From Nocardioidaceae bacterium (GTDB lineage: Bacteria; Actinomycetota; Actinomycetes; Propionibacteriales; Nocardioidaceae), in the NCBI GenBank assembly GCA_029266455.1, contig JAQSWV010000003.1:62001-126000 (forward strand): a DNA stretch of 64,000 nt, written 5' to 3'. This document shows, piece by piece, positions 1 through 64,000 of the stretch (positions are counted from its first letter, which is position 1; each line of letters begins with the position of its first letter). Made by a program: the position numbers and the translations under genes. The notes under the pieces are model-generated. The model was not told the DNA's origin and ran no database searches. It was given only the letters and a program-made list of their open reading frames with translations.

Positions 1-703
1 ACCTGTCACGGCGCCCGCCAGCACGGCAGGCACCAGGGTGAGGTCGAGCAGCAGCGCCTCCCAGGTCAGCAGGCCGAGCCCGACGCTGAACGGCACCTTG
101 AACAGGTTGACGACCAGGTAGAACCACGCACCGGTGCCGAGGAACCGCAGGATCGGCAGACCGGAGAGCAGGAAGTACAGCGACGTCACCGCCCCGGCGG
201 CGTTGGCGACCATGGTCGTGACGCCTGCGAGCACACCCGCTCCGGCCGCCAGCACCCGGCGTCCGGTTGCCGTACCCGGCCCGGGGGGCGGCTCAGCGAT
301 CGGCGCTGTGGTCCGGTCAGTGGCCGGCCCCTGGGCCGGCGACCGGCGGAGCAGCTGTCCTGCAGACAGCACCAGGAGCGTGACGCCGATGGCGATCCGC
401 ATCAGCTCGTCGTCGGCGTACGCGACGAACACCGCGCCGAGCACGGTGCCGACGGCGACCCAGGGGAACAGCCGCCACAGCATCCCCCAGTCGGCGTGCC
501 GCCGGTAGATGCTCACGGCCAGCAGGTCACCCACGATGAGCACCGGCAGCACCACCCCGGTGGACTCGCGGGCCGGCAGCACCCAGGCGAACAGCACGAC
601 CGTGACGGCGCCGGCCCCGCTGATCGCGGTCTTGGCGAAGCCCACGGTCAGCGCGGCCACGGCGAGCACCGCCCACTCCGTGGCCGTCAGCTCCGCCAGC
701 ATG
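1..703 (-). CDS. TauE/SafE family membrane exporter, partial
   Basis: Reading the minus strand from ATG at 703 gives an uninterrupted frame to the window edge, so the C-terminus is missing. The product is very hydrophobic. It opens with a segment containing VGFAKTAISG, then MLAGV-like and VANAAGAVTSLYFLL segments, which are typical of the two repeated halves of TauE/SafE sulfite or organosulfonate exporters. A proline-rich cytoplasmic linker separates the halves near residues 120-145. An AGGAGG ribosome site lies about 7 bases before the ATG. The gene is divergent from ptsI. The substrate cannot be read from the sequence. Confidence 0.85.
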
Positions 704-811
704 GTCGTCCTCCTGGTCCGAGCGGCTTCGAGGAGCTGCGGCTGTCTAGAGTCCTGGGTCGACGCCTGCCGAAGGTGGGCCGATCTCGTACCCAGAAGGG
801 GTCCAGCACCG

Positions 812-2440
812 ATGGAGATTCTTACCGGTGTCCCGGCCAGCCCGGGCATCGCCACCGGCCGGGCGGTGCGCTGGGACGGCACCGAGTCCGGCCGCACGGA
901 TCCGGCCACCGACCTGCCCGACGCCTCCCAGCGGGTGGTCGCCGACCTCACCCGACGGGCGGAGGCGGCGACGTCGACCGAGGGTCGTTCGGTGCTGGAG
1001 GCGCTGGCCCTGTTCGCCGAGGACCCCGAGCTGCTGGCCGCGGCCGGCCGGCTGGAGCAGGCGGGCACGGCCGCCCCGGAGGCCGTCCGCACGGCCGCCG
1101 CGGGATACGCCGAGCAGCTGCGCGGGCTGGGCGGCTACCTGGCCGAGCGGGCGGGCGACGTCGTGGACGTGGGGGAGCGGCTGGCGGCCAGCCTGGAGGG
1201 TCGGGCGCCGGCGGAGATCCCGCAGCCCGGTCACCCGTACGTGCTGGTCGCACTCGATCTCGCGCCCGCAGACACCGCGCTGCTCGACCCGTCCGCAGTG
1301 GTGGGGATCGTCACCGAGCACGGTGGGCCGACCAGCCACACCACCATCCTGGCCCGCTCGCTCGGCATTCCGGCAGTCGTCGCGTGTGGCGGTGCACGCG
1401 ACTCCGCCGACGGCCACGAGGTCGTCGTCGACGGGACGGCCGGCGAGGTCGTGGTCGACCCGACCCCCGACCTGGTCGACGAACGGGCCGCCCGGGAGCG
1501 AGACTCCGCCGAACGCCGCTCGCGGTCGACCGGGCCTGGCCGCACGGCCGACGGCGTGGCCGTGCGGCTGCTGGCCAACGTCGGCACCCTCGACGACGCC
1601 CTGACAGCCGCGGCGGCCGACGTGGAGGGGGTCGGCCTGTTCCGTACCGAGTTCCTGTTCCTCGGCCGCAGCGACGAGCCCACCCTCGACGAGCAGGCCG
1701 ACACCTACGCCGAGGTGCTGTCCGCCTTCGGCGGGCGGACGGTGGTGGTGCGCACCCTCGATGCGGGCTCGGACAAGCCGGTGCCGTTCCTCGACCTGCC
1801 CGCCGAGGAGAACCCGGCCCTGGGGGTGCGCGGGCTGCGTACCGCGTCGGTACGGGCCGAGGTGCTGGTCCGCCAGCTCGAGGCGCTGGTGCTGGCCGCC
1901 GAGCGGACCGGCACCGCTCCCTGGGTGATGGCCCCGATGGTGGCGACCGTCGACGAGGCCCGCCGGTTCGCCACACTCGCCCGGGAGGCGGGCGTGGGAA
2001 CCGTCGGCGTCATGGTCGAGGTGCCGTCGGCCGCGCTGCGGGCCCCGCACGTTCTCGCAGAGGTCGACTTCGCGTCGGTCGGCACCAACGACCTGGCGCA
2101 GTACGCCCTGGCCGCGGACCGCCAGCTGGGCGACCTGGGGGAGCTGCTCGACCCGTGGCAGCCCGCGGTGCTCGACCTGGTCGCGGCGACCTGCGCGGGC
2201 GGAGCCGCCACCGGGCGGCCGGTCGGCGTCTGCGGCGAGGCGGCGGCCGACCCGCGCCTGGCCGCGGTGCTCGTCGGACTCGGCGTGCGCTCGCTGTCCA
2301 TGGCGCCGGTCGCTGTCCCGGCGGTACGCGCCGCGTTGGAGGCCGTCGACCTCCCCACCTGCGAGAAGGCCGCCACCGCGGCCCGGTCCGCGGCGACCGC
2401 GGCCGACGCCCGCGCGTCGGTCACCGAGCTGCTGCGCTGA
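812..2440 (+). CDS. ptsI: Phosphoenolpyruvate-protein phosphotransferase (PTS enzyme I)
   Basis: Enzyme I takes phosphate from phosphoenolpyruvate and passes it to HPr, the first step of sugar uptake by the PTS. The 542-residue product has the phospho-histidine motif GGPTSHTT (His about residue 176) and then the PEP-binding barrel with LFRTEFLFL and NPALGVRGLR. The FASVGTNDLAQYALAADR stretch and the C-terminal VCGE cysteine motif follow. The reading frame stays open upstream, but ATG 812 is preceded by AGAAGGGG and begins the conserved MxLxGVPASPGIA start. Length is slightly below the usual 550-575. No ptsH lies beside it. A 3' repeat region follows directly. Confidence 0.95.
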   Translation: MEILTGVPASPGIATGRAVRWDGTESGRTDPATDLPDASQRVVADLTRRAEAATSTEGRSVLEALALFAEDPELLAAAGRLEQAGTAAPEAVRTAAAGYAEQLRGLGGYLAERAGDVVDVGERLAASLEGRAPAEIPQPGHPYVLVALDLAPADTALLDPSAVVGIVTEHGGPTSHTTILARSLGIPAVVACGGARDSADGHEVVVDGTAGEVVVDPTPDLVDERAARERDSAERRSRSTGPGRTADGVAVRLLANVGTLDDALTAAAADVEGVGLFRTEFLFLGRSDEPTLDEQADTYAEVLSAFGGRTVVVRTLDAGSDKPVPFLDLPAEENPALGVRGLRTASVRAEVLVRQLEALVLAAERTGTAPWVMAPMVATVDEARRFATLAREAGVGTVGVMVEVPSAALRAPHVLAEVDFASVGTNDLAQYALAADRQLGDLGELLDPWQPAVLDLVAATCAGGAATGRPVGVCGEAAADPRLAAVLVGLGVRSLSMAPVAVPAVRAALEAVDLPTCEKAATAARSAATAADARASVTELLR

Positions 2441-2442
2441 GT

Positions 2443-2550
2443 GCCTGCACCGCGGTGAATGCCTGCACCGCGGTGAGTGCCTGCACCGCGGTTAATGCCT
2501 GCACCGCGCTGAGCGCCCGGCCCACGCTGAGCGCACGGCCCGCGCTGAGC
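2443..2550 (+). repeat. Six degenerate 18-base tandem repeats after ptsI
   Basis: Six consecutive 18-base units begin two bases after the ptsI stop. The first is GCCTGCACCGCGGTGAAT. The first four are nearly identical; the last two drift to GCxCGGCCCxCGCTGAGC. Remnants of the 3' half continue to about 2575. No coding function is evident. Confidence 0.85.
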
Positions 2551-2606
2551 TCCCGCGCTGAGCTCCCGCGCCGCCGCCACCGCGCCGCCTCCCGCCGTCA
2601 CTACCG

Positions 2607-2678
2607 CAGCGAAAGTCGCGCCTCTGGGGCGCTGCAGCGCCCTGGAAGTGCCGTTTTCGCAGCCCACCCTGCGAAAAC
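2607..2678 (+). repeat. 72-base palindromic element, copy A
   Basis: This element matches copy B (5094-5165) at 61 of 72 positions by my count, with no gaps. It contains the 16-base palindrome GGGCGCTGCAGCGCCC at the centre of a longer imperfect inverted repeat. At its right end TTTTCGCAG and CTGCGAAAA form a perfect 9-base-pair stem around CCCACC. It ends 22 bases before the -10 hexamer of the nei-like gene. It could be a REP-type repeat, a terminator for ptsI, or an upstream control site. Confidence 0.85.
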
Positions 2679-2700
2679 CGCAAACGCCGCGCCGACTGCC

Positions 2701-2706
2701 TAACCT
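2701..2706 (+). promoter_or_regulatory. Leaderless -10 hexamer TAACCT for the nei-like gene
   Basis: TAACCT is followed by exactly 6 bases and then the GTG start at 2713. That spacing puts the expected transcription start on the start codon. Confidence 0.6.
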
Positions 2707-2712
2707 GGCGTC

Positions 2713-3525
2713 GTGCCCGAGGGAGACAGCGTGTGGCGGGCCGCGCGCCGGCTCGACCGCGGACTGGCCGGTCGAACACTGGCCCGGAGCGACTTCCGGG
2801 TGCCGCAGCATGCGACCGCGGACCTGTCCGGCCGTACGGTGCTCGGCACCGTCACACACGGCAAGCACCTGTTCACGCGCTTGGACGGCGATATCACCCT
2901 GCACACGCACCTGCGTATGGATGGCGAGTGGACGGTGCTCGGTCCGGGCAGGCGGCCACCTCGACGGCTGGTCACCGACATCAGGGTCGAGCTGCTCACG
3001 ACCGACGACCGGCGCGGGCTGGCACTGCGGATGCCCGTCGTGGAGCTGGTGCGCACACCTGACGAGGTTCGACTGACCTCCCACCTGGGTCCCGACCCGC
3101 TGCGTGACGACTGGGATCCTGCCGAGGCGGTGCGACGCCTGTCGGCTCGTCCCGATCGGCCGCTGGCGGCGGCGCTGCTAGACCAGCGGACGATGGCCGG
3201 GCTCGGCAACCTCTGGGTGAACGAGCTGCTGTTCGTCCGCGGCCACAGTCCCTGGACCCACGCGCGCGACGTCGACGGCCCCGCGATCGTCACCCTGGCC
3301 CGCCGGATGCTGCGGCAGAGCATCACCGTCCGCGGGAACGGGCAGGTGACCACCGGTAACCCCCGGCCCGGCGAGGAGCACTGGGTGTACGGGCGGTCGG
3401 GGCAGCCGTGCCGACGCTGCCGCACCCCGATCCGGCACGTCCCGGAGATCCCCGGCGATCCCGAGCGCCGGGCCACGTGGTGGTGCCCGCACTGTCAGCC
3501 AGGCCCCTCGCCCGAGGGACGTTGA
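2713..3525 (+). CDS. Fpg/Nei family DNA glycosylase (endonuclease VIII-like)
   Basis: This is a 270-residue base-excision repair enzyme that removes oxidised bases and cleaves the abasic site. After removal of Met the protein starts with the catalytic Pro-Glu pair (MPEGDSV). The helix-two-turn-helix region contains MAGLGNLWVNELL. A C-terminal zinc finger has CRRC and CPHC about 22 residues apart. The motifs are closest to the actinobacterial Nei branch rather than Fpg. There is no Shine-Dalgarno site. The GTG start follows TAACCT by 6 bases, so leaderless translation is likely. Substrate preference cannot be read from sequence. Confidence 0.93.
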   Translation: MPEGDSVWRAARRLDRGLAGRTLARSDFRVPQHATADLSGRTVLGTVTHGKHLFTRLDGDITLHTHLRMDGEWTVLGPGRRPPRRLVTDIRVELLTTDDRRGLALRMPVVELVRTPDEVRLTSHLGPDPLRDDWDPAEAVRRLSARPDRPLAAALLDQRTMAGLGNLWVNELLFVRGHSPWTHARDVDGPAIVTLARRMLRQSITVRGNGQVTTGNPRPGEEHWVYGRSGQPCRRCRTPIRHVPEIPGDPERRATWWCPHCQPGPSPEGR

Positions 3526-3690
3526 GGCACTGAAGAAGCCGCCTGCCCCGAGGCAACGGGTGTCACAGAGGTCACCCCGGGAAGGGGCGGGTTGGCGGCA
3601 TGGAGTCCCTTCTGCCAGCGTTGGGAAAGGTGGACCGGCAGGCGTCAGACAACCGGCAGACAGCAGCGACCCGACGAAGGATGGATCGAC

Positions 3691-5034
3691 ATGGCGAGCC
3701 CAGCGCACACCCAGCCCCACGTCGTACGTGGCGACCGGAAGCGCGTCGTCGTCCTGGGGGGAGGCTTCGGTGGTCTCGCGGCCGTCCGGGCCATGACCAA
3801 GCTGGACGCCGACGTCGTGCTCGTCGACCGGCACGCGTACAACACGTTCCAGCCACTGCTGTACCAGGTGGCCACCGCCGGGCTGAACCCCGGTGACATC
3901 ACGTACTTCCTGCGATCGCGGCGCGCCCACCAGAAGAACCTCCAGTTCGTCAAGGGCGATGTCCGAAGGGTCGACCCGGTCGCGCGGCGGGTGGACCTCG
4001 ACAAGGGACTTTCGCTCGACTACGACTACCTGGTGGTGGCGACCGGTGTGACCACCAACTACTTCGGTGTGCCGGGCGCCGAGGAGCATGCGCTCGCCCT
4101 CTACACCCGGGCGCAGGCGTTGGCGGTGCGCGACAAGATGTTCACCGACCTGGAGAGGGCCGTCCGCCAGCAGCAGCCGCACGACTTGCGCGTGCTGGTG
4201 GTCGGCGGCGGCGCCACCGGCGTCGAGATGGCCGGCTCCCTGGCCGAGCTTCGCAACAACAGCGCCCGCACGCTCTACCCCGAGCTGGACATCGACCGCA
4301 TGCACATCACGCTGGTCGAGATGGCACCGCAGCTGCTGACGCCCTTCCCCCGACGGTCGCAGCGGTACGCGCGTCGTGCGTTGGAGAAGCGGGGCGTACA
4401 GCTGCGGCTGTCGACGATGGTCAAGGAGGTCCGCCCCGACGGTGTCGTCGTCGACGACGGCGAGTTCATCCATGCGGGCCTGGTCATCTGGGCGAGCGGG
4501 ATCAAGGTGCCCGAGACGATCAGCGAGTGGGGGCTGCCACAGGGCAAGGGCGGCCGCATCGACGTCGGCCCCGACCTGCGGGTCAAGGGCTTCGACGACG
4601 TCTTCGCGGTGGGCGACATCGCGGTCTCGCCGGAGGCGTTGGCCCAGCTCGCGCAGCCGGCTCTCCAGGGCGGCAAGCATGCCGGCAAGCAGATCGGCCG
4701 GCTGCTCGAGGGCAAGCCCACGGAGGAGTTCCACTACTTCGACGAGGGCATCCTCGCGACCATCGGTCGCAGCTCGGCAGTCGCGAAGATCCCGTACCTG
4801 CCACCGATCAACGGCTTCCTGGCCTGGCTCATCTGGCTCTTCGTCCACATCATGTACCTGCTGGGCAACCGGAACCGGATCGCGACGATCGTCAACCTCT
4901 CGGTCCGGTACCTGTCGTGGTCGCGCTCGCACAACGCCATCGTCGGAGAGGTCGAGACACCAAGCCTCCCCGGAGCAGACCAGCCCGCCCTCGACGCCGA
5001 CGCCCCCTCCGAGGAGCGCGCCGTCGCCGGCTGA
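3691..5034 (+). CDS. ndh: Type II NADH dehydrogenase, NAD(P)/FAD-dependent
   Basis: This 447-residue flavoprotein oxidises NADH and reduces menaquinone at the membrane without pumping protons. The FAD-binding motif VVVLGGGFGGLAA lies near residue 18, followed by NTFQPLLYQVATAGL. The NADH-binding motif VVGGGATGVEMAG lies mid-protein. The GDI motif FAVGDIAVS and a C-terminal hydrophobic stretch (LAWLIWLFVHIMYLLG) complete the Ndh pattern. ATG 3691 is chosen over an earlier in-frame ATG at 3592 because it has AAGGA upstream and the preceding residues are not conserved. The palindromic element copy B follows its stop. Confidence 0.93.
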   Translation: MASPAHTQPHVVRGDRKRVVVLGGGFGGLAAVRAMTKLDADVVLVDRHAYNTFQPLLYQVATAGLNPGDITYFLRSRRAHQKNLQFVKGDVRRVDPVARRVDLDKGLSLDYDYLVVATGVTTNYFGVPGAEEHALALYTRAQALAVRDKMFTDLERAVRQQQPHDLRVLVVGGGATGVEMAGSLAELRNNSARTLYPELDIDRMHITLVEMAPQLLTPFPRRSQRYARRALEKRGVQLRLSTMVKEVRPDGVVVDDGEFIHAGLVIWASGIKVPETISEWGLPQGKGGRIDVGPDLRVKGFDDVFAVGDIAVSPEALAQLAQPALQGGKHAGKQIGRLLEGKPTEEFHYFDEGILATIGRSSAVAKIPYLPPINGFLAWLIWLFVHIMYLLGNRNRIATIVNLSVRYLSWSRSHNAIVGEVETPSLPGADQPALDADAPSEERAVAG

Positions 5035-5093
5035 CCCCGGTGGGAGAACGCGCTCCCACTGGCGAGATGGGGACCTCGAGCCAGGCAGTAGCC

Positions 5094-5165
5094 CAGCGAA
5101 GACTGCACTTCTAGGGCGCTGCAACCCCCTGGAGGTGCCGCTTTCGCAGCCCACCCTGCGAAAAC
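5094..5165 (+). repeat. 72-base palindromic element, copy B
   Basis: Second copy of the element at 2607-2678. The right-hand hairpin is retained with 8 paired bases (TTTCGCAG/CTGCGAAA), while the central palindrome is imperfect. It ends 21 bases before the TAACCT hexamer of the sirtuin gene, nearly the same offset as copy A has to its own downstream promoter. Confidence 0.85.
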
Positions 5166-5186
5166 TGGGCGCTTGGCCGAGGTCCG

Positions 5187-5192
5187 TAACCT
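5187..5192 (+). promoter_or_regulatory. Leaderless -10 hexamer TAACCT for the sirtuin gene
   Basis: TAACCT plus 6 bases leads to ATG 5199. This supports ATG 5199 over the in-frame GTG at 5193. The same hexamer and spacing precede the nei-like gene. Confidence 0.6.
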
Positions 5193-5198
5193 GTGCAC

Positions 5199-6182
5199 AT
5201 GCAGCCGGGCCAGCCCGCAGACGCGTCGCGAGGTCGACGTGACGATCGTCGCGGAGACCCGCACCCCGAACACGTGCAGGCGGTGGCCGCTCTGCTGCGC
5301 GGCCGCTCGGTGGTGTGCCTGACCGGGGCCGGCATGTCCACCGACTCCGGGATCCCGGACTACCGGGGTCCGGGCTCGCCGCCGCGCAAGCCGATGACCT
5401 TCGACGAGTTCTGCTCGGGCCAGGCTGCGCAGCGCAGGTACTGGTCCCGGGCGTTCGTCGGCTGGCAGCACATGGCGGGGGCAGCGCCGAACGACGGCCA
5501 CCGCGCGCTGGCCCGCATGCAGGCGGCCGGCGTGATCGGGACCCTGGTCACCCAGAACGTCGACGGCCTGCACGGAGCCGCGGGCAGCCGCCCCCTCATC
5601 GACCTGCACGGCCGGATATCCGAGGTCATCTGCCTCGAATGCCGAGACGTGACGCCGAGGCAGCACGTGCAGACCCGCCTCCAGGCGCTCAACCCCGCCT
5701 ACGCCCGCAGCGACACGTCCGGGGTCGAGATCGCGCCCGACGGCGATGCCCTGGTCGACGACTCCGAGCGGTTCGCGCTCGCCGGGTGCGGGACGTGCGG
5801 AGGACGATTGAAGCCGCACGTCGTCTTCTTCGGCGAGAACGTCCCCAAGGACCGGGTGGCGGCCGTGACGGCTCTGGTGGACGAGGCCGACGCCCTGCTC
5901 GTGGTCGGGTCGTCGCTGACCGTCATGAGCGGGTTCCGGTTCGTCCGTCAGGCGCACCGGTCGGGTACGCCGGTGGTGATCGTCAACCGCGGCGCGACCC
6001 GGGGCGACGACCTGGCCGACGTCCGCGTCGACGCCGGCTGCTCCGAGACCATGACCGCCCTTGCCGAGGAGCTCGTGAGCCGGCGACCAGCGGCGTCCGC
6101 GACCAGCCACTGGGGGCGGCCGCGACCAGCCACTGGGGGCGGCCGCGACCAGCCACTGAGGGCGGCCGCGACCAGCCACTGA
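5199..6182 (+). CDS. Sir2 family NAD-dependent protein deacylase (sirtuin)
   Basis: Sirtuins remove acyl groups from lysine using NAD. The 327-residue product shows GAGMSTDSGIPDYRGPG for NAD binding, TQNVDGLHGAAG, and LHGRISEVICLECRD with the catalytic His and first zinc cysteine. A second zinc pair CGTCGG and VVGSSLTVMSG follow. The cysteine spacing and PDYRGPGS fit the class II type. The last 30 or so residues (from about SATSHWG) are encoded by a 23-base tandem repeat and look unrelated to the family, so the natural C-terminus probably ended near LVSRRP. pgm starts 83 bases downstream from its own promoter. Confidence 0.93.
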   Translation: MQPGQPADASRGRRDDRRGDPHPEHVQAVAALLRGRSVVCLTGAGMSTDSGIPDYRGPGSPPRKPMTFDEFCSGQAAQRRYWSRAFVGWQHMAGAAPNDGHRALARMQAAGVIGTLVTQNVDGLHGAAGSRPLIDLHGRISEVICLECRDVTPRQHVQTRLQALNPAYARSDTSGVEIAPDGDALVDDSERFALAGCGTCGGRLKPHVVFFGENVPKDRVAAVTALVDEADALLVVGSSLTVMSGFRFVRQAHRSGTPVVIVNRGATRGDDLADVRVDAGCSETMTALAEELVSRRPAASATSHWGRPRPATGGGRDQPLRAAATSH

Positions 6183-6230
6183 GGGCGGCCGCGACCAGCC
6201 ACTGAGGGCGCGGCGACCAGCCACTGAGGG
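6099..6230 (+). repeat. 23-base tandem repeat across the sirtuin 3' end
   Basis: About 5.8 units of GCGACCAGCCACTGRGGGCG plus GCC run from inside the sirtuin frame past its stop. Four units are 23 bases, the fifth is 22, and the last is partial. Because 23 is not a multiple of 3, each added or lost unit changes the C-terminal frame. Confidence 0.9.
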
Positions 6231-6252
6231 CACGCGGCGCCGCCGACCCCAC

Positions 6253-6258
6253 TAGGGT
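6253..6258 (+). promoter_or_regulatory. Leaderless -10 hexamer TAGGGT for pgm
   Basis: TAGGGT is followed by 7 bases and ATG 6266. No Shine-Dalgarno site is visible. Confidence 0.6.
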
Positions 6259-6265
6259 CGACGGC

Positions 6266-7894
6266 ATGCACGAGCGCGCCGGAACACCTGCCCAGCCCGA
6301 CGACCTGGTCGACATCTCCGCTCTCGAAGCGGCCTACTTCGACACCACGCCTGATGCCGACGACCCCGCCCAGCAGGTGGTCTTCGGTACGTCCGGGCAC
6401 CGGGGGTCGAGCCTGGACGGTGCGTTCAACGAGCCACACATCCTGGCCATCACACAGGCGATCTGCGAGTACCGCGCCGGAGCCGGCATCACCGGCCCGC
6501 TGGTCGTGGGCCGGGACACCCACGCGCTGTCGTTGCCCTCGTGGCACACGGCGCTGGAGGTGCTGGTCGGCAACGGCGTCACGGTCCTCGTCGACGAGCG
6601 CGACGGCTACACCCCCACCCCGGCGCTGTCCCACGCGATCCTGCGTCTCAACCGCGATGCCGACAAGGGCGCGGTCGACGGCATCGTGATCACGCCGTCG
6701 CACAACCCGCCGCGCGACGGGGGCTTCAAGTACAACCCGCCGCACGGCGGGCCGGCCGGGAGCGACATCACCGGATGGATTGCCGACCGCGCCAACGAGC
6801 TCCTGCGCAAGGGCACCGGCGACATCACGCGGGCGAGCACCGAGCGCACCCGCGACGAGTGCGTGGGCTACGACTTCCTGGGTCACTACGTCGACGACCT
6901 GCCCGCTGTCCTCGACCTCGACGCCGTGCGTGAGGCGGGGGTACGGATCGGCGCCGACCCGATGGGTGGCGCGGCGGTCGACTACTGGGGAGCCATCGCG
7001 GAGCGGCACCGGCTCGACCTCACCGTGGTGAACGACCGGGTCGACCCGCAGTGGGCCTTCATGACCCTCGACCACGACGGCAAGATCCGCATGGACTGCT
7101 CGTCGCCGTCGGCCATGGCGTCGCTGGTCGAGCGCCGTACCGCGTTCGACGTGTCCACCGGCAACGACGCCGATGCCGACCGGCACGGCATCGTGACCCC
7201 GGACGCCGGGCTGATGAACCCCAACCACTTCCTCGCGGTCGCGATCGACTATCTGCTGATGAGCCGGTCCTGGCCGGACACCGTCGCCGTCGGCAAGACG
7301 CTGGTGTCGTCGTCGATGATCGACCGAGTCGTGAGCGCCCGTGGCCGGCGTCTGCTGGAGGTGCCGGTCGGCTTCAAGTGGTTCGTGCCGGGCCTGCTCG
7401 ACGGCACGGTGGCGTTCGGTGGCGAGGAGAGCGCGGGGGCGAGCTTCCTGCGCCGCGACGGCAGTACCTGGACCACCGACAAGGACGGCATCCTCCTGGC
7501 CCTGCTCGCCAGCGAGATCCTCGCGGTGTCGCAGCAGACGCCCAGCCAGCTGTACGGCGGCCTCACCGAGAGGTTCGGCGATCCTGCGTACGCGCGTGTG
7601 GATGCCCCCGCCTCCCGCGACGAGAAGTCCCGGCTCGCACAGTTGTCGGCCGATCAGGTGAGCGCCACCGAGCTCGCCGGTGACCCGATCACCGAGCGTC
7701 TCACCTCGGCTCCGGGCAACGACGCCCCACTCGGCGGCCTCAAGGTGCTGACCGACCGGGCGTGGTTCGCTGCCCGCCCGTCCGGGACCGAGGACGTGTA
7801 CAAGATCTACGCGGAGTCCTTCGCGGGTCCCGAGCACCTGCGGCGGGTGCAGGAAGAGGCCACCGAGGTCGTCTCCGCCGCCCTGGCCGGCTGA
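6266..7894 (+). CDS. pgm: Phosphoglucomutase (alpha-D-glucose phosphate-specific)
   Basis: This enzyme interconverts glucose 1-phosphate and glucose 6-phosphate, linking glycolysis to glycogen, trehalose and cell-wall precursors. The 542-residue length matches the family. FGTSGHRGSS lies near residue 33. The phosphoserine loop TPSHNPPRDGGFKYNPP is near residue 143, the metal loop is DADADRHGI, and the sugar-binding loop is GGEESAGASF. The C-terminal RPSGTED phosphate-binding motif is present. It is transcribed alone and is followed by a strong hairpin. Confidence 0.95.
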   Translation: MHERAGTPAQPDDLVDISALEAAYFDTTPDADDPAQQVVFGTSGHRGSSLDGAFNEPHILAITQAICEYRAGAGITGPLVVGRDTHALSLPSWHTALEVLVGNGVTVLVDERDGYTPTPALSHAILRLNRDADKGAVDGIVITPSHNPPRDGGFKYNPPHGGPAGSDITGWIADRANELLRKGTGDITRASTERTRDECVGYDFLGHYVDDLPAVLDLDAVREAGVRIGADPMGGAAVDYWGAIAERHRLDLTVVNDRVDPQWAFMTLDHDGKIRMDCSSPSAMASLVERRTAFDVSTGNDADADRHGIVTPDAGLMNPNHFLAVAIDYLLMSRSWPDTVAVGKTLVSSSMIDRVVSARGRRLLEVPVGFKWFVPGLLDGTVAFGGEESAGASFLRRDGSTWTTDKDGILLALLASEILAVSQQTPSQLYGGLTERFGDPAYARVDAPASRDEKSRLAQLSADQVSATELAGDPITERLTSAPGNDAPLGGLKVLTDRAWFAARPSGTEDVYKIYAESFAGPEHLRRVQEEATEVVSAALAG

Positions 7895-7898
7895 CGGT

Positions 7899-7928
7899 CC
7901 GGCGAACTACCCGGTTGTAGTTCGCCGG
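7899..7928 (+). terminator. Hairpin after pgm
   Basis: CCGGCGAACTAC and GTAGTTCGCCGG form a perfect 12-base-pair stem with loop CCGGTT, 5 bases after the pgm stop. There is no U-run, as is common for terminators in high-GC actinobacteria. Confidence 0.65.
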
Positions 7929-8039
7929 TGAACGGACTACACCGCTGGCACCTGCACGGTCCGTGGTGTTCGCTGAGAGGTTCAAGGGCCTCTCGATCGG
8001 TCGAACGACCGGCCCTCCCACCTCGCGGAAGGCAGGCAC

Positions 8040-9251
8040 GTGCTGGCGCGAGCACTGCTCACCGCTGCCTGTGTCGCCGCCCTGGCAGCGGCTCCCCTGT
8101 CGTCCGCGGCTGCCGCCCCACCGGGGACACCGTCGCGCGCCGAGGTCCGCGACGCCGAGGACCGGGCCGCCGACCGTGCCGAGGAGGTCCGGGACATCCA
8201 GGCACGGCTGACGGCCGCTCAGCGGCGCCTTCGCGCTGTACAGGTGGAGTCGATGCAGGCCACCGAGGCCTACAACGGAGCGGTCTACCGGCTCCAGCGG
8301 GCGCGCACCGCCGCGCTGGCAGCCCAGCGGCGCTCCGACCGTGCCGACCGGGCGGTCGAGCGACAGCGCCGTGCCCTCGAGGGATTCGCCGTGGGAAGCG
8401 CGTCGGACGCAACCTCGGTGGCCGACCTCGCCACGCTGCTGTCGTCGGGGGGGCCGCAGGAGCTGTTGCAGGAGTACCGCGCCTGGACCGACACCACGTC
8501 CGCGCTACAGGCGGACCTCGACGGCTGGGACGCGAGTCGCGCCGTCTCGTCGGTTCTGCGGGACCAGTCGGACGCCGCCATGGCGCGCCGGGCCAAGGCC
8601 GCGGCAGCCGCCCGGGAGGCCAGGGCAGAGGCGCGCGCGGCGCTGGCGGACGCCGAGCGGGAGGAGGCGTCGATCCAGGCACGGACCGACGAGCTGGTGC
8701 GAGCACTCGCCCACGCGCAGCAGGTGTCGGTCCGGCTGGCGGAGCGGCGCCAGACCGCTTTGGCGGAGGCGGCAGCAAGGGCCGCGCAGGAGGCCGCGGA
8801 GCAGGAGGCCGCCGACAGCGATGCAGAAGCCCCGGCCGTGTCGTCCGGGGCGGCCCCGCAGCTGCCGTCCGCGGACCCGCCCGCCCCGAACGCGCGCGCC
8901 GCTGCGGCCATCGCCTTCGCCCGCAGGCAGCTCGACGAGCCATACGTGTACGGCGCGGCGGGGCCCGCCTCCTGGGACTGCTCGGGCCTCACCAGCCAGG
9001 CATGGGCCGCGGCCGGGCAGCCGCTCTCGCACTGGTCGGTCGCACAGTACGGCGAGACCACGCCGATCAAGCCGAGCCAGCTGCGGCCCGGCGACCTGGC
9101 GTTCTGGAGCCAGGGCAGCCCGCGCTCCATCTACCACGTGGCGATGTACCTCGGGGACGGCATGATCATCCATGCCCCGCGGCCGGGACGCAGCGTCGAG
9201 ACCGTGTCGATGTACTACTGGATCACGCCCGACCTGTTCGGCCGGGTGTGA
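8040..9251 (+). CDS. NlpC/P60 family peptidoglycan endopeptidase (RipA-like), secreted
   Basis: This 403-residue enzyme probably cuts peptide cross-links in peptidoglycan during cell separation or growth. A signal peptide (MLARALLTAACVAALAAAP) is followed by a long Ala/Arg/Glu-rich coiled coil from about residue 30 to 250, then a linker and the NlpC/P60 domain. Catalytic Cys is in WDCSGL (about 314), His in YHVAMYLGDG (about 366) and a further His in IIHAPRPG (about 378). GTG 8040 has GGAAGG close upstream. The coiled coil usually holds such enzymes inactive or docks them to the division machinery. It converges with ppa with only 10 bases between stops. Confidence 0.92.
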   Translation: MLARALLTAACVAALAAAPLSSAAAAPPGTPSRAEVRDAEDRAADRAEEVRDIQARLTAAQRRLRAVQVESMQATEAYNGAVYRLQRARTAALAAQRRSDRADRAVERQRRALEGFAVGSASDATSVADLATLLSSGGPQELLQEYRAWTDTTSALQADLDGWDASRAVSSVLRDQSDAAMARRAKAAAAAREARAEARAALADAEREEASIQARTDELVRALAHAQQVSVRLAERRQTALAEAAARAAQEAAEQEAADSDAEAPAVSSGAAPQLPSADPPAPNARAAAAIAFARRQLDEPYVYGAAGPASWDCSGLTSQAWAAAGQPLSHWSVAQYGETTPIKPSQLRPGDLAFWSQGSPRSIYHVAMYLGDGMIIHAPRPGRSVETVSMYYWITPDLFGRV

Positions 9252-9261
9252 CGGATCGCGG

Positions 9262-9792
9262 TCAGTCGGCGTCGCCGGGACCGGCCGGCTCGGCGTGCGC
9301 ATCGTTGCGGGGGACCTCCTCGAAGCGCTGCCGGGAGGCGACGATCTCGCGCTCGGCCTCGTCCCTCCCCACCCAGGTGGCGCCCTCGACGGACTTTCCG
9401 GGCTCCAGGTCCTTGTAGACGGTGAAGAAGTGCTGGATCTCGAGCCGCTCGAACTCCGGGAGGTGGTGGATGTCGCGCAGGTGCTCCTGACGCGGGTCGT
9501 GCGAGGGGACGCACAAGACCTTGTCGTCGCCGCCGGCCTCGTCGGTCATCCGGTACATCCCGATCGCGCGGCAGGCGATCAGGCAGCCGGGGAAGGTCGG
9601 TTCCGCCAGCAGCACGAGCGCGTCCAGGGGGTCACCGTCCTGGCCGAGGGTGTCCTCGACGAAGCCGTAGTCGGCCGGGTACTGGGTGGCAGTGAACAGC
9701 GTCCGGTCGAGCCGGATCCGCTTGGTCTCGTGGTCCACCTCGTACTTGTTGCGCTGACCCTTCGGAATCTCGACCGTCACGTCGAACTCCAC
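9262..9792 (-). CDS. ppa: Inorganic pyrophosphatase, family I
   Basis: This enzyme hydrolyses pyrophosphate and so drives biosynthetic reactions in the cytoplasm. The 176-residue protein begins [22 protein letters not shown] and carries the metal-binding signature [12 protein letters not shown] at 9792 is chosen because GGAAGGA lies 8 bases upstream and it starts the conserved region; the frame stays open to 9858. The C-terminus has a family-typical acidic tail. Its divergent neighbour is the dacB-like gene, the same arrangement as ppa beside Rv3627c in Mycobacterium. Confidence 0.95.
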
Positions 9793-9890
9793 GCTGCACG
9801 TCCTTCCCGCGCCGTTCCCCCATGTCTGACCACCGTCTGGGCGGCTAGTGTCTCGCATCGGCGGGAGCGGCCCGCGACAGGAGGGCCCCG

Positions 9891-11378
9891 GTGCGGATCA
9901 GGACGCTGGTCGCCGTCATCGCGGCCGTCGCGCTGCTCGCAGCCGGGGTCGGAGCCCTGGCTCTGTACGCGGACCGGGACAACCCCTCGGCGGGGCCGGG
10001 CGAGCAGTCCGCCACCCCGCCGGCGCCGACCGTTCCCGTGCCTGCGCCGGAGGGGCTCGACCTCCCGGAGGCACGCCAGCCGCAGGCGGTGCTCGGAGAC
10101 ACCGGCGGGGTGCGGATCGCAGCCGGTGCGGTCCGCCGGCAGCTGGCCCGCCTGCTCAGGGACAAGGACCTGGGCCCCCACGTCGGCGTGCTCGTCCGCG
10201 ACCTCGACAGCGGGGATGACCTGCTCTCGGTCGGGGGAGGGAGCCGGTTCACGCCGGCCTCGACGCTGAAGCTCTTCACCGCGGCGGCGGTCCTGGCCCT
10301 GCTCGGTCCGGAGCACCGCTTCGAGACCGCGGTCGTGCTCGATCGAAGCGGCCCAGGGCCGCCGCGGGCGGTGCTGGTCGGCGGCGGCGACCCGTTGCTG
10401 GCACGCACGCAGCGCGACCCCGACCGCGCCTTCGCCCCGGACGTCTCGACCGTCGCCAGCGTGGACCGGCTGGCGCAACGGACCGCCCAGGCGCTGCGTG
10501 CGGCAGGCGTCCGTCGGGTGCAGGTCGGCTGGGACGAGTCGCTGTTCACCGGGCCGGCGGTGTCACCGCGGTGGGAGCGCTCGTACGTTCCCGACGAGGT
10601 CGTGAGCCGGATCTCGGCACTGTGGGTCAACGAGGGCCGGCTGGGGTACGGCTACTCCGCCCGCTCCGACAACCCCGCTGCAGCCGCCGCCAGGGAGTTC
10701 GCCGAGGTCCTGGAGCGGCGCGGTGTCACCGTGCGCGGCACGCCCGTGCCCACGCCTCTCGCGGACCCCGCGGCGGGCGACGAGGAGGCGGCTGACGGCG
10801 TCCTGGCGACGGCCGAGAGCGCGCCGCTGGACGAGATCGTGCAGCACGTGCTGACGGTCAGCGACAACGAGGGTGCCGAAGTGCTGCTGCGCCACGTCGG
10901 CCTGGCCAGCGACCGGGCGGGCTCGTTCCGGGGCGGCTCCGCCGGTCTGCGGGCGACGCTGACCAGGCTCGGCGTGCCCTGGCGAGGGGTGGACGTGTAC
11001 GACGGCAGCGGGCTGTCGCGGAGCAACCGGGTGACGCTGGCTGCCGAGCTCGCCGTCCTGGGGCTGGGGGCCGACCCGGACCGGCCGGACCTGCGGGGCG
11101 TGGTCGCCGGCCTCCCGGTCGCCGGGTTCAACGGCACCCTCGCGTACCGGTTCGTGGACGACGCGTCGGCCGCCGCCAAGGGGGTGGCGCGGGCCAAGAC
11201 CGGCACGCTGACCGGCGTACAGGGGCTGGCTGGTGTCGTCGTCTCCCGCGACGGCAGCCTGCTCGGGTTCGCCCTGCTGCTCGACCGGGTGCGTCCCGCG
11301 GACACCTTCGGCGCCCGGTTGACGCTCGACCGGCTCACGTCCGCGCTGGCCCGCTGCGGGTGTGCCCGCCGACGGTGA
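9891..11378 (+). CDS. dacB: D-alanyl-D-alanine carboxypeptidase/endopeptidase (class C PBP4-type, DacB)
   Basis: This low-molecular-weight penicillin-binding protein trims or opens peptidoglycan cross-links outside the membrane. The 495-residue protein has an N-terminal signal or anchor helix (residues 5-25) and a Pro/Ala linker. The SxxK motif is STLK (about 124-127), the SxN motif is SDN, and the KTG motif is KTGTLTG near the C-terminus. GTG 9891 is preceded by AGGAGGG, and TAGTGT at 9846-9851 could be its -10. It opens the conserved dacB - metalloprotease - tilS - hpt - ftsH order. Confidence 0.92.
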
Positions 11379-11438
11379 CCGCGAGGCGACACCGTCGCCG
11401 GGCACCGGCTACACGAAGCGGGCGCTGAGCGGCGCCCG

Positions 11439-11444
11439 TACGGT
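11439..11444 (+). promoter_or_regulatory. Leaderless -10 hexamer TACGGT for the metalloprotease gene
   Basis: TACGGT plus 6 bases leads to ATG 11451. This supports that start over the internal GTG at 11496. Confidence 0.5.
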
Positions 11445-11450
11445 TGCGGC

Positions 11451-12533
11451 ATGGCTCCCGGCTCCCTTCCCGCCCGCGGTCGACGACGCCGAGGCGTGAT
11501 CGACTGGAAACTGGCCGTCAGTACCGGGCAGTCCCTCGTCCGCCCGGGGCCTGCGGTGTCCGCCGACGAGGCAGCCACGGCGGTGGCGGGGCTGCGCACG
11601 GCCGCCTCCCGGTCCCGCGAGCACGTCTCCGCGTTCACCGGGCTGGACGCCGACCCGGGGCGTACCCCGGTCGTGGTCGTCGACCGGGCCCGGTGGGTGC
11701 AGGCCAGCGTGGAGGGCTTCTCGGTGCTCGCCGAGCCACTCGAGGAGCGGCTGGCGTCGATCAAGGGCGTCACCCCGTGGGCACGGGCCGTCGGCTCCAG
11801 GGTGACCGGGCTCGAGGTGGGGGGCCTGCTGGCGTTCCTCGCGCACAAGGTGCTCGGGCAGTTCGACCCCTTCGCCGGCGACGGGTCGGGCCGGCTGCTG
11901 CTGGTGGCGCCCAACATCGTCCAGGCGGAGCGGGAGCTCGACGCCGACCCGCCGGACTTCCGGATGTGGGTGTGCCTGCACGAGGAGACGCACCGGCTGC
12001 AGTTCGGGGGGGTGCCCTGGCTCGGCGACCACCTGCGCGGGCAGGTCTCCCGGCTGGCCGAGTCCACCGAGGTCGAGCTGACCGACGTCCCGCACCTGAT
12101 CGACCAGGCGCTCACGCTGCTCGGCCGGATCCTGCGCGGTGACAGCGAGGCCTCGCTGCTCGACCTGGTGCAGTCGCCGGACCAGAAGGCTGTCGTCGAC
12201 GACATCACCGCGATGATGTCCCTGCTCGAGGGCCATGCCGACGTCGTCATGGACGGTGTGGGCCCTGAGGTCGTTCCCAGCGTGGAGCGGCTGCGCGAGC
12301 GCTTCACCCAGCGGCGCAAGGGCAGCGGCGGTGTGGACCGGATCGCGAGGCGGCTGCTCGGCCTCGACCTCAAGATGAAGCAGTACCGCGACGGTGCGGA
12401 GTTCGTCCGGGGTGTCGTCGACCGGGTCGGCCACGACGGTTTCGCAGCGGTATGGGAGCGGCCCGACAACCTCCCCAGGCCGGACGAGATCGCCGCCCCC
12501 GGCCGCTGGTGCGACCGGGTGGTGGCCGCCTGA
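11451..12533 (+). CDS. Zinc-dependent metalloprotease-like protein (actinobacterial, Rv3626c-like)
   Basis: This 360-residue protein belongs to an actinobacterial family annotated as zinc-dependent metalloprotease or F420-biosynthesis-associated hydrolase. Its true substrate is unknown. The zinc motif HEETH lies in [14 protein letters not shown] near residue 180, and a later [20 protein letters not shown] supplies a likely third ligand. Family members usually start with the [10 protein letters not shown] region, which here begins at GTG 11496. The longer start at ATG 11451 fits the leaderless hexamer. tilS starts 11 bases downstream. Confidence 0.85.
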
Positions 12534-12544
12534 GGCAGGCAGCC

Positions 12545-13567
12545 GTGGGCGGCCGTCTCGACCCAGCGGTCGCGCGGATCCGCGCGGAGGTGCGCGCGGC
12601 ACTGTCCGACCTGACCGACGCGTCCCCGGGCGGTCTCGTCCTGGTCGGCTTCTCCGGCGGCGCCGACTCGCTGGCGCTGCTGGCGGCCACCTGCTTCGAG
12701 GCGCCGAAGATGGGTCTGAGTGCCGGCGCCGTGGTCGTCGACCATGGTCTGCAGCCGGGGTCGGCCGACGTCGCCGCCCGCGCGGCGGCGCAGGCCGCCA
12801 CCCTCGGGGCCGCGCCGGTGCGGGTCGAGCGCGTCGACGTGGGCTCGCGCGGCGGGCCGGAGGCGGCGGCGCGGACCGCGCGTCACGCCGCCGTCAGCCG
12901 GGTCGCCGACGAGCTGGGTGCGGTCTGCGTGCTGCTCGCCCACACCCGCGACGACCAGGCCGAGACGGTGCTGCTGGGGCTGGCCCGGGGCTCGGGTGCA
13001 CGATCGCTCGCCGGTATGCGACCGGTCACCGGCCGGGTCCGCCGGCCGCTGCTGGCCGTTCCCCGGGCCGACACCCGGGCAGCGTGTGCCGCCGACCAGC
13101 TCACCTGGTGGGACGACCCGCACAACCGGGATCACGCCCACGCCCGGGCCCGGGTACGTCACCGCGTGCTGCCTGCGCTGGAGCAGGAGCTCGGGCCAGG
13201 CATCCGGGACGCACTCGCCCGGTCCGCCGAGCTGCTGCGCGCCGACGCCGACGCCCTGGACGAGCTCGGCGCGGCCCTGCTGACGGCGGCCACGGCGGGC
13301 GGGCCCGGCCGGCCCGACGAGCCGGGTGTCCACCTCGCGGTCGACGTGCTGGCCGCGGCGCCTGCCGCGCTGCGACACCGGGCCCTGCGTTCCGCGGCGG
13401 TCGCGGCCGGCTGTCCGGCCGGGGATCTTGCTGCCGTGCACGTTGCCGCGGTCGACCGGCTGGTGACCGGCTGGCACGGCCAACGCGGCGTCGACCTGCC
13501 CGGCAAGGTGATCGCGTCCCGCTCGCGCGGCTGGCTGCGACTCGCGGCGCGCCCTGTGACAGGGTGA
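12545..13567 (+). CDS. tilS: tRNA(Ile)-lysidine synthase
   Basis: TilS attaches lysine to C34 of the AUA-reading isoleucine tRNA, changing both its codon and its amino-acid identity. The PP-loop ATPase motif [12 protein letters not shown] lies near residue 36, followed by [14 protein letters not shown] and [22 protein letters not shown]. The 340-residue length fits the short actinobacterial form, which lacks the long C-terminal domain of E. coli TilS. GTG 12545 is preceded by GAGGCAGG. It sits 11 bases after the metalloprotease gene and 4 bases before hpt, so the three genes are probably cotranscribed. Confidence 0.93.
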
Positions 13568-13571
13568 CCGC

Positions 13572-14123
13572 GTGGACGACCAGCAGGTGGCCGGTGACCT
13601 GAGCCGGGTGCTGGTCACCGAGGACCAGATCCAGTCCCGCCTCGAGGAGCTGGCCCGCGAGATCGAGCGGGACTACGACGGCCGCGACCTGCTGCTGGTC
13701 GGGGTGCTGCGCGGTGCGGTGATGGTGATGGCCGACCTGGCGCGCAGCCTGCAGCGCCACGTCGAGATGGACTGGATGGCGGTCTCGTCCTACGGCTCGG
13801 GCACCACGTCCTCGGGGGTGGTCCGGATCCTCAAGGACCTGGACACCGACATCACCGGTCGCGACGTGCTGGTGGTGGAGGACATCCTCGACACCGGGCT
13901 GACGCTGTCGTGGCTGGTCAGCAACCTGACCTCGCGCCGACCCGCTTCCATGCGGATCTGCACGCTCCTGCGCAAGCCCGAGGCGCAGCGGATGAGCCTC
14001 GACGTCGCCTACGTCGGGTTCGACATCCCGGACGAGTTCGTGGTCGGGTACGGCCTCGACTATGCCGAGCGCTACCGGAACCTGCGGTGCATCGGCACCC
14101 TGGCGGCCCACGTCTACTCCTGA
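13572..14123 (+). CDS. hpt: Hypoxanthine phosphoribosyltransferase
   Basis: Hpt salvages hypoxanthine and guanine to IMP and GMP using PRPP. The 183-residue protein shows the PRPP-binding loop [17 protein letters not shown] near residue 97 and [11 protein letters not shown] as the flexible active-site loop. The end [16 protein letters not shown] is typical of bacterial Hpt. GTG 13572 lies 4 bases after tilS, which suggests translational coupling. The tilS-hpt-ftsH order is widely conserved in bacteria. Confidence 0.95.
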
Positions 14124-14258
14124 GCGGCCGGGTCGGGGAACGGGGGAGCGGTCACCGCTCGTTGTCGTGCTGGATAGGCGCGCCGGAGGGCTCGGCGGGT
14201 ACCGTCGTGTCTACATCAGCTCGATTTTGCAGGAGGGACGAGGCGGGAGCCTCGCAAC

Positions 14259-16343
14259 ATGGACTTCAAGCGCATCTTTCGCGGGCCGTGGCTGTGGATC
14301 GCCCTCGGCGTGGTCGCCGTGCTCACCATCCTGCAGATCCTGTCCTCCTCCACCGGGGCGGAGGTCGAGAAGACCTCCGACGTCGTCGAGTCGATCCGCT
14401 CCGGGGACGCCAAGACGGTGCTCTTCGTCGACGGCGACCAGGAGGTTCAGGTCACCCTCGACAACGACCGGCAGATCAAGGCGCAGTACCAGCTCGACCA
14501 GGGCATCCAGATCGTCGACCTGGTCAAGCGCGGGGTCGCCGGCGGCGAGATCGACTCCTACGACGTGGAGGCTCCGCGTGAGCCCAGCCTGCTCGGCTCG
14601 ATGCTGGGCGCGATCCTGCCCTTCATCATCATCCTGCTGCTGTTCCTGTTCCTCATCAACCAGTTCCAGGGCGGCGGCGGCCGGGTCATGCAGTTCGGCA
14701 AGTCCAAGGCGCGCCTCATCACCAAGGACATGCCCAAGACGACCTTCGCCGACGTGGCCGGAGCGCAGGAGGCGGTCGAGGAGCTGGAGGAGATCAAGGA
14801 GTTCCTGGCGGAGCCGGCCAAGTTCCAGGCGGTGGGCGCCAAGATCCCCAAGGGTGTGCTGCTGTACGGCCAGCCGGGTACCGGCAAGACGCTGCTGGCA
14901 CGAGCCGTCGCCGGTGAGGCGGGCGTGCCGTTCTACTCGATCTCCGGCTCCGACTTCGTGGAGATGTTCGTCGGTGTCGGCGCCAGCCGCGTTCGCGACC
15001 TGTTCGAGCAGGCGAAGGAGAACGCGCCCGCCATCGTGTTCATCGACGAGATCGACGCCGTCGGACGACACCGTGGTGCGGGCGTCGGCGGCGGCCACGA
15101 CGAGCGGGAGCAGACGCTCAACCAGCTGCTGGTCGAGATGGACGGCTTCGACGTCCGTGGCGGCGTGATCCTGATCGCGGCCACCAACCGCCCCGACGTG
15201 CTCGACCCTGCGCTGCTGCGCCCCGGGCGCTTCGACCGGCAGATCGGCGTCGACCCGCCGGATGCCCTGGGTCGCAAGAAGATCCTCGAGGTGCACTCAC
15301 GGGGCAAGCCGATGTCGCAGGACGTCGACCTCACAGCCGTCGCCCGGCGTACGCCCGGCTTCACCGGCGCCGACCTCGCCAACGTCCTGAACGAGGCAGC
15401 CCTGCTGACCGCGCGCATGGATCTCAAGCTCATCGACGACAAGGCGCTCGACGAGGCGATCGACCGCGTCATCGCGGGTCCACAGCGGCGGACCCGGCTG
15501 ATGAGCGACCAGGAGAAGAAGATCACCGCCTATCACGAGGGCGGTCACGCGCTGGTCGCGGCTGCGCTGCCGGGCAGCGACCCGGTGCGCAAGATCACGA
15601 TCCTGCCCCGGGGGCGTGCACTCGGCTACACGATGGTGCTGCCCGACGAGGACAAGTACTCCACCACCCGCAGCGAGATGCTCGACCGGCTGGCCTACAT
15701 GCTCGGTGGGCGCGCCGCCGAGGAGCTGGTCTTCCACGACCCGACCACCGGGGCCGCCAACGACATCGAGAAGGCCACGGCACTGGCCCGCGCCATGGTG
15801 ACCCAGTACGGCATGACCGAGCGACTGGGGGCCATCAAGTTCGGCGAGGGCAACTCCGAGCCCTTCGTCGGGCGCGACATCGGACACAACCGCAACTACT
15901 CCGAGGAGATCGCGGCGATGGTGGACGACGAGGTGAAGACCCTCATCTCCGGTGCCCACCAGGAGGCCTTCGACATCCTCGTGGACAACCGTGACGTGCT
16001 CGACGACCTGGTTCTGCAGCTCTTCGAGAAGGAGACGCTCGATCAGAGCGAGGTGGCTGCGGTGTTCGCGTCGCTGCGCCGCCGTGACCGGCGCCCGTCA
16101 TGGACCGGCTCCCCGCAGCGGGTGCCCTCCGACCGACCCCCGGTGAACCCACCGGCAGGCACCAACGGCTCACGGCCCGAGGCGGACCAAGGAGGCGTCG
16201 TGCTCGCTCCCGGAGAGGGCGGTGACATCCACGGCGGCGGGGGCAGCGGGGGCTCGGTGCCGACCCCCGGCGGCGGAGAGGGCCTGGGGTCCGACGCGGT
16301 CCCGCCACCGGCGCGCCCGGACCCCGACCGCGGCGAGGCCTGA
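14259..16343 (+). CDS. ftsH: ATP-dependent zinc metalloprotease FtsH
   Basis: FtsH is a membrane-anchored AAA protease that degrades misassembled membrane proteins and some regulators. The 694-residue protein has TM1 at residues 10-28 and TM2 in [19 protein letters not shown]. The Walker A motif GQPGTGKT starts near 204, Walker B is [10 protein letters not shown], and the SRH region is present. The zinc motif HEGGH starts near residue 426. The tail from about residue 615 is a glycine/proline-rich, low-complexity extension that the catalytic core does not need. A 135-base leader region separates it from hpt, and folE follows after 4 bases. Confidence 0.96.
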
Positions 16344-16347
16344 CTCA

Positions 16348-16959
16348 GTGACGTCGTCGATCGACCCGGTGACCCTGCCCGAGGTCTACCGGGCGCCCGA
16401 CTTCGACCACGACCGCGCGGCGGCAGCGGTGCGGGAGCTGCTGCTCGCCATGGGCGAGGACCCCGATCGCGAGGGCCTGCGCGAAACACCCCGGCGAGTG
16501 GCTCAGGCCTGGGCCGAGCTGACCGTCGGCATGCATCAGCGGGCCGAGGACGTGCTCACCACCACCTTCGACATCGGCCACGACGAGTTCGTGCTGGTCA
16601 AGGACCTCGAGCTCTGGTCGGTCTGCGAGCACCATCTGGTGCCCTTCACCGGCAAGGCACACGTGGGGTACATCCCCAACACCGCCGGCACGATCACCGG
16701 CCTGTCCAAGCTGGCCCGGCTGGTCGACGTGTTCGCGCGCCGACCGCAGGTGCAGGAGCGGCTGACCACCCAGGTGGCCGACGCCCTGAAACGCCTGCTC
16801 GAGCCCCGCGGCGTGATCGTGGTCATCGACGCCGAGCACCTGTGCATGACGATGCGCGGTGTCCGCAAGCCGGGGTCGCGCACGGTGACCAGCGCGGTCC
16901 GTGGCCAGCTCCGCGACCCGGCCACCCGCGCCGAGGCGATGAGCCTGATCCTGCGCTGA
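16348..16959 (+). CDS. folE: GTP cyclohydrolase I
   Basis: FolE converts GTP to dihydroneopterin triphosphate, the first step of folate synthesis. The 203-residue enzyme has [21 protein letters not shown] with zinc Cys and His ligands, [22 protein letters not shown], and [14 protein letters not shown] with the second zinc Cys. GTG 16348 starts 4 bases after the ftsH stop, so it is probably in the ftsH transcript. Downstream, folP has its own promoter signal behind a short GC repeat. Confidence 0.95.
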
Positions 16960-16963
16960 TGCC

Positions 16964-17007
16964 GCGGTGGGCCCGCGGTGGGCCCGCGGGTGGGCCCGCG
17001 GTGGGCC
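16964..17007 (+). repeat. Four tandem 11-base repeats between folE and folP
   Basis: Units of GCGGTGGGCCC (11, 11, 12 and 10 bases) run head to tail directly after the folE stop. GGGCCC is itself palindromic, so several alternative small stems are possible. No coding function is seen. Confidence 0.85.
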
Positions 17008-17042
17008 GGCGGCGCCCCGCCGGCGCGGCCGTGCCGGCCCGA

Positions 17043-17048
17043 TAGGTT
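17043..17048 (+). promoter_or_regulatory. Leaderless -10 hexamer TAGGTT for folP
   Basis: TAGGTT plus 7 bases reaches GTG 17056. The in-frame ATG at 17050 lies only one base after the hexamer and so would not be included in the transcript. Confidence 0.55.
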
Positions 17049-17055
17049 CATGGCC

Positions 17056-17910
17056 GTGCCCCCTGGTCCGCTCCGCTCCGTCGCCGGGCTCCCGCAGCCG
17101 GGACGGTGCCTGGTCATGGGGGTGGTCAACGTCACGCCCGACTCCTTCTCCGACGGCGGGCTGTGGCTCGAACCCGACGCGGCGGTCGAGCACGGGCTCG
17201 CGATGGTGGCCGACGGCGCGGACCTGGTGGACGTCGGCGGCGAGTCGACCCGGCCCGGCGCGGAACGGCCCCCCGAGGACGAGGAGATGCGCCGTGTCCT
17301 TCCGGTCGTGACAGCGCTCGCCTCGGCGGGCGTCGTGGTCTCGGTGGACACGATGCGGGCCGGCGTCGCCCGGGCCGCCCTTGGCGCCGGCGCGGTGATG
17401 GTCAACGACGTCTCCGGCGGGATGGCCGACCCGGAGATGTTGGGTACGGTCGCGGCGGCGCGGGTGCCGTTCACCGTCATGCACTGGCGCCGGCACTCCG
17501 CGGACATGCAGACGTTCGCGCGGTACGGCGACGTGGTGACCGACGTGGTGGCGCACCTGCGCGGACGGCTCGAGGCCGCCGAGCGCGCCGGGATCGACCC
17601 GGACCGCACCGCGGTCGACCCGGGCCTCGGCTTCGCCAAGACCGCGGCCCACAACTGGCGCCTGCTGGCGCACCTGGATGCGCTGCACGCCCTCGGCCGA
17701 CCGCTGCTGCTGGGCGCCAGCCGCAAACGGTTCCTCGGGCAGCTGCTCGCGGACGAGTCGGGTGAACGTTCGGTGAACGGGCGCGACGACGCCACGGTCG
17801 CCTGCTCGGCGCTCGCCGCGGCCGGGGGTGCCTGGTGCCTGCGCGTGCACGAGGCACGCGGCACGGCGGACGCGGTGCGTGTGGTGGCAGCGTGGGAGGG
17901 GGCAGGATGA
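17056..17910 (+). CDS. folP: Dihydropteroate synthase
   Basis: FolP joins p-aminobenzoate to dihydropterin pyrophosphate and is the sulfonamide target. The 284-residue TIM barrel has MGVVNVTPDSFSDGG, DVGGESTRPGAERP, VSVDTMRAGVARAAL, VNDVSGG, DPGLGFAKT and LLLGASRKRFLGQLL, all canonical. GTG 17056 is chosen from the -10 spacing; ATG 17050 would add two residues. Its stop overlaps the folB start (ATGA), so folP, folB and folK form one translationally coupled unit. Confidence 0.94.
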   Translation: MPPGPLRSVAGLPQPGRCLVMGVVNVTPDSFSDGGLWLEPDAAVEHGLAMVADGADLVDVGGESTRPGAERPPEDEEMRRVLPVVTALASAGVVVSVDTMRAGVARAALGAGAVMVNDVSGGMADPEMLGTVAAARVPFTVMHWRRHSADMQTFARYGDVVTDVVAHLRGRLEAAERAGIDPDRTAVDPGLGFAKTAAHNWRLLAHLDALHALGRPLLLGASRKRFLGQLLADESGERSVNGRDDATVACSALAAAGGAWCLRVHEARGTADAVRVVAAWEGAG

Positions 17911-18272
17911 CCGGCGACCGCATCACCCTGACCGGCATCACCGGCTTCGGCCATCACGGCGCGCTGGCTCCGGAACGCGAGCTGGGGCAGGTCTTCGTCG
18001 CCGACGTCACGCTGTATCTCGATCTGGGACCGGCTGGGGTCGGCGACGACTTGTCGCGTACTGTCGACTATGGCCAGTTGACTCAACGCATTCACGAGGC
18101 GATAGTCCTCGAACCCGTGAACCTGATCGAGACGCTCGCCGAGCGGATCGCGACCATCTGTCTGGGGGAGCACCTCGTCGACCGGGTGACGGTCACGGTG
18201 CACAAGCCCCAGGCGCCCGTCCCGGTGACGTTCACCGACGTCGCCGTCACGATAGAGCGGAGCCGAGCGTGA
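17907..18272 (+). CDS. folB: Dihydroneopterin aldolase
   Basis: FolB cleaves dihydroneopterin to hydroxymethyl-dihydropterin and glycolaldehyde. The 121-residue protein starts MTGDRITLTGITGFGHHGALAPERELGQ, with the conserved GxHG region and acidic residues. It continues with DDLSRTVDYGQLTQ and NLIETLAERIA, and ends with VTVHKPQAPVP. ATG 17907 overlaps the folP stop by 4 bases, and its own stop overlaps the folK GTG. Confidence 0.94.
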   Translation: MTGDRITLTGITGFGHHGALAPERELGQVFVADVTLYLDLGPAGVGDDLSRTVDYGQLTQRIHEAIVLEPVNLIETLAERIATICLGEHLVDRVTVTVHKPQAPVPVTFTDVAVTIERSRA

Positions 18273-18838
18273 CCGAGACGCCGAACCCCTACATCGTGGA
18301 TGCCGACACGATGACCGGTGAGATGCGCCCGATCAGACGCGCCGTGCTCTCGATGGGATCGAACCTCGGAGAGCGGCTGGCGAACCTGCAGGGCGGCCTG
18401 TCGGCGCTGCTCGACACGCCCGAGGTGACGGTGGTCGACGTGTCGCCGGTCTACGAGTCGCCGCCGGTGGATGCGCCACCCGGCTCGCAGGACTTCCTCA
18501 ACCTGGTGGTGGCCATCGACACCACTCTCTCGCCCCACACCCTGCTGGACCGTGCACTGGCCATCGAGGACGCGTACGGCCGGCAGCGGCCGGTGGAGCG
18601 CAACGCCCCCCGGACGCTGGACGTCGACGTGGTCAGCATCGGAGACTCCAAGATCTCCGACGGCGACCTGGTGCTGCCCCACCCGCGCGCGCACCAGCGC
18701 ATGTTCGTCCTGCGGCCGTGGCACGACGTCGACCCCGAGGGCTTCCTGCCCGGCCACGGCTGGGTGGTCGACCTGCTGGCGGACCTCGATGCGCCGGAAC
18801 CCAGCCGGCGCGACGACCTCGACGTCGCGATCGATTGA
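18269..18838 (+). CDS. folK: 2-amino-4-hydroxy-6-hydroxymethyldihydropteridine diphosphokinase
   Basis: FolK pyrophosphorylates hydroxymethyl-dihydropterin for FolP. The 189-residue product has LSMGSNLGERLANLQ, VSPVYESPPV, DFLNLVVAIDT, and the signature RNAPRTLDVDVVSIG. LVLPHPRAHQRMFVLRPW follows. A roughly 25-residue N-terminal extension precedes the usual family start. GTG 18269 overlaps the folB stop. The DUF3180 gene follows directly. Confidence 0.94.
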   Translation: MTETPNPYIVDADTMTGEMRPIRRAVLSMGSNLGERLANLQGGLSALLDTPEVTVVDVSPVYESPPVDAPPGSQDFLNLVVAIDTTLSPHTLLDRALAIEDAYGRQRPVERNAPRTLDVDVVSIGDSKISDGDLVLPHPRAHQRMFVLRPWHDVDPEGFLPGHGWVVDLLADLDAPEPSRRDDLDVAID

Positions 18839-18858
18839 GCCAGCCCCCACCGGGCCGG

Positions 18859-19359
18859 ATGCGGCCCACAGCCGCTCCCGCGCTGGCGGTCGCTGCGCTG
18901 GTGGGCGTCCTGGTGGGCGGTTCGGTGGCGCCGTTGTGCGAGGCGGCCGGGGTCATCGTTCCGACCGTCCCGTGGAGCACGGTCCTGACTCTGCTCTTCG
19001 TCGCCGCCGTGGTCCTCACCCTGGCCTGGACCACCTCGCGGTCGCTGCGTCGATCGAGCGGTGCCCGGCCGCCGGAGCCGCAGCGCGCCGTCACCCTGCT
19101 CGTGCTCGGCCGGGCGTGCGCGCTGGGAGGAGCGGCGATCCTCGGCGGCTACGCGGCCTTCGGCCTCGGCTACCTGGGTGACGACGGCGTCCTGCCCCGG
19201 GAACGGTCGGTACGCGGTCTGGCCGCGGCTGCCGCCGCCGCCGTCGTCGTCGCCGGAGGGCTGCTGCTCGAGCGCTCGTGCCAGGTGCCTGGGCCACCGG
19301 ACGGGCCCGACGACGAGGACCGGTACGACCGGGGGCCGGACGACGCGGCAGCCGCCTGA
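18859..19359 (+). CDS. DUF3180 family membrane protein
   Basis: This is a small integral membrane protein of unknown function, found after folK in many actinobacteria (compare Rv3605c). The 166 residues contain four hydrophobic stretches: near residues 6-22, 36-55, 76-103 and 117-136. The tail is rich in Asp, Pro and Arg. ATG 18859 begins MRPTAAP, which resembles the family start. A TTG at 18835 overlaps the folK stop and is an alternative start by coupling. Nothing shows a catalytic role. Confidence 0.75.
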   Translation: MRPTAAPALAVAALVGVLVGGSVAPLCEAAGVIVPTVPWSTVLTLLFVAAVVLTLAWTTSRSLRRSSGARPPEPQRAVTLLVLGRACALGGAAILGGYAAFGLGYLGDDGVLPRERSVRGLAAAAAAAVVVAGGLLLERSCQVPGPPDGPDDEDRYDRGPDDAAAA

Positions 19360-19379
19360 CGCGGTCCGTGGCCGGCCGC

Positions 19380-20603
19380 TCAGGCGCGGATCGGGCCTGC
19401 TGCGTCCACCCGGAACGCTGACGGGTCCACGCCCTGGTGGTCGGCGCCGACCGAGCGGCGCAGTGCCTCGTGCAGCGTCTGCGGGGTGAGCACCCCGCAG
19501 AACCGGGAGCCGTCGAGGACGGCGACCCACCCGGCGTCGTGTTGCAGCATCTGGGCGAGCGCGTCCTTGAGCGGTGCGTCCCGGGGCACCCACGCCTCCA
19601 TCCGGCGGGTCCGGTCGACGACGGCACCGCCGCCGTCCGACGCACGCTCCCGCGACACCCAGCCGCGCAGGTCCCCGGACGCGTCGAGCACCACCGCCCA
19701 GCGGGCGTCGGCGCCCTCCAGCGTCCGTTGCGCATCGACCAGCGAGTCGCCGACGTCCACGACCGGTGGGTGCTCCAGGTCGCTGTCGTCGATGGCCGTG
19801 ACCGCTAGCCGGCGGAGCCCGCGGTCAGCCCCCACGAAGTCGGCCACGAAGTCGTCGGCGGGGGCGCCCAGCACCCGTGCCGGGGTGTCGTACTGTGCCA
19901 GTCGGCCACCCGGCTCGAAGACACCGACCCGGTCTCCCAGCCGGACCGCCTCCTCGATGTCGTGGGTGACGAACAGCACCGTCGTTCCGAGCCGCTCCTG
20001 CAGAGCCACGAACTCGTCCTGCAGCCGCACCCGCACCACCGGGTCGACCGCCCCGAACGGCTCGTCCATCAACAGCACCGGCGGGTCGGCCACGAGCGCC
20101 CGGGCAACGCCGACCCGCTGCTGCTGGCCGCCGGAGAGCTGGTGCGGGTAGCGGTCGCCGTACTGCTCCGGCTCGAGCCCGACGACCGTGAGCAGCTCGT
20201 CCACCCGGTTGCGGGTGCGGCGCTTGTCCCATCCGAGCAGGCTCGCGACCGTCGCCACGTTGGTCCGCACCGTCTGGTGCGGGAACAGCCCGACGCGCTG
20301 GATGACGTAGCCGATCCGCCGACGCAGGGCGACCGGGTCGACCCGGGTGACGTCGTCGCCGTCGAGGGTGATGGTGCCGCTTGTCGGCTCGATCAGCCGG
20401 TTGACCATCCGCAGCGTGGTGGACTTGCCGCAGCCCGACGGGCCCACGAGTGTCACCAGGGATCCGCGCGGCACCTGGAGGTCGAGCTCCTGCACCGCCA
20501 CGGTGCCGTCCTCGTAGGTCTTCCCGACGCGGTCGAGCCGGATCATCGGATCGTCGGTAGCGTCGTCCCGGTGATCCTGGCCTTGCCGCGGGGAGGAAGC
20601 CAC
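19380..20603 (-). CDS. Glycine betaine/proline/choline ABC transporter, ATP-binding protein with CBS domains
   Basis: This ATPase powers quaternary-ammonium osmolyte uptake with the divergent permeases. The 407-residue protein has Walker A GPSGCGKST, the ABC signature LSGGQQQR and Walker B LLMDEPFGAVD. The ProV/OpuA-type IQRVGLFPHQTV Q-loop is also present. Two CBS domains, from about residue 255 to the end, are the usual osmotic or ionic sensors of this family. GTG 20603 follows TAGGGT by 6 bases, which supports it. ATG 20546 (MIRLDRVG) is the alternative. It is transcribed away from its permeases, which is uncommon. Confidence 0.9.
   Translation of the reverse strand: MASSPRQGQDHRDDATDDPMIRLDRVGKTYEDGTVAVQELDLQVPRGSLVTLVGPSGCGKSTTLRMVNRLIEPTSGTITLDGDDVTRVDPVALRRRIGYVIQRVGLFPHQTVRTNVATVASLLGWDKRRTRNRVDELLTVVGLEPEQYGDRYPHQLSGGQQQRVGVARALVADPPVLLMDEPFGAVDPVVRVRLQDEFVALQERLGTTVLFVTHDIEEAVRLGDRVGVFEPGGRLAQYDTPARVLGAPADDFVADFVGADRGLRRLAVTAIDDSDLEHPPVVDVGDSLVDAQRTLEGADARWAVVLDASGDLRGWVSRERASDGGGAVVDRTRRMEAWVPRDAPLKDALAQMLQHDAGWVAVLDGSRFCGVLTPQTLHEALRRSVGADHQGVDPSAFRVDAAGPIRA
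20558..20563 (+). promoter_or_regulatory. Leaderless -10 hexamer TAGCGT for the first betaine permease
   Basis: TAGCGT plus 7 bases leads to GTG 20571. The hexamer lies inside the 5' coding region of the opposite-strand ATPase gene. Confidence 0.45.
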
Positions 20604-21311
20604 GCGTCGACCCTAGCCGCGCTCCCGGGCATCGACACGAGCAGCGACTGCTACAACTTCGTCAACAACTCGTGGTTCTGCCCCGCCTACCTCACCGACC
20701 GCCGGGCCGAGCTGCTCGCCGCGACCCAGGAGCACATCTGGATCACGGTCGTGTCGGTGCTGGTGGGGGCGCTCGTCGCGTACCCGCTCGCGCTGCTGGC
20801 CCGACGCAGTCCGGCGGTCTCCGCCGTCGTGCTCGGTGGCAGCACGATTCTCTACACGATCCCCTCACTGGCCATGTTCTCGCTGATGCTGATCCCGCCG
20901 CTGCCGGGGATCAGCCCGTGGAGCGTGGTCATCGGGCTGGCGCTCTACACGCTCACGATCCTCGTACGCAACATGGTGGCGGGTCTCGAGGCGGTGCCCG
21001 AGGAGGTACGCGACGCTGCTCGCGGGCTCGGGTACGGGCGCCTCAAGCTGCTGCTGAGAATAGAGACGCCACTGGCCATGCCGGTGATCATCGCCGGGCT
21101 CAGGGTCGCGACGGTGTCCACGGTCGCGCTGCTCACCGTGGGCTCGATCCTCGGCTACGGCGGGCTGGGCAACCTGCTGCGGCTGGGTGTCCAGAGCGAC
21201 TTCCGGGCGCAGGTGCTGACCGCCAGCGTGCTGTGCGTGGCGCTGGCGGTCGCCTTCGACCTCATCCTGCTGGGCCTGCAGCGCCTGGCACTGCCGTGGC
21301 AGCGGGGCTGA
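20571..21311 (+). CDS. Glycine betaine/choline ABC transporter permease 1
   Basis: This is an inner-membrane subunit of the osmolyte importer. The 246-residue protein has an N-terminal NNSWFCPAYLTDRRAEL segment typical of the family, then about six hydrophobic helices. The EAA-type coupling loop EEVRDAARGLGYGRLKLLLRIETPLAMP contacts the ATPase. GTG 20571 fits a -10 hexamer, but it places the first 33 coding bases over the 5' end of the divergent ATPase gene. A later start such as TTG 20583 is possible. The second permease follows after 7 bases. Confidence 0.85.
   Translation: MILALPRGGSHASTLAALPGIDTSSDCYNFVNNSWFCPAYLTDRRAELLAATQEHIWITVVSVLVGALVAYPLALLARRSPAVSAVVLGGSTILYTIPSLAMFSLMLIPPLPGISPWSVVIGLALYTLTILVRNMVAGLEAVPEEVRDAARGLGYGRLKLLLRIETPLAMPVIIAGLRVATVSTVALLTVGSILGYGGLGNLLRLGVQSDFRAQVLTASVLCVALAVAFDLILLGLQRLALPWQRG
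20610..20615 (-). promoter_or_regulatory. Leaderless -10 hexamer TAGGGT for the betaine ATPase
   Basis: On the minus strand TAGGGT plus 6 bases leads to GTG 20603. The hexamer lies inside the coding region of the divergent permease gene. Confidence 0.5.
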
Positions 21312-21318
21312 GGCGGCC

Positions 21319-22053
21319 ATGGACTTCTCAGCGGTCTGGGACTACCTCGCCGAGGGTGCCAACTGGAGCGGCAGCCAGGGGATGGGTGCCTATCTGGTGC
21401 AGCAGCTGCTGCTGACCGTCACCAGCGTCGTGGCGGCCGCTCTCATCGGCCTTCCGGTCGCCTGCTGGCTCGGCCACATCGGTCGTGGCGGCGCCCTCGC
21501 CATCAACATCAGCAACGTCGGTCGCGCCGTTCCCACCTTCGCCGTGCTGGTACTCCTGTCGCTGGGCCCGCTCGGGGTCGGCGAGCTGGGCCCGTACGGG
21601 CGGGCCGGACTGGCCACCCTCGTCGCCCTGCTGCTGTTCGCGCTGCCGCCGATCGTCACCAACGCCTACGTCGGCCTGCGCGAGGTCGACCGCGAGATCG
21701 TCGACGCCGCGAGAGGCATGGGCATGCGGGGCGGCCAGTTGTTCCGCAGCGTCGAGCTGCCCTTGGCCATGCCGCTGGTCGTGTCGGGTCTCCGACTGGC
21801 CGTCGTGCAGGTGTGGGCCACGGCGACGATCGCCGCGCTGGTGGCGGGGCCGGGGCTCGGAAACGTCGTGACCGAGGGCTTCGCCAGCGGCAACACGGCG
21901 CAGGTCGTCGCCGGAGCGCTGCTCATCGCCGTGGTCGCGGTCGCGCTCGAGCTGGCGATGGCAGTGGTCGAGAAGGCGGCCGCACCGGTTCCTGCCACCC
22001 GCACGAGGATCGGGCCGGAGCCCCGGCCCGAGACGCCGGCGTCAAGGACGTAG
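21319..22053 (+). CDS. Glycine betaine/choline ABC transporter permease 2
   Basis: Second membrane subunit of the osmolyte importer, 244 residues. It has about six hydrophobic helices and the coupling loop REIVDAARGMGMRGGQLFRSVELPLAMP. ATG 21319 is 7 bases after the first permease gene, so the pair is cotranscribed and probably assembles as a heterodimer. A small hairpin follows before the substrate-binding protein gene. The C-terminal tail is Pro/Arg-rich and not conserved. Confidence 0.9.
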   Translation: MDFSAVWDYLAEGANWSGSQGMGAYLVQQLLLTVTSVVAAALIGLPVACWLGHIGRGGALAINISNVGRAVPTFAVLVLLSLGPLGVGELGPYGRAGLATLVALLLFALPPIVTNAYVGLREVDREIVDAARGMGMRGGQLFRSVELPLAMPLVVSGLRLAVVQVWATATIAALVAGPGLGNVVTEGFASGNTAQVVAGALLIAVVAVALELAMAVVEKAAAPVPATRTRIGPEPRPETPASRT

Positions 22054-22059
22054 CTCCCG

Positions 22060-22077
22060 GCCCCGCGTGGCCGGGGC
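22060..22077 (+). terminator. Small GC hairpin between permease 2 and the binding-protein gene
   Basis: GCCCCG and CGGGGC pair over a CGTGGC loop, 6 bases after the permease stop. There is no U-run. It may reduce read-through or protect the 3' end rather than terminate fully. Confidence 0.35.
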
Positions 22078-22226
22078 GCAACCGTGACTGAAGCGTGTCC
22101 TGCTCGATGGCCCTACCGGTTGCGCTCGCAGCGCCACAGTGTTGAGGTCTACGTACCCGGGGCGCTGCGGTGCCTCACCGGACACGCGCGGGGCCTGCCC
22201 GCGGGACACAGAAGGTGGAGCACGCC

Positions 22227-23186
22227 ATGGCGCGTCAGCGTTCGCTCAGCACTGCCCTTGCGATCGCCATGCTGGTGGTCCTGTCCGCCTGCGGCGGCGG
22301 TGACGACCCTCTTGCCGACGAGGGTGGTGACACCGGCTCCAGCACCGAGAGCAAGGGTTCGCTGGTGCTCGGTGGACAGGACTTCACCGAGATGCAGATC
22401 ATGGCCTCGATCTACGAGCAGCTGTTGGAGGATGCCGGCTACACCGTCCGCACCCAGCTGGTGAGCACCCGGAAGGTGTACCTGAAGGAGCTGCAGAAGG
22501 GCAGCATCGACATCGTCCCCGAGTACGCCGGCTCGATCACCGACGAGCTGAACATCGCAGCGAACGGCCCGAACGCCGAGCAGGTCAGCTCGAACGACAT
22601 CGACGAGACGATGCAGGCGCTGCGCGACCTGCTCGAGCCGGACGGCCTGACCGCGCTGGAGCCCGCCGAGGCGACCGACCAGAACGCCTTCGCGACCACG
22701 ACCGACTTCGCGGAGGAGAACGACCTGACCACGCTCACCGACCTCGGTGAGATGGGCGAGCCGATCACGCTGGCGGCCTCGGAGGACTGCTCGTCGCGGC
22801 CGGACTGCGCCATCGGGCTCAAGAACGTGTACGACATCGAGATCGAGGACATCCTGCCGCTCGGCTTCGGTACGCCGCAGACCAAGGACTCGGTGACCTC
22901 GGGCGAGTCGCAGCTCGGGCTGGTCGGCACCTCTGACGGCAGCCTGGAGCAGCTGGGGCTGGTCATCCTCGAGGACGACAAGGGGCTGCAGGTCTCGCAG
23001 AACCTCGTTCCGGTGGTGTCGCAGCAGGTCGTCGAGCAGAACCCCGACGTCGCCGACACCCTGAACGGCCTGTCGGAGGAGCTCACGACGGAGGACCTCG
23101 CCGAGATGAACGCGGCCGTGGATCTCGACCGGCAGCGGCCCGAGGACGTCGCTCAGCAGTTCCTCGAGGAGAAGGGCCTGATCTGA
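22227..23186 (+). CDS. Glycine betaine/choline ABC transporter substrate-binding lipoprotein
   Basis: This extracytoplasmic receptor hands the osmolyte to the permeases. The 319-residue precursor has a signal peptide ending in the lipobox LSAC (Cys about residue 19). The mature OsmF/OpuCC-type fold begins at SLVLGGQDFTEMQIMASIYEQLL and continues with DIVPEYAGSITDEL. ATG 22227 is preceded by GGTGGAG 7 bases upstream. The product is unusually acidic. It completes a full importer set with the two permeases and the ATPase at 19380-20603. Confidence 0.9.
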   Translation: MARQRSLSTALAIAMLVVLSACGGGDDPLADEGGDTGSSTESKGSLVLGGQDFTEMQIMASIYEQLLEDAGYTVRTQLVSTRKVYLKELQKGSIDIVPEYAGSITDELNIAANGPNAEQVSSNDIDETMQALRDLLEPDGLTALEPAEATDQNAFATTTDFAEENDLTTLTDLGEMGEPITLAASEDCSSRPDCAIGLKNVYDIEIEDILPLGFGTPQTKDSVTSGESQLGLVGTSDGSLEQLGLVILEDDKGLQVSQNLVPVVSQQVVEQNPDVADTLNGLSEELTTEDLAEMNAAVDLDRQRPEDVAQQFLEEKGLI

Positions 23187-23215
23187 GCGACGGCCGTCCG
23201 TGCGGGGAGGCGTCG

Positions 23216-23221
23216 TACGCT
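23216..23221 (+). promoter_or_regulatory. Leaderless -10 hexamer TACGCT for PH-domain gene 1
   Basis: TACGCT plus 7 bases leads to GTG 23229. Confidence 0.5.
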
Positions 23222-23228
23222 CACATCC

Positions 23229-23726
23229 GTGACCGCGAGCGATCCGTTCGGTGTGCCGGGAGCCGACTGGTCGCGGGTGAGCCCACGGCTCACCACCTTG
23301 CGCCGGGTTCTCCTCGTCGCGGCCGCGGTCGTCGTGCTCACGGCCGTGGTAGCCGTCGGGGTGCTCATGCCGTCGGTCCGCCTCGCGGCCGGCGCCGTCG
23401 GAGCTGCGGTGGTCGCGGTCTCTGCCTGGGGCTGGTGGTTCACCGCCCTCTCGGTGGCCGCGTGGGGCTGGGTCGAGCGCGATCAGGACCTCGTCGTCAC
23501 CCGGGGCCGCCTGTGGCGCCGAATCGACGTCGTCCCGTACGGCCGCATGCAGCTGGTCGACGTCACTGCCGGACCGCTCCAGCGGGCATTCGGGATCGCC
23601 ACGGTGCGGTTGCACACCGCTTCGCCCTCCAGCCGGGCCCATCTGCCCGGGCTGGCACCCCGGGACGCCTCCCGGCTCCGTGAGCAGCTCACCGAGCGCG
23701 GCGAGTCGCGCGCGGCGGGCCTGTGA
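23229..23726 (+). CDS. PH-domain (bPH2) membrane protein, YdbS-like
   Basis: This 165-residue protein has two hydrophobic helices (about residues 27-50 and 55-78) followed by a bacterial PH (YdbS/DUF304-type) domain with RGRLWRRIDVVPYGRMQLVDVTAGPLQRAFGIATVRLHTAS. The RMQLVDV and GPLQR signatures are typical. Function is unknown. The gene lies next to a two-domain relative and before the DUF2520-panC-coaX genes, where similar membrane genes occur in other actinobacteria (Rv3604c region). Its stop sits inside an 11-base repeat shared with the start of the next gene. Confidence 0.85.
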   Translation: MTASDPFGVPGADWSRVSPRLTTLRRVLLVAAAVVVLTAVVAVGVLMPSVRLAAGAVGAAVVAVSAWGWWFTALSVAAWGWVERDQDLVVTRGRLWRRIDVVPYGRMQLVDVTAGPLQRAFGIATVRLHTASPSSRAHLPGLAPRDASRLREQLTERGESRAAGL

Positions 23727-23751
23727 GCGGCCTGTGAGCGGCCCGTGAGCG
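23719..23751 (+). repeat. Three 11-base repeats over the stop/start junction of the PH genes
   Basis: GCCTGTGAGCG, GCCTGTGAGCG and GCCCGTGAGCG are head to tail. The first holds the stop codon of PH gene 1 (TGA 23724-23726) and the third holds the GTG start of PH gene 2 (23745). This suggests the junction arose by slippage. Confidence 0.85.
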
Positions 23752-25199
23752 GTCCGGCGGACGGGACCGGTGCACCCGGTTCTGCCAGTACCTCCCCCAC
23801 CGCCGACGAGGGTCGCCTGCAGCGGGTGCATCCCCTCTCACCGCTGCTGCGCGGGGGCATCGTCGTGGTGGCCATGCTGGTCGCGGGCGGCCGGCAGCTG
23901 CTGGAGGGCGGCACGCTCGACTGGCCGCTGCTGGGCGTGGGCGCCGTGGTGGTGGCGGTCGTGGCCTGGGGGGCCCTGAGCTGGTGGGTGATGCGCTTCC
24001 GGATCGGTACGCAGACGCTGCTGATCGAGAGCGGCATCCTGGTCCGGCGATCCCGCCGGATCCGTCTCGACCGCGTGCAGGCCGTCGAGGTGCAGCAGCC
24101 GTTCCTCGCCCGGTTGCTGGGCATGGCCGAGCTGGCGATCGAGACGGCCGGAAGCGGGACCGAGGCGACCCTCGCGTACCTGCGCGTGGACCACGCCCGC
24201 CGGTTGCGGGCCGAGCTGCTCGAGCGCGCCGCAGCGGCCGGCAGCCCGTCCCGGTCCGGAGCGGCTCCCGCACCCGGGTCCGCTCCGGTCGCCGTGACGG
24301 ACGGCGCCGGTGGGGAGCCAGGGCTGCATCAGGCCCCTGTCGATCCGCTGGGGGACCGGGTGGTCGCGCCGGAGCCGGCACCGGAGCTGCTGCACCAGGT
24401 TCCCCCTGGCCGGCTGATGCTGAGCCAGCTGGTGCGCACGGCACCGCTGGTCATGGTCGTGCTGGGACTCGTCGGAGTGACGGTGATGCTCGCGCTCGAT
24501 CAGCCGATGGGCATCACCGTGCTGGTGCCGGCGGCCATCGCCGTGGCGAGTGTGGTCGGCAACGGCTTCGTGGGGCAGTACAACTTCCGGCTCAGCCGCA
24601 CCAGCCAGCGGCTCGCGGTCCATGCCGGTCTGTTCGACGTCCGTAGCCAGTCCATCCCCGTCGGTCGCATCCAGGGTGTCGTGGTGCACGAGCCACTCGT
24701 GTGGCGGTGGCTCGGATGGTGCGAGGTCAAGGTCACGGTCGCCGGGGTCGAGCAGCACAGTGATGACAGCGCTCGGCTGACCACCACCTTGCTGCCGGTG
24801 ATCGACCGGGGAGCAGGTGTCCGGCTGACCGGCAGCGTCCTCGGCGACAGCGACCTGGTCGGCGCGCCGCTCCAGCCGGGACCCCCGGCCGCGCGCTGGC
24901 TCGACCCCCTCGGCTGGCGGATCCAGGCAGTGGGTGTCGGTGCCGACCTGCTGGCGACCCGCCGCGGAGTCCTCGACCTGCGGACCGATGTGGCGCCGCG
25001 GCACAAGGTGCAGTCCGTCGGGCTGCGGCAGGGACCGGTTCAGCGTCGGCTCGGGCTGGCGACCCTGCACATCCATCTCCCGCCCGGCCCGGTCGACCCG
25101 GAGGCCCGGCACCGTCAGGCAGACGAGGTCTGGGCGCTGGCGCTGTCGGCCTCGGCGGCGGTCGCGCCGGCTCCCGGCGTACCTGGCGACGCACCGTGA
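23745..25199 (+). CDS. PH-domain (bPH2) membrane protein with repeated PH domains, YdbT-like
   Basis: This 484-residue protein has paired hydrophobic helices followed by PH units. The first unit shows ESGILVRRSRRIRLDRVQAVEVQQPFLARLLG. The second shows HAGLFDVRSQSIPVGRIQGVVVHEPLVWRWLGW, and a third, partial unit near the C-terminus shows LRTDVAPRHKVQSVGLRQGPVQRRLG. The R(I/V)Q signature recurs in each. YdbS/YdbT pairs are widespread, and in Bacillus they are linked to resistance to some antimicrobial peptides; whether that applies here is unknown. GTG 23745 is 18 bases after the upstream stop. Confidence 0.85.
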   Translation: MSGPADGTGAPGSASTSPTADEGRLQRVHPLSPLLRGGIVVVAMLVAGGRQLLEGGTLDWPLLGVGAVVVAVVAWGALSWWVMRFRIGTQTLLIESGILVRRSRRIRLDRVQAVEVQQPFLARLLGMAELAIETAGSGTEATLAYLRVDHARRLRAELLERAAAAGSPSRSGAAPAPGSAPVAVTDGAGGEPGLHQAPVDPLGDRVVAPEPAPELLHQVPPGRLMLSQLVRTAPLVMVVLGLVGVTVMLALDQPMGITVLVPAAIAVASVVGNGFVGQYNFRLSRTSQRLAVHAGLFDVRSQSIPVGRIQGVVVHEPLVWRWLGWCEVKVTVAGVEQHSDDSARLTTTLLPVIDRGAGVRLTGSVLGDSDLVGAPLQPGPPAARWLDPLGWRIQAVGVGADLLATRRGVLDLRTDVAPRHKVQSVGLRQGPVQRRLGLATLHIHLPPGPVDPEARHRQADEVWALALSASAAVAPAPGVPGDAP

Positions 25200-25336
25200 C
25201 GGCTTCGCCCCGCGTGAGCGGCCGGTCTCACCGAGAGCCTGGACTTTGGCGGGCCGAAACCGGGCCGTAGCCTGGTGATGTTCGCGCTCAGCCACCGTCC
25301 GGTACCTCCTGAGGACTGGAACGAAAGGTGCAGTGC

Positions 25337-26287
25337 ATGACCACGCATACCGCCGCGTCGGCCACCGGCCCCTCCCGCGAGCTGTCGCTCCATGCGTCCC
25401 CTGCGGACAGGCGCTACCGCGTCGGCGTCATCGGTGCGGGGCGCGTCGGTGCCGTGCTGGCCGCTGCCCTGCGGGAGGCCGGCCATCGCGTGGTCGCGGC
25501 GTCCGGCTCGTCGGCCGCGTCCAGGATGCGGCTCGAGACCCTGCTGCCTGACCTCATCCCGCAGCCGCCGGCCGTGGTCGCCCGTGCCGCCGAGCTGTTG
25601 CTGCTGACCGTCCCCGACGACGCACTGGGAGCGCTGGTCGAGGATCTCACCGCGGGGGGCGCACTCCGGCCGGGCCAGGTGGTGCTGCACACCAGCGGGC
25701 GCCACGGCACGGGGGTGCTGGCGCCCGCCGCCGAGGTCGGCGCGCTGACCGTCGCCCTGCACCCCGCCATGACCTTCACGGGGACCGACCTGGACCTCGA
25801 GCGGCTGTCCGGCTGCGTGCTCGGTCTGACCGCCGGGCCGCGGGGTCGTGCCGTCGGCGAGCGGCTGGCCGCCGACATCGGCGCACAGGTGGTGCACGTC
25901 CCCGAGGAGCACCGCAGCCGCTACCACGCCGCACTCGCCCACGGCGCCAACCACCTCGGCACGCTGGTCGTCCAGGCGATGGACCTGCTCCGGGCCACCG
26001 GCACCCCGGAGCCGGCCGCAGTCCTCCGGCCGCTCCTGCAGGCGGCCCTCGACAACAGCCTGGCCTACGGGGACGCGGCGTTGACCGGGCCGGTCGTACG
26101 CGGTGACGCCCACACGGTGGCCGCGCACCTGGCCGCCCTGGCCGACGCCGAGCCGGGAAGCCGCGCGGCGTACCGGGCGATGGCGGCTGCCACCGCCGAG
26201 CGGGCTGAGCTGGACGGACGGCTCAGCCCCGAGCGCGCCGACGCGGTCAGGGAGCTGCTGGCCGGCGACCCCGCGCCGGCCCCATGA
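25337..26287 (+). CDS. Rossmann-like and DUF2520 domain protein (putative NAD(P)-binding)
   Basis: This 316-residue protein starts with a dinucleotide-binding motif GVIGAGRVGAVLAAALREAGH and is followed by the DUF2520 helical domain (HALAHGANHLGTLV-like region). It resembles a 6-phosphogluconate or ketopantoate reductase fold. It always sits just before panC in actinobacteria (compare Rv3603c), so a role in pantothenate synthesis, perhaps ketopantoate reduction, is an inference. ATG 25337 has AAAGG 8 bases upstream; the frame also has a GTG at 25328. Its stop overlaps the panC start. Confidence 0.85.
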   Translation: MTTHTAASATGPSRELSLHASPADRRYRVGVIGAGRVGAVLAAALREAGHRVVAASGSSAASRMRLETLLPDLIPQPPAVVARAAELLLLTVPDDALGALVEDLTAGGALRPGQVVLHTSGRHGTGVLAPAAEVGALTVALHPAMTFTGTDLDLERLSGCVLGLTAGPRGRAVGERLAADIGAQVVHVPEEHRSRYHAALAHGANHLGTLVVQAMDLLRATGTPEPAAVLRPLLQAALDNSLAYGDAALTGPVVRGDAHTVAAHLAALADAEPGSRAAYRAMAAATAERAELDGRLSPERADAVRELLAGDPAPAP

Positions 26288-27225
26288 CCGGCCTCTTGGC
26301 CGGCCCCGTGACCGACCCGTCCGGCGGAGCCCCCGTGGTCTGTGCCGACCGCGACTCGCTCGAGCAGCGCCTCGCCCCCGCCCGTGAGCGAGCGACCCGG
26401 ATCGGGCTGGTGCCGACCATGGGCGCCCTGCACGAAGGGCACCTGTCTCTGCTGGAGGCGGCGCTGCGACGCTGCGGGCACGTGGTGGTCAGCATCTTCG
26501 TCAACCCGCTCCAGTTCGGACCCGGTGAGGACTTCGAGCGCTACCCGCGATCGCTCGACGCCGACCTCGCCGCTCTGGACGCTGCACTGTCCGGACGCGC
26601 CGACTGCAGCGTGTACGTGCCTGCCGTGGCCGAGCTGTACCCGTACGGGCTCGACGGCGGGGTTGCGGTGGAGCCGGGCCGGCTCGGGCAGGTGCTCGAA
26701 GGTGCGATCCGGCCGACCCACTTCCGGGGGGTGCTCACCGTGGTGGCCAAGCTGTTCGGCCTGGTACGCCCTCAGGAGGCGTGGTTCGGCGAGAAGGACT
26801 ATCAGCAGCTGGTGCTGATCCGGCGGATGGCTGACGAGCTGGCGCTGGGTCTGGAGGTGTGCGGCGCACCCATCGTGCGTGAGCCGGACGGACTGGCCCT
26901 GTCCTCACGCAACGTCTACCTCGACGCCGCCCAGCGGCAGCTGGCGACCGCACTTCCCCGGGCGCTGGAGCGCGGGGTTGCCGAGGCAGCACGGACCGGT
27001 GCCGGTGCCCTGGCAATCGAGGCGGCGGCCACGTCGGCCCTCACCGAGTCCGGCCTCGACCCCGACTACGTCGCCGTCACCGACCCGGGGCTCGGCCCTG
27101 CACCCCGTAGCGGCCCCGCCCGGCTGCTGGTCGCGGCTCGCGTCGGTTCCACCCGGCTGCTCGACAACGCCGGACTCGTGCTCGGCGGCGGCAGGCAGCC
27201 GGCCGGCCCGAACCGGGCAGGGTGA
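26284..27225 (+). CDS. panC: Pantothenate synthetase (pantoate-beta-alanine ligase)
   Basis: PanC condenses pantoate with beta-alanine using ATP. The 313-residue protein has the ATP motifs LVPTMGALHEGHLSLL and FGEKDYQQLVLIRRM, and DGLALSSRNVYL. SIFVNPLQFGPGEDFERYPR is also typical. ATG 26284 overlaps the stop of the DUF2520 gene (ATGA). The C-terminal Gly/Pro tail is not conserved. coaX follows after 4 bases, without the panD that usually lies between them in actinobacteria. Confidence 0.95.
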   Translation: MTGLLAGPVTDPSGGAPVVCADRDSLEQRLAPARERATRIGLVPTMGALHEGHLSLLEAALRRCGHVVVSIFVNPLQFGPGEDFERYPRSLDADLAALDAALSGRADCSVYVPAVAELYPYGLDGGVAVEPGRLGQVLEGAIRPTHFRGVLTVVAKLFGLVRPQEAWFGEKDYQQLVLIRRMADELALGLEVCGAPIVREPDGLALSSRNVYLDAAQRQLATALPRALERGVAEAARTGAGALAIEAAATSALTESGLDPDYVAVTDPGLGPAPRSGPARLLVAARVGSTRLLDNAGLVLGGGRQPAGPNRAG

Positions 27226-27229
27226 GACC

Positions 27230-28033
27230 ATGCTGCTCTGTGTCGACATCGGCAACAGCCACACGGTGCTGGGTCTCTTCGACGGCGACCGGCTCGAGCA
27301 CCGGTGGCGCGTGACGACCGAGGAGCGACGCACCGCTGACGAGTGGTTCGTGCTGCTGCGCGGGCTGCTCCGCGGGGCCACCGACCCGACGCACGAGGCG
27401 CCGCCCGGCAGCCTGGGCGTGCCCACGACCGGTATCGCTGTCTGCTCGACGGTCCCGATGGTCCTGCACGAGGTGCGCCAGGTGCTGTCGCGCTACTTCG
27501 ACGACGTGCCGCACCTGGTGGTGGAGCCCGGCGTCCGTACCGGGGTCCCGGTGCTGATGGACAACCCCCGCGAGGTCGGCACCGACCGCATCGTCAACGC
27601 GCTGGCGGCCTTCCACCTGTACGAGGGCCCGTGCATCGTCGTCGACGTGGGCACGGCCACCACGTTCGACGTGGTGAGCGTCCGCGGCGAGTACGTCGGC
27701 GGCGCCATCGCGCCGGGCATCGAGATCTCGCTGGAGGCCCTCGGCCGGCGCGGCGCGCAGCTGCGGCGCGTCGAGGTGGTGCGCCCCCGCTCGGTGATCG
27801 CGAAGAACACGGTGGAGGCGCTGCAGTCGGGCGCCGTCTACGGCTTCGCGTCCCAGGTCGACGGGGTGGTGACCCGCATCGTCGACGAGCTCGGTGTCGC
27901 CCGGTCGGACCTGACCGTCGTGGCCACGGGAGGTCTGGCGCCCGTGGTGCTCGACGAGTGCACCCAGGTCGACGTGCACGAGCCGTCCCTCACCCTGATC
28001 GGCCTACGGCTGGTCTTCGAGCGCAGCTGCTGA
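27230..28033 (+). CDS. coaX: Type III pantothenate kinase
   Basis: CoaX phosphorylates pantothenate in the first step of coenzyme A synthesis and is not feedback-inhibited like CoaA. The 267-residue product has the ASKHA-fold motifs MLLCVDIGNSHTVLGLFDG, DRIVNALAAF, VDVGTATTFDVVS, and GAIAPGIEISLEALG, with VVATGGLAPVV near the end. ATG 27230 is 4 bases after panC, consistent with one transcript. lysS has its own promoter signal directly after the coaX stop. Confidence 0.95.
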   Translation: MLLCVDIGNSHTVLGLFDGDRLEHRWRVTTEERRTADEWFVLLRGLLRGATDPTHEAPPGSLGVPTTGIAVCSTVPMVLHEVRQVLSRYFDDVPHLVVEPGVRTGVPVLMDNPREVGTDRIVNALAAFHLYEGPCIVVDVGTATTFDVVSVRGEYVGGAIAPGIEISLEALGRRGAQLRRVEVVRPRSVIAKNTVEALQSGAVYGFASQVDGVVTRIVDELGVARSDLTVVATGGLAPVVLDECTQVDVHEPSLTLIGLRLVFERSC

Positions 28034-28037
28034 CCCG

Positions 28038-28043
28038 TAACCT
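28038..28043 (+). promoter_or_regulatory. Leaderless -10 hexamer TAACCT for lysS
   Basis: TAACCT plus 7 bases leads to ATG 28051. It lies in the 17-base gap after coaX. Confidence 0.6.
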
Positions 28044-28050
28044 CCCTGCC

Positions 28051-29556
28051 ATGACCGACCGGACCGTGCCCGCTGCCGCTGACGACGTCTCGGAGCAGGA
28101 ACGGGTCCGGCGTGACAAGCGAGCGCGGCTGATCGAGTCGGGGGCCGGGGCGTACCCGATCACGGTGCCCCGCACGCACACGCTGCGGGAGGTGCGCGAG
28201 ACCTACGCCGGCGCGGGGCTCGAGCCCGGCTCGGGCACCGGAGCGCAGGTCGCTGTCACGGGGCGGGTCATCTTCCAGCGCAACACCGGCAAGCTCTGCT
28301 TCGTCCGCCTCCGGGAGGGCGACGGCACCGAGCTGCAGGTGATGCTGTCGCTCGCGGAGCTGGGCCAGCAGGGCCTGGACGAGTACAAGGCGCTGGTCGA
28401 CATCGGCGACCACCTCGCAGTTCAGGGCGAGGTGGTGATGAGCCGTCGAGGCGAGCTCTCCGTGCAGGCGCGGCAGTGGCAGATGGCGGCGAAGGCGCTT
28501 CGCCCACTGCCCAACGAGCACCGTCCGCTGTCCGACGAGGCGCGCGTCAGGTACCGCTATCTCGACATGATCGTGCGCCCGCAGGCGCGCGAGATGGTGC
28601 GGGCCAAGGCCACACTGCTGCGGGCGCTGCGCGAGACCCTCGACGGCCAGGGCTTCATCGAGGTCGAGACGCCGGTGCTGCAGCTCACGAACGGCGGGGC
28701 GGCGGCACGGCCGTTCCGCACCCACCTGAACGCGTTCGACCAGGACATGCTGCTGCGGATCGCGCTCGAGCTCGACCTCAAACGGGCGATGGTGGGCGGC
28801 GTGGAGCGGGTCTACGAGATCGGCAAGACGTTCCGGAACGAGGGCATCGACTCCACCCACGCAGCCGAGTTCTCGATGCTCGAGGCATACCAGGCCTATG
28901 GCGACTACGAGTCGATGATGGTGCTGTCCCGCGACCTGGTGCTGGCCGCCGCCCGCGCACTGGGCCGGACCGTCGTGCCCGCCAGGGACGGCACCGAGAT
29001 CGACCTCGAGGCACCCTGGCGGCGCGCGAGCCTGCTCGCCCTGGTCAGCGCCGCCGTGGACGACGAGGTCACCGTCGACACCGACGTCGCCACGCTGCGT
29101 CGGCACGCCGCGGCCAGGGAGGTCGCCCTGGAGCCCGGCTGGGGGGCCGCCGAGGTGCTGGTGGAGCTGTACGAGCAGCTCGTCGAGGAGGATCTCGTCC
29201 AACCGACTTTCGTCTGCGACTATCCGGAGGCGGTCCGGCCGCTGGCAAAGCCGCACCGGTCACTGCCTGGTTTGAACGAGGCATTCGACCTCATCATCAA
29301 TGGCGTCGAGCTGGCGCCCGCCTATTCCGAGCTCAACGACCCCGTCGTGCAACGGGAGCGGTTGACGGAGCAGGCACTTCGGGCCGCTGCCGGCGACCCT
29401 GAGGCCAACGAACTCGACGAGGTGTTTCTTCGTGCACTGGAACATGGTCTGCCTCCTGCCGGCGGCCTGGGGATGGGCATCGACCGTCTGCTCATGCTGT
29501 TGATGGGCACGGGAATCCGCGAGGCAATCCTGTTTCCGTTGTTGCGTCCGGTCTGA
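28051..29556 (+). CDS. lysS: Lysyl-tRNA synthetase, class II
   Basis: LysRS charges tRNA(Lys). The 501-residue protein has an N-terminal OB-fold anticodon-binding domain (VAVTGRVIFQRNTGKLCFVRLREGDGTELQVML) and the class II core. Motif 2 is KTFRNEGIDSTHAAEFSMLEAYQAY and motif 3 is GLGMGIDRLLMLLMG. In motif 2 the usual HNPEFT is replaced by HAAEFS, which I recall from one actinobacterial LysRS subgroup. The coaX-lysS-lsr2-clpC order matches Mycobacterium. The last 300 bases are visibly less GC-rich than the rest of the gene. Confidence 0.93.
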   Translation: MTDRTVPAAADDVSEQERVRRDKRARLIESGAGAYPITVPRTHTLREVRETYAGAGLEPGSGTGAQVAVTGRVIFQRNTGKLCFVRLREGDGTELQVMLSLAELGQQGLDEYKALVDIGDHLAVQGEVVMSRRGELSVQARQWQMAAKALRPLPNEHRPLSDEARVRYRYLDMIVRPQAREMVRAKATLLRALRETLDGQGFIEVETPVLQLTNGGAAARPFRTHLNAFDQDMLLRIALELDLKRAMVGGVERVYEIGKTFRNEGIDSTHAAEFSMLEAYQAYGDYESMMVLSRDLVLAAARALGRTVVPARDGTEIDLEAPWRRASLLALVSAAVDDEVTVDTDVATLRRHAAAREVALEPGWGAAEVLVELYEQLVEEDLVQPTFVCDYPEAVRPLAKPHRSLPGLNEAFDLIINGVELAPAYSELNDPVVQRERLTEQALRAAAGDPEANELDEVFLRALEHGLPPAGGLGMGIDRLLMLLMGTGIREAILFPLLRPV

Positions 29557-29693
29557 AGGGGTAGCAATCGAAGGACTCGTGCCCCCGGCCATGTCCCTAA
29601 CCCGGAGCCTGCTACCGTCCCGATATCCATGAATTCCGTCCGCGGGGAAGCGGAATCGTCCATGCATCACGGTCAGACACTGGAGGACATTGA

Positions 29694-30026
29694 ATGGCTC
29701 AAAAGGTGCAGGTGCTCCTGGTCGACGACGTCGACGGCGGAACGGCCGACGAGTCCGTGCAGTTCGGTCTCGACGGAAGCGCCTACGAGATCGACCTGTC
29801 GGCGGAGAACGCGGCCGCGTTCCGCGACGCGCTCGCGCCCTACGTCGCGGCCGCCCGCCGGGTCGGCGCCCGCGGCAGCGCGCGCCGCCGGGGCCGGTCA
29901 CGGTCGTCGTCTGATGCCGGGTCGGCCCGTGAGATCCGCGAGTGGGCCCGGGAGAACGGCTACCGGGTCTCTGAGCGCGGACGGGTCCCGGCCGACGTCA
30001 TGGAGGCGTACCGGGCGGCCCACTGA
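29694..30026 (+). CDS. lsr2: Lsr2 nucleoid-associated protein, H-NS-like silencer
   Basis: Lsr2 bridges DNA and silences AT-rich, often foreign, genes. The 110-residue protein has an N-terminal dimerisation domain starting MAQKVQVLLVDDVDGGTADESVQFGLDG and a basic linker with RGR-type arginines. The C-terminal DNA-binding domain is REIREWARENGYRVSERGRVPADVMEAY, whose RGR hook inserts in the AT-rich minor groove. ATG 29694 is preceded by GGAGGA. The 137-base upstream gap is less GC-rich than its surroundings and holds ATTCCG/CGGAAT inverted arms, which could allow self-regulation. Confidence 0.95.
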   Translation: MAQKVQVLLVDDVDGGTADESVQFGLDGSAYEIDLSAENAAAFRDALAPYVAAARRVGARGSARRRGRSRSSSDAGSAREIREWARENGYRVSERGRVPADVMEAYRAAH

Positions 30027-30329
30027 CCCGCCAGCTCCCTCCCGAACTCCCACCCGCCCGCACTTCCACGCCTCCACGCACTGCCTTCCCCTGCCGCCCG
30101 CGGCCCGACCCGGTGTTCGCCAGCAGTGAACCCGGCCCGGGAACAGCGCGTCCGGGGGTGGCGTTGACAGCAGGTGTCCGGTTCTTCCGGAAGCCGATGA
30201 GGGCTCCCGCGCAAGCCTCCAGCGGATCGTTGCACCGCAGTGACGCGGAACCGTGACTAGCATGATGTCGAGACCCCTGGTGCAGGGCACACGCCGTGAC
30301 GCCAAGGAGTGGGCAAGGAGACCGAGAAG
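30027..30329 (+). other. Intergenic region upstream of clpC
   Basis: About 300 non-coding bases. Visible elements are a GTTCGC-N5-GTGAAC inverted repeat (30115-30131), a TTGACA at 30164-30169 without a good -10, a TCCGG-TTCTT-CCGGA stem (30177-30191), and a TAGCAT hexamer at 30258-30263. I see no CIRCE element and no HAIR palindrome. The clpC ribosome site AAGGAG is at 30314-30319. Confidence 0.5.
30115..30131. promoter_or_regulatory. Possible ClgR-type operator upstream of clpC
   Basis: GTTCGC-CAGCA-GTGAAC is an inverted repeat with one mismatch. ClgR in Streptomyces, Corynebacterium and Mycobacterium activates clp genes from GTTCGC-type sites. The match of half-site and neighbour gene is suggestive, but the right arm lacks the GCG that I recall for the consensus. 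Confidence 0.35.
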
Positions 30330-32831
30330 ATGTTCGAGAGATTCACCGACAGGGCACGTCGGGTCGTGGTCCTGGCGCAAGAAGAAGCCCGGATGCTCAG
30401 CCACAACTACATCGGCACCGAGCACATCCTGCTCGGCCTGATCCACGAGGGCGAGGGTGTCGCCGCCAAGGCGCTCGAGAGCCTCGGGATCTCACTGGAG
30501 GCCGTACGTGCGCAGGTCGAGGACATCATCGGACAGGGCCAGCAGGCCCCGAGCGGACACATTCCCTTCACTCCCCGTGCCAAGAAGGTGCTCGAGCTCA
30601 GCCTGCGCGAGGCGCTGCAGCTGGGCCACAACTACATCGGCACCGAGCACATCCTGCTGGGTCTGATCCGCGAGGGCGAGGGTGTCGCCGCGCAGGTCCT
30701 GGTCAAGCTGGGCGCTGACCTCAACCGGGTCCGGCAGCAGGTCATCCAGCTGCTCAGCGGGTACCAGGGCAAGGAGACCGCCGCGTCGGGCGCCGCCACG
30801 GAGAGTGGTGCGCCCAGCAGCTCCCTGGTCCTGGACCAGTTCGGGCAGAACCTCACCCAGGCCGCTCGCGAGGGCAAGCTCGACCCGGTCATCGGTCGCG
30901 ACAAGGAGATCGAGCGGGTCATGCAGGTGCTGTCCCGCCGTACCAAGAACAACCCGGTGCTGATCGGGGAGCCCGGCGTCGGCAAGACCACGATCGTGCA
31001 GGGCCTGGCGCAGGACATTGTCCGGGGAGACGTGCCCGAGACGCTCAAGGACAAGCAGATCTACACCCTCGACCTGGGTGCTCTGGTCGCCGGCTCGCGC
31101 TACCGCGGTGACTTCGAGGAGCGCCTCAAGAAGGTGCTCAAGGAGATCCGCACCCGCGGCGACATCGTGCTGTTCATCGACGAGATCCACACCCTCGTCG
31201 GCGCAGGTGCGGCCGAGGGCGCGATCGACGCCGCCAGCATCCTCAAGCCCATGCTGGCGCGTGGTGAGCTGCAGACCATCGGCGCGACCACTCTGGACGA
31301 GTACCGCAAGCACCTAGAGAAGGACGCCGCGCTGGAGCGGCGCTTCCAGCCGATCCAGGTCGCCGAGCCGACCATCGCGCACACCATCGAGATGCTCAAG
31401 GGCCTGCGTGACCGCTATGAGGCGCACCACCGGGTGACCATCACCGACCAGGCTCTCGTGTCCGCCGCGACCTTCGCCGACCGCTACATCTCGGACCGGT
31501 TCCTCCCGGACAAGGCAATCGACCTCATCGACGAGGCGGGGTCGAGGCTGCGCATCCGCCGGATGACCGCACCGCCGGACCTGCGGAGGTTCGACGACCA
31601 GATCGCCGACGTGCGCAAGCGCAAGGAAGGCGCCATCGACGCGCAGGACTTCGAGGCTGCGGCCTCGCTGCGCGATGAGGAGAAGAAGCTCATCGGTGCG
31701 CGCTCCGAGCGCGAGAAGCAGTGGAAGGCCGGCGACATGGACGTGGTCGCCGAGGTCGACGAGGAGCTGATCGCCGAGGTTCTCGCCACCGCGACGGGCA
31801 TCCCCATCGTGAAGCTCACCGAGGAGGAGTCGAGCCGGCTGCTCCGCATGGAGGACGAGCTGCACAAGCGTGTCATCGGTCAGGACGAGGCGATCAAGGC
31901 GCTGTCCCGGGCCATCCGGCGTACCCGCGCCGGGCTCAAGGACCCGCGACGCCCCGGCGGCTCGTTCATCTTCGCCGGTCCGTCCGGCGTCGGTAAGACG
32001 TGGCTGTCCAAGGCACTGGCCAACTTCCTGTTCGGCGATGACGACGCGCTCATCCAGCTGGACATGAGCGAGTTCTCCGAGAAGCACACGGTCTCGCGGC
32101 TGTTCGGGTCGCCCCCCGGCTATGTCGGGTACGAGGAGGGTGGCCAGCTCACCGAGAAGGTGCGGCGCAAGCCGTTCTCGGTGGTCCTCTTCGACGAGAT
32201 CGAGAAGGCGCACCCGGACATCTTCAACTCGCTGCTGCAGATCCTGGAAGAGGGGCGGCTCACCGACTCCCAGGGCCGTGTCATCGACTTCAAGAACACC
32301 GTGATCATCATGACCACGAACCTCGGGGCGAGAGACATCGCGAAGGGCGTCAACCTGGGGTTCCAGCAGGCCGGCGACTCCGCCGGGTCGTACGAGCGGA
32401 TGAAGGCGAAGGTCGGCGAGGAGCTCAAGCAGCACTTCCGGCCGGAGTTCCTCAACCGCGTCGACGAGATGATCGTCTTCCCGCCGCTGACCCAGGACGA
32501 GATCGTCCGGATGGTCGATTTCATGCTGGCCGGTGTGGAGATGCGGCTGAAGGACAAGGACATGGCGCTGGAGCTCACGCCGGCTGCCAAGGTCGTCCTG
32601 GCCCAGCGAGGCTTCGACCCCGTGCTTGGTGCGCGTCCGCTGCGCCGTACCGTCCAGCGCGAGATCGAGGACCAGCTGGCCGAGAAGCTGCTGTACGGCG
32701 AGGTTCGCCCGGGTCAGATCGTGCTGGTCGACGTGGACGGCGACGGGCCGGACGCCGCCTTCACGTTCAGCGGCACCCCCAAGGCCGAGCTGCCCGACGT
32801 CGCCCCAGTGGAGGCCAGCGCGGCCGAGTGA
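30330..32831 (+). CDS. clpC: ATP-dependent Clp protease ATP-binding subunit ClpC
   Basis: ClpC is the hexameric unfoldase that feeds substrates to ClpP. The 833-residue protein starts [20 protein letters not shown], with two N-domain repeats containing [13 protein letters not shown]. Walker A of D1 (GEPGVGKT) starts near 213, and the UVR-type middle domain holds [20 protein letters not shown]. Walker A of D2 (GPSGVGKT) starts near 550. The residue after the D2 Walker A is Trp ([10 protein letters not shown]), where Glu is usual. ATG 30330 is chosen from homologues and AAGGAG upstream; a GTG at 30309 is in frame. A large hairpin and repeats follow. Confidence 0.96.
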
Positions 32832-32856
32832 CCCGCCCCCACCCACCACCCACCCC

Positions 32857-32900
32857 CATCATCCGCGCAGTACGCCGATCGGCGGACTGCGCGGATGATG
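32857..32900 (+). terminator. Long hairpin after clpC
   Basis: Two 22-base arms (32857-32878 and 32879-32900) are reverse complements with one mismatch, with no spacer between them. C-rich and G-rich flanks extend the pairing. It begins 25 bases after the clpC stop and is a likely terminator or 3'-end stabiliser without a U-run. Confidence 0.6.
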
Positions 32901-33045
32901 TGTGTGGGGGTGTGGGCCGTCGTGTCGTCGGCGTACTGCGCGGATGATGCCTGTGGGGGTGCGGGGTGTCGTCGGCGTACTGCGCGGATGATGTCCGGTG
33001 GGGGTGTGGGCCGCGCCGTGCCGTCGGCGTACTGCGCGGATGATG
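32879..33045 (+). repeat. Four direct copies of a 22-base motif, with a fifth inverted copy
   Basis: The motif with core ACTGCGCGGATGATG starts at 32879, 32928, 32972 and 33024, spaced 49, 44 and 52 bases apart. The inverted copy is at 32857-32878. The gaps between copies also resemble each other (GTGGGGGTGTGGG). No frame is conserved across them. This is a clustered intergenic repeat, not a CRISPR array. Confidence 0.85.
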
Positions 33046-33077
33046 GGGTGGGGGTGGGGTCAGCTGAGGGAGGGGGC

Positions 33078-33415
33078 TCAGTGGGTCGTGGTGCTGAGGT
33101 TGACCGCCACCACGCCGGCGATGATGGCCACCAGGCCTGCTGCCTTGACCGCATCGAGTCGCTCGCCGAGGAACATGAGACCGACGATCGCGACCAGGGC
33201 GGTGCCGGCTCCGGACCACACCGCGTACGCCACTGACACCGGGATCTGGCGGACCACCAGGGCCAGCAGCCAGATCGACACCGCGTAGCCGCAGATGACG
33301 AGCAGGGCCCAACCGGGCTGGGTGAACCCCGCGGTACGCGGAAGAGAGCCGCTGTGGCGCCGACCTCCACGACGATCGCCACGGCCAGCAACAGCATCGC
33401 CAGACCCATGGGCAC
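33078..33415 (-). pseudogene. SMR family multidrug efflux protein, frameshifted
   Basis: The small multidrug resistance fold is split over two minus-strand frames. From GTG 33415 or ATG 33409 the first frame reads MGLAMLLLAVAIVVEVGATAALFR, with the conserved membrane Glu. The second frame reads GFTQPGWALLVICGYAVSIWLLA, then IPVSVAYAVWSGAGTALVAIVG, to the stop at 33078. The frames meet at a GGGG run (CCCC at 33327-33330 on the plus strand), where one added base would restore a normal protein of about 110 residues. It may be a true mutation, a phase-variable site or a sequence error. It is divergent from a TetR gene with twin operators. Confidence 0.85.
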
Positions 33416-33443
33416 GCTCCGTTCTCCCGGTTCCGCTCACTCA

Positions 33444-33459
33444 TGTAGCACTCGCTACG
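33444..33459. promoter_or_regulatory. TetR-type operator O1
   Basis: TGTAGCACTCGCTACG, a GTAGC-N4-GCTAC inverted repeat, lies in the SMR/TetR intergenic gap. It is 27 bases from O2, centre to centre. Confidence 0.7.
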
Positions 33460-33470
33460 TCCACGTCGAC

Positions 33471-33486
33471 TGTAGCACTCGCTACA
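33471..33486. promoter_or_regulatory. TetR-type operator O2
   Basis: TGTAGCACTCGCTACA is a TGTAGC-N4-GCTACA inverted repeat with perfect 6-base arms. It overlaps the TetR gene's -10 hexamer, so repression of the regulator's own promoter is expected. Confidence 0.75.
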
Positions 33487-33488
33487 GT
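33483..33488 (+). promoter_or_regulatory. Leaderless -10 hexamer TACAGT for the tetR gene
   Basis: TACAGT plus 7 bases leads to ATG 33496. It overlaps operator O2. Confidence 0.6.
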
Positions 33489-33495
33489 GAGGCGG

Positions 33496-34080
33496 ATGAG
33501 CACGGAAGGTGGCATGGTCCGGACGAACGAGCGCCGCGAGGCGCTGGCGGAGTCGGCCACCGACTATGTCCTCGATCATGGCATCGCGGGCCTCAGCCTG
33601 CGTCCGCTGGCAGCCGCGATCGGCACCAGCGACCGGATGCTGGTCTACCACTTCGGCAGCAAGGACGCCCTGGTTGCGCTGGTGATCGAGCGCAGCAACG
33701 CCCGGTCGGTGGCCGCGTTGCGCGCCATTCCGGCCGCCTCGTCGCCGCGGGCCGCGGTCACCGCGCTGTGGGAGCAGTGGCAGCAGCCGGTGGTCGCCCG
33801 CTGCCTACGGGTCTATGCGCAGACTGCTGCGCTCGGGCTGCTCGGGCAGGAGCCGTACCTGTCGGCCGCCCGCCGCAGCAACCAGCTCTGGACAGCCGCG
33901 GTGTCGGACCTCCTGGTGCGCAGCGGTGTCCCGTCGCGGCGCGCGCGGCGGGCCAGCGAGCTGGTCGATGCCACGCTGTTCGGACTGCTGCTCGACCAGC
34001 CCCTCGAGGCCGGGTCACGGCACGTCGGAGTCGTCGTGCGCGATCTCGCCGACGCGGTGGAGCGGATCAGCAAGGTCTGA
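33496..34080 (+). CDS. TetR/AcrR family repressor
   Basis: This 194-residue protein has an N-terminal helix-turn-helix with YVLDHGIAGLSLRPLAAAIGTSDRMLVYHFGSKDALV, then a variable ligand-binding domain. It is divergent from the SMR efflux remnant, and two copies of a 16-base palindrome lie between them, so it very probably controls that exporter and itself. ATG 33496 is set by the -10 spacing; ATG 33514 is another in-frame choice. Its 3' end overlaps the convergent mutY 3' end by 66 bases. The inducer is unknown. Confidence 0.88.
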   Translation: MSTEGGMVRTNERREALAESATDYVLDHGIAGLSLRPLAAAIGTSDRMLVYHFGSKDALVALVIERSNARSVAALRAIPAASSPRAAVTALWEQWQQPVVARCLRVYAQTAALGLLGQEPYLSAARRSNQLWTAAVSDLLVRSGVPSRRARRASELVDATLFGLLLDQPLEAGSRHVGVVVRDLADAVERISKV

Positions 34081-35010
34081 CGGTGCGGTCCGGCAGCCGG
34101 TCCGCGACGACCGCGCGAGCGTGCCGGGCAGGGCGAAGGCCTCGGCGCCGACCGGCTCCACCAGCCCGTCGGCCACCAGGGCGTCCAGCGCCCGCTCCCG
34201 CTGCGTCCGGTCGGGCCAGACCTCCTCCAGCCGCGCCCGTGGCACTGCGTCCGGCTCCGCACGCAGCACGGCCAGCAGCAGGCCCCGAACCTGCCGGTCG
34301 GTGCCGGCGAACGCCTGCGCCCGGCTGCCGGCATTGTCGGTGGCCGGTCGGCCCGCAGCCAGCCAGCGACAGCGGGACGCCACCGGACACGCGTCGCACC
34401 GGGGGCTGCGGGCGGTGCAGACCAGGGCGCCGAGCTCCATCACCGCGACCGACCAGGTCGCCGCTGCCTCCGGCTCGGCCGGGAGCAGAGTCTCGGCGGC
34501 CGCGCGCTCGGCGGTGGTCGGTGACGCCGTCACGGGGAGGGCCTCGCCGCGGGTCAGCCGGCCCAGCACTCTGCGGACGTTCGTGTCCAGGACCACCGTC
34601 CGACGCCGGTAGGCGAAGGCGGCCACCGCCGCAGCCGTGTACTCGCCGACGCCCGGCAGCGCACGCAGCTCGGACACGTCGGCCGGCACCCGGCCGCCGT
34701 GGCGGTCGACCACCGTCGTGGCCGTGGCATGCAGCCACAGGGCGCGGCGCGGATACCCCAACCGTCCCCAGGCGCGCACCGCCTCACCCGGCGGCTCGGC
34801 AGCGAGCGCGGCAGGGGCCGGCCAGCGCGCCAGCCACGACTCGTACACGGGAAGCACCCGATCCACCGGCGTCTGCTGGAGCATGAACTCCGAGACCAGC
34901 ACCCCCCACGGGGTGGCGTCCGCCCGGCGCCACGGCAGGTCACGCGCCCGGTCGGCGTACCAGCGCATGACCTGCCCGCGAGCGCCGTCGGCTGCTGGCT
35001 GAGACGTCAT
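34015..35010 (-). CDS. mutY: A/G-specific adenine DNA glycosylase
   Basis: MutY removes adenine mispaired with 8-oxoguanine. The 331-residue protein has SEFMLQQTPVDRV with the catalytic Glu (about residue 41), the helix-hairpin-helix LPGVGEYTAAAVAAFAY, and VLDTNVRRVLGRL with the catalytic Asp (about 142). The iron-sulfur cysteines are at about 198, 205, 208 and 214. ATG 35010 is chosen because the frame upstream is not conserved; CACGAT with 7-base spacing may be its -10. The C-terminal 8-oxoG-recognition domain is short, as in other actinobacteria. The 3' end overlaps the tetR 3' end. Confidence 0.94.
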   Translation of the reverse strand: MTSQPAADGARGQVMRWYADRARDLPWRRADATPWGVLVSEFMLQQTPVDRVLPVYESWLARWPAPAALAAEPPGEAVRAWGRLGYPRRALWLHATATTVVDRHGGRVPADVSELRALPGVGEYTAAAVAAFAYRRRTVVLDTNVRRVLGRLTRGEALPVTASPTTAERAAAETLLPAEPEAAATWSVAVMELGALVCTARSPRCDACPVASRCRWLAAGRPATDNAGSRAQAFAGTDRQVRGLLLAVLRAEPDAVPRARLEEVWPDRTQRERALDALVADGLVEPVGAEAFALPGTLARSSRTGCRTAPSDLADPLHRVGEIAHDDSDVP

Positions 35011-35093
35011 CGATCCGATCGTGCCACCCACGGCCGTCGGCTCGCCGGCCACGGGTGACGGCGCGGCGCCCTCGCTGCTCCGGGCGGCGGGGC

Positions 35094-35099
35094 TAGCGT
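35094..35099 (+). promoter_or_regulatory. Leaderless -10 hexamer TAGCGT for the 35106 gene
   Basis: TAGCGT plus 6 bases leads to GTG 35106. Confidence 0.5.
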
Positions 35100-35105
35100 G
35101 CCCGG

Positions 35106-35837
35106 GTGAGTGCCTCGACCGGTCGGCCATCGTCCAGCCGGCCGCCGGTCCGGCGCCGCCGTCGCCTGCCGGCACGCGTCTACTGGGTCCGCCGGGCGCT
35201 CGTCCTCAGCGTTGTCGCGGTAGTGGTGGCACTCGGCTGGGGGACAGCCGCGATGCTGGGCGGGGGTGACGACGCGCGGCAGCCCGCCACCGCCGTGCCG
35301 GAGGCTGCGGACGCCACCCCGACCGATGCCGAGGGTGGGGCCACGCCCCCGCCGGCGTCCGGGGACGGCCGCCCGCGCGTGGTCAGGGCCGCCCTGCCGT
35401 CGGCCGAGGGTGCGTGCGAGGCGACCGACGTGACGGTCACCCCTACGGTCGACGGGAGCCCGCGCGGCGGCAGCGACGTGGCGCTGTCCCTGTCGGTCGC
35501 CACCGCGGGGGACACCGCCTGCCGGCTGGAGCTGACCGCGGAGGTGCTGACCCTGAAGGTGTCCACGGCCGGGCGGTCGGTGTGGGAGACCGAGCAGTGC
35601 CCGGGAGCGGTGCCGGAACGCGACCTCGTGCTGCGACCGGGCTGGACGACGGCGCTGGTGGTGACCTGGCCCGGCATCTTCAGCGACAAGGACTGCAGCG
35701 GGACCACCCGCGACGCCCCACCCGGGGCGTACGCGGTCGAGTCCGCGGTGTACGCCGGGGAGCCGGCGCGCTTCGACTTCGAGGTACGGCCTCCGCAACG
35801 CCCTCGGGGTTCGCAGGGCCAGGCCGATCAGACGTAG
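35106..35837 (+). CDS. Membrane-anchored hypothetical protein
   Basis: I do not recognise this 243-residue protein. It has a short Arg-rich N-terminus, one transmembrane helix (about residues 30-50) and a Pro/Ala/Thr linker. The external domain has four cysteines ([31 protein letters not shown]) that could form two disulfides. The [31 protein letters not shown] stretch recalls a beta-sandwich such as those in DUF4232-like exported proteins, but this is weak. It lies between the divergent mutY and the convergent disA, whose 3' end it overlaps by 10 bases. Confidence 0.75.
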
Positions 35838-36916
35838 CGCTCGAGGATGCTCGACTCGGCCAGCCGGCTGAGTCCCTCGCGAACGCTACGGGCACGCAGG
35901 TCACCGACACCGTCCACCGCCTGCAGGTCCTCGATGCTCGCGGCGAGCAGCTTCTGCAGGGTGCCGAAGTGGTCGACCAGCCGCTCGACCACCGCGCCGG
36001 GCAGGCGTGGCACCTTGGTCAGCAGCCGGTAGCCGCGCGGCGAGAGCGGGTTGTCGAGGTGCTCCCCCTGGGCCAGCCCGATCGCGCGCGCCACGGCTCC
36101 GACGTCGACCAGCTCACTGGAGTCGAGGCCGCGGAGGTCGCCGAGCACCTCGTCGACCGGACGGTTCTTCCGACCGGCGGGGACGTAGTCGCGCATGACC
36201 AGCACGCGCTCCTCGTCGACCCCGCCGACGAGCTCGTCGAGCTGCAGGGTCAGCAGTCGGCCGTCGGACCCGAGCTCCACCACGTAGTCCTCGATCTCAC
36301 GGGCGATGCGGAGCACCATCTCCAGCCGCTGCGCCACCGCGGCGACGTCGCGGATGGTCACCAGATCCTCGATCTCGAGCGCGGACAGCGCACCCGACAC
36401 CTCGTCGAGGCGCATCTTGTAACGCTCCAGAGTCGCCAGTGCCTGGTTCGCCCGCGACAGGATGGCCCCGGTCTCCTCCAGCACGTGCCGGATGCCGCCC
36501 ACGTACACGGCGATGATCTGCATGGACGCGGACACCGACACGACCGGCATCCCGGTCTGTCGCGCGACCCGGTCAGCGGTGCGGTGCCGGGTGCCCGCCT
36601 CGTCGGTGTGAATGGAGGGGTCGGGCATCAGGTGCACCGCGGCCCGGTAGATGCGGCTCACCTCGCGGTCGACCACGATCGCGCCGTCCATCTTCGCCAG
36701 CTCCCGCAGGCCGGTGGCAGTGAACGGCACCTCGAGGGTGAACCCACCGGTGGAGATGGCCTCGACGGTACGGTCGAGGCCGAGCACCAGCAGGGCCCCG
36801 GTGCGGCCTCGCAGGATCCGCTCGAGACCCTCGCGCAGTGCGGTGCCGGGCGCGATCGTGGCCAGCGTGGCGCGCAGTCGCACCTCGTCGGCTGTCGCGT
36901 CCGTCCTGTCGCTCAC
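35828..36916 (-). CDS. disA: DNA integrity scanning diadenylate cyclase DisA
   Basis: DisA makes cyclic di-AMP and slows synthesis when it meets branched DNA. The 362-residue protein has the DAC domain with MDGAIVVD (DGA about 77-79) and [11 protein letters not shown] (RHRT about 110-113). A helical spine and a C-terminal helix-hairpin-helix ([34 protein letters not shown]) follow. The start is GTG 36916 because CGAGGAG lies 8 bases before it; the upstream GTG 36925 would sit on that ribosome site. radA lies upstream on the same strand after a 112-base gap, as in mycobacteria. Confidence 0.95.
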
Positions 36917-37028
36917 CACATCCACTCCTCGTCGGCGCCCGGGTCACCGGTCCCGTCCGACGAGCAAGGAGTCTAGGCGTCGCACTGAGGGAGGGCCTGC
37001 TCATTTCGCTGAGTCGCCCGGCCGGGGG

Positions 37029-38495
37029 TCACTCGGGCACCACGCTGAGCCGTGCCGTCCGCGGTCGGCCGTGGTTGGGCTCGACCCGGGTGGCGTCGCC
37101 TCCCCGCACCAGGCCGACGACCTGCAGCGCCTGGGTCACGTCGGCGACGGGGATGACCTGGAGCCCCGGGATGTCGGGGAGCCGCTCGGAGCCGGAGTCG
37201 GCCGGGACCAGTGCATGCCGGAAACCCAGCCGGGCCGCCTCGGCCAGCCGCAGCACCGGGCCGCCGACCCGGCGCACCTCGCCGGCCAGTCCCACCTCAC
37301 CCAGGGCGACGAGGTCGGTCGGGACCACGGTGTCGGCGCCTGCCGACGCGGTCGCCAGCGCGACCGCGAGGTCGGCCGACGGCTCACTGAGCCTGGCCCC
37401 GCCCACCGTGGCGAGATAGACGTCAGAGCCCGACAGTCGTACACCGGCCCGCCGCTCCAGCACGGCCAGCACCATCGCGGTCCTGGCGGAGTCGACGCCG
37501 CTGGTCGCTCGCCGCGGTGACGACTGCCCCGCAGCGGGTGCGACCAGGGCCTGCACCTCGGCCAGCAGCGGCCGGCGGCCCTCGAGCGTGACCGTGACGC
37601 AGGTGCCGGCGACCGGCTCGGCGTGGCGGGAGACGAACAGACCGGTGGGGTCGCTGACCTCGACGATGCCGTCGGCGGACAGGTCGAAACAGCCGACCTC
37701 GTCGACCGGCCCGAAACGGTTCTTGACGGCCCGGACGAAGCGCAGCCGCGACGCGCGGTCGCCCTCGAAGTGGAGGACGACGTCGACGAGGTGCTCGAGC
37801 ACGCGCGGCCCCGCGATCGCGCCGTCCTTGGTGACGTGCCCGACCAGCAGGGTCGCGAGCCCCAGCCGCTTGCCGACCTGGACGAGCGCGCCGGCGACCT
37901 CGCGTACCTGGGTGACCCCGCCGGGGACCCCGTCGACCTCCGCCGCCCCGATCGTCTGCACGGAGTCGACCACCAGCAGCGTCGGCTGCACCTGCTCGAC
38001 CTGGCCCAGCACCGCCGCCAGATCGGTCTCGGCGGCGAGGAACAGCTGCGGCTGGACTGCGCCGGTGCGCTCGGCGCGCAGACGCACCTGAGCGGCTGAC
38101 TCCTCGCCGGTGACGTAGAGCGTGCGGCGTCCGGCCTCCGCCCACCTGGCCGCGACCTCCAGCAGCAGCGTCGACTTGCCGACCCCCGGCTCCCCGGCCA
38201 GCAGCAGGGACACCCCCTTGACCACGCCGCCACCGAGCACCCGGTCGAGCTCGCTGACACCGGACGTGACCGCACGGGTGGCCTCGACGTCGATCTCGGT
38301 CATCGGAAGCGCAGGGGTCGTCACCGGGCCCGCCTGGGTGCGCCCCGGTCTTGCAGCGGCCGCCCCGGCCTCGTCCACGGTGCCCCACGCCTGACACTCC
38401 CCGCACCGGCCGACCCACTTGCCGGTCTCCCACCCGCACTCGGCGCACCGGTACGCCGGTCGCGCACGACCCGGTCTGGCGGAGGGAGATGCCAC
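37029..38495 (-). CDS. radA: DNA repair protein RadA
   Basis: RadA is a RecA-like branch-migration ATPase in recombination repair. The 488-residue protein has a four-Cys zinc finger (residues 17-34), Walker A GEPGVGKST, the RadA-specific KNRFGPVDEVG motif, and a C-terminal Lon-like domain with VALGEVGLAGEVRRV. The GTG start at 38495 directly abuts the TAG stop of the methyltransferase gene, and it has a -10 hexamer at leaderless spacing. disA follows on the same strand, so the two may be cotranscribed. Confidence 0.95.
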   Translation of the reverse strand: MASPSARPGRARPAYRCAECGWETGKWVGRCGECQAWGTVDEAGAAAARPGRTQAGPVTTPALPMTEIDVEATRAVTSGVSELDRVLGGGVVKGVSLLLAGEPGVGKSTLLLEVAARWAEAGRRTLYVTGEESAAQVRLRAERTGAVQPQLFLAAETDLAAVLGQVEQVQPTLLVVDSVQTIGAAEVDGVPGGVTQVREVAGALVQVGKRLGLATLLVGHVTKDGAIAGPRVLEHLVDVVLHFEGDRASRLRFVRAVKNRFGPVDEVGCFDLSADGIVEVSDPTGLFVSRHAEPVAGTCVTVTLEGRRPLLAEVQALVAPAAGQSSPRRATSGVDSARTAMVLAVLERRAGVRLSGSDVYLATVGGARLSEPSADLAVALATASAGADTVVPTDLVALGEVGLAGEVRRVGGPVLRLAEAARLGFRHALVPADSGSERLPDIPGLQVIPVADVTQALQVVGLVRGGDATRVEPNHGRPRTARLSVVPE

Positions 38496-39239
38496 CTACC
38501 CCACGCTAGGCGAGAGCACCGACATCGTGGCCGCGGCGGCACCGGTCGTTCGCCACCAGACGTTGACGGCGTAGTCCACGTCGAGGCCGCGGTGCTCGGA
38601 CAGCAGCCGGTCGGCGAGCCCCGCGGCGAACTCGATCCGCACGACCGCCTCCAGGTCGGCACGGGAGGCGAACCGCCAGCGGGTGAGGACCGGCGAGCGG
38701 GTCCATCCGTGCCCGGACCAGAAGCGCTCCACGGCCGCCGGGTCGAACGCGGGGAACGCCCGGCGGAACCATCCGCCGAACGTGCTGCGGCTCGCGTCGT
38801 TGTCGATCACGAACGCCGCACCTCCCGAGCGCAGCACCCGGTCCACCTCGCGCAGCCCGGGCTCACAGCCCGGTCCGAAGAAGTACGCCCACCGCGCGTG
38901 CACCACGTCGGCGCTGGCGTCCGGCACCGGCAGCGCCTGGGCCGTCCCGGCCAGCACCCGGACGCCCGGCACAGCGGCGCAGCGGCGGCGGGCGAGTGAC
39001 GCCAGCCCGCCGTGCGGCTCGACGCCGAGCACGCGTGCCGTCCGGGAGGCGAAGCGGGGCAGGTGGAAGCCCGTCCCGCAGCCGATGTCCAGCACCGTCG
39101 CACCGTCCCAGCCGCGGACGTCGGCCATCGCCTGCTCGATCAGGCCGTCCGGGTCGACCGCCCGGTTCTCGATCTCGTAGGTGGCGGCGTGCCGCCAGAT
39201 GTTCGGGCTCGGCCGTGCCCCGGTCTCGATCCGGGTCAT
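38496..39239 (-). CDS. Class I SAM-dependent methyltransferase
   Basis: This 247-residue protein has the SAM motif I TVLDIGCGTGFHLPRFA, motif II region VLGVEPHGGLASLARRR, and ASADVVHARWAYFFGPG as a motif IV-like segment. This is a UbiE/COQ5 or methyltransferase-type-11 fold. The substrate is unknown. ATG 39239 is chosen because the upstream frame is unlike the family. It directly precedes radA, and the VOC gene lies 40 bases upstream on the same strand. Confidence 0.87.
   Translation of the reverse strand: MTRIETGARPSPNIWRHAATYEIENRAVDPDGLIEQAMADVRGWDGATVLDIGCGTGFHLPRFASRTARVLGVEPHGGLASLARRRCAAVPGVRVLAGTAQALPVPDASADVVHARWAYFFGPGCEPGLREVDRVLRSGGAAFVIDNDASRSTFGGWFRRAFPAFDPAAVERFWSGHGWTRSPVLTRWRFASRADLEAVVRIEFAAGLADRLLSEHRGLDVDYAVNVWWRTTGAAAATMSVLSPSVG
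38503..38508 (-). promoter_or_regulatory. Leaderless -10 hexamer TAGCGT for radA
   Basis: On the minus strand TAGCGT plus 7 bases leads to GTG 38495. It lies in the last codons of the methyltransferase gene. Confidence 0.45.
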
Positions 39240-39279
39240 TCCCGTACCGGCGTCCCCGGGCCGGCCTTCCCCGTGCGCT

Positions 39280-39918
39280 TCAGAGCCGGACCGTGCCCGC
39301 CGGAGTCGCCAGGTGCACGGCCACGATCCCGGGCTGGCCGTGCCGGGCGACCCAGTCGACCTCGACGTCGGCGAGTGCCGAGAGCGCCGCAGCGCCCAGC
39401 CACTGCTCGACACGGGCGGGGTCGCCGGCGATCTCCAGCGCGTGGAGGGCGACCTTGCCGCTCGCGCCGACCGAGGGGTGCCGTTCCGGCGGAACCTCCC
39501 ACTTCATCACGATCGGCAGCTGCGGGTCGGCCACCGCTCCGCGCACTCCGATCTGGCGCCAGGTCAGCTCGTAGCCGTCGGGCCGACGGCGGTTGCCCGG
39601 CACGGAGTGGCGACCCAGCCGGTGCTCGACCTCGGTGATGTCGTCGACCGCGACCACCCAGCACAGCCAGCCGCCCCCGGACTCCGAGCGGGTACGCACC
39701 AGCTGGCCGAACGGCACCTTGTCGGAGGCGGGGTGGTCCAGTACCCCGACCACCTCGAGAAAGTGGCCGTGGCTGAGCGGCAGCAGCATGTTGCGTGTCC
39801 CGAACCGCGGGTGCACTCCTCCGTCGACGAACGACTCGCCGATCAACGAGCCCAGCCGTTGCGCGGTAGCCTCCAGCCCGTCCGGACCGGCTGCGTAGGA
39901 GATGTGGTCGAGACGCAT
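39280..39918 (-). CDS. VOC family (glyoxalase-like domain) protein
   Basis: This 212-residue protein starts MRLDHISYAAGPDGLEATAQRLG and contains HFLEVVGVLDHPASDKVPFG and YELTWRQIG, the pattern of glyoxalase-like (PF13468-type) VOC proteins with paired beta-alpha-beta-beta-beta units. The conserved His of LDHIS and the Glu of FLEVVG are likely metal ligands. The reaction is unknown. ATG 39918 is chosen over ATG 39927 because GACAAT lies 7 bases upstream. Confidence 0.85.
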   Translation of the reverse strand: MRLDHISYAAGPDGLEATAQRLGSLIGESFVDGGVHPRFGTRNMLLPLSHGHFLEVVGVLDHPASDKVPFGQLVRTRSESGGGWLCWVVAVDDITEVEHRLGRHSVPGNRRRPDGYELTWRQIGVRGAVADPQLPIVMKWEVPPERHPSVGASGKVALHALEIAGDPARVEQWLGAAALSALADVEVDWVARHGQPGIVAVHLATPAGTVRL

Positions 39919-39925
39919 GCCTGGC

Positions 39926-39931
39926 ATTGTC
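39926..39931 (-). promoter_or_regulatory. Leaderless -10 hexamer GACAAT for the VOC gene
   Basis: On the minus strand GACAAT plus 7 bases leads to ATG 39918. The same hexamer precedes hemL. Confidence 0.45.
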
Positions 39932-39936
39932 GTCGC

Positions 39937-40686
39937 TCACCCTGCGGCGCGGGTTGCCGGGTGCAGGGTGAGCCGGCTGCGTGTGGCCAGGTGCTCGGCG
40001 CACAGGTCCGCCAGCACCGCGTACGCCGGCTCGCCGATCAGCGCCACCAGCTCGGCCCGGTTGCCGACGTACACCGGATCGGTGGCGACGTGCGCCTCGC
40101 TGTTGCCCGAGCAGTACCAGTCCAGGTCGTGCCCACCCGGTCCCCAGCCGCTCCGGTCGTACTCCTCGACGGTGATCTCGAGGTACGAGCTGCCGTCGGT
40201 GCGCTCCACGTCCCGATAGCGACGGCGGATCGGCAGCTGCCAGCACACGTCGGGCTTCGTCTCCAGGGGCTCGGTGTCGTGGCGCAGTGCCCAGCCGTGC
40301 AGGGCGCAGCCCTCGCCGCCGACGAAGCCCGGGCGGTTCAGGAACACGCACGCGCCGTCGACCACCCGGGTCTTGCGCTCGCCGTCATCGTCGACCTCCA
40401 CGACACCGTCGCGGCGGCCGGTGTCGCGGTACTCCCAGTCGTCGGGCCCCAACGCCTTCATGGCCTTCTTCACCCGCTTCTCGTCGGCCTTGTCCGCGAA
40501 GTGCGCGCCGAGCGTGCAGCAGCCGTCGTCGGGCCGGTCGGCGTAGACGCCGGGACATCCGCGGCCGAAGATGCAGGTCCAGCTGGACGTCAGCCAGGTC
40601 AGGTCGCAGCGCAGCACCTGCTTGCGATCGGCGGGATCGGGGAACTCCACCCACGTGCGGGGGAAGTCGAGTGGGACCTCGGGCAC
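39937..40686 (-). CDS. Cys-rich conserved protein (possibly YkgJ/DUF3109-like)
   Basis: I do not firmly recognise this 249-residue cytoplasmic protein. It has about ten cysteines in a pattern [51 protein letters not shown] and DVCWQLP. The CC pair, the GCALH and the CWQLP motifs recall the YkgJ/DUF3109 metal-chelating families. This suggests a zinc or iron-sulfur site, but that is inference. It is charged and has no signal peptide. GTG 40686 follows TAGGGT by 6 bases. It is divergent from the TIM-barrel gene. Confidence 0.75.
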
Positions 40687-40692
40687 GGGAAA

Positions 40693-40698
40693 ACCCTA
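40693..40698 (-). promoter_or_regulatory. Leaderless -10 hexamer TAGGGT for the Cys-rich gene
   Basis: On the minus strand TAGGGT plus 6 bases leads to GTG 40686. Confidence 0.55.
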
Positions 40699-40741
40699 GC
40701 TGCGGACAGTCGACCTGCCCCGTCGACGCCACCGGGCTGCC

Positions 40742-40747
40742 TAGGCT
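40742..40747 (+). promoter_or_regulatory. Leaderless -10 hexamer TAGGCT for the TIM-barrel gene
   Basis: TAGGCT plus 6 bases leads to GTG 40754. Confidence 0.55.
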
Positions 40748-40753
40748 CTGAGC

Positions 40754-41644
40754 GTGACCGACGCGACGGACCACTCCGTGGCGGCGCCCATGGACCACTC
40801 CGTGTCGGTGCCCACCGCCACCGTGGCGCTCTCCACGGCGTCGGTCTACCCCGAGCCCACCGCCGTGGGGTTCGCCCTGGCGTCGGCGCTCGGCTACGAC
40901 GCGGTCGAGGTCATGGTCGCGCTCGACGACACCAGCCAGGACATCGATGCGGTCCGCGCGCTCAGCGAGGAGCACCAGATCCCGGTGGTCGCGGTGCACG
41001 CGCCGTGCCTGCTCATCACCCAGCGGGTGTGGGGGACGGACCCATGGGTCAAGCTCGAGCGCAGTGCCGACATGTGTCACGCGCTCGGCGCCGACGTCGT
41101 GGTCGTGCATCCGCCGTTCCGGTGGCAACGGGACTACGGTCGCCTCTTCCTGGAGGGGATCGCGGGTCTCGAGGAGCGCACCGGGCTCGCGTACGCCGTC
41201 GAGAACATGTACCCCTGGCGGGCGCGGAACCGCACGGTGCAGGCCTACACACCCGGATGGGACCCGGTCGAGCACGACTCCGCGCACGTGACGCTCGACC
41301 TCTCCCACGCGTCGACGGCCGGGTCGGACGCGTTGACGATGGCCCGCGGCCTCGGTGACCGCCTCACGCACGTGCACATGACCGATGGCACAGGTTCGGC
41401 CAAGGACGAGCATCTGGTGCCGGGTCGGGGGACGCAGCCGTGCGCGGACCTGCTCGACGTGCTGGCCCTGCGGGGGTTCGCAGGGCACGTGGTGGTCGAG
41501 ATCAACACCCGGCGAGCGCTGGACCGTGACGCCCGTGAGGCCGACCTCGCGGAGGCCCTTGCCTTCACCCGGCTGCACCTGGCGACCCGCCGGGACCCCG
41601 GCTTCGTGGTCGGCGCCGACGGGGTCGCCGAGAGGTCGTCCTGA
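40754..41644 (+). CDS. Sugar phosphate isomerase/epimerase family TIM-barrel protein
   Basis: This 296-residue protein has the xylose-isomerase-like (AP endonuclease family 2) fold. It shows [64 protein letters not shown] and [10 protein letters not shown], with the His, Glu and Asp residues that usually bind the metal. The actual substrate is unknown. GTG 40754 follows a leaderless hexamer. Proline dehydrogenase follows after a 54-base gap on the same strand. Confidence 0.86.
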
Positions 41645-41698
41645 CGCCGTACAGTCGGCAGCGACCGGCGGCGCACGGCCGCCGCTGAGGAGGCTGTG

Positions 41699-42655
41699 GT
41701 GCTGAGGAGTTCCCTGCTGGCGCTGGCGGGCAGTGAGCGCATGAAGCATCTGGCCAGCACCCTGCCGGGTTCGAGCGGCATCGTCTCCCGTTTCGTCGCC
41801 GGAGAGACCGTCGAGGATGCCGTGCGGGTCTCGCGTGAGCTCTCCGCAGCCGGGCTGCGCGTCTCGCTCGACCACCTCGGCGAGGGCACGCTCGACCACG
41901 GGCAGGCGGAGTCCACCGTCGCCGCGTACCTGGAGGCTCTCGACGCGGTCGTCGAAGCGGGTCTGAACCACGACATCGAGCTGTCGGTCAAGCTCTCGGC
42001 GATCGGGCAGGTGGTCGGCGGCGGTGGCGAGGCCGGCAGGCGCGGGAGCGAGGGCCACAAGCTGGCGCTGGACAACGCCCGCACGGTCTGTCGCGCCGCC
42101 CGCAACGCAGGCACCACCGTGACCCTCGACATGGAGGACCACACGACCACCGACTCCACCCTCGAGGTGCTCGCCGACGTGCGGCAGGACTTCCCCGAGA
42201 CCGGGGCGGTCCTGCAGTCCCAGCTGCGCCGTACCGAGGCCGACTGCAGGGACCTCGCCCACGCCGGGTCACGGGTGCGGCTGTGCAAGGGCGCCTACGA
42301 CGAGCCGGCCGCGGTGGCCTACCGCGACCGCCTAGAGGTCGACCGCTCGTACGTGCGCTGTCTCAAGGTGCTCATGAACGGGGCCGGCTACCCGATGGTC
42401 GCCACCCACGACCCACGGCTGGTGCGGATCGCCGGGCTGCTCGCCGAGCGCGCCGACCGCGCGAGCGACAGCTTCGAGTTCCAGATGCTGTACGGCGTAC
42501 GACCCGACGAGCAGCGGCGTCTGGCCGCCGCCGGCAGCACGGTCCGGGTGTACCTGCCCTACGGGGACCAGTGGTACGGGTATCTCATGCGGCGCCTGGG
42601 CGAGCGGCCGGCGAACGTCGCGTTCTTCGCCCGGTCCCTGGTCTCGCGGGACTGA
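41699..42655 (+). CDS. Proline dehydrogenase
   Basis: This FAD enzyme oxidises proline to pyrroline-5-carboxylate at the membrane. The 318-residue monofunctional protein has RVSLDHLGEGTLDHGQAE, ELSVKLSAIGQ, VTLDMEDHTTTDST, and the FAD-binding RLCKGAYDEPA, with VATHDPRL, FEFQMLYGVR and VRVYLPYGDQWYGYLMRRL. GTG 41699 is chosen since GAGGAGG lies 5 bases upstream; GTG 41696 is in frame. There is no pyrroline-5-carboxylate dehydrogenase beside it. ProC, the opposite direction of proline metabolism, is 2.2 kb downstream. Confidence 0.93.
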   Translation: MLRSSLLALAGSERMKHLASTLPGSSGIVSRFVAGETVEDAVRVSRELSAAGLRVSLDHLGEGTLDHGQAESTVAAYLEALDAVVEAGLNHDIELSVKLSAIGQVVGGGGEAGRRGSEGHKLALDNARTVCRAARNAGTTVTLDMEDHTTTDSTLEVLADVRQDFPETGAVLQSQLRRTEADCRDLAHAGSRVRLCKGAYDEPAAVAYRDRLEVDRSYVRCLKVLMNGAGYPMVATHDPRLVRIAGLLAERADRASDSFEFQMLYGVRPDEQRRLAAAGSTVRVYLPYGDQWYGYLMRRLGERPANVAFFARSLVSRD

Positions 42656-42659
42656 CGCG

Positions 42660-43259
42660 TTGGCTCGGTCGGTGACACCCTCGCGCGGTCCGGGCCGGCG
42701 CCCCGGGACGCCGGACACCCGCGGGGAGGTGCTGACCGCGGCACGGACCTCGTTCGCCGACAAGGGTTTCGAGCGCACCACCATTCGGGCGGTCGCCGCG
42801 TCCGCCGGTGTCGCGCCGGCCATGGTGCACCACTTCTTCGGCTCGAAGGAGGACCTGTTCCTGGAGGCGCTCGCCGCGCCGTTCGACCCACGGGTGGTGC
42901 TCCGCCCGGTGGTCGAGGGGCCGCCGGATGAGCTGGGCCTCCGGCTGGCCCGCACCTTCGTCACCATCTGGGAGGACGAGTCGAGACGCGAGCCGCTGGT
43001 CGCCCTCGTCCGGGGCGCGATGACCAGCGAGCCGGTGGCGGCGATGCTCCGCGACGGGTTCCTCCGGATCATCGCCTCCGTCCTCGGGCCGGCCGTGGCC
43101 GGCCCCGACCCGCTGCTGCGCCTGCAGCTGGCGATCTCGCAGGGGCTCGGCATGGAGCTGTTCCGGTACGTGGTCAAGGTCGAGCCCTTGGCCAGCACCC
43201 CGCCGGAGGAGCTCATCCAGCGGCTGGCTCCTGTGCTGCAACACCACCTCCGCGGCTGA
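42660..43259 (+). CDS. TetR/AcrR family transcriptional regulator
   Basis: This 199-residue repressor has the helix-turn-helix SFADKGFERTTIRAVAASAGVAPAMVHHFFGSKEDLF. The C-terminal domain is a variable effector-binding fold. TTG 42660 opens the frame 4 bases after the proline dehydrogenase stop; GTG 42672 is a plausible shorter start. It lies just upstream of an ABC-2 exporter operon with a strong promoter, so that operon is its likely target. I see no clear palindrome at that promoter. Confidence 0.88.
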   Translation: MARSVTPSRGPGRRPGTPDTRGEVLTAARTSFADKGFERTTIRAVAASAGVAPAMVHHFFGSKEDLFLEALAAPFDPRVVLRPVVEGPPDELGLRLARTFVTIWEDESRREPLVALVRGAMTSEPVAAMLRDGFLRIIASVLGPAVAGPDPLLRLQLAISQGLGMELFRYVVKVEPLASTPPEELIQRLAPVLQHHLRG

Positions 43260-43304
43260 GCGTCGCCGGTCCGGTTTCCGGGGCCCTTTTCTGCCATCGG
43301 AGGC

Positions 43305-43333
43305 TTGACGGACCTCGACGATCCCGGCATATT
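43305..43333 (+). promoter_or_regulatory. Strong sigma-A-type promoter for the ABC exporter, leaderless
   Basis: TTGACG (-35, 43305-43310), a 17-base spacer and CATATT (-10, 43328-43333) are followed by 6 bases and ATG 43340. This is the best consensus promoter and the most AT-rich spot in the window. Confidence 0.75.
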
Positions 43334-43339
43334 AAACAC

Positions 43340-44119
43340 ATGGCCAATAAGTCACCTGCGGTGGACATCAGCCACCTCCGCGTGGTCCGCGGGGGGCGCA
43401 CCGTGCTGCCCGACCTGTCCTGCACCATTCCGCCCGGACAGGTCACCGGTCTGCTCGGACCCTCGGGCGGCGGGAAGAGCACCCTGATCCGCGCGATCGT
43501 CGGAGTGCAGAAGGTGCAGGGAGGGACGGTCGAGGTTCTCGGCCAGCCGGCCGGCTCTGCCGCCCTGCGCCGCCAGGTGGGATACGTGACGCAGGCGCCC
43601 AGCGTGTACGCCGACCTCACCGTGACCGAGAACCTGCGCTTCTTCGCGCGGGTGCTGGGTGCGCGGACCGCCGCGGTAGGCACCGTGCTCGACCAGGTCG
43701 ACCTCGGCCACTACGCCGACTCGCTCGTGGGCCGTTTGTCCGGGGGGCAGCGGTCCCGGGTGTCGCTCGCCGTCGCGCTGCTGGGGGAGCCGCAGCTGCT
43801 GGTCCTCGACGAGCCGACGGTCGGGCTCGACCCGGTGCTGCGCCGGGATCTGTGGGCGCTCTTCCATGACCTCGCGGCCAAGGGCAGGACCCTGCTGGTC
43901 TCGAGCCACGTGATGGACGAGGCCGACCGTTGCGACCGGCTGCTGCTGCTGCGTGACGGTCAGGTGCTCGCCGAGGGCACCCCGCACGCCCTGCGCGAGG
44001 CCACCGGCGCCGACGACATCGAGTCCGCGTTCCTGGCCCTGATCAACCGGGTCGGTTGGCAACCGGACAGACAGAACGGAACGCCGGTCAGGACCCGCGA
44101 CAAGGAGGTGGCGCCATGA
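43340..44119 (+). CDS. ABC exporter ATP-binding protein
   Basis: This 259-residue ATPase drives the ABC-2 permease that follows. It has Walker A GPSGGGKST, the signature LSGGQRSR, Walker B LLVLDEPTVGLD, and the H-loop SSHVMDEADRC. VTQAPSVYADLTVTENLRFFARVLG is typical of drug or antibiotic exporters (DrrA-like). Its stop overlaps the permease start by 4 bases. It is probably under control of the adjacent TetR regulator. The substrate is unknown. Confidence 0.92.
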   Translation: MANKSPAVDISHLRVVRGGRTVLPDLSCTIPPGQVTGLLGPSGGGKSTLIRAIVGVQKVQGGTVEVLGQPAGSAALRRQVGYVTQAPSVYADLTVTENLRFFARVLGARTAAVGTVLDQVDLGHYADSLVGRLSGGQRSRVSLAVALLGEPQLLVLDEPTVGLDPVLRRDLWALFHDLAAKGRTLLVSSHVMDEADRCDRLLLLRDGQVLAEGTPHALREATGADDIESAFLALINRVGWQPDRQNGTPVRTRDKEVAP

Positions 44120-44853
44120 CGCCGCGCGTGACCCTCGCAGTGGCCGGACGGGTGCTGGCCCAGTTGCGCCGCGACCACCGGACGGTGGCGATGCTGCTGG
44201 TCGTGCCCTGCGTGCTGCTCGCGTTGCTGTGGTGGATGTTCGACGGCAACGCCGGGATCTTCAACAGCGTGGGCCCCCCGCTGCTGGCCATCTTCCCGTT
44301 CATCGTGATGTTTCTCGTCACCTCGGTGACGACCCTGCGTGAGCGGTCGTCCGGGACGCTCGAGCGACTGCTGTCCATGCCGATGGGCAAGGCCGACCTG
44401 CTGCTCGGTTACGCGCTCGCGTTCGCCGCGGTAGCGCTGGCACAGTCGCTGTTGGCCGTGGGACTGACCGTGGGCGCCCTCGGTATGGACGTGCAGGGCT
44501 CCGTGCTGACCCTCACCGTGGTGTCGGTGCTGAACGCCGTTCTCGGCACGGCGCTGGGCTTGTTCGTGTCGGCGTTCGCCGAGACGGAGTTCCAGGCCGT
44601 CCAGTTCATGCCGGCGCTGGTGCTTCCGCAGCTGCTGCTGTGCGGCCTGTTCGTCCCTCGCGACGCGCTGCCCGCCGTCCTCGAGGCGGTATCCGACGTG
44701 CTCCCGCTGTCGTACGCGGTGGCCGCGATGCGCGAGGTGCAGGCCGCCTCGAGCTGGACCAGCGACCTGGTCCTCGATGTCAGCGTGATCGGGGGCAGCG
44801 CACTGCTGGCCCTGATGCTGGGTGCAGCCACCCTGCGCCGCCGCACCGCGTGA
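44116..44853 (+). CDS. ABC-2 type exporter permease
   Basis: This 245-residue membrane protein has six hydrophobic segments. It begins with the cytoplasmic helix of DrrB-type permeases (VLAQLRRDHRTVAMLLVVPC) and contains TTLRERSSGTLERLLSMPM and the PQLLLCGLFVPRDALP region. ATG 44116 overlaps the ATPase stop (ATGA) and is preceded by AAGGAGGTG, an excellent ribosome site. Together with the ATPase it forms a two-gene exporter, probably for a hydrophobic drug or lipid. Confidence 0.9.
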   Translation: MTPRVTLAVAGRVLAQLRRDHRTVAMLLVVPCVLLALLWWMFDGNAGIFNSVGPPLLAIFPFIVMFLVTSVTTLRERSSGTLERLLSMPMGKADLLLGYALAFAAVALAQSLLAVGLTVGALGMDVQGSVLTLTVVSVLNAVLGTALGLFVSAFAETEFQAVQFMPALVLPQLLLCGLFVPRDALPAVLEAVSDVLPLSYAVAAMREVQAASSWTSDLVLDVSVIGGSALLALMLGAATLRRRTA

Positions 44854-44884
44854 CCGCCCGGCCGGCCGTTGTCTGACCGCCCGG

Positions 44885-44890
44885 CATGAT
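44885..44890 (+). promoter_or_regulatory. Possible leaderless -10 hexamer CATGAT for proC
   Basis: CATGAT plus 7 bases leads to ATG 44898. It is a weaker match because the first base is C. Confidence 0.35.
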
Positions 44891-44897
44891 GGGTCCC

Positions 44898-45701
44898 ATG
44901 ACTGTGGTGGCCGTGCTGGGCGCGGGTGTGATGGGCGAGACGCTGGTGTCGGGACTGCTGCGGGCCGGTCGGCGCCCCGAGCAGATGCTGCTGGCCGAGC
45001 GGCGGCCGGAGCGGGCGGCCGAGCTGACCGAGCGGTACGGCGTCGAGGTCGTCGGCAACGTCGACGCGGCCCGGAAGGCCGACACGCTGGTGCTGGTGGT
45101 CAAGCCGCAGGACATGGGGGATCTCATCGAGGAGGTGGCGCCGCACGTGTCACCCGGAAGCCTCGTCGTCTCGCTGGCCGCCGGCATCACGACGACGTTC
45201 ATCGAGGCTCGGCTTCCCGCGGGTATCGCGGTGGTCCGGGTGATGCCCAACACCCCGGCGCTGGTCGACGAGGGCATGGCCGCGATCTCACCCGGCTCCT
45301 CGTGTGACGACGTGCACCTCGCGCAGGTCGAGAGCCTGCTCGCGGCCACCGGCCGGGTGCTGCGGGTGCCCGAGAAGCAGCAGGACGCCGTGACCGCCAT
45401 CAGCGGGTCGGGGCCGGCGTACCTGTTCTTCGTCGTGGAGGCGATGATCGAGGCGGGCGTGCACCTCGGGCTCCCGCGGAGCACCGCCACCGAGCTGGTC
45501 GTCCAGACCGTCGTCGGATCGGCCAAGCTGCTGCGTGAGACGGGCGAGCACCCGACGGTGCTGCGTGAGCGGGTGACGTCTCCGGGAGGCACCACGGCGG
45601 CCGCCGTCCGCGAGCTCGAGGACCACAAGGTGCGTGCCGCGTTCCTCACCGCGCTGGAGGCTGCCCGCAACCGCTCCCGGGACCTGTCCGCCGGCGAGTG
45701 A
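44898..45701 (+). CDS. proC: Pyrroline-5-carboxylate reductase
   Basis: ProC reduces pyrroline-5-carboxylate to proline with NAD(P)H. The 267-residue protein has the dinucleotide motif VAVLGAGVMGETLVSGLL, VVKPQDMGDLI, VVRVMPNTPALVDEGMAAIS, and the signature AISGSGPAYLFFVVEAMIEAG. TSPGGTTAAAVRELE follows. ATG 44898 begins the conserved region; ATG 44886 would add four residues. The proC-HTH-bS22-epimerase-acyltransferase order matches Rv0500-Rv0502, except that acuC is inserted here. Confidence 0.95.
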   Translation: MTVVAVLGAGVMGETLVSGLLRAGRRPEQMLLAERRPERAAELTERYGVEVVGNVDAARKADTLVLVVKPQDMGDLIEEVAPHVSPGSLVVSLAAGITTTFIEARLPAGIAVVRVMPNTPALVDEGMAAISPGSSCDDVHLAQVESLLAATGRVLRVPEKQQDAVTAISGSGPAYLFFVVEAMIEAGVHLGLPRSTATELVVQTVVGSAKLLRETGEHPTVLRERVTSPGGTTAAAVRELEDHKVRAAFLTALEAARNRSRDLSAGE

Positions 45702-45754
45702 GCCCGGCTGCGCCGGCACGGGCGTCCCCATCGCAGGGGCGTCCGCTTCGCGGG

Positions 45755-45760
45755 TAGTGT
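45755..45760 (+). promoter_or_regulatory. Leaderless -10 hexamer TAGTGT for acuC
   Basis: TAGTGT plus 7 bases leads to ATG 45768. Confidence 0.6.
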
Positions 45761-45767
45761 CCGCGCC

Positions 45768-46964
45768 ATGTCAGGTCCCCCCGACGGTCGCGCGTGTGCC
45801 GTCTTCGACGACAGCCTGACCGAGTACGACTTCGGCGTGGCGCACCCGATGGCACCGGAGCGCATCGTCCTCACGATGATGCTGGCTCGCGAGCTCGGTG
45901 TGGTGGGCCAGGGCGGTCTCCCCCTGGTGCCGGTGCCGGCGGCCGACGATGCGCTGCTGTCGCTGGTCCACGACCAGGCCTATGTCGACTGCGTGCGCCG
46001 CGCCGGGGACGACCCCCGGGAGCACAACCTGGAACGCGGCCTGGGCAGTGAAGACAACCCCACGTTCCTCGGCATGCACGAGGCGGGGGCCAGCGTCGTG
46101 AGCGCGTCGGTAGAGGCCGCCCGCCAGGTGTGGTCCGGTGACGTGCTGCGCGCCGTCAGCCCCTCGGGAGGCCTCCATCACGCGATGCCCGGAGCGGCGA
46201 GCGGCTTCTGCGTCTACAACGACGTCGCCGTGGCCATCGCCTGGCTGCTCGACCAGGGTGCCGAGCGGGTGGCCTACGTCGACGTCGACGTGCACCACGG
46301 CGATGGCGTGCAGGAGATCTTCTACGACGACCCCCGGGTCCTCACCATCAGCCTGCACGAGACGCCGCAGACGCTGTTCCCCGGCACCGGCTCGCCGACG
46401 GAGACCGGCGGACCCCACGCGCCGGGCAGCGCCGTCAACGTGGCGCTGCCGCCGGGCACCGAGGACTCCGGCTGGCTGCGGGCCTTCCACGCCGTCGTGC
46501 CGGCGGCGCTGCGGGCCTTCGAGCCCGAGGTGCTGGTCACCCAGCACGGGTGCGACACCCACCGCTCCGACCCCCTCGCCCACCTGATGCTCACCGTCGA
46601 CGGGCAGCGGGCGTCGTACCTCGCGCTCGCCGACCTCGCCCGCGAGGTCACCGACGGGCGGTGGGTGGCGACCGGGGGAGGCGGCTACGACATCAGCGAC
46701 GTGGTGCCACGGGCGTGGACGCACCTGCTGGCCGTCGTCGGCGGGCGGCCGCTGGACCCGTACACCGCCACGCCACCGGCCTGGCGCGACCACGTCAGTG
46801 CGGTGCTCAGCCGCCCGGCGCCGCAGCTCATGACCGACGGTGCGGAGCCGACGTACAAGGACTGGTCGACGGGGTACGACCCGGGTGACTGGCTCGACCG
46901 GTCCGTGCATGCGACCCGCTCCGCGGTCTTCCCGCTGCTGGGGATGGACCCGCACCACTACTGA
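45768..46964 (+). CDS. acuC: Histone deacetylase family protein, AcuC-like
   Basis: AcuC-type enzymes are zinc-dependent amidohydrolases that remove acetyl groups from lysine, for example on acetyl-CoA synthetase. The 398-residue protein has HPMAPERIVLT, SGGLHHAMPGAASGFCVYNDVAVA with the catalytic His pair, VAYVDVDVHHGDGVQEIFY with zinc ligands Asp and His, and VTQHGCDTHRSDPLAHL. GGGGYDISDVVPRAW supplies the transition-state residues. GCDTH replaces the usual GADxH, a small variation. It starts from a leaderless promoter signal. Confidence 0.92.
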   Translation: MSGPPDGRACAVFDDSLTEYDFGVAHPMAPERIVLTMMLARELGVVGQGGLPLVPVPAADDALLSLVHDQAYVDCVRRAGDDPREHNLERGLGSEDNPTFLGMHEAGASVVSASVEAARQVWSGDVLRAVSPSGGLHHAMPGAASGFCVYNDVAVAIAWLLDQGAERVAYVDVDVHHGDGVQEIFYDDPRVLTISLHETPQTLFPGTGSPTETGGPHAPGSAVNVALPPGTEDSGWLRAFHAVVPAALRAFEPEVLVTQHGCDTHRSDPLAHLMLTVDGQRASYLALADLAREVTDGRWVATGGGGYDISDVVPRAWTHLLAVVGGRPLDPYTATPPAWRDHVSAVLSRPAPQLMTDGAEPTYKDWSTGYDPGDWLDRSVHATRSAVFPLLGMDPHHY

Positions 46965-46994
46965 CCTTTCCGATGGGCCCCGTTTCGCTCGCGC

Positions 46995-47023
46995 TTCCCA
47001 CCTGCCACACCAGGCACTATTCT
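46995..47023 (+). promoter_or_regulatory. Promoter upstream of bldC
   Basis: TTCCCA (-35) and TATTCT (-10, 47018-47023) are separated by 17 bases. This would give a leader of about 65 bases before ATG 47094, which has its own AGGAAG ribosome site. Confidence 0.45.
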
Positions 47024-47093
47024 CCCGGTAGCACGGGCGTCATATCTGCGGTGGGGAAGCCGAGGAGCGTCTGCGCAGGAAGTGCGGTGCGCC

Positions 47094-47303
47094 ATGGCTT
47101 CTGGTCCGCAACGACCCGGTTTGTCCGAGGTGCGGTTCCTCACTGTGGCTGAGGTCGCCCAGACCATGCGGGTCTCCAAGATGACGGTCTACCGGCTCGT
47201 GCACAACGGCGAGCTCGAGGCCGTCCGCGTCGGGCGGTCCTTCCGCGTGCCGGAGCCGGCGGTGGACGAGTACCTGAAGAAGTCCTACTTCCGCGCCGGC
47301 TGA
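47094..47303 (+). CDS. bldC: BldC/excisionase-family helix-turn-helix regulator
   Basis: This 69-residue MerR-like DNA-binding protein has FLTVAEVAQTMRVSKMTVYRLVHNGELEAVRVGRSFRVPEPAVDEYLKKSYF, almost the complete BldC family sequence. In Streptomyces BldC binds head-to-tail repeats and controls the switch to development; in non-developing actinobacteria its role is open. ATG 47094 has AGGAAG upstream; GTG 47082 is an in-frame alternative. It sits after acuC and before the bS22-like gene, the same relation as Rv0500A to Rv0500B. Confidence 0.92.
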   Translation: MASGPQRPGLSEVRFLTVAEVAQTMRVSKMTVYRLVHNGELEAVRVGRSFRVPEPAVDEYLKKSYFRAG

Positions 47304-47398
47304 CCGCTGCTCGACCGCCCGGTCTCCGCACCCGCCCAGACGGGTAGGCTGCGCTCGCGTCCCGCGCGTGCGGGCGCCTCTCGAGCGATTGGTCAACT

Positions 47399-47500
47399 GT
47401 GGGTTCCGTCATCAAGAAGCGCCGCAAGCGCATGGCGAAGAAGAAGCACCGCAAGCTGCTGAAGCGCACCCGCATCCAGCGGCGCCGCGCCGGCAAGTGA
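47399..47500 (+). CDS. 33-residue basic ribosomal mini-protein (bS22/AURKAIP1-COX24-like)
   Basis: A 34-codon frame from GTG 47399 encodes a Lys/Arg-rich peptide starting [18 protein letters not shown] and ending [11 protein letters not shown]. This matches the AURKAIP1/COX24 domain mini-protein called bS22 in mycobacterial ribosome structures, where it sits on the small subunit near the decoding region. It lies between bldC and the epimerase exactly as Rv0500B does. No strong Shine-Dalgarno is visible. TAGGCT at 47345-47350 may be its -10. It is shorter than most gene-finder limits. Confidence 0.9.
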
Positions 47501-47542
47501 CCGGCCGCCCGCCAGAGGTCCACGCCCGACTGTGAGGTGACG

Positions 47543-48598
47543 ATGGGACGAGTCGTCCTGGTCACCGGTGTGGCTGCCCCGCTCGGTGCCAGGGCCGCCC
47601 GCCGGCTGGTGGACGACGCCGGGATCGAGCGCGTGGTCGGCGTCGACGTGCTGCCGCCCCGCGACGACCTCGGCGACGTCCGCTTCGTCCGCGCCGACAT
47701 CCGCAACCCGGTGATCGCGAAGGTCCTCGCCGTGGAGGACGTCGACACCGTCGTGCACATGAGCGTGGTGGCCGGAGCCGGCCGCGCCGGGGGGCGGGCC
47801 GCGGTCAAGGAGACCAACGTCATCGGCACCATGCAGCTGCTGGCCGCGTGCCAGCGGTCGTCGACCGTCGGCAACCTGGTGCTGAAGTCGAGCACTGCGG
47901 TCTACGGTTCCTCTGCCCACGACCCGGGCCTGTTCATCGAGGACATGTCACCCCGGCAGCTGCCGTTGACCGGCTACGCCAAGGACAGCGCCGAGGTCGA
48001 GAGCTACGTGCGTGGCTTTTCCCGGCGTCGGCCCGACGTCGCCGTCACCGTGCTCCGCTGGGCCGACGTGCTGGGGGCCGGGATCGACAGCCACGACAGC
48101 CAGCTGGGGCAGTACTTCGGGCTCCCGCTGGTGCCCACGGTGCTCGGCTTCGACCCGCGGCTGCAGCTGCTGCACCCCGACGACGGGCTGGCAGCCGTCA
48201 ACCGGGCCGTGGTCGCCGGGCAACCCGGCACCTACAACGTCGCCGGCCCCGGCGTGCTGACGCTCTCCCAGATCCTCCGTCGCCTCGGTCGCGCCACGGT
48301 GCCGGTGCCTGCGCCGGGCGTGGGGACCGTCGGCCAGGCACTGCGTCGTGCGACGGACCTCGAGCTGTCCTCCGACCAGGTCGCGCTGCTCACCCACGGG
48401 CGGGTGGTGGACACGACCGCGCTTCGGGACCGCTTCGGGTACGCGCCCCGCTGGTCGACCGCCGCGACCTTGGAGGACTTCGCCGAGGCGACCGGCCGGG
48501 GGCCGCTCGACGCCCGGCGGATCCGGTCGGTGGAGCAGCGGCTGGTCGCCGCGTACGCCGCAGCGCGAGTTCCGCGAGGAGGGACGCACGATGCCTGA
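47543..48598 (+). CDS. NAD-dependent epimerase/dehydratase (extended SDR, GalE2-like)
   Basis: This 351-residue protein has the SDR start RVVLVTGVAAPLGARAARRLV, VDTVVHMSVVAG, NVIGTMQLLAAC, and SSTAVYGSS. The catalytic tyrosine is in LTGYAKDSAEVE; Lys in YAKD follows by three residues, giving the YxxxK motif. It corresponds to Rv0501 (galE2) by position. The nucleotide sugar substrate is unknown. ATG 47543 is chosen; GTG 47537 is in frame. The stop overlaps the acyltransferase start by 8 bases. Confidence 0.88.
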   Translation: MGRVVLVTGVAAPLGARAARRLVDDAGIERVVGVDVLPPRDDLGDVRFVRADIRNPVIAKVLAVEDVDTVVHMSVVAGAGRAGGRAAVKETNVIGTMQLLAACQRSSTVGNLVLKSSTAVYGSSAHDPGLFIEDMSPRQLPLTGYAKDSAEVESYVRGFSRRRPDVAVTVLRWADVLGAGIDSHDSQLGQYFGLPLVPTVLGFDPRLQLLHPDDGLAAVNRAVVAGQPGTYNVAGPGVLTLSQILRRLGRATVPVPAPGVGTVGQALRRATDLELSSDQVALLTHGRVVDTTALRDRFGYAPRWSTAATLEDFAEATGRGPLDARRIRSVEQRLVAAYAAARVPRGGTHDA

Positions 48599-49952
48599 CG
48601 CCGACATCATCCCGCTGGGCACCCGGGGCCGTCCCGGTCGCGGCAGCAGGGCCGCCTCGCCCAGCAAGGCGGCGCGCTCGCTGGCACCGCCGTCGCGCAC
48701 CCGCACCCGCAGGTCTTCCGCGGCACCCGGAGACGAGGGTGCCCCGGCCGCGGACCCGCCCCGCCGTCGCCGGCCGCGACTGGTCCGCCCGGACGACGGT
48801 CCTTCCGGCACCGCAGCCGACCAGCAGGCCCCCGCCGTTCCGGAGGACCGGACTGGCGACTCCCGCACCGTCCCCGCCGGGACCGACGCCTCCCCTGACC
48901 GCACCAGAGACGCCGATACCATGGACGCCCACACCCGCGGGACGACGCAGCCCGACGGCGCCGGCCCCGAGGGCCCGGCCGCAGCCGAGGATGGGGCGGC
49001 GAAGGCCGAGGCGGCGGAGCCCGAGGCGGCCGAGTTCGAAGCGGCCGAGTTCGAGGCGGCCGAGTTCGAGGCGGCCGAGTTCGAGGCGGCGGAGCCCGAG
49101 GAGTCGGATTCCGAGGAGTCGTGGGCGGGCGACGCAGTCACGGCGGCGCTCGGCTTCGTCCGGCGCCGGGTCACCGGCGACTACGAGGTGGACGACTTCG
49201 GCTTCGACGCCGACCTCACGTCGGCGGTGACGATGCGGGTGCTGCGCCCCCTCGCGGAGAAGTGGTTCCGCATCGAGGTCAGGGGCATCGAGAACATCCC
49301 CGCGGAGGGCGGGGCCCTGCTGGTGTCCAACCACTCCGGCACCCTTCCGCTCGATGCGTTGATGACCAGTCTGGTGGTGCACGACCACGCCGGCCGCTAT
49401 CTGCGGGCGTTGGGGGCGGACCTCGTGTTCACACTGCCGTTCGTGTCCGAGCTGGCTCGCAAGGGCGGGGCCACGCTGGCCTGCGGCGACGACGCGGAGC
49501 GGATGCTCGCCGGCGGCGAGCTGGTCGGCGTGTGGCCGGAGGGCTTCAAGGGCATCGGAAAGCCCTACCGCGAGCGGTACAAGCTGCAGCGGTTCGGACG
49601 CGGGGGCTTCGTGTCCGCCGCCATCAAGACCGGGGTCCCGATCGTGCCGTGCTCGGTGGTGGGCGCCGAGGAGATCTATCCCCTGATCGGCAACATCCCG
49701 GCCCTCGCCAAGCTGCTGAAGCTGCCGTACGTGCCGGTCACGCCGACCTTCCCGCTGCTGGGGCCGCTCGGCCTGGTGCCGCTTCCCAGCAAGTGGGTGA
49801 TCGAGTTCGGCGAGCCGATCCGTACCGACGCCTACCCCGACGGGGCAGCCGACGACCCGATGCTCGTGTTCAACGTCAAGGACCAGGTGCGGGAGACCAT
49901 CCAGCAGACGCTGTACACACTGCTCATGCACCGGGCCCACATCTTCTACTGA
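48591..49952 (+). CDS. Lysophospholipid acyltransferase (PlsC) family protein with long acidic N-terminus
   Basis: This 453-residue enzyme probably transfers acyl chains to a lipid acceptor at the membrane. The catalytic region begins with VSNHSGTLPLDALM (His about residue 248), then GVWPEGFKGIGKPYRERYKL and GVPIVPCSVVGAEEIYP. The first roughly 190 residues are disordered and low-complexity, with six EAAE(F/P) pentapeptides. By position it matches Rv0502. ATG 48591 has GAGGAGGG upstream and overlaps the epimerase stop. Confidence 0.87.
   Translation: MPDADIIPLGTRGRPGRGSRAASPSKAARSLAPPSRTRTRRSSAAPGDEGAPAADPPRRRRPRLVRPDDGPSGTAADQQAPAVPEDRTGDSRTVPAGTDASPDRTRDADTMDAHTRGTTQPDGAGPEGPAAAEDGAAKAEAAEPEAAEFEAAEFEAAEFEAAEFEAAEPEESDSEESWAGDAVTAALGFVRRRVTGDYEVDDFGFDADLTSAVTMRVLRPLAEKWFRIEVRGIENIPAEGGALLVSNHSGTLPLDALMTSLVVHDHAGRYLRALGADLVFTLPFVSELARKGGATLACGDDAERMLAGGELVGVWPEGFKGIGKPYRERYKLQRFGRGGFVSAAIKTGVPIVPCSVVGAEEIYPLIGNIPALAKLLKLPYVPVTPTFPLLGPLGLVPLPSKWVIEFGEPIRTDAYPDGAADDPMLVFNVKDQVRETIQQTLYTLLMHRAHIFY
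49008..49097 (+). repeat. In-frame 15-base tandem repeat in the acyltransferase gene
   Basis: Six 15-base units of the form GAGGCGGCCGAGTTC encode EAAEF (EAAEP in the outer two). Four central units are nearly identical at the DNA level, which suggests recent slippage. Confidence 0.9.
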
Positions 49953-50016
49953 CCGCTTCCTCCCGACGGTGCTGGCTGCCGCCCTCCGCCGGGGTCCAGC
50001 CCGAGAGGCGTCGTGG

Positions 50017-50022
50017 GAGAAT
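50017..50022 (+). promoter_or_regulatory. Possible leaderless -10 hexamer GAGAAT for the AMP-ligase-like gene
   Basis: GAGAAT plus 6 bases leads to GTG 50029. It is a weaker match than the TANNNT sites. Confidence 0.35.
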
Positions 50023-50028
50023 CGCCTC

Positions 50029-51684
50029 GTGAGCGAGCGCGCGGCGAACGTCTCTGCTCTGCTCGGTGACCGCGCTGTCGACGCACCTGGCTCGCTGGCT
50101 CTGGTCGATGCGGGTACGGATGCGAGCCGCACCTGGCAGCAGCTCGACGCAGACGTGGACGCGTTCGCCCGCGGCCTGTCCAGCCTGGGCCTCGTCGCCG
50201 GCCACCGGGTCGTCCTGGCGCTGGGCAACGGCATCTGTTTCGTGACGAGCTACCTGGCCGTGCTGCGAGCCGGTCTGGTTGCCGTGCCGGTGGACCCGCG
50301 CTCCGCCGCGGACGAGCTCGCCGGCGCGGTGGTCGACTCCGGGGCCAGGGTGGTGGTCGCGGACACGGCGACGGTCGACCTCGTCCGCGCAGCCGTCGGC
50401 CCCCGATCCGCTGGCGGCGGCGACGACGTGCCCGCAGCGGCGCAGCTGGTCGTGCAGGGTCCCGACCCGCGGCCGGGCGAGCTCGCGTGGGACGACGTCG
50501 CCGCCCGTGGCTCCGGTCCCCTGGTCAGCCCCGTCGTCAGTCCTGCCGACGCCGAGCGCCTGGCGGTGCTTGTCTACCCGTCGGGGACCGGGGCGCCGCC
50601 TCGGGGAGTGATGCTCAGCCACCGGGCCCTGCTGGCCAACATCGAGCAGATCGGTGCACTCGACCGACCCGCGATGACCCGCGACGACGTGGTGCTCGGG
50701 CTCATCCCGCTGTTCCACATCTATGGCCTCAACGCCGTCCTGGGCCAGGTACTGGCGACCGGCGCGCGGCTCGTCCTGGTGCAGGAGTTCGACGCCGAGC
50801 AGACCCTGCGGCTCGTCGCGGAGCACCGGATGACGAACCTCCCGGTCACGCCGCCCGCTGTCGCCGCGTGGGCGGGGCGACCCGACCTGTCCGGGCTGTT
50901 CGCGTCCGTACGGCTTCTGGTCTGCGCCGCCTCGCCGGTCGACCCCGGTCCGCCAGCCGTTCTCGCCGGGGCCACGGGCGTCACTGTCGAACGTAGCTAC
51001 TGGCTTCCCGAGACCGCCCCGGTGGTGACCTCGACGTTGGCCTCTCCCACAGCCGCCGGCGGGACGCCCCGTCCGGCTGCCGGCGCAGGATCCCCGCTGC
51101 CCGGTGTCGAGGTCCAGGTCGTCGACCCCCGAGGGGACCAGGTCAGCGGCGGCGACCCCGGACAGATCCGCGTGCGCGGCCCCAACCTGTTCTCCGGGTA
51201 CTGGCCGGACGCCGGCGACGGGCCCGATGCCGACGGCTGGTGGTCGACGGGCGACCTCGCGGTGGTCGGCCCCGACGGCGACCTGGTGGTCATCGACCGG
51301 CTGGATGAGCTCGTGAACGTCTCCGGCTTCACCGTCTACCCGTCGGAGGTCGAGTCGGTGATCGGCGACCTGGATGAGGTGGCAGAGGCGGCGGTGATCG
51401 GAACGCCGGACGAGCTCACCGGAGAGGCGGTGCTCGCCTTTGTCGTCGGGGCGAGCCCCGGGCTCGCAGCCGACGAGCTCGTCGACCGCGTCCGCACCCA
51501 CTGCGGGCTCTCGCTGGCACGGTTCAAGCAGCCGACCGAGATCGCTGTCCTTCCGCGGCTGCCGCGCTCGGTCACCGGAAGGGTGGCCAAGGACCGGCTC
51601 CGCGCGCGGCCCGGCCCGGCTCGGTCGGACCCGGCTCGGTCGGACCCGGCTCGGTCGGGCCCGGCTCGGGCGGGGCCGGGGTGA
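50029..51684 (+). CDS. AMP-binding (acyl-CoA synthetase-like) protein with altered core motifs
   Basis: This 551-residue protein has the ANL adenylation fold. The phosphate-binding loop, normally TSGTTGxPKG, reads PSGTGAPPRG here before VMLSHRALLANIEQ. The A5 region is YWLPETAPVV instead of GYGxTE. DGWWSTGDLAVVGPDGDLVVIDRLDELVNVSGFTVYPSEVE is close to normal. The C-terminal catalytic Lys region reads SVTGRVAKDRLR, where GK is expected. Activity may be reduced or changed. A 15-base repeat encodes the C-terminal PARSD units. Its stop overlaps the glutaredoxin-like gene. Confidence 0.85.
   Translation: MSERAANVSALLGDRAVDAPGSLALVDAGTDASRTWQQLDADVDAFARGLSSLGLVAGHRVVLALGNGICFVTSYLAVLRAGLVAVPVDPRSAADELAGAVVDSGARVVVADTATVDLVRAAVGPRSAGGGDDVPAAAQLVVQGPDPRPGELAWDDVAARGSGPLVSPVVSPADAERLAVLVYPSGTGAPPRGVMLSHRALLANIEQIGALDRPAMTRDDVVLGLIPLFHIYGLNAVLGQVLATGARLVLVQEFDAEQTLRLVAEHRMTNLPVTPPAVAAWAGRPDLSGLFASVRLLVCAASPVDPGPPAVLAGATGVTVERSYWLPETAPVVTSTLASPTAAGGTPRPAAGAGSPLPGVEVQVVDPRGDQVSGGDPGQIRVRGPNLFSGYWPDAGDGPDADGWWSTGDLAVVGPDGDLVVIDRLDELVNVSGFTVYPSEVESVIGDLDEVAEAAVIGTPDELTGEAVLAFVVGASPGLAADELVDRVRTHCGLSLARFKQPTEIAVLPRLPRSVTGRVAKDRLRARPGPARSDPARSDPARSGPARAGPG
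51615..51674 (+). repeat. In-frame 15-base tandem repeat at the AMP-ligase C-terminus
   Basis: Four units of CCCGGCTCGGTCGGA or close variants encode PARSD, PARSD, PARSG and PARAG. They extend the protein beyond the normal family end near RLRARPG. Confidence 0.88.
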
Positions 51685-51968
51685 CGGGGCCTTCGGCGGC
51701 CGCCGTCCCGTACGCGGACGCTGGGCGGGTGGTGCTGTACTCGCGGGCCGGCTGCCATCTGTGTGCTGAAGCGCGAGCGGTCGTCGCCGCCACCTGCGCG
51801 GAGCTGGACGTCGGCTGGGTCGAGGTCGACGTGGACGCTCCCGAGCATCCGGAGCTGAGGGATCGATTCAGCGAGGAGGTGCCGGTGACGTTCGTGGACG
51901 GTCGCCAGCACGACTTCTGGCGAGTCGACGCGGGGCGGCTGCGCAGGGCGCTGACCGGTCCCGGCTGA
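51681..51968 (+). CDS. Glutaredoxin-like (DUF836-type) protein
   Basis: This 95-residue thioredoxin-fold protein has RVVLYSRAGCHLCAEARAVVAAT with the active-site CHLC, and a cis-Pro region VPVTFVDGRQHDFWRVD. It matches Rv0508, which likewise lies just upstream of the hem genes. GTG 51681 overlaps the AMP-ligase stop (GTGA). A dithiol redox role is expected, but the partner is unknown. The rex promoter follows. Confidence 0.88.
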   Translation: MTGPSAAAVPYADAGRVVLYSRAGCHLCAEARAVVAATCAELDVGWVEVDVDAPEHPELRDRFSEEVPVTFVDGRQHDFWRVDAGRLRRALTGPG

Positions 51969-52007
51969 CCGCACGACCGGCGGCTGCCGTCCACCCCTCG
52001 GCGGATT

Positions 52008-52036
52008 TTGTTCTCCCGTTCACAAACTCCTACAGT
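52008..52036 (+). promoter_or_regulatory. rex promoter with Rex-type operator
   Basis: TTGTTC (-35) and TACAGT (-10, 52031-52036) are 17 bases apart. Overlapping the -35 and spacer is TTGTTCTCCCGTTCACAA (52008-52025). By my count it matches 14 of 18 positions of the Streptomyces Rex site TTGTGAACGCGTTCACAA. The right half-site TTCACAA is perfect. Rex is known to repress its own rex-hem operon. Confidence 0.65.
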
Positions 52037-52103
52037 TGTCATCGGCAGTTCCCGGCCGGTGCACGACCGGCCACTCACCCGGCGAGGACCCCCCGAGAAT
52101 CCT

Positions 52104-52865
52104 GTGACTCCCGTACCTGAGCATCCAGCGGCCGTTCCGCCCCCGCGCCCCGCGGGCGGCGCGGCTGGTGACGACCGCGGCGGGCGGGGGATCCCCGAGG
52201 CCACCGTGGCCCGGCTGCCGGTCTACCTGCGGGCGCTCACCCTGCTCATCGAGCGGGGCGTCGCCACGGCCTCGAGCGAGGACCTCGCTGTCGCGGCCGG
52301 GGTCAACTCGGCCAAGCTCCGCAAGGATCTCTCCTACCTCGGCTCATACGGCACGCGGGGGGTCGGCTATGACGTCGAGTACCTGCGCTACCAGATAGCC
52401 CGCGAGATCGGGCTCACCCAGGACTGGCCGGTGGCCATCGTCGGGCTGGGCAACCTCGGCCAGGCGCTGGCCAACTACGCCGGCTTCGGCACCCGGGGTT
52501 TCCGCGTCGCGGCCCTGCTCGACGTCGACCCCGACCGGATCGGCCGGGACTTCGGAGGCGTCGTCGTCCGGCACCTGGACGAGCTGGCGGACCTGGTCGA
52601 CGAGCACGACATCTCCATCGGCGTCGTCACCACGCCCGGCCCGGTCGCCCAGCAGGTCGCCGACCGGCTGGTCGGCTCGGGAGTCACCAGCATCCTCAAC
52701 TTCGCACCCGCCGTGATCACCGTGCCCTCGGGCGTCGACGTTCGCAAGGTCGATCTGTCGATCGAGCTGCAGATCCTCGCCTACCACGAGCAGCGCAAGT
52801 CGATGGCCGGCGCGCTGCACCCAGGTCTCGACATCGACGTCGTCGCCCAGGTGGTGGCGCCATGA
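52104..52865 (+). CDS. rex: Redox-sensing transcriptional repressor Rex
   Basis: Rex senses the NADH/NAD ratio and releases DNA when NADH is high. The 253-residue protein has a Pro-rich N-terminal extension, then a winged helix (IPEATVARLPVYLRALTLLIERGVATASSEDLAVAAGVNSAKLRKDLSYLGSYGTRGVGYDVEYL) and a Rossmann domain with VAIVGLGNLGQALANY. The C-terminal swap helix ILAYHEQRKSM is typical. GTG 52104 is chosen as the first start inside the predicted transcript. Its stop overlaps hemA, as in the Streptomyces rex-hemACD operon. Confidence 0.95.
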   Translation: MTPVPEHPAAVPPPRPAGGAAGDDRGGRGIPEATVARLPVYLRALTLLIERGVATASSEDLAVAAGVNSAKLRKDLSYLGSYGTRGVGYDVEYLRYQIAREIGLTQDWPVAIVGLGNLGQALANYAGFGTRGFRVAALLDVDPDRIGRDFGGVVVRHLDELADLVDEHDISIGVVTTPGPVAQQVADRLVGSGVTSILNFAPAVITVPSGVDVRKVDLSIELQILAYHEQRKSMAGALHPGLDIDVVAQVVAP

Positions 52866-54202
52866 GCATCCTGTGCGTCGGGATCTCCCACCAGACGGCG
52901 CCCGTGGCCGTGCTCGAGACCCTCGCGCTCGACGCCGACGGCGCGGGCAAGCTGGCGCACGCCGTCGCCGAGACCGAGCACGCGCTCGAGGCGGTGGTGC
53001 TGTCGACCTGCAACAGGGTCGAGGTCTACGCCGAGGTCGAGCGGTTCCACGGCAGCGTCGAGGACGTCTCCGGGCTGCTGTGCGACATCGCCGGCGGTGA
53101 CCGGGCCACGCTGGTGTCACACCTGTACGTCCACTACGACGAGGGGGCGCTGGCCCACCTGTTCACGGTGGCGGCCGGGCTCGACTCGATGGTCACGGGC
53201 GAGAGCCAGATCCTGGGACAGCTGCGCTCCGCGCTGACGCGGGGGCAGGAGGACGGCACCGTCGGCCCGTCGCTCAACGGTGCCTTCCAGCAGGCGTTGC
53301 GGGTGGGCAAGCGCGGTCACGCCGAGACCGGCATCGACCAGGCCGGCCCCTCCGTCGTCAGTGCTGCGCTGGACCGGGTCGAGGCGGCCGGCGTGCCCGT
53401 TCGCGGCGCCCGTGCGCTCGTCGTGGGCGCGGGGGCGATGGCCGGCCTCGCCGTCGCGCACCTGCACCGCCGGGGAGCCGCCTCGTTGGTGGTCGTCAAC
53501 CGCACCGCCGACCGTGCGGCCCGGCTGGCGGCGCCGGTGGGCGCCGGATCGGCGGGGCTGGACACGCTGGCCGACCACATCGCCGACGCTGACGTGGTCG
53601 TCACGTGCACGGGTGCCACCGGGGTCGTCATCGGTGCCGATGTCGTCACCCCGGCGCTGGCGGCACGGTCCACCGGACCTTCGCTGGCGGTCGTCGACCT
53701 CGCCCTTCCGCACGACGTGGAGCCGGTGCTCGCGGCCGACCCCCGCATCCACTACACCGGGCTGGCTGCGCTCGCCGACGACCTGGCGCACGGTCCAGCC
53801 GCGGCGGACATCGGCAAGGTTCGCGACATCGTCGCCACGGAGGTCGCCGCGTTCCTCGGTGCCCGCCGCGCCGCCACCGCCACGCCCACCGTCGTGGCGC
53901 TGCGGACGATGGCCACCGACGTCGTCGACGCCGAGCTGGGTCGCCTGTGGGCCCGGGTGCCGGCCGCGGACGCCCACCTGCGGGAAGAGCTCGAGCAGAC
54001 GGTCCGCCGGGTGGCCGGCAAGCTCCTGCACGCTCCCACCACGCGAGTCAAGGAGCTCACCGGACAACCGGCCGGAATGTCCTACGCCGAGGTGCTGGCG
54101 GAGCTGTTCTCGCTGCCGTCCGGCACGGCCGACGCCGTCACCCGCGCCGCCGTCGAGAGTGCCCCCGTGCAGCGTCCCGACCAGCGGCGGGACCGACCAT
54201 GA
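52862..54202 (+). CDS. hemA: Glutamyl-tRNA reductase
   Basis: HemA reduces glutamyl-tRNA to glutamate-1-semialdehyde, the committed step of haem synthesis by the C5 route. The 446-residue protein starts MSILCVGISHQTAPV, with the catalytic Cys in VLSTCNRVEVYAE (residue 50). GESQILGQLRSAL and the NADPH motif ALVVGAGAMAGLAVAHLHRRGA follow, then a C-terminal dimerisation helix bundle. ATG 52862 overlaps the rex stop, and its stop overlaps hemC (both ATGA). Confidence 0.95.
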   Translation: MSILCVGISHQTAPVAVLETLALDADGAGKLAHAVAETEHALEAVVLSTCNRVEVYAEVERFHGSVEDVSGLLCDIAGGDRATLVSHLYVHYDEGALAHLFTVAAGLDSMVTGESQILGQLRSALTRGQEDGTVGPSLNGAFQQALRVGKRGHAETGIDQAGPSVVSAALDRVEAAGVPVRGARALVVGAGAMAGLAVAHLHRRGAASLVVVNRTADRAARLAAPVGAGSAGLDTLADHIADADVVVTCTGATGVVIGADVVTPALAARSTGPSLAVVDLALPHDVEPVLAADPRIHYTGLAALADDLAHGPAAADIGKVRDIVATEVAAFLGARRAATATPTVVALRTMATDVVDAELGRLWARVPAADAHLREELEQTVRRVAGKLLHAPTTRVKELTGQPAGMSYAEVLAELFSLPSGTADAVTRAAVESAPVQRPDQRRDRP

Positions 54203-55200
54203 CCGTCACCGCCTCGACCCTGCGGATCGGGACCCGGGCGAGCCGGCTGGCCCGGGCCCAGAGCCAGGCCGTCGGCGAGCGACTGGCCGCATCCACGGGT
54301 GCTCGCGTCGAGCTCGTCGACGTGACCACGCGCGGCGACGTCGACACGGCGCCGCTGGCAGTGATCGGCGGTCAGGGCGTCTTCGTCTCGGCCGTGCGAG
54401 CGGCGCTGCTGGCCGGCGACGTCGACGTCTGCGTCCACTCCTTGAAGGACCTGCCGACGGCGCCGGCCGAGGGCGTCGAGCTCGCCGCCGTGCCGGTTCG
54501 CGAGGACCCTCGCGACGCGGTCGTCGGACGAGACGGCCTGACGCTGGCCGAGCTGCCCACAGGCGCTCGGATCGGCACGGGCTCGCCTCGGCGTGCCGCC
54601 CAGCTGCGCGCACTCGGTCTGGGCCTTGACGTCGTGGATCTGCGCGGCAACGTCGAGACCCGCATGCGCAGGGTGCGGGGCCGCGGCCCCGAGGGGGATC
54701 TCGACGCCGTCGTGCTCGCCCGAGCCGGACTGGCCCGGCTCGGGCGGCTTGCCGACATCACCGAGGTGCTCGACCCGCTGCAGATGCTTCCGGCGCCGGG
54801 TCAGGGGGCGCTGGCCGTGGAGTGCAGAGCCGGTGACCCGGTCGGTTCTGACATCCGCGCGGCGCTGGACGACGCGGACTCACGGGCTGCGGTCACGGCG
54901 GAGCGGGCCCTCCTCGCGGCCGTGGAGGCGGGATGCTCGGCGCCGGTGGGGGCGCTCGCCGAGGTCGCCTGGACGGCGGGTGGTACCGACGACGACCACG
55001 ACGCCGCCGGCGACGCCGACGACACCGACGAGCTCTGGCTCCGGGCGGTGGTGGTGGCGCCGGCCGGGAGCCCTCAGCTGAGGCACTCCGCCACCGGCCC
55101 GACCACCGATCCCCGGACGGTGGGCCACCAGCTCGCCGCGCACCTGCTCGACGAGGGGGCCGCCGATCTGATCGGCGCGGCCCGGGCGGGAGCCCCATGA
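54199..55200 (+). CDS. hemC: Hydroxymethylbilane synthase (porphobilinogen deaminase)
   Basis: HemC joins four porphobilinogens into hydroxymethylbilane. The 333-residue protein has LRIGTRASRLARAQSQAV, GGQGVFVSAVRAALLAGDVDVCVHSLKDLPT, RIGTGSPRRAAQL, and DLRGNVETRM. The cofactor-attaching Cys is in EAGCSAPVGALAE. An acidic insert with repeated Asp follows in the third domain (about residues 258-275). It is translationally coupled to hemA and to the hemD fusion by 4-base overlaps. Confidence 0.95.
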   Translation: MTVTASTLRIGTRASRLARAQSQAVGERLAASTGARVELVDVTTRGDVDTAPLAVIGGQGVFVSAVRAALLAGDVDVCVHSLKDLPTAPAEGVELAAVPVREDPRDAVVGRDGLTLAELPTGARIGTGSPRRAAQLRALGLGLDVVDLRGNVETRMRRVRGRGPEGDLDAVVLARAGLARLGRLADITEVLDPLQMLPAPGQGALAVECRAGDPVGSDIRAALDDADSRAAVTAERALLAAVEAGCSAPVGALAEVAWTAGGTDDDHDAAGDADDTDELWLRAVVVAPAGSPQLRHSATGPTTDPRTVGHQLAAHLLDEGAADLIGAARAGAP

Positions 55201-56999
55201 CCGCGCCCGGCACGGCACCGGCTCCAGTGTCGGCTCCAGCGCCGGATCCAGCGCCGGATCCAGAGCCGGCTCCAGCGCCGCCCCCACCAGACCGCGATCA
55301 GCCGAGACCCTCCGACCAGACCCCGACGAAGAAGGATGCCGTGACCAGCAGCACCGCCACCCGCACCACCAGTACGACTGCGGCCTCGGCCGGCGCAGCC
55401 AAGCGCGCCGGGCAGGTGAGCTTCGTGGGCACCGGCCCCGGTGATCCCGGCCTCCTCACCGTGCGGGCCGTGGAGCTGATCCGGGCCGCCGAGGTCGTGA
55501 TCACCGAGGTGCCGGAGCACGCCGCGCTGGTGGCCTCGCTGCGGGGCACTCCGGACGGCGGCACCGCGGCGGTGGTCGTCGACGGCGCCATCGGCGACGG
55601 CGGAGCGCCGCTGACCCTTGCCGCGCGCGGCAAGCTGGTCGTCAAGCAGGCGCGCGGCGGCGCCCATGTCGTGCGACTGCTGGCCGGCGACCCGTTCGTG
55701 CACGGCTCCGCCCCCGAGGAGGCGCAAGCCTGCCGGAAGGCCGGCATAGGCGTCGAGGTCGTCCCGGGTGTGCCCGCGTCGGTCGCCGTCCCCGCGTACG
55801 CGGGCGTGCCGCTGACCTGCCGGGGCACCGACCAGGTGAGCGTCGTGCGGGTGGGGCGGCAGGCGGTCGACTGGTCGGCCCACGGCGGTACGGGCACCCT
55901 CGTGCTGCTGTCGGCGCTGAACCACCTGGGCGCGATCGCCCCCGCGCTGGTGGCGGCCGGCCGCGACCCCGCCACCCCGGTGGCGGTCACCCAGGCAGGA
56001 ACCACGACCGAGCAGACCACGCTGGTCTCGTCGTTGGACCAGGTGGCCACCGATGTCGCGGAGGCGGGTGTCGACCCGACAGCCGTCGTGGTGATCGGCC
56101 CGGTGGTCGGCCTGCGGGACACGCTCAGCTGGTTCGAGACCCGGCCGCTGTTCGGCTGGCGGGTGCTGGTGCCACGCACCAAGGAGCAGGCCGGCGACCT
56201 GGCCGCCCGGCTCCGTACCTACGGCGCCACCCCCGAGGAGGTACCGACGATCTCGGTCGAGGCGCCGCGCAACCCGCAGCAGATGGACAAGGCCGTCCGT
56301 GGACTGGTCGAGGGCCGCTACGAGTGGGTCGGCTTCACCTCGGTCAACGCGGTCCGCGCCGTGCGCGAGAAGTTCGACGAGTACGGCCTCGACGCCCGCG
56401 CCTTCTCGGGTCTCAAGGTCGCCGCGGTGGGGGAGGCGACCGCCGCGGCCATCGCCGGCTGGGGGATCCGGCCCGACCTGGTGCCCTCCGGTGAGCAGTC
56501 GGCCGCGGGCCTGCTGGCCGACTGGCCGCCCTTCGACGAGCTGCTCGACCCGATCGACCGGGTCTTCCTGCCACGTGCCGACATCGCCACCGAGACGCTC
56601 GTCGCCGGGCTGGTCGACCTCGGCTGGGAGGTCGACGACGTGACCGCGTACCGCACGGTGCGCGCGGCGCCGCCGCCGGCGCCGACCCGCGAGGCGATCA
56701 AGTCGGGGAAGTTCGACGCGGTGGTCTTCACGTCGTCCTCGACCGTCCGCAACCTGGTCGGGATCGCCGGCAAGCCGCACCCGTCGACGATCATCGCGTG
56801 CATCGGTCCCGCGACCGCCAAGACCGCGCAGGAGCACGGGCTGCGGGTCGACGTGCTGGCGGAGTCGCCGTCGGTCCAGGTGCTGACCGAGGCGCTGGCC
56901 GACTTCGGCGCCCAGCGCAGGCTGGCGTTCCTGGAGGCGGGCGAGCAGGTCACCAGGCCGTCGGAGAGGCGGCCGGCGACCCGGCGCAAGGCCACCTGA
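55197..56999 (+). CDS. hemD: Uroporphyrinogen-III C-methyltransferase/uroporphyrinogen-III synthase fusion
   Basis: This bifunctional protein makes uroporphyrinogen III and probably methylates part of it towards sirohaem or B12. With ATG 55197 it has 600 residues. A Pro/Ala-rich repeat leader covers residues 1-50. The CobA-type SAM methyltransferase domain runs from about residue 72 ([22 protein letters not shown]). The HemD domain runs from about 318 ([20 protein letters not shown]) to the end, with [10 protein letters not shown] and [16 protein letters not shown] 55341, behind GAAGGA, is an alternative start that would drop the leader. ATGA coupling to hemC favours 55197. Confidence 0.92.
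55221..55280 (+). repeat. 12-base tandem repeat in the hemD leader
   Basis: Five 12-base units such as GCTCCAGCGCCG and GATCCAGCGCCG encode alternating Ala/Pro/Asp residues near the N-terminus of the HemD fusion. They lie before the alternative GTG start at 55341. Confidence 0.85.
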
Positions 57000-57000
57000 G

Positions 57001-57975
57001 ATGGCCTTCCCGGCCGACCGCCCACGGCGGCTGCGAACCTCCCGGGCGGTGCGCGACCTCGTGGCCGAGACCACGCTGCGCCCCCGCCAGTTGGTGCTGC
57101 CGCTGTTCGTGCGCGAGGCGGCGACCGAGCCGGTGCCGATCGCCAGCATGCCGGGGGTGGTCCAGCACACCCGCGACAGCCTGCGCAAGGCGGTCGCCGA
57201 CGCAGCGCGCGCAGGCGTGGGCGGCGTGATGCTGTTCGCCGTGCCGGCCACCAAGGACGCCGTCGGCAGCGCCGCGCTCGATCCCGAGGGCGTGCTCACG
57301 GTCGCGATCCGCGACGTCGTGGCCGAGGCCGGCGACGCCCTGGTCGTGATGAGCGATGTCTGCCTCGACGAGTTCACCGACCACGGCCACTGCGGCGTCC
57401 TCGACGAGCGCGGCGAGGTCGACAACGACGCCACCCTCGAGCAATACGCGCAGATGGCGGTGGTGCACGCCGAGGCAGGGGTGGCCATGGTGGGGCCCAG
57501 CGGGATGATGGACGGCCAGGTGGGGGCGGTCCGTTCTGCGCTCGACACCGCGGGGCACACGGACACGTCGATCCTGGCCTACTCAGCGAAGTACGCGTCG
57601 GCACTCTACGGGCCGTTCCGCGAGGCGGTCGGCTCGTCGCTGGTCGGCGACCGGCGCACCTACCAGCAGGACCCGGCCAATGCCCGCGAGGCGCTCCGCG
57701 AGGCGCTGCTCGACGTCGGCGAGGGCGCCGACGCGGTGATGGTCAAGCCGGCCAGCGGATACCTCGACCTGGTCCCGCTGCTACGAGCGCACGTCACGGT
57801 CCCCGTCGCGGCGTACTGCGTGTCCGGCGAGTACTCCATGGTGGAAGCGGCGGCGGCGAACGGGTGGATCGACCGCGACCGGGCCGTCCTCGAGCTGCTC
57901 ACCGGCATCCGGCGCGCCGGTGCGGACATCGTGCTCACCTACTGGGCCACCGAGTTCGCGCCCCGGCTGGGCTGA
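57001..57975 (+). CDS. hemB: Delta-aminolevulinic acid dehydratase (porphobilinogen synthase)
   Basis: HemB condenses two aminolevulinates to porphobilinogen. The 324-residue protein has [47 protein letters not shown] with metal-binding Cys and His, [16 protein letters not shown], and the Schiff-base lysines in AYSAKYAS and [16 protein letters not shown] 57001 is one base after the hemD stop, so it is cotranscribed. Its end [10 protein letters not shown] is typical. hemL follows with its own promoter signal. Confidence 0.95.
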
Positions 57976-58079
57976 AGCCGGGACCACAGACCACCACGAT
58001 GCCGACCTTCAGCACAGACCGGGCGGATCCGTCCGAGCAGGGCGCTGAAGCCGCGATCGTGCCGCGCCCGGGCGTCGGT

Positions 58080-58085
58080 GACAAT
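58080..58085 (+). promoter_or_regulatory. Leaderless -10 hexamer GACAAT for hemL
   Basis: GACAAT plus 6 bases leads to GTG 58092. It may give hemL and the downstream genes transcription independent of the rex promoter. Confidence 0.45.
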
Positions 58086-58091
58086 GGCCGG

Positions 58092-59447
58092 GTGAGCCCC
58101 TCCGAGCCGTACGCGTTCGACGCGCCGAGGTCTGCCGCCCTGATGCAACGGGCCAGAGCCGTCACCCCGGGCGGCGTGAACTCACCGGTGCGCGCCTTCC
58201 GCGCGGTCGGCGGCACTCCTCGCTTCGTCGACTCGGCACACGGCGCCTACGTCACCGATGCCGACGGCCGCGACTACGTCGACCTGGTGTCCTCCTGGGG
58301 TGCGCTGCTGCACGGTCACGCCCACCCCGAGGTGGTGGCAGCCGTCACCCGGGCCGCTGCGGGCGGCACGTCGTACGGCGCGCCGACCGAGGCCGAGGTG
58401 GAGCTCGCCGAGACCATCGTGGCGCGAACCTCGGTCGAGCAGGTGCGGCTGGTCTCGTCCGGCACCGAGGCGACCATGTCGGCCGTCCGGCTCGCCCGCG
58501 GGGCAACCGGGCGCGAGGTGGTGGTCAAGTTCGCCGGCTGCTACCACGGCCACGTCGACGCGCTGCTTGCCTCGGCCGGGTCGGGCGTCGTCACGTTCGG
58601 CCTTCCGGGCACCCCGGGTGTACCGGAGGCAGTGACCGCTACGACGCTCGTCCTCCCGTACAACGACCGTGCCGCCGTCACGGAGGCATTCGCCGCGTAC
58701 GGGCCACGGATCGCGTGCGTGATCACCGAGGCGGCCTGCGGCAACATGGGCGCGGTCCCGCCCGAGCCCGGCTACAACCGCTTCCTCGGCGAGACCTGCC
58801 GCCGGCACGGCGCGCTGCTGATCAGCGACGAGGTGATGACCGGCTTCCGGGTCGGACCGGCCGGCTGGTGGGGGCTCGACGGCGCCCGCGAGGGCTGGCG
58901 ACCCGACCTCGTGACCTTCGGCAAGGTGATGGGTGGCGGCTTCCCTGCCGCGGCCTTCGGCGGCCGGGCCGACGTGATGGCTCAGCTCGCTCCCGAAGGC
59001 CCCGTGTACCAGGCCGGCACGCTGTCGGGGAACCCGGTCGCGACGAGCGCCGGGCTGGCCGCGCTCCGGCTCGCCACTCCCGATGTCTACGAGCGACTGG
59101 ACCACGTCTCGGCCGCTTTGGGGGCGATGGCGAGCAAGGCTCTCGCCGCCGAGGGGGTGCCGCACGTGGCGCAGTGGGCGGGCAACCTGTTCAGCGTGTT
59201 CTTCGTGGACGACCGCGGCGCGGTCACCGACTTCGCGCAGGCGCAGGACCAGGCGCTGTACCGCTTCCGCGCCTTCTTCCACGCGATGCTGGCCCGGGGC
59301 GTCTCTCTTCCGCCCAGCGCGTTCGAGGCCTGGTTCGTGAGCTCCGCCCTCGACGACGACGCGCTGGACCGGGTGGCGGCGGCGCTTCCGGCCGCCGCCC
59401 GTGCCGCCGCGGCGGCGCGTCCCGACTCCCCGGACGAGGCCGCATGA
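58092..59447 (+). CDS. hemL: Glutamate-1-semialdehyde 2,1-aminomutase
   Basis: HemL converts glutamate-1-semialdehyde to aminolevulinate with PLP. The 451-residue protein has [69 protein letters not shown], and the PLP lysine in [18 protein letters not shown]. The start GTG 58092 follows GACAAT by 6 bases and begins the conserved N-terminus. A 116-base gap separates it from hemB. Its stop overlaps the phosphatase start. Confidence 0.95.
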
Positions 59448-60205
59448 GCACCCCGTCCGACAGCACCGCCGGACGCACCGCCGGAGGTGCGCCGGAGAGC
59501 CCGCCGGCGGGGCCGGCGACCGGGCCTGGTCCCGCGGCCACGTTGCAGAGCATCGTTCCCGGCGAGACCATCACCGTCGTCCACCTGCTCAGGCACGGCG
59601 AGGTGCACAACCCGGAGGGGGTGCTGTACGGGCGGCTGCCTGGCTACCACCTGTCCGAGCTGGGGCGTTGCATGGCCGAGCGGGCGGCGGAGTGGTTCGG
59701 TGGGCGCGAGATCACCCATCTGGTGTCGTCGCCGCTGGAGCGCGCCCGCGAGACCGCCGAGCCCACCGCGAAGGCCTTCGGGCTGGAGCCGGTCATCGAC
59801 GAGCGCGTGATCGAGGCCGCGAACGAGTTCGAGGGCAAGACCTTCGGGGTGGGTGATGGCGCCCTCTGGCATCCGACGATCTGGTGGCACCTGCGCAACC
59901 CGTGGCGCCCCTCGTGGGGTGAGCCCTATCAGCAGATCGTCGCCCGGATGCTGTCGGCCGCGGCGGACGCCCGCGACGCCGCTCTCGGCCACGAGGCGGT
60001 GGTGGTCTCTCATCAGCTGCCGGTGTGGATGGCCCGGTGCGCCTTCGAGGGCCGCCGGTACGCCCACGACCCCCGCAAACGGCAGTGCGCCCTGGCGAGC
60101 GTGACGTCGGTGACGTACGCCGGTGACCGCGTGCAGTCCCTGGCCTACGCCGAGCCCTCGGCCGACCTGCTCGGCCCGGCCGACATCCAGCAGTTCGGCG
60201 CATGA
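59444..60205 (+). CDS. Histidine phosphatase (phosphoglycerate mutase-like) family protein
   Basis: This 253-residue protein has the phospho-His motif [23 protein letters not shown] near residue 50 and [15 protein letters not shown]. The second catalytic His is in [16 protein letters not shown] roughly 35-residue Ala/Pro-rich leader precedes the domain. Actinobacterial hem-ccs clusters commonly carry this gene between hemL and resA (compare Rv0525), but its substrate is unknown. ATG 59444 and the stop at 60205 both overlap neighbours by 4 bases. Confidence 0.9.
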
Positions 60206-60795
60206 CGCGGTCTCGCCCGCTCGCCCGTCCGGCGCTCACCTCGGTTGCGGTGGCGGTCGCAGGTGGCGTGCTGGCGGGGTGCGGCAGCGGGCCGAGCTCC
60301 GAGCGGGCCACGGGGGGGTACGTGCAGGGCGACTACGGCATCACCGTCGTCCCTGCCGACGAGCGTGACGACGCCCCCGCCCTGGGCGGCGAGACCCTGG
60401 ACGGCCGCGAGGTGACGCTCGACGACTACGCGGGCCGGCCCGTGGTGCTGAACGTGTGGGGACAGTGGTGTCCGCCGTGTCGCGCTGAGGCCGACGAGCT
60501 GGTCGCCGCCGAGCGCGAGCTCGGGGACGACGTCGCGTTCCTCGGCATCAACATCCGTGACCTCGACGACGCCGCCCGCGCGTTCGAGCGCAGCCACGGC
60601 ATCACCTGGCCCAGCATCATCGACCAGGACAGCAGCCAGCTGCTCGGCTTCCGCGAGACCTCGCTGCCGCCACCGGCCGCACCACCCACCACGTACGTGA
60701 TCGACTCCGAGGGGCGGCTCGCCGCGCGGATCGGCCAGGAGATCACGTCGGCGACGACGCTGGTCGACGTCGTCGACGAGGTCGTCGATGGGTGA
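60202..60795 (+). CDS. TlpA/ResA-like thiol-disulfide reductase lipoprotein
   Basis: This 197-residue exported protein keeps apocytochrome c cysteines reduced for haem attachment. The signal peptide ends in the lipobox LAGC (about residue 27). The thioredoxin-like domain has VVLNVWGQWCPPCRAEADEL with the CPPC active site, and a cis-Pro region APPTTYVIDSEGRLAAR. It is coupled by overlaps to the phosphatase gene and to ccdA, and corresponds to Rv0526. CcdA, coded next, is the expected electron donor across the membrane. Confidence 0.92.
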   Translation: MTRSRPLARPALTSVAVAVAGGVLAGCGSGPSSERATGGYVQGDYGITVVPADERDDAPALGGETLDGREVTLDDYAGRPVVLNVWGQWCPPCRAEADELVAAERELGDDVAFLGINIRDLDDAARAFERSHGITWPSIIDQDSSQLLGFRETSLPPPAAPPTTYVIDSEGRLAARIGQEITSATTLVDVVDEVVDG

Positions 60796-61555
60796 GTGGT
60801 TCGGGGAGACCGCCTACTCCGGTTCGTTGCTGCTGGCCGTTCCGGTCGCGGTGATCGCTGGCTTGGTGAGCTTCTTCTCGCCGTGCGTCGTGCCCCTGCT
60901 CCCCGGCTATGTCTCCTACGTGACGGGCCTGTCCGGCGCCGACCTGATGGACAACGGGTCGCGCGGCGGCGTCGCGCATCGCGGGCGCATGCTCGCGGGC
61001 ACGGGACTGTTCGTGCTCGGCTTCACGTTCGTGTTCGTGTCCCTCGGCACACTGATCGGGGCGGTCGGCACCTGGCTGCTCACGTACCAGCGCGAGATCT
61101 CGGTGGGGATGGGAGCCGTGGTGGTGCTGCTGGGGCTCGCCTTCGCGGGGCTGGTGCCCTTTGCCCAGCGCGAGTGGCGCGTGCACCGCGTGCCCGACGT
61201 CGGTGTGCTGGCCGCACCGCTGCTCGGCGTGCTGTTCGGGCTCGGCTGGGTGCCGTGCATCGGCCCCACCCTGGCGGCGGTGCTGGCGCTGTCGTACGAC
61301 CAGGCGAGCGCCGCCCGGGGCGCGTTCCTGACCCTCTGCTACTGCCTCGGCCTCGGCATCCCGTTCGTGCTGGCCGGGCTGGCCTTCCACCGGATGCTGG
61401 GCGCCACCGCCTGGGTACGCCGGCACCAGCTGTGGGTGACCCGGGCCGGCGGGCTGATGCTGGTCGTCGTCGGGGTGCTCCTGCTCACGGGTGGCTGGCA
61501 GTGGCTGGTCGGCCAGCTGCAGCTCTGGGTGCCGGTCGGACCGACGGTGGTCTGA
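60788..61555 (+). CDS. ccdA: Cytochrome c biogenesis protein CcdA
   Basis: CcdA carries reducing equivalents from cytoplasmic thioredoxin across the membrane to the TlpA-like protein. The 255-residue protein has six hydrophobic helices and the two CcdA cysteine motifs: SFFSPCVVPLLPGYVSYVTG in TM1 and GLGWVPCIGPTLAAVLALS in TM4. ATG 60788 overlaps the upstream gene by 8 bases, and resB starts directly after its stop. Confidence 0.95.
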   Translation: MGEWFGETAYSGSLLLAVPVAVIAGLVSFFSPCVVPLLPGYVSYVTGLSGADLMDNGSRGGVAHRGRMLAGTGLFVLGFTFVFVSLGTLIGAVGTWLLTYQREISVGMGAVVVLLGLAFAGLVPFAQREWRVHRVPDVGVLAAPLLGVLFGLGWVPCIGPTLAAVLALSYDQASAARGAFLTLCYCLGLGIPFVLAGLAFHRMLGATAWVRRHQLWVTRAGGLMLVVVGVLLLTGGWQWLVGQLQLWVPVGPTVV

Positions 61556-63244
61556 GTGGCCACCACGTCCCCCCCGGCCGACCAGGAGGTCGCACCCCCC
61601 GGCGGCGGTCGGCACGAGGGCGACGGTCCCGGCCGCCCGCCCGCAGTGTCCATGCGCGAGCTGGGGCGCTGGGCCTGGCGTCAGCTGACGTCGATGCGGA
61701 CCGCGCTGCTGCTGCTGCTGGCGCTGGCCCTGGCCGCCGTGCCCGGGTCGCTGGTGCCCCAGCAGGGGGTCGACTCGCTGAGAGTCGCGCAGTACCGGCT
61801 CGAGAACCCGACTCTGAGCCAGTGGTTCGACCGGCTCGGGCTGTTCTCGGTCTACTCCTCGCCGTGGTTCGCGGCGATCTACCTGCTGCTGATGATCTCG
61901 CTGATCGGCTGCGTCGTCCCGCGCGCCGTGGTGTACGCCCGGGCCCTGCGCGCGCGGCCGCCGCGTACCCCCAGCCGGCTCGAACGACTGCCGGCGTACG
62001 TCAGCTACGAGACCGACCGGGCACCCACCGACGTGCTCGCCGACGCCGAGAACCTGCTGCGTCGGCAGCGTTACCGCGTCGACCGCGACCTTCCTGCAGG
62101 GCCCGAGATCGGATCGGAGACCGGATCGGGAGCCGGATCGGGAGCCGGGGCCGTCCCGACGCTGGGGGCAGGCTCGGTTCGTGCCGAGAAGGGCTATCTG
62201 CGCGAGACCGGGAACCTGGTCTTCCACGTCAGCCTGCTCATCGTGCTCGTGGGGGTCGCAGTCGGCGCACTGTGGGGCTACCGCGGCAGCGTGATCGTGG
62301 TCGAGGGGCAGGGATTCTCGAACACCCTCACGCAGTACGACGAGTTCACCTCGGGGGCGCTGGCCGGCGCCGACTCGCTGCCGCCGTTCAGCCTCTCGCT
62401 CGACCAGATGACCGCCGAGTTCCAGACCGAAGGGGACCAGGCCGGCCAGCCCAAGCTGTTCGAGGCGAGCGGGACGGTCACCCGCGCGCCCGGCGAGGAC
62501 GCCGACGGCTTCGATATCCGGGTCAACCACCCGCTCACGGTGGACGGCACCTCGGTGTTCCTGCTCGGCAGCGGCTACGCACCCGTGGTCACGGTGCGCG
62601 ACGGCGAGGGCGAGGTCGCGTTCTCGGGCCCGGTCGCCTTCTTGCCGACCGACTCGTCGTACGTGAGCGAGGGCGTGGTCAAGGTCCCGGACGCACAGCC
62701 GGAGCAGCTCGGCTTCGAGGGTCTGTTCCTGCCCTGGGCGGTCCAGGGCTCCGACGGCGTCTCCCGTTCGCTGTTCCCCGAGCCCGCCAACCCCGAGCTC
62801 GACCTGTTCGTCTACACCGGCGACCTCGGGCTCGACGACGGCGAGCCGCAGTCGGTCTTCGCCCTGGACAAGGACGACCTCGACCTGCTCGAGGGCGCCG
62901 ACGGCGAGACCCTCCGGCTGGCCCTCACGCCGGGTGAGCAGGTGCGGCTGCCCGACGGGCTCGGCAGCGTGTCCTTCGACGGGGTCAGGGAGTTCGCCCG
63001 GTTCCAGGTCGCCTCCACGCCACTGAGCTGGCTGCCCCTGGCCGGGCTCGTGCTGGCCGTGGCCGGGATGACCGGGTCTTTGTACATTCGTCCCCGCCGC
63101 ACCTGGGTGCGCGCCCGCGCCGCCGGTGACCGTACGGTGGTCGAGGTGGCCGGACTGGACCGCGTGTCGGGTGGTGATCTGGCCACCGACCTCGACGACG
63201 TCGTCGCGCGGCTGCGCGACGAGGAGGAAGGCGCCACCCCGTGA
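61556..63244 (+). CDS. resB: Cytochrome c biogenesis protein ResB
   Basis: ResB (Ccs1) pairs with CcsB to move haem and attach it to apocytochrome c outside the membrane. The 562-residue protein has TM helices near residues 47-63 and 107-124, LRETGNLVFHVSLLIVLVGVAVG as TM3 with a conserved His, and a large external domain. A last TM lies at WLPLAGLVLAVAGMTGSLYI. GTG 61556 immediately follows the ccdA stop, so the start is coupled. A 12-base repeat encodes a Gly/Ser/Ala linker around residues 184-199. The stop overlaps ccsB. Confidence 0.94.
   Translation: MATTSPPADQEVAPPGGGRHEGDGPGRPPAVSMRELGRWAWRQLTSMRTALLLLLALALAAVPGSLVPQQGVDSLRVAQYRLENPTLSQWFDRLGLFSVYSSPWFAAIYLLLMISLIGCVVPRAVVYARALRARPPRTPSRLERLPAYVSYETDRAPTDVLADAENLLRRQRYRVDRDLPAGPEIGSETGSGAGSGAGAVPTLGAGSVRAEKGYLRETGNLVFHVSLLIVLVGVAVGALWGYRGSVIVVEGQGFSNTLTQYDEFTSGALAGADSLPPFSLSLDQMTAEFQTEGDQAGQPKLFEASGTVTRAPGEDADGFDIRVNHPLTVDGTSVFLLGSGYAPVVTVRDGEGEVAFSGPVAFLPTDSSYVSEGVVKVPDAQPEQLGFEGLFLPWAVQGSDGVSRSLFPEPANPELDLFVYTGDLGLDDGEPQSVFALDKDDLDLLEGADGETLRLALTPGEQVRLPDGLGSVSFDGVREFARFQVASTPLSWLPLAGLVLAVAGMTGSLYIRPRRTWVRARAAGDRTVVEVAGLDRVSGGDLATDLDDVVARLRDEEEGATP
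62105..62152 (+). repeat. In-frame 12-base tandem repeat in resB
   Basis: Four 12-base units, such as GAGACCGGATCG and GGAGCCGGATCG, encode a Glu/Thr/Gly/Ser/Ala linker in the cytoplasmic loop before TM3. Confidence 0.85.
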
Positions 63245-64000
63245 ACACCGAGGCCTTCGCCCAGCTGTCCAACATCGCCGTCGCATCTGCCGCCGTCGTC
63301 TTCTTCCTGGCTCTCCTCACGCATCTGGCCGAGTGGGCGGCCGCGCGTGAGGTGCTTCCGGCCCGGAGCGAGCCGGTCGGTGCCCGTGCACGCGGCGGGT
63401 CGCCGGCCGCGCCCCCGCACCCCGCTGGCGACACGGGGAAGGTGACGCGCAGCGACCGGCTGGGTGGGATCGGCATCTCACTGACGGTGCTGGCCACCGC
63501 CCTGCTGGCCGCAGGTGTGCTGTTCCGGGGCCTGGCCGCCGAGCGCGTGCCCTGGGGCAACATGTACGAGTTCGCCGTCGCGAGCGCGCTGGTGGTGGCC
63601 GTGGTCTATGTCGGCCTCGTCGCCCGCCTGGGGATCAGCTGGCTGGGTCCGATCGTGACCGGCTTCGTCGTCATCGTGCTGGGGCTGTCCATCCTGGTGT
63701 ACGTCCCGGCCGGCCCGCTGGTGCCGGCGCTCGACTCGTACTGGCTGGCGCTGCACGTCTCGGCGGCAGCCATCGCCGGCGGCGCATTCGTCGTCGGCGC
63801 CGGGGCGTCTGCGCTGTTCCTGGTCAAGAACCGGGCGGAGCGGCGCTCGCCCGGCAGTGGTGAGCGCGGGCTGCTGGGCCGGCTGCCCACCACCGCGGCG
63901 ATGGACCGGCTGGCCTACCGGGTGCACGCGTTCGCGTTCCCGGTGTGGACGTTCGCTGCGCTGATCGCCGGGCCCATCTGGGCGCAGAACGCCTGGGGGC
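63241..64000 (+). CDS. ccsB: Cytochrome c biogenesis protein CcsB (ResC), partial
   Basis: CcsB is the haem-handling membrane partner of ResB. The frame opens with GTG 63241, overlapping the resB stop (GTGA), and stays open to the window end, giving about 253 residues without the C-terminus. It has hydrophobic helices near residues 12-28 and 80-98, VPWGNMYEFAVASALVV, a TM with GPIVTGFVVIVLGLSILVYV, and LPALDSYWLALHVSAAAIAGGAF with a likely haem-ligand His. GPIWAQNAWG at the edge begins the WGxxxxW-type haem-binding segment. The ResB-CcsB pair fits system II. Confidence 0.93.
   Translation, partial: MNTEAFAQLSNIAVASAAVVFFLALLTHLAEWAAAREVLPARSEPVGARARGGSPAAPPHPAGDTGKVTRSDRLGGIGISLTVLATALLAAGVLFRGLAAERVPWGNMYEFAVASALVVAVVYVGLVARLGISWLGPIVTGFVVIVLGLSILVYVPAGPLVPALDSYWLALHVSAAAIAGGAFVVGAGASALFLVKNRAERRSPGSGERGLLGRLPTTAAMDRLAYRVHAFAFPVWTFAALIAGPIWAQNAWG

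What the first reader, a model, noticed from the sequence alone, without database searches (positions are those of the whole stretch)
33078..33496. Broken SMR exporter beside an intact TetR with twin operators
The exporter is split at a GGGG run (33327-33330) by what looks like a single missing base, while all SMR motifs survive in the two frames. Next to it, the regulator and two copies of TGTAGCACTCGCTAC remain intact, one covering the regulator's own -10. The decay is either very recent, switchable at the short G run, or a sequence error.
Basis: seen in the sequence. Interest (0 to 1): 0.5.

Follow-up and report, generated by a model that had tools for sequence, protein, structure and literature searches.

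The report
Recently frameshifted drug-pump gene beside repressor
In an actinobacterium the small drug-export pump of an otherwise common repressor-and-pump pair has been knocked out by a small frameshift that looks recent, while the repressor gene and its two DNA binding sites are still whole; this is ordinary gene decay, not a new system.

Summary
An SMR-type exporter gene (window 33409-33078, minus strand) is read in two frames, beside an intact divergent TetR gene and two identical 15-mers (33444-33458, 33471-33485). Among the 53 best-matching related loci, 48 have a single-frame SMR gene divergent from the TetR. In 48 of 48 the stretch from the TM1 glutamate to the Gly-Phe motif is 12 residues long; the window has 38 nt there instead of 36. 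The residues just before the GGGG run (Pro-Arg-Thr-Ala) are already read in the downstream frame. So the frame breaks at 33341-33348, in a CTCTCT run, as a net gain of two nucleotides. It is not a missing G. The window keeps 33 of 34 conserved SMR residues, so the loss looks recent. Twin GTAGC-N4-GCTAC sites recur in 41 of 48 intact relatives, so they are very probably true TetR operators. Best explanation: a recent slippage-type frameshift pseudogene in a conserved, ordinary actinobacterial TetR/SMR efflux module. An assembly or strain-mixture artefact is the main rival, because raw reads could not be seen. Switchability has no support beyond a short repeat. Low interest.

The parts
33344..33409 (-). 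Upstream-frame piece of the SMR gene: start ATG to the end of TM1, 22 residues, holding the conserved Glu of TM1
   Evidence: up to 82% identical to intact homologues over these 22 residues
33341..33348 (-). Place of the frame change: CTCTCT run (33343-33348); net +2 nt relative to intact homologues
   Evidence: E..GF distance 12 aa in 48 of 48 intact genes; 38 nt here. CTCTCT in 0 of 48
33078..33341 (-). Downstream-frame piece of the SMR gene (PRTAGFT... to the stop at 33078-33080), TM2-TM4
   Evidence: PF00893 71.7 bits; 126.4 bits to a profile of 46 intact genes, ninth lowest of 47
33327..33330 (-).
33444..33459 (.). Operator-like site 1 (TGTAGCACTCGCTACG), next to the SMR start
   Evidence: twin GTAGC-N4-GCTAC sites in 41 of 48 intact relatives
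33471..33486 (.). Operator-like site 2 (TGTAGCACTCGCTACA), next to the TetR start
33496..34080 (+). TetR-family repressor gene, intact (194 aa from ATG 33496; the alignment with homologues leaves ATG 33514 as a possible start)
32849..33056 (.). Cluster of intergenic repeats special to this genome, between clpC and the SMR stop (one inverted, four direct copies); not part of the module

Best explanation
The locus is a TetR / twin operator / SMR exporter module of a kind widespread in Nocardioidaceae and some other actinobacteria. The repressor binds two GTAGC-N4-GCTAC sites in the short divergent intergenic region, near both starts, and keeps pump and repressor low until a ligand (probably a cationic or hydrophobic compound) releases it; this part is inferred by homology. 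In this genome the only detectable SMR gene carries a net two-nucleotide gain in a CTCTCT run at the end of TM1. Such a gain is typical of strand slippage. It puts TM1 with its glutamate and TM2-TM4 in different frames, so no working four-helix pump should be made. The regulator and operators have not decayed and almost no other damage has built up, so the event is recent. Shown: the two frames, the length excess, conservation of the module and of the operators. Inferred: loss of function, repression, recency, slippage as the cause.
For: Two frames with SMR homology. 48 of the 53 best TetR-homologue loci have an intact divergent SMR gene, with fixed 12-residue E..GF spacing in 48 of 48 against 38 nt in the window. 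CTCTCT in 0 of 48. 33 of 34 conserved columns kept; downstream piece scores within the range of the intact genes (126.4 bits, range 100.4-146.1). GC by codon position 0.69/0.51/0.90 and 0.75/0.40/0.90 in the two pieces, as in coding DNA. Twin operators in 41, one in 6, none in 1 of the 48. Damaged or lost SMR partners also occur elsewhere: L077 in three frames, L076 with an internal deletion, L089 with no SMR remnant. Ten adjacent or overlapping same-strand ORF pairs in the window, including all six that overlap by more than 60 nt, are by Pfam different genes without a split domain, so the assembly does not look rich in frame errors.
Against: The assembly is a draft (128 contigs) and raw reads were not available. 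No second genome of the species was found; the only other same-genus genome held, G001, lacks both SMR and TetR matches. The near-perfect residue conservation would also fit a gene that is intact in the living cell.
Confidence: 0.75

Rival explanations
1. The gene is intact in the organism, and the frameshift is a sequencing or assembly error or a minority strain in a binned genome.
For: Draft of 128 contigs. 33 of 34 conserved residues kept. It is the genome's only SMR match, with regulator and operators kept.
Against: A dinucleotide gain in a non-homopolymer run is not the usual sequencing error (general knowledge). Ten same-strand ORF pairs of the window (20 of the 56 ORFs chosen) tested by Pfam show no split gene; the other 36 were not tested in this way.
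Confidence: 0.18
2. Switchable (phase-variable) exporter: slippage at the CT run turns the pump off and on in the population.
For: The lesion lies in a short tandem repeat and the rest of the gene is nearly undamaged.
Against: Only three CT units, far below usual contingency tracts (general knowledge). None of 48 intact relatives has the run, so there is no conserved switch.
Confidence: 0.04
3. Programmed ribosomal frameshifting makes a full pump from the two frames.
For: Both frames are open around the junction and the pieces fit end to end on the homologues.
Against: No X XXY YYZ heptamer between the Glu codon and the Gly codon. 48 of 48 intact relatives are in one frame.
Confidence: 0.02
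4. One reading: a single base lost from the GGGG run.
For: A GGGG run does lie within the stretch where both frames are open.
Against: That would imply a 13-residue spacing, not seen in any of 48, and would leave Pro-Arg-Thr-Ala before the Gly codon in the wrong frame.
Confidence: 0.01

Closest known systems
Mycobacterium tuberculosis Mmr (Rv3065) / Rv3066
   Same: A small multidrug efflux pump of an actinobacterium under a repressor; deletion or mutation of Rv3066 raises mmr strongly, over 100-fold in the mutants (PMC11537118, passages). That Rv3066 is of the TetR family and Mmr of the SMR family is recalled
   Different: Described there as an mmr-rv3066 operon; here the two genes diverge over twin sites. 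Sequence kinship of the two repressors was not tested directly
TetR/tetA and QacR/qacA type divergent repressor-pump pairs
   Same: Divergent TetR-family gene; for TetR two 15-bp palindromic operators between repressor and pump (PMC3511530, passages); intergenic distance well under 200 bp
   Different: The partner here is an SMR protein, not an MFS pump (class of TetA and QacA recalled); the pump gene is broken
NepAB SMR pump of Arthrobacter (Paenarthrobacter) nicotinovorans
   Same: SMR export in an actinobacterium (title of Ganas et al. 2007 seen in the reference list of PMC10813004; pump name and control by a TetR-type NepR recalled, not checked)
   Different: Two-component pump in nicotine catabolism; here a single SMR gene
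qacE-delta-1 and other damaged SMR genes
   Same: A damaged SMR gene that stays in the genome (recalled; the name qacEdelta1 appears among plasmid hits)
   Different: There the 3' end is replaced (recalled); here it is an internal frameshift in a gene on a large contig
EbrA repressor (PDB 3hta), the best-scoring efflux-pump regulator by name among solved structures
   Same: TetR-type N-terminal part matched, E 1.1e-7
   Different: Only profile positions 4-83 of 191 matched; the ligand-binding part is not matched by sequence

Membership tests
Small multidrug resistance (SMR) transporters, PF00893 | Sequence match above the curated cut-off | tested here: met
   71.7 bits, cut-off 23.7, in the downstream frame alone
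Small multidrug resistance (SMR) transporters, PF00893 | One continuous reading frame of about 105-110 residues with four helices | tested here: not met
   Two frames; profile positions 22-92 in one, TM1 in the other. So it is a remnant of an SMR gene, not a working member as read
Small multidrug resistance (SMR) transporters, PF00893 | Conserved Glu of TM1 and W-x-G motif of TM3 (roles recalled) | tested here: met
   Both present, in different frames; 33 of 34 columns conserved at 90% or more are kept
Small multidrug resistance (SMR) transporters, PF00893 | Proton-coupled export of cationic drugs | not testable with these tools
   Needs an experiment
TetR family repressors | TetR_N helix-turn-helix domain | tested here: met
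   PF00440 30.9 bits, cut-off 24
Divergent TetR-type repressor/pump module | Divergent genes less than 200 bp apart | tested here: met
   86 bp between ATG 33409(-) and ATG 33496(+)
Divergent TetR-type repressor/pump module | Two operator sites conserved between the genes in relatives | tested here: met
   41 of 48 intact loci with two GTAGC-N4-GCTAC sites, 6 with one, 1 with none
Divergent TetR-type repressor/pump module | Binding and ligand-relieved repression | not testable with these tools
   Needs gel shift or reporter tests
Phase-variable (contingency) gene | Repeat tract kept in relatives, with length variants | tested here: not met
   CTCTCT in 0 of 48 intact relatives; length variants within the species could not be seen

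The most novel reading that the evidence does not exclude
The pump of this module is an expendable, repeatedly discarded output. The TetR and its twin operators outlive it because the repressor keeps another job, or because slippage lets populations drop and regain the pump. Broken, deleted or missing SMR partners beside TetR genes in the window and in L077, L076 and L089 leave this open.
Probability: 0.06. Interest if true: 0.4.

Novelty: new member of a known kind. Interest (0 to 1): 0.15.

Why it matters
It corrects where and how the gene is broken, which changes what a resequencing check must look at. It also shows that the twin sites are a conserved signature of an actinobacterial TetR/SMR module. 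The remaining question, why the regulator outlives its pump, is modest. If the break is an artefact, the genome simply has an ordinary intact module.

Tried and rejected
Lesion at the GGGG run: rejected by fixed spacing in 48 of 48 intact genes and by the frame of Pro-Arg-Thr-Ala. Programmed frameshifting: no slippery heptamer in the stretch, and the 48 intact relatives are in one frame. Error-rich assembly: ten same-strand ORF pairs showed no split gene; this covers 20 of the 56 ORFs chosen, and that choice includes at least one wrong-strand ORF (27838-29256, opposite a lysyl-tRNA-synthetase-like frame). One pair, 23229-23726 and 23745-25199, has the same Pfam domain in both (one and three copies); I take it as two genes, from recalled ydbS/ydbT-like pairs. 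A wider regulon: only one further GTAGC-N4-GCTAC site in the genome, single, on another contig; its reversed-pattern control gave 19 places per strand, so that control is not composition-matched. Known RNA at the locus: none in Rfam at the gathering threshold. Promoter and terminator scan: nothing found. One search translated the TetR in a wrong frame and was not used. Paper searches: nothing in the listings shown (20 of 39, 12 of 12, 0, 12 of 205, 1 and 1 papers) was recognisably about this module or the repeat; the library holds open-licence papers only. No structure was predicted, because the case did not turn on it.

Full report
What is there. The window is contig 9, 62001-126000, of a draft actinobacterial genome (3.43 Mb in 128 contigs, 97% complete). 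Of the 53 loci with the best TetR matches, 38 bear names of Nocardioidaceae (family membership of the genera recalled). At 33078-33440 on the minus strand one frame matches the SMR family PF00893 at 71.7 bits, but only from profile position 22. The missing first helix, with the conserved glutamate, is read in the other frame from ATG 33409. It is the only PF00893 match in the genome. A TetR-family gene runs the other way from ATG 33496. The 86 bp between the two start codons hold two exact copies of TGTAGCACTCGCTAC, 27 bp apart.

Where the gene breaks. I collected loci with relatives of the TetR protein from the 84,980-species collection: 360 relatives found, best 80 kept. In the first 53 of these (L060-L112) an intact SMR gene, divergent from the TetR, is present in 48, a partial one in 1 and none in 4. 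In the last 27 (L113-L139) there is none. Two of the 48, L063 and L064, are identical copies in one genome. In 48 of 48 the distance from the TM1 glutamate to the Gly-Phe (or equivalent) motif is 12 residues. The window has 38 nt instead of 36. The residues Pro-Arg-Thr-Ala, which stand just before Gly-Phe-Thr in the window, are read in the downstream frame and match intact homologues such as ATALLPRTAGFT of L061. The upstream frame matches up to a leucine codon that ends at 33344. The frame change therefore lies at 33341-33348, at a CTCTCT run (33343-33348), with a net gain of two nucleotides; within the run its exact place cannot be told. On the gene's strand it comes before the GGGG run. None of the 48 intact genes has CTCTCT in this stretch, and 10 of 48 have GGGG there without harm.

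How old is the break. The two pieces, aligned apart to 46 intact genes (the 48 without the duplicate L064 and the distant L112), keep 33 of 34 columns that are at least 90% conserved. The one departure is Leu to Val near the end, at a column where 46 of 46 have Leu. The intact rows themselves depart at 0 to 5 of these columns. If one change in 34 is taken as neutral decay, the 95% upper bound is about 13.5% residue change at such sites since the break. The nearest homologues differ at about a third of the residues of the downstream piece, so the break looks much younger than the split from them. The downstream piece scores 126.4 bits against a profile of the intact genes, ninth lowest of 47 in a range of 100.4 to 146.1; the window was not in the profile. 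Codon-position GC is that of coding DNA in both pieces.

Error or real. Raw reads are not available to me. Against an error-rich assembly: a reading of the window by codon-position GC gave 56 ORFs. I put ten same-strand pairs of them, including all six that overlap by more than 60 nt, to Pfam. In each case the two are different genes and no domain is split between them; in one pair both carry the same domain, once and three times. A two-nucleotide gain in a CT run is also not the typical homopolymer error (general knowledge). For an artefact: the genome is a draft, the gene is otherwise nearly perfect, and no second genome of the species was found. The only other genome of the genus held, G001, lacks both genes. 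I put a real pseudogene at 0.75 and an artefact or strain mixture at 0.18.

The module. Twin sites GTAGC-N4-GCTAC occur in 41 of the 48 intact loci, one site in 6, none in 1, at 18-31 bp spacing. This, and not the window alone, makes the operator reading strong. Among relatives in the other collection, six of the same family (G011, G016, G022, G023, G028, G032) have a TetR match at E 1e-20 or better, and all six have an SMR gene beside it; several of these are the same genomes as loci. A seventh match, in G049 of another family of the order (38% identity), was not examined for its neighbour. In the whole genome the site pattern occurs at three places: the two here and one single site on contig 29. 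Genome-context work on TetR-family genes found that those closer than 200 bp to a divergent neighbour are most likely to regulate it, and TetR itself acts through two palindromes between the genes (PMC3511530, passages read). The same logic is the best account here: repressor on both sites, release by a ligand, expression of pump and repressor. Binding, ligand and pump function remain inferred.

Decay elsewhere. The pump is also damaged or lost beside some TetR genes: L077 (three frames), L076 (large internal deletion), L089 (no SMR remnant at E up to 1; a different gene follows the operators). L078 and L111 have no SMR neighbour and no convincing remnant. Two SMR copies in relatives fetched by DNA similarity are damaged too: L011 (frame break near the end) and L009 (a stop in place of the N-terminal part and an internal loss). 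Neither G014 (L011) nor G035 (L009) has a TetR match at E 1e-20. Some of these come from fragmented genomes, so part may be artefact. Loss of the pump is thus not unique to the window.

Results against my reading. The near-perfect conservation fits an artefact as well as a recent loss. The promoter scan found no sigma-70-type promoter in 32820-33620, so the claim that a site covers the regulator's -10 stays unproven; TACAGT at 33483-33488 overlaps the second site but was picked by eye. The reversed-pattern control for GTAGC-N4-GCTAC gave more matches than the pattern (19 against 3 per strand), and for the 14-mer at one mismatch 4 against 2, so genome-wide counts say little; the weight rests on the conservation in relatives.

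Comparison with the known. Repressor-controlled small multidrug pumps are known in actinobacteria. Rv3066 represses Mmr in M. tuberculosis (PMC11537118, passages), and an SMR pump works in nicotine catabolism in Arthrobacter (title only, in a reference list). By profile, the solved structures found match this TetR mainly in the N-terminal DNA-binding part, among them the EbrA repressor 3hta; a few, such as 2np5 and 7eqe, match over most of the length at weaker E-values. I saw no paper on this particular module in the listings, from a library of open-licence papers only and with only part of the hits shown. The finding is a new example of a known kind: a frameshift pseudogene in a known kind of module. 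Interest 0.15.

In passing. Between clpC and the exporter lies a cluster of a 23-base repeat. Its 16-base core occurs 65 times in this genome at up to one mismatch. It occurs not at all in the same-genus genome, once each in 3 of the 28 other relatives searched, and in this genome never as the reversed control. In 16 stretches examined, 7 of 49 copies overlap or touch the ORFs chosen by codon GC and the rest lie outside them, in clusters of mixed orientation (49 and 7 counted by hand from its output). No Y1 transposase of the REP-associated kind was found by PF01797. It is unexplained.

Noticed in passing
window 32849-33056, and 65 places genome-wide (contigs C1, C2, C9, C12, C13, C17, C26, C29, C37, C53, C55, C58, C59, C71, C74, C80, C90, C91, C98, C126, C127): Dispersed, mostly intergenic repeat with core GTAnTGCGCGGATGAT, often in clusters of 2-5 about 20-115 bp apart and in mixed orientation: 65 copies here at up to 1 mismatch, 0 in the same-genus genome, 0 for the reversed control (stretches read). 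No PF01797 transposase in the genome. Unexplained.
   Followed up: partly
L077, L076, L089 (Streptomyces and Amycolatopsis): TetR gene and twin operators present while the divergent SMR gene is shattered, internally deleted or gone; the next gene is of another kind.
   Followed up: partly
L113-L139: More distant TetR relatives (31-43% identity): 25 of 27 loci have at least one GTAGC-N4-GCTAC site but none has an SMR neighbour, so the site type is wider than the SMR module. Their partner genes were not identified.
   Followed up: no
L009 (unnamed relative G035): SMR gene with a stop in place of its N-terminal part and an internal loss; a nearby string read by eye resembles the end of a TetR gene, as if a deletion had joined the two.
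   Followed up: partly
L063 and L064: Streptomyces sp. V4I2 holds two identical SMR copies of the module, near opposite ends of one 10.7-Mb contig, perhaps in terminal repeats.
   Followed up: no
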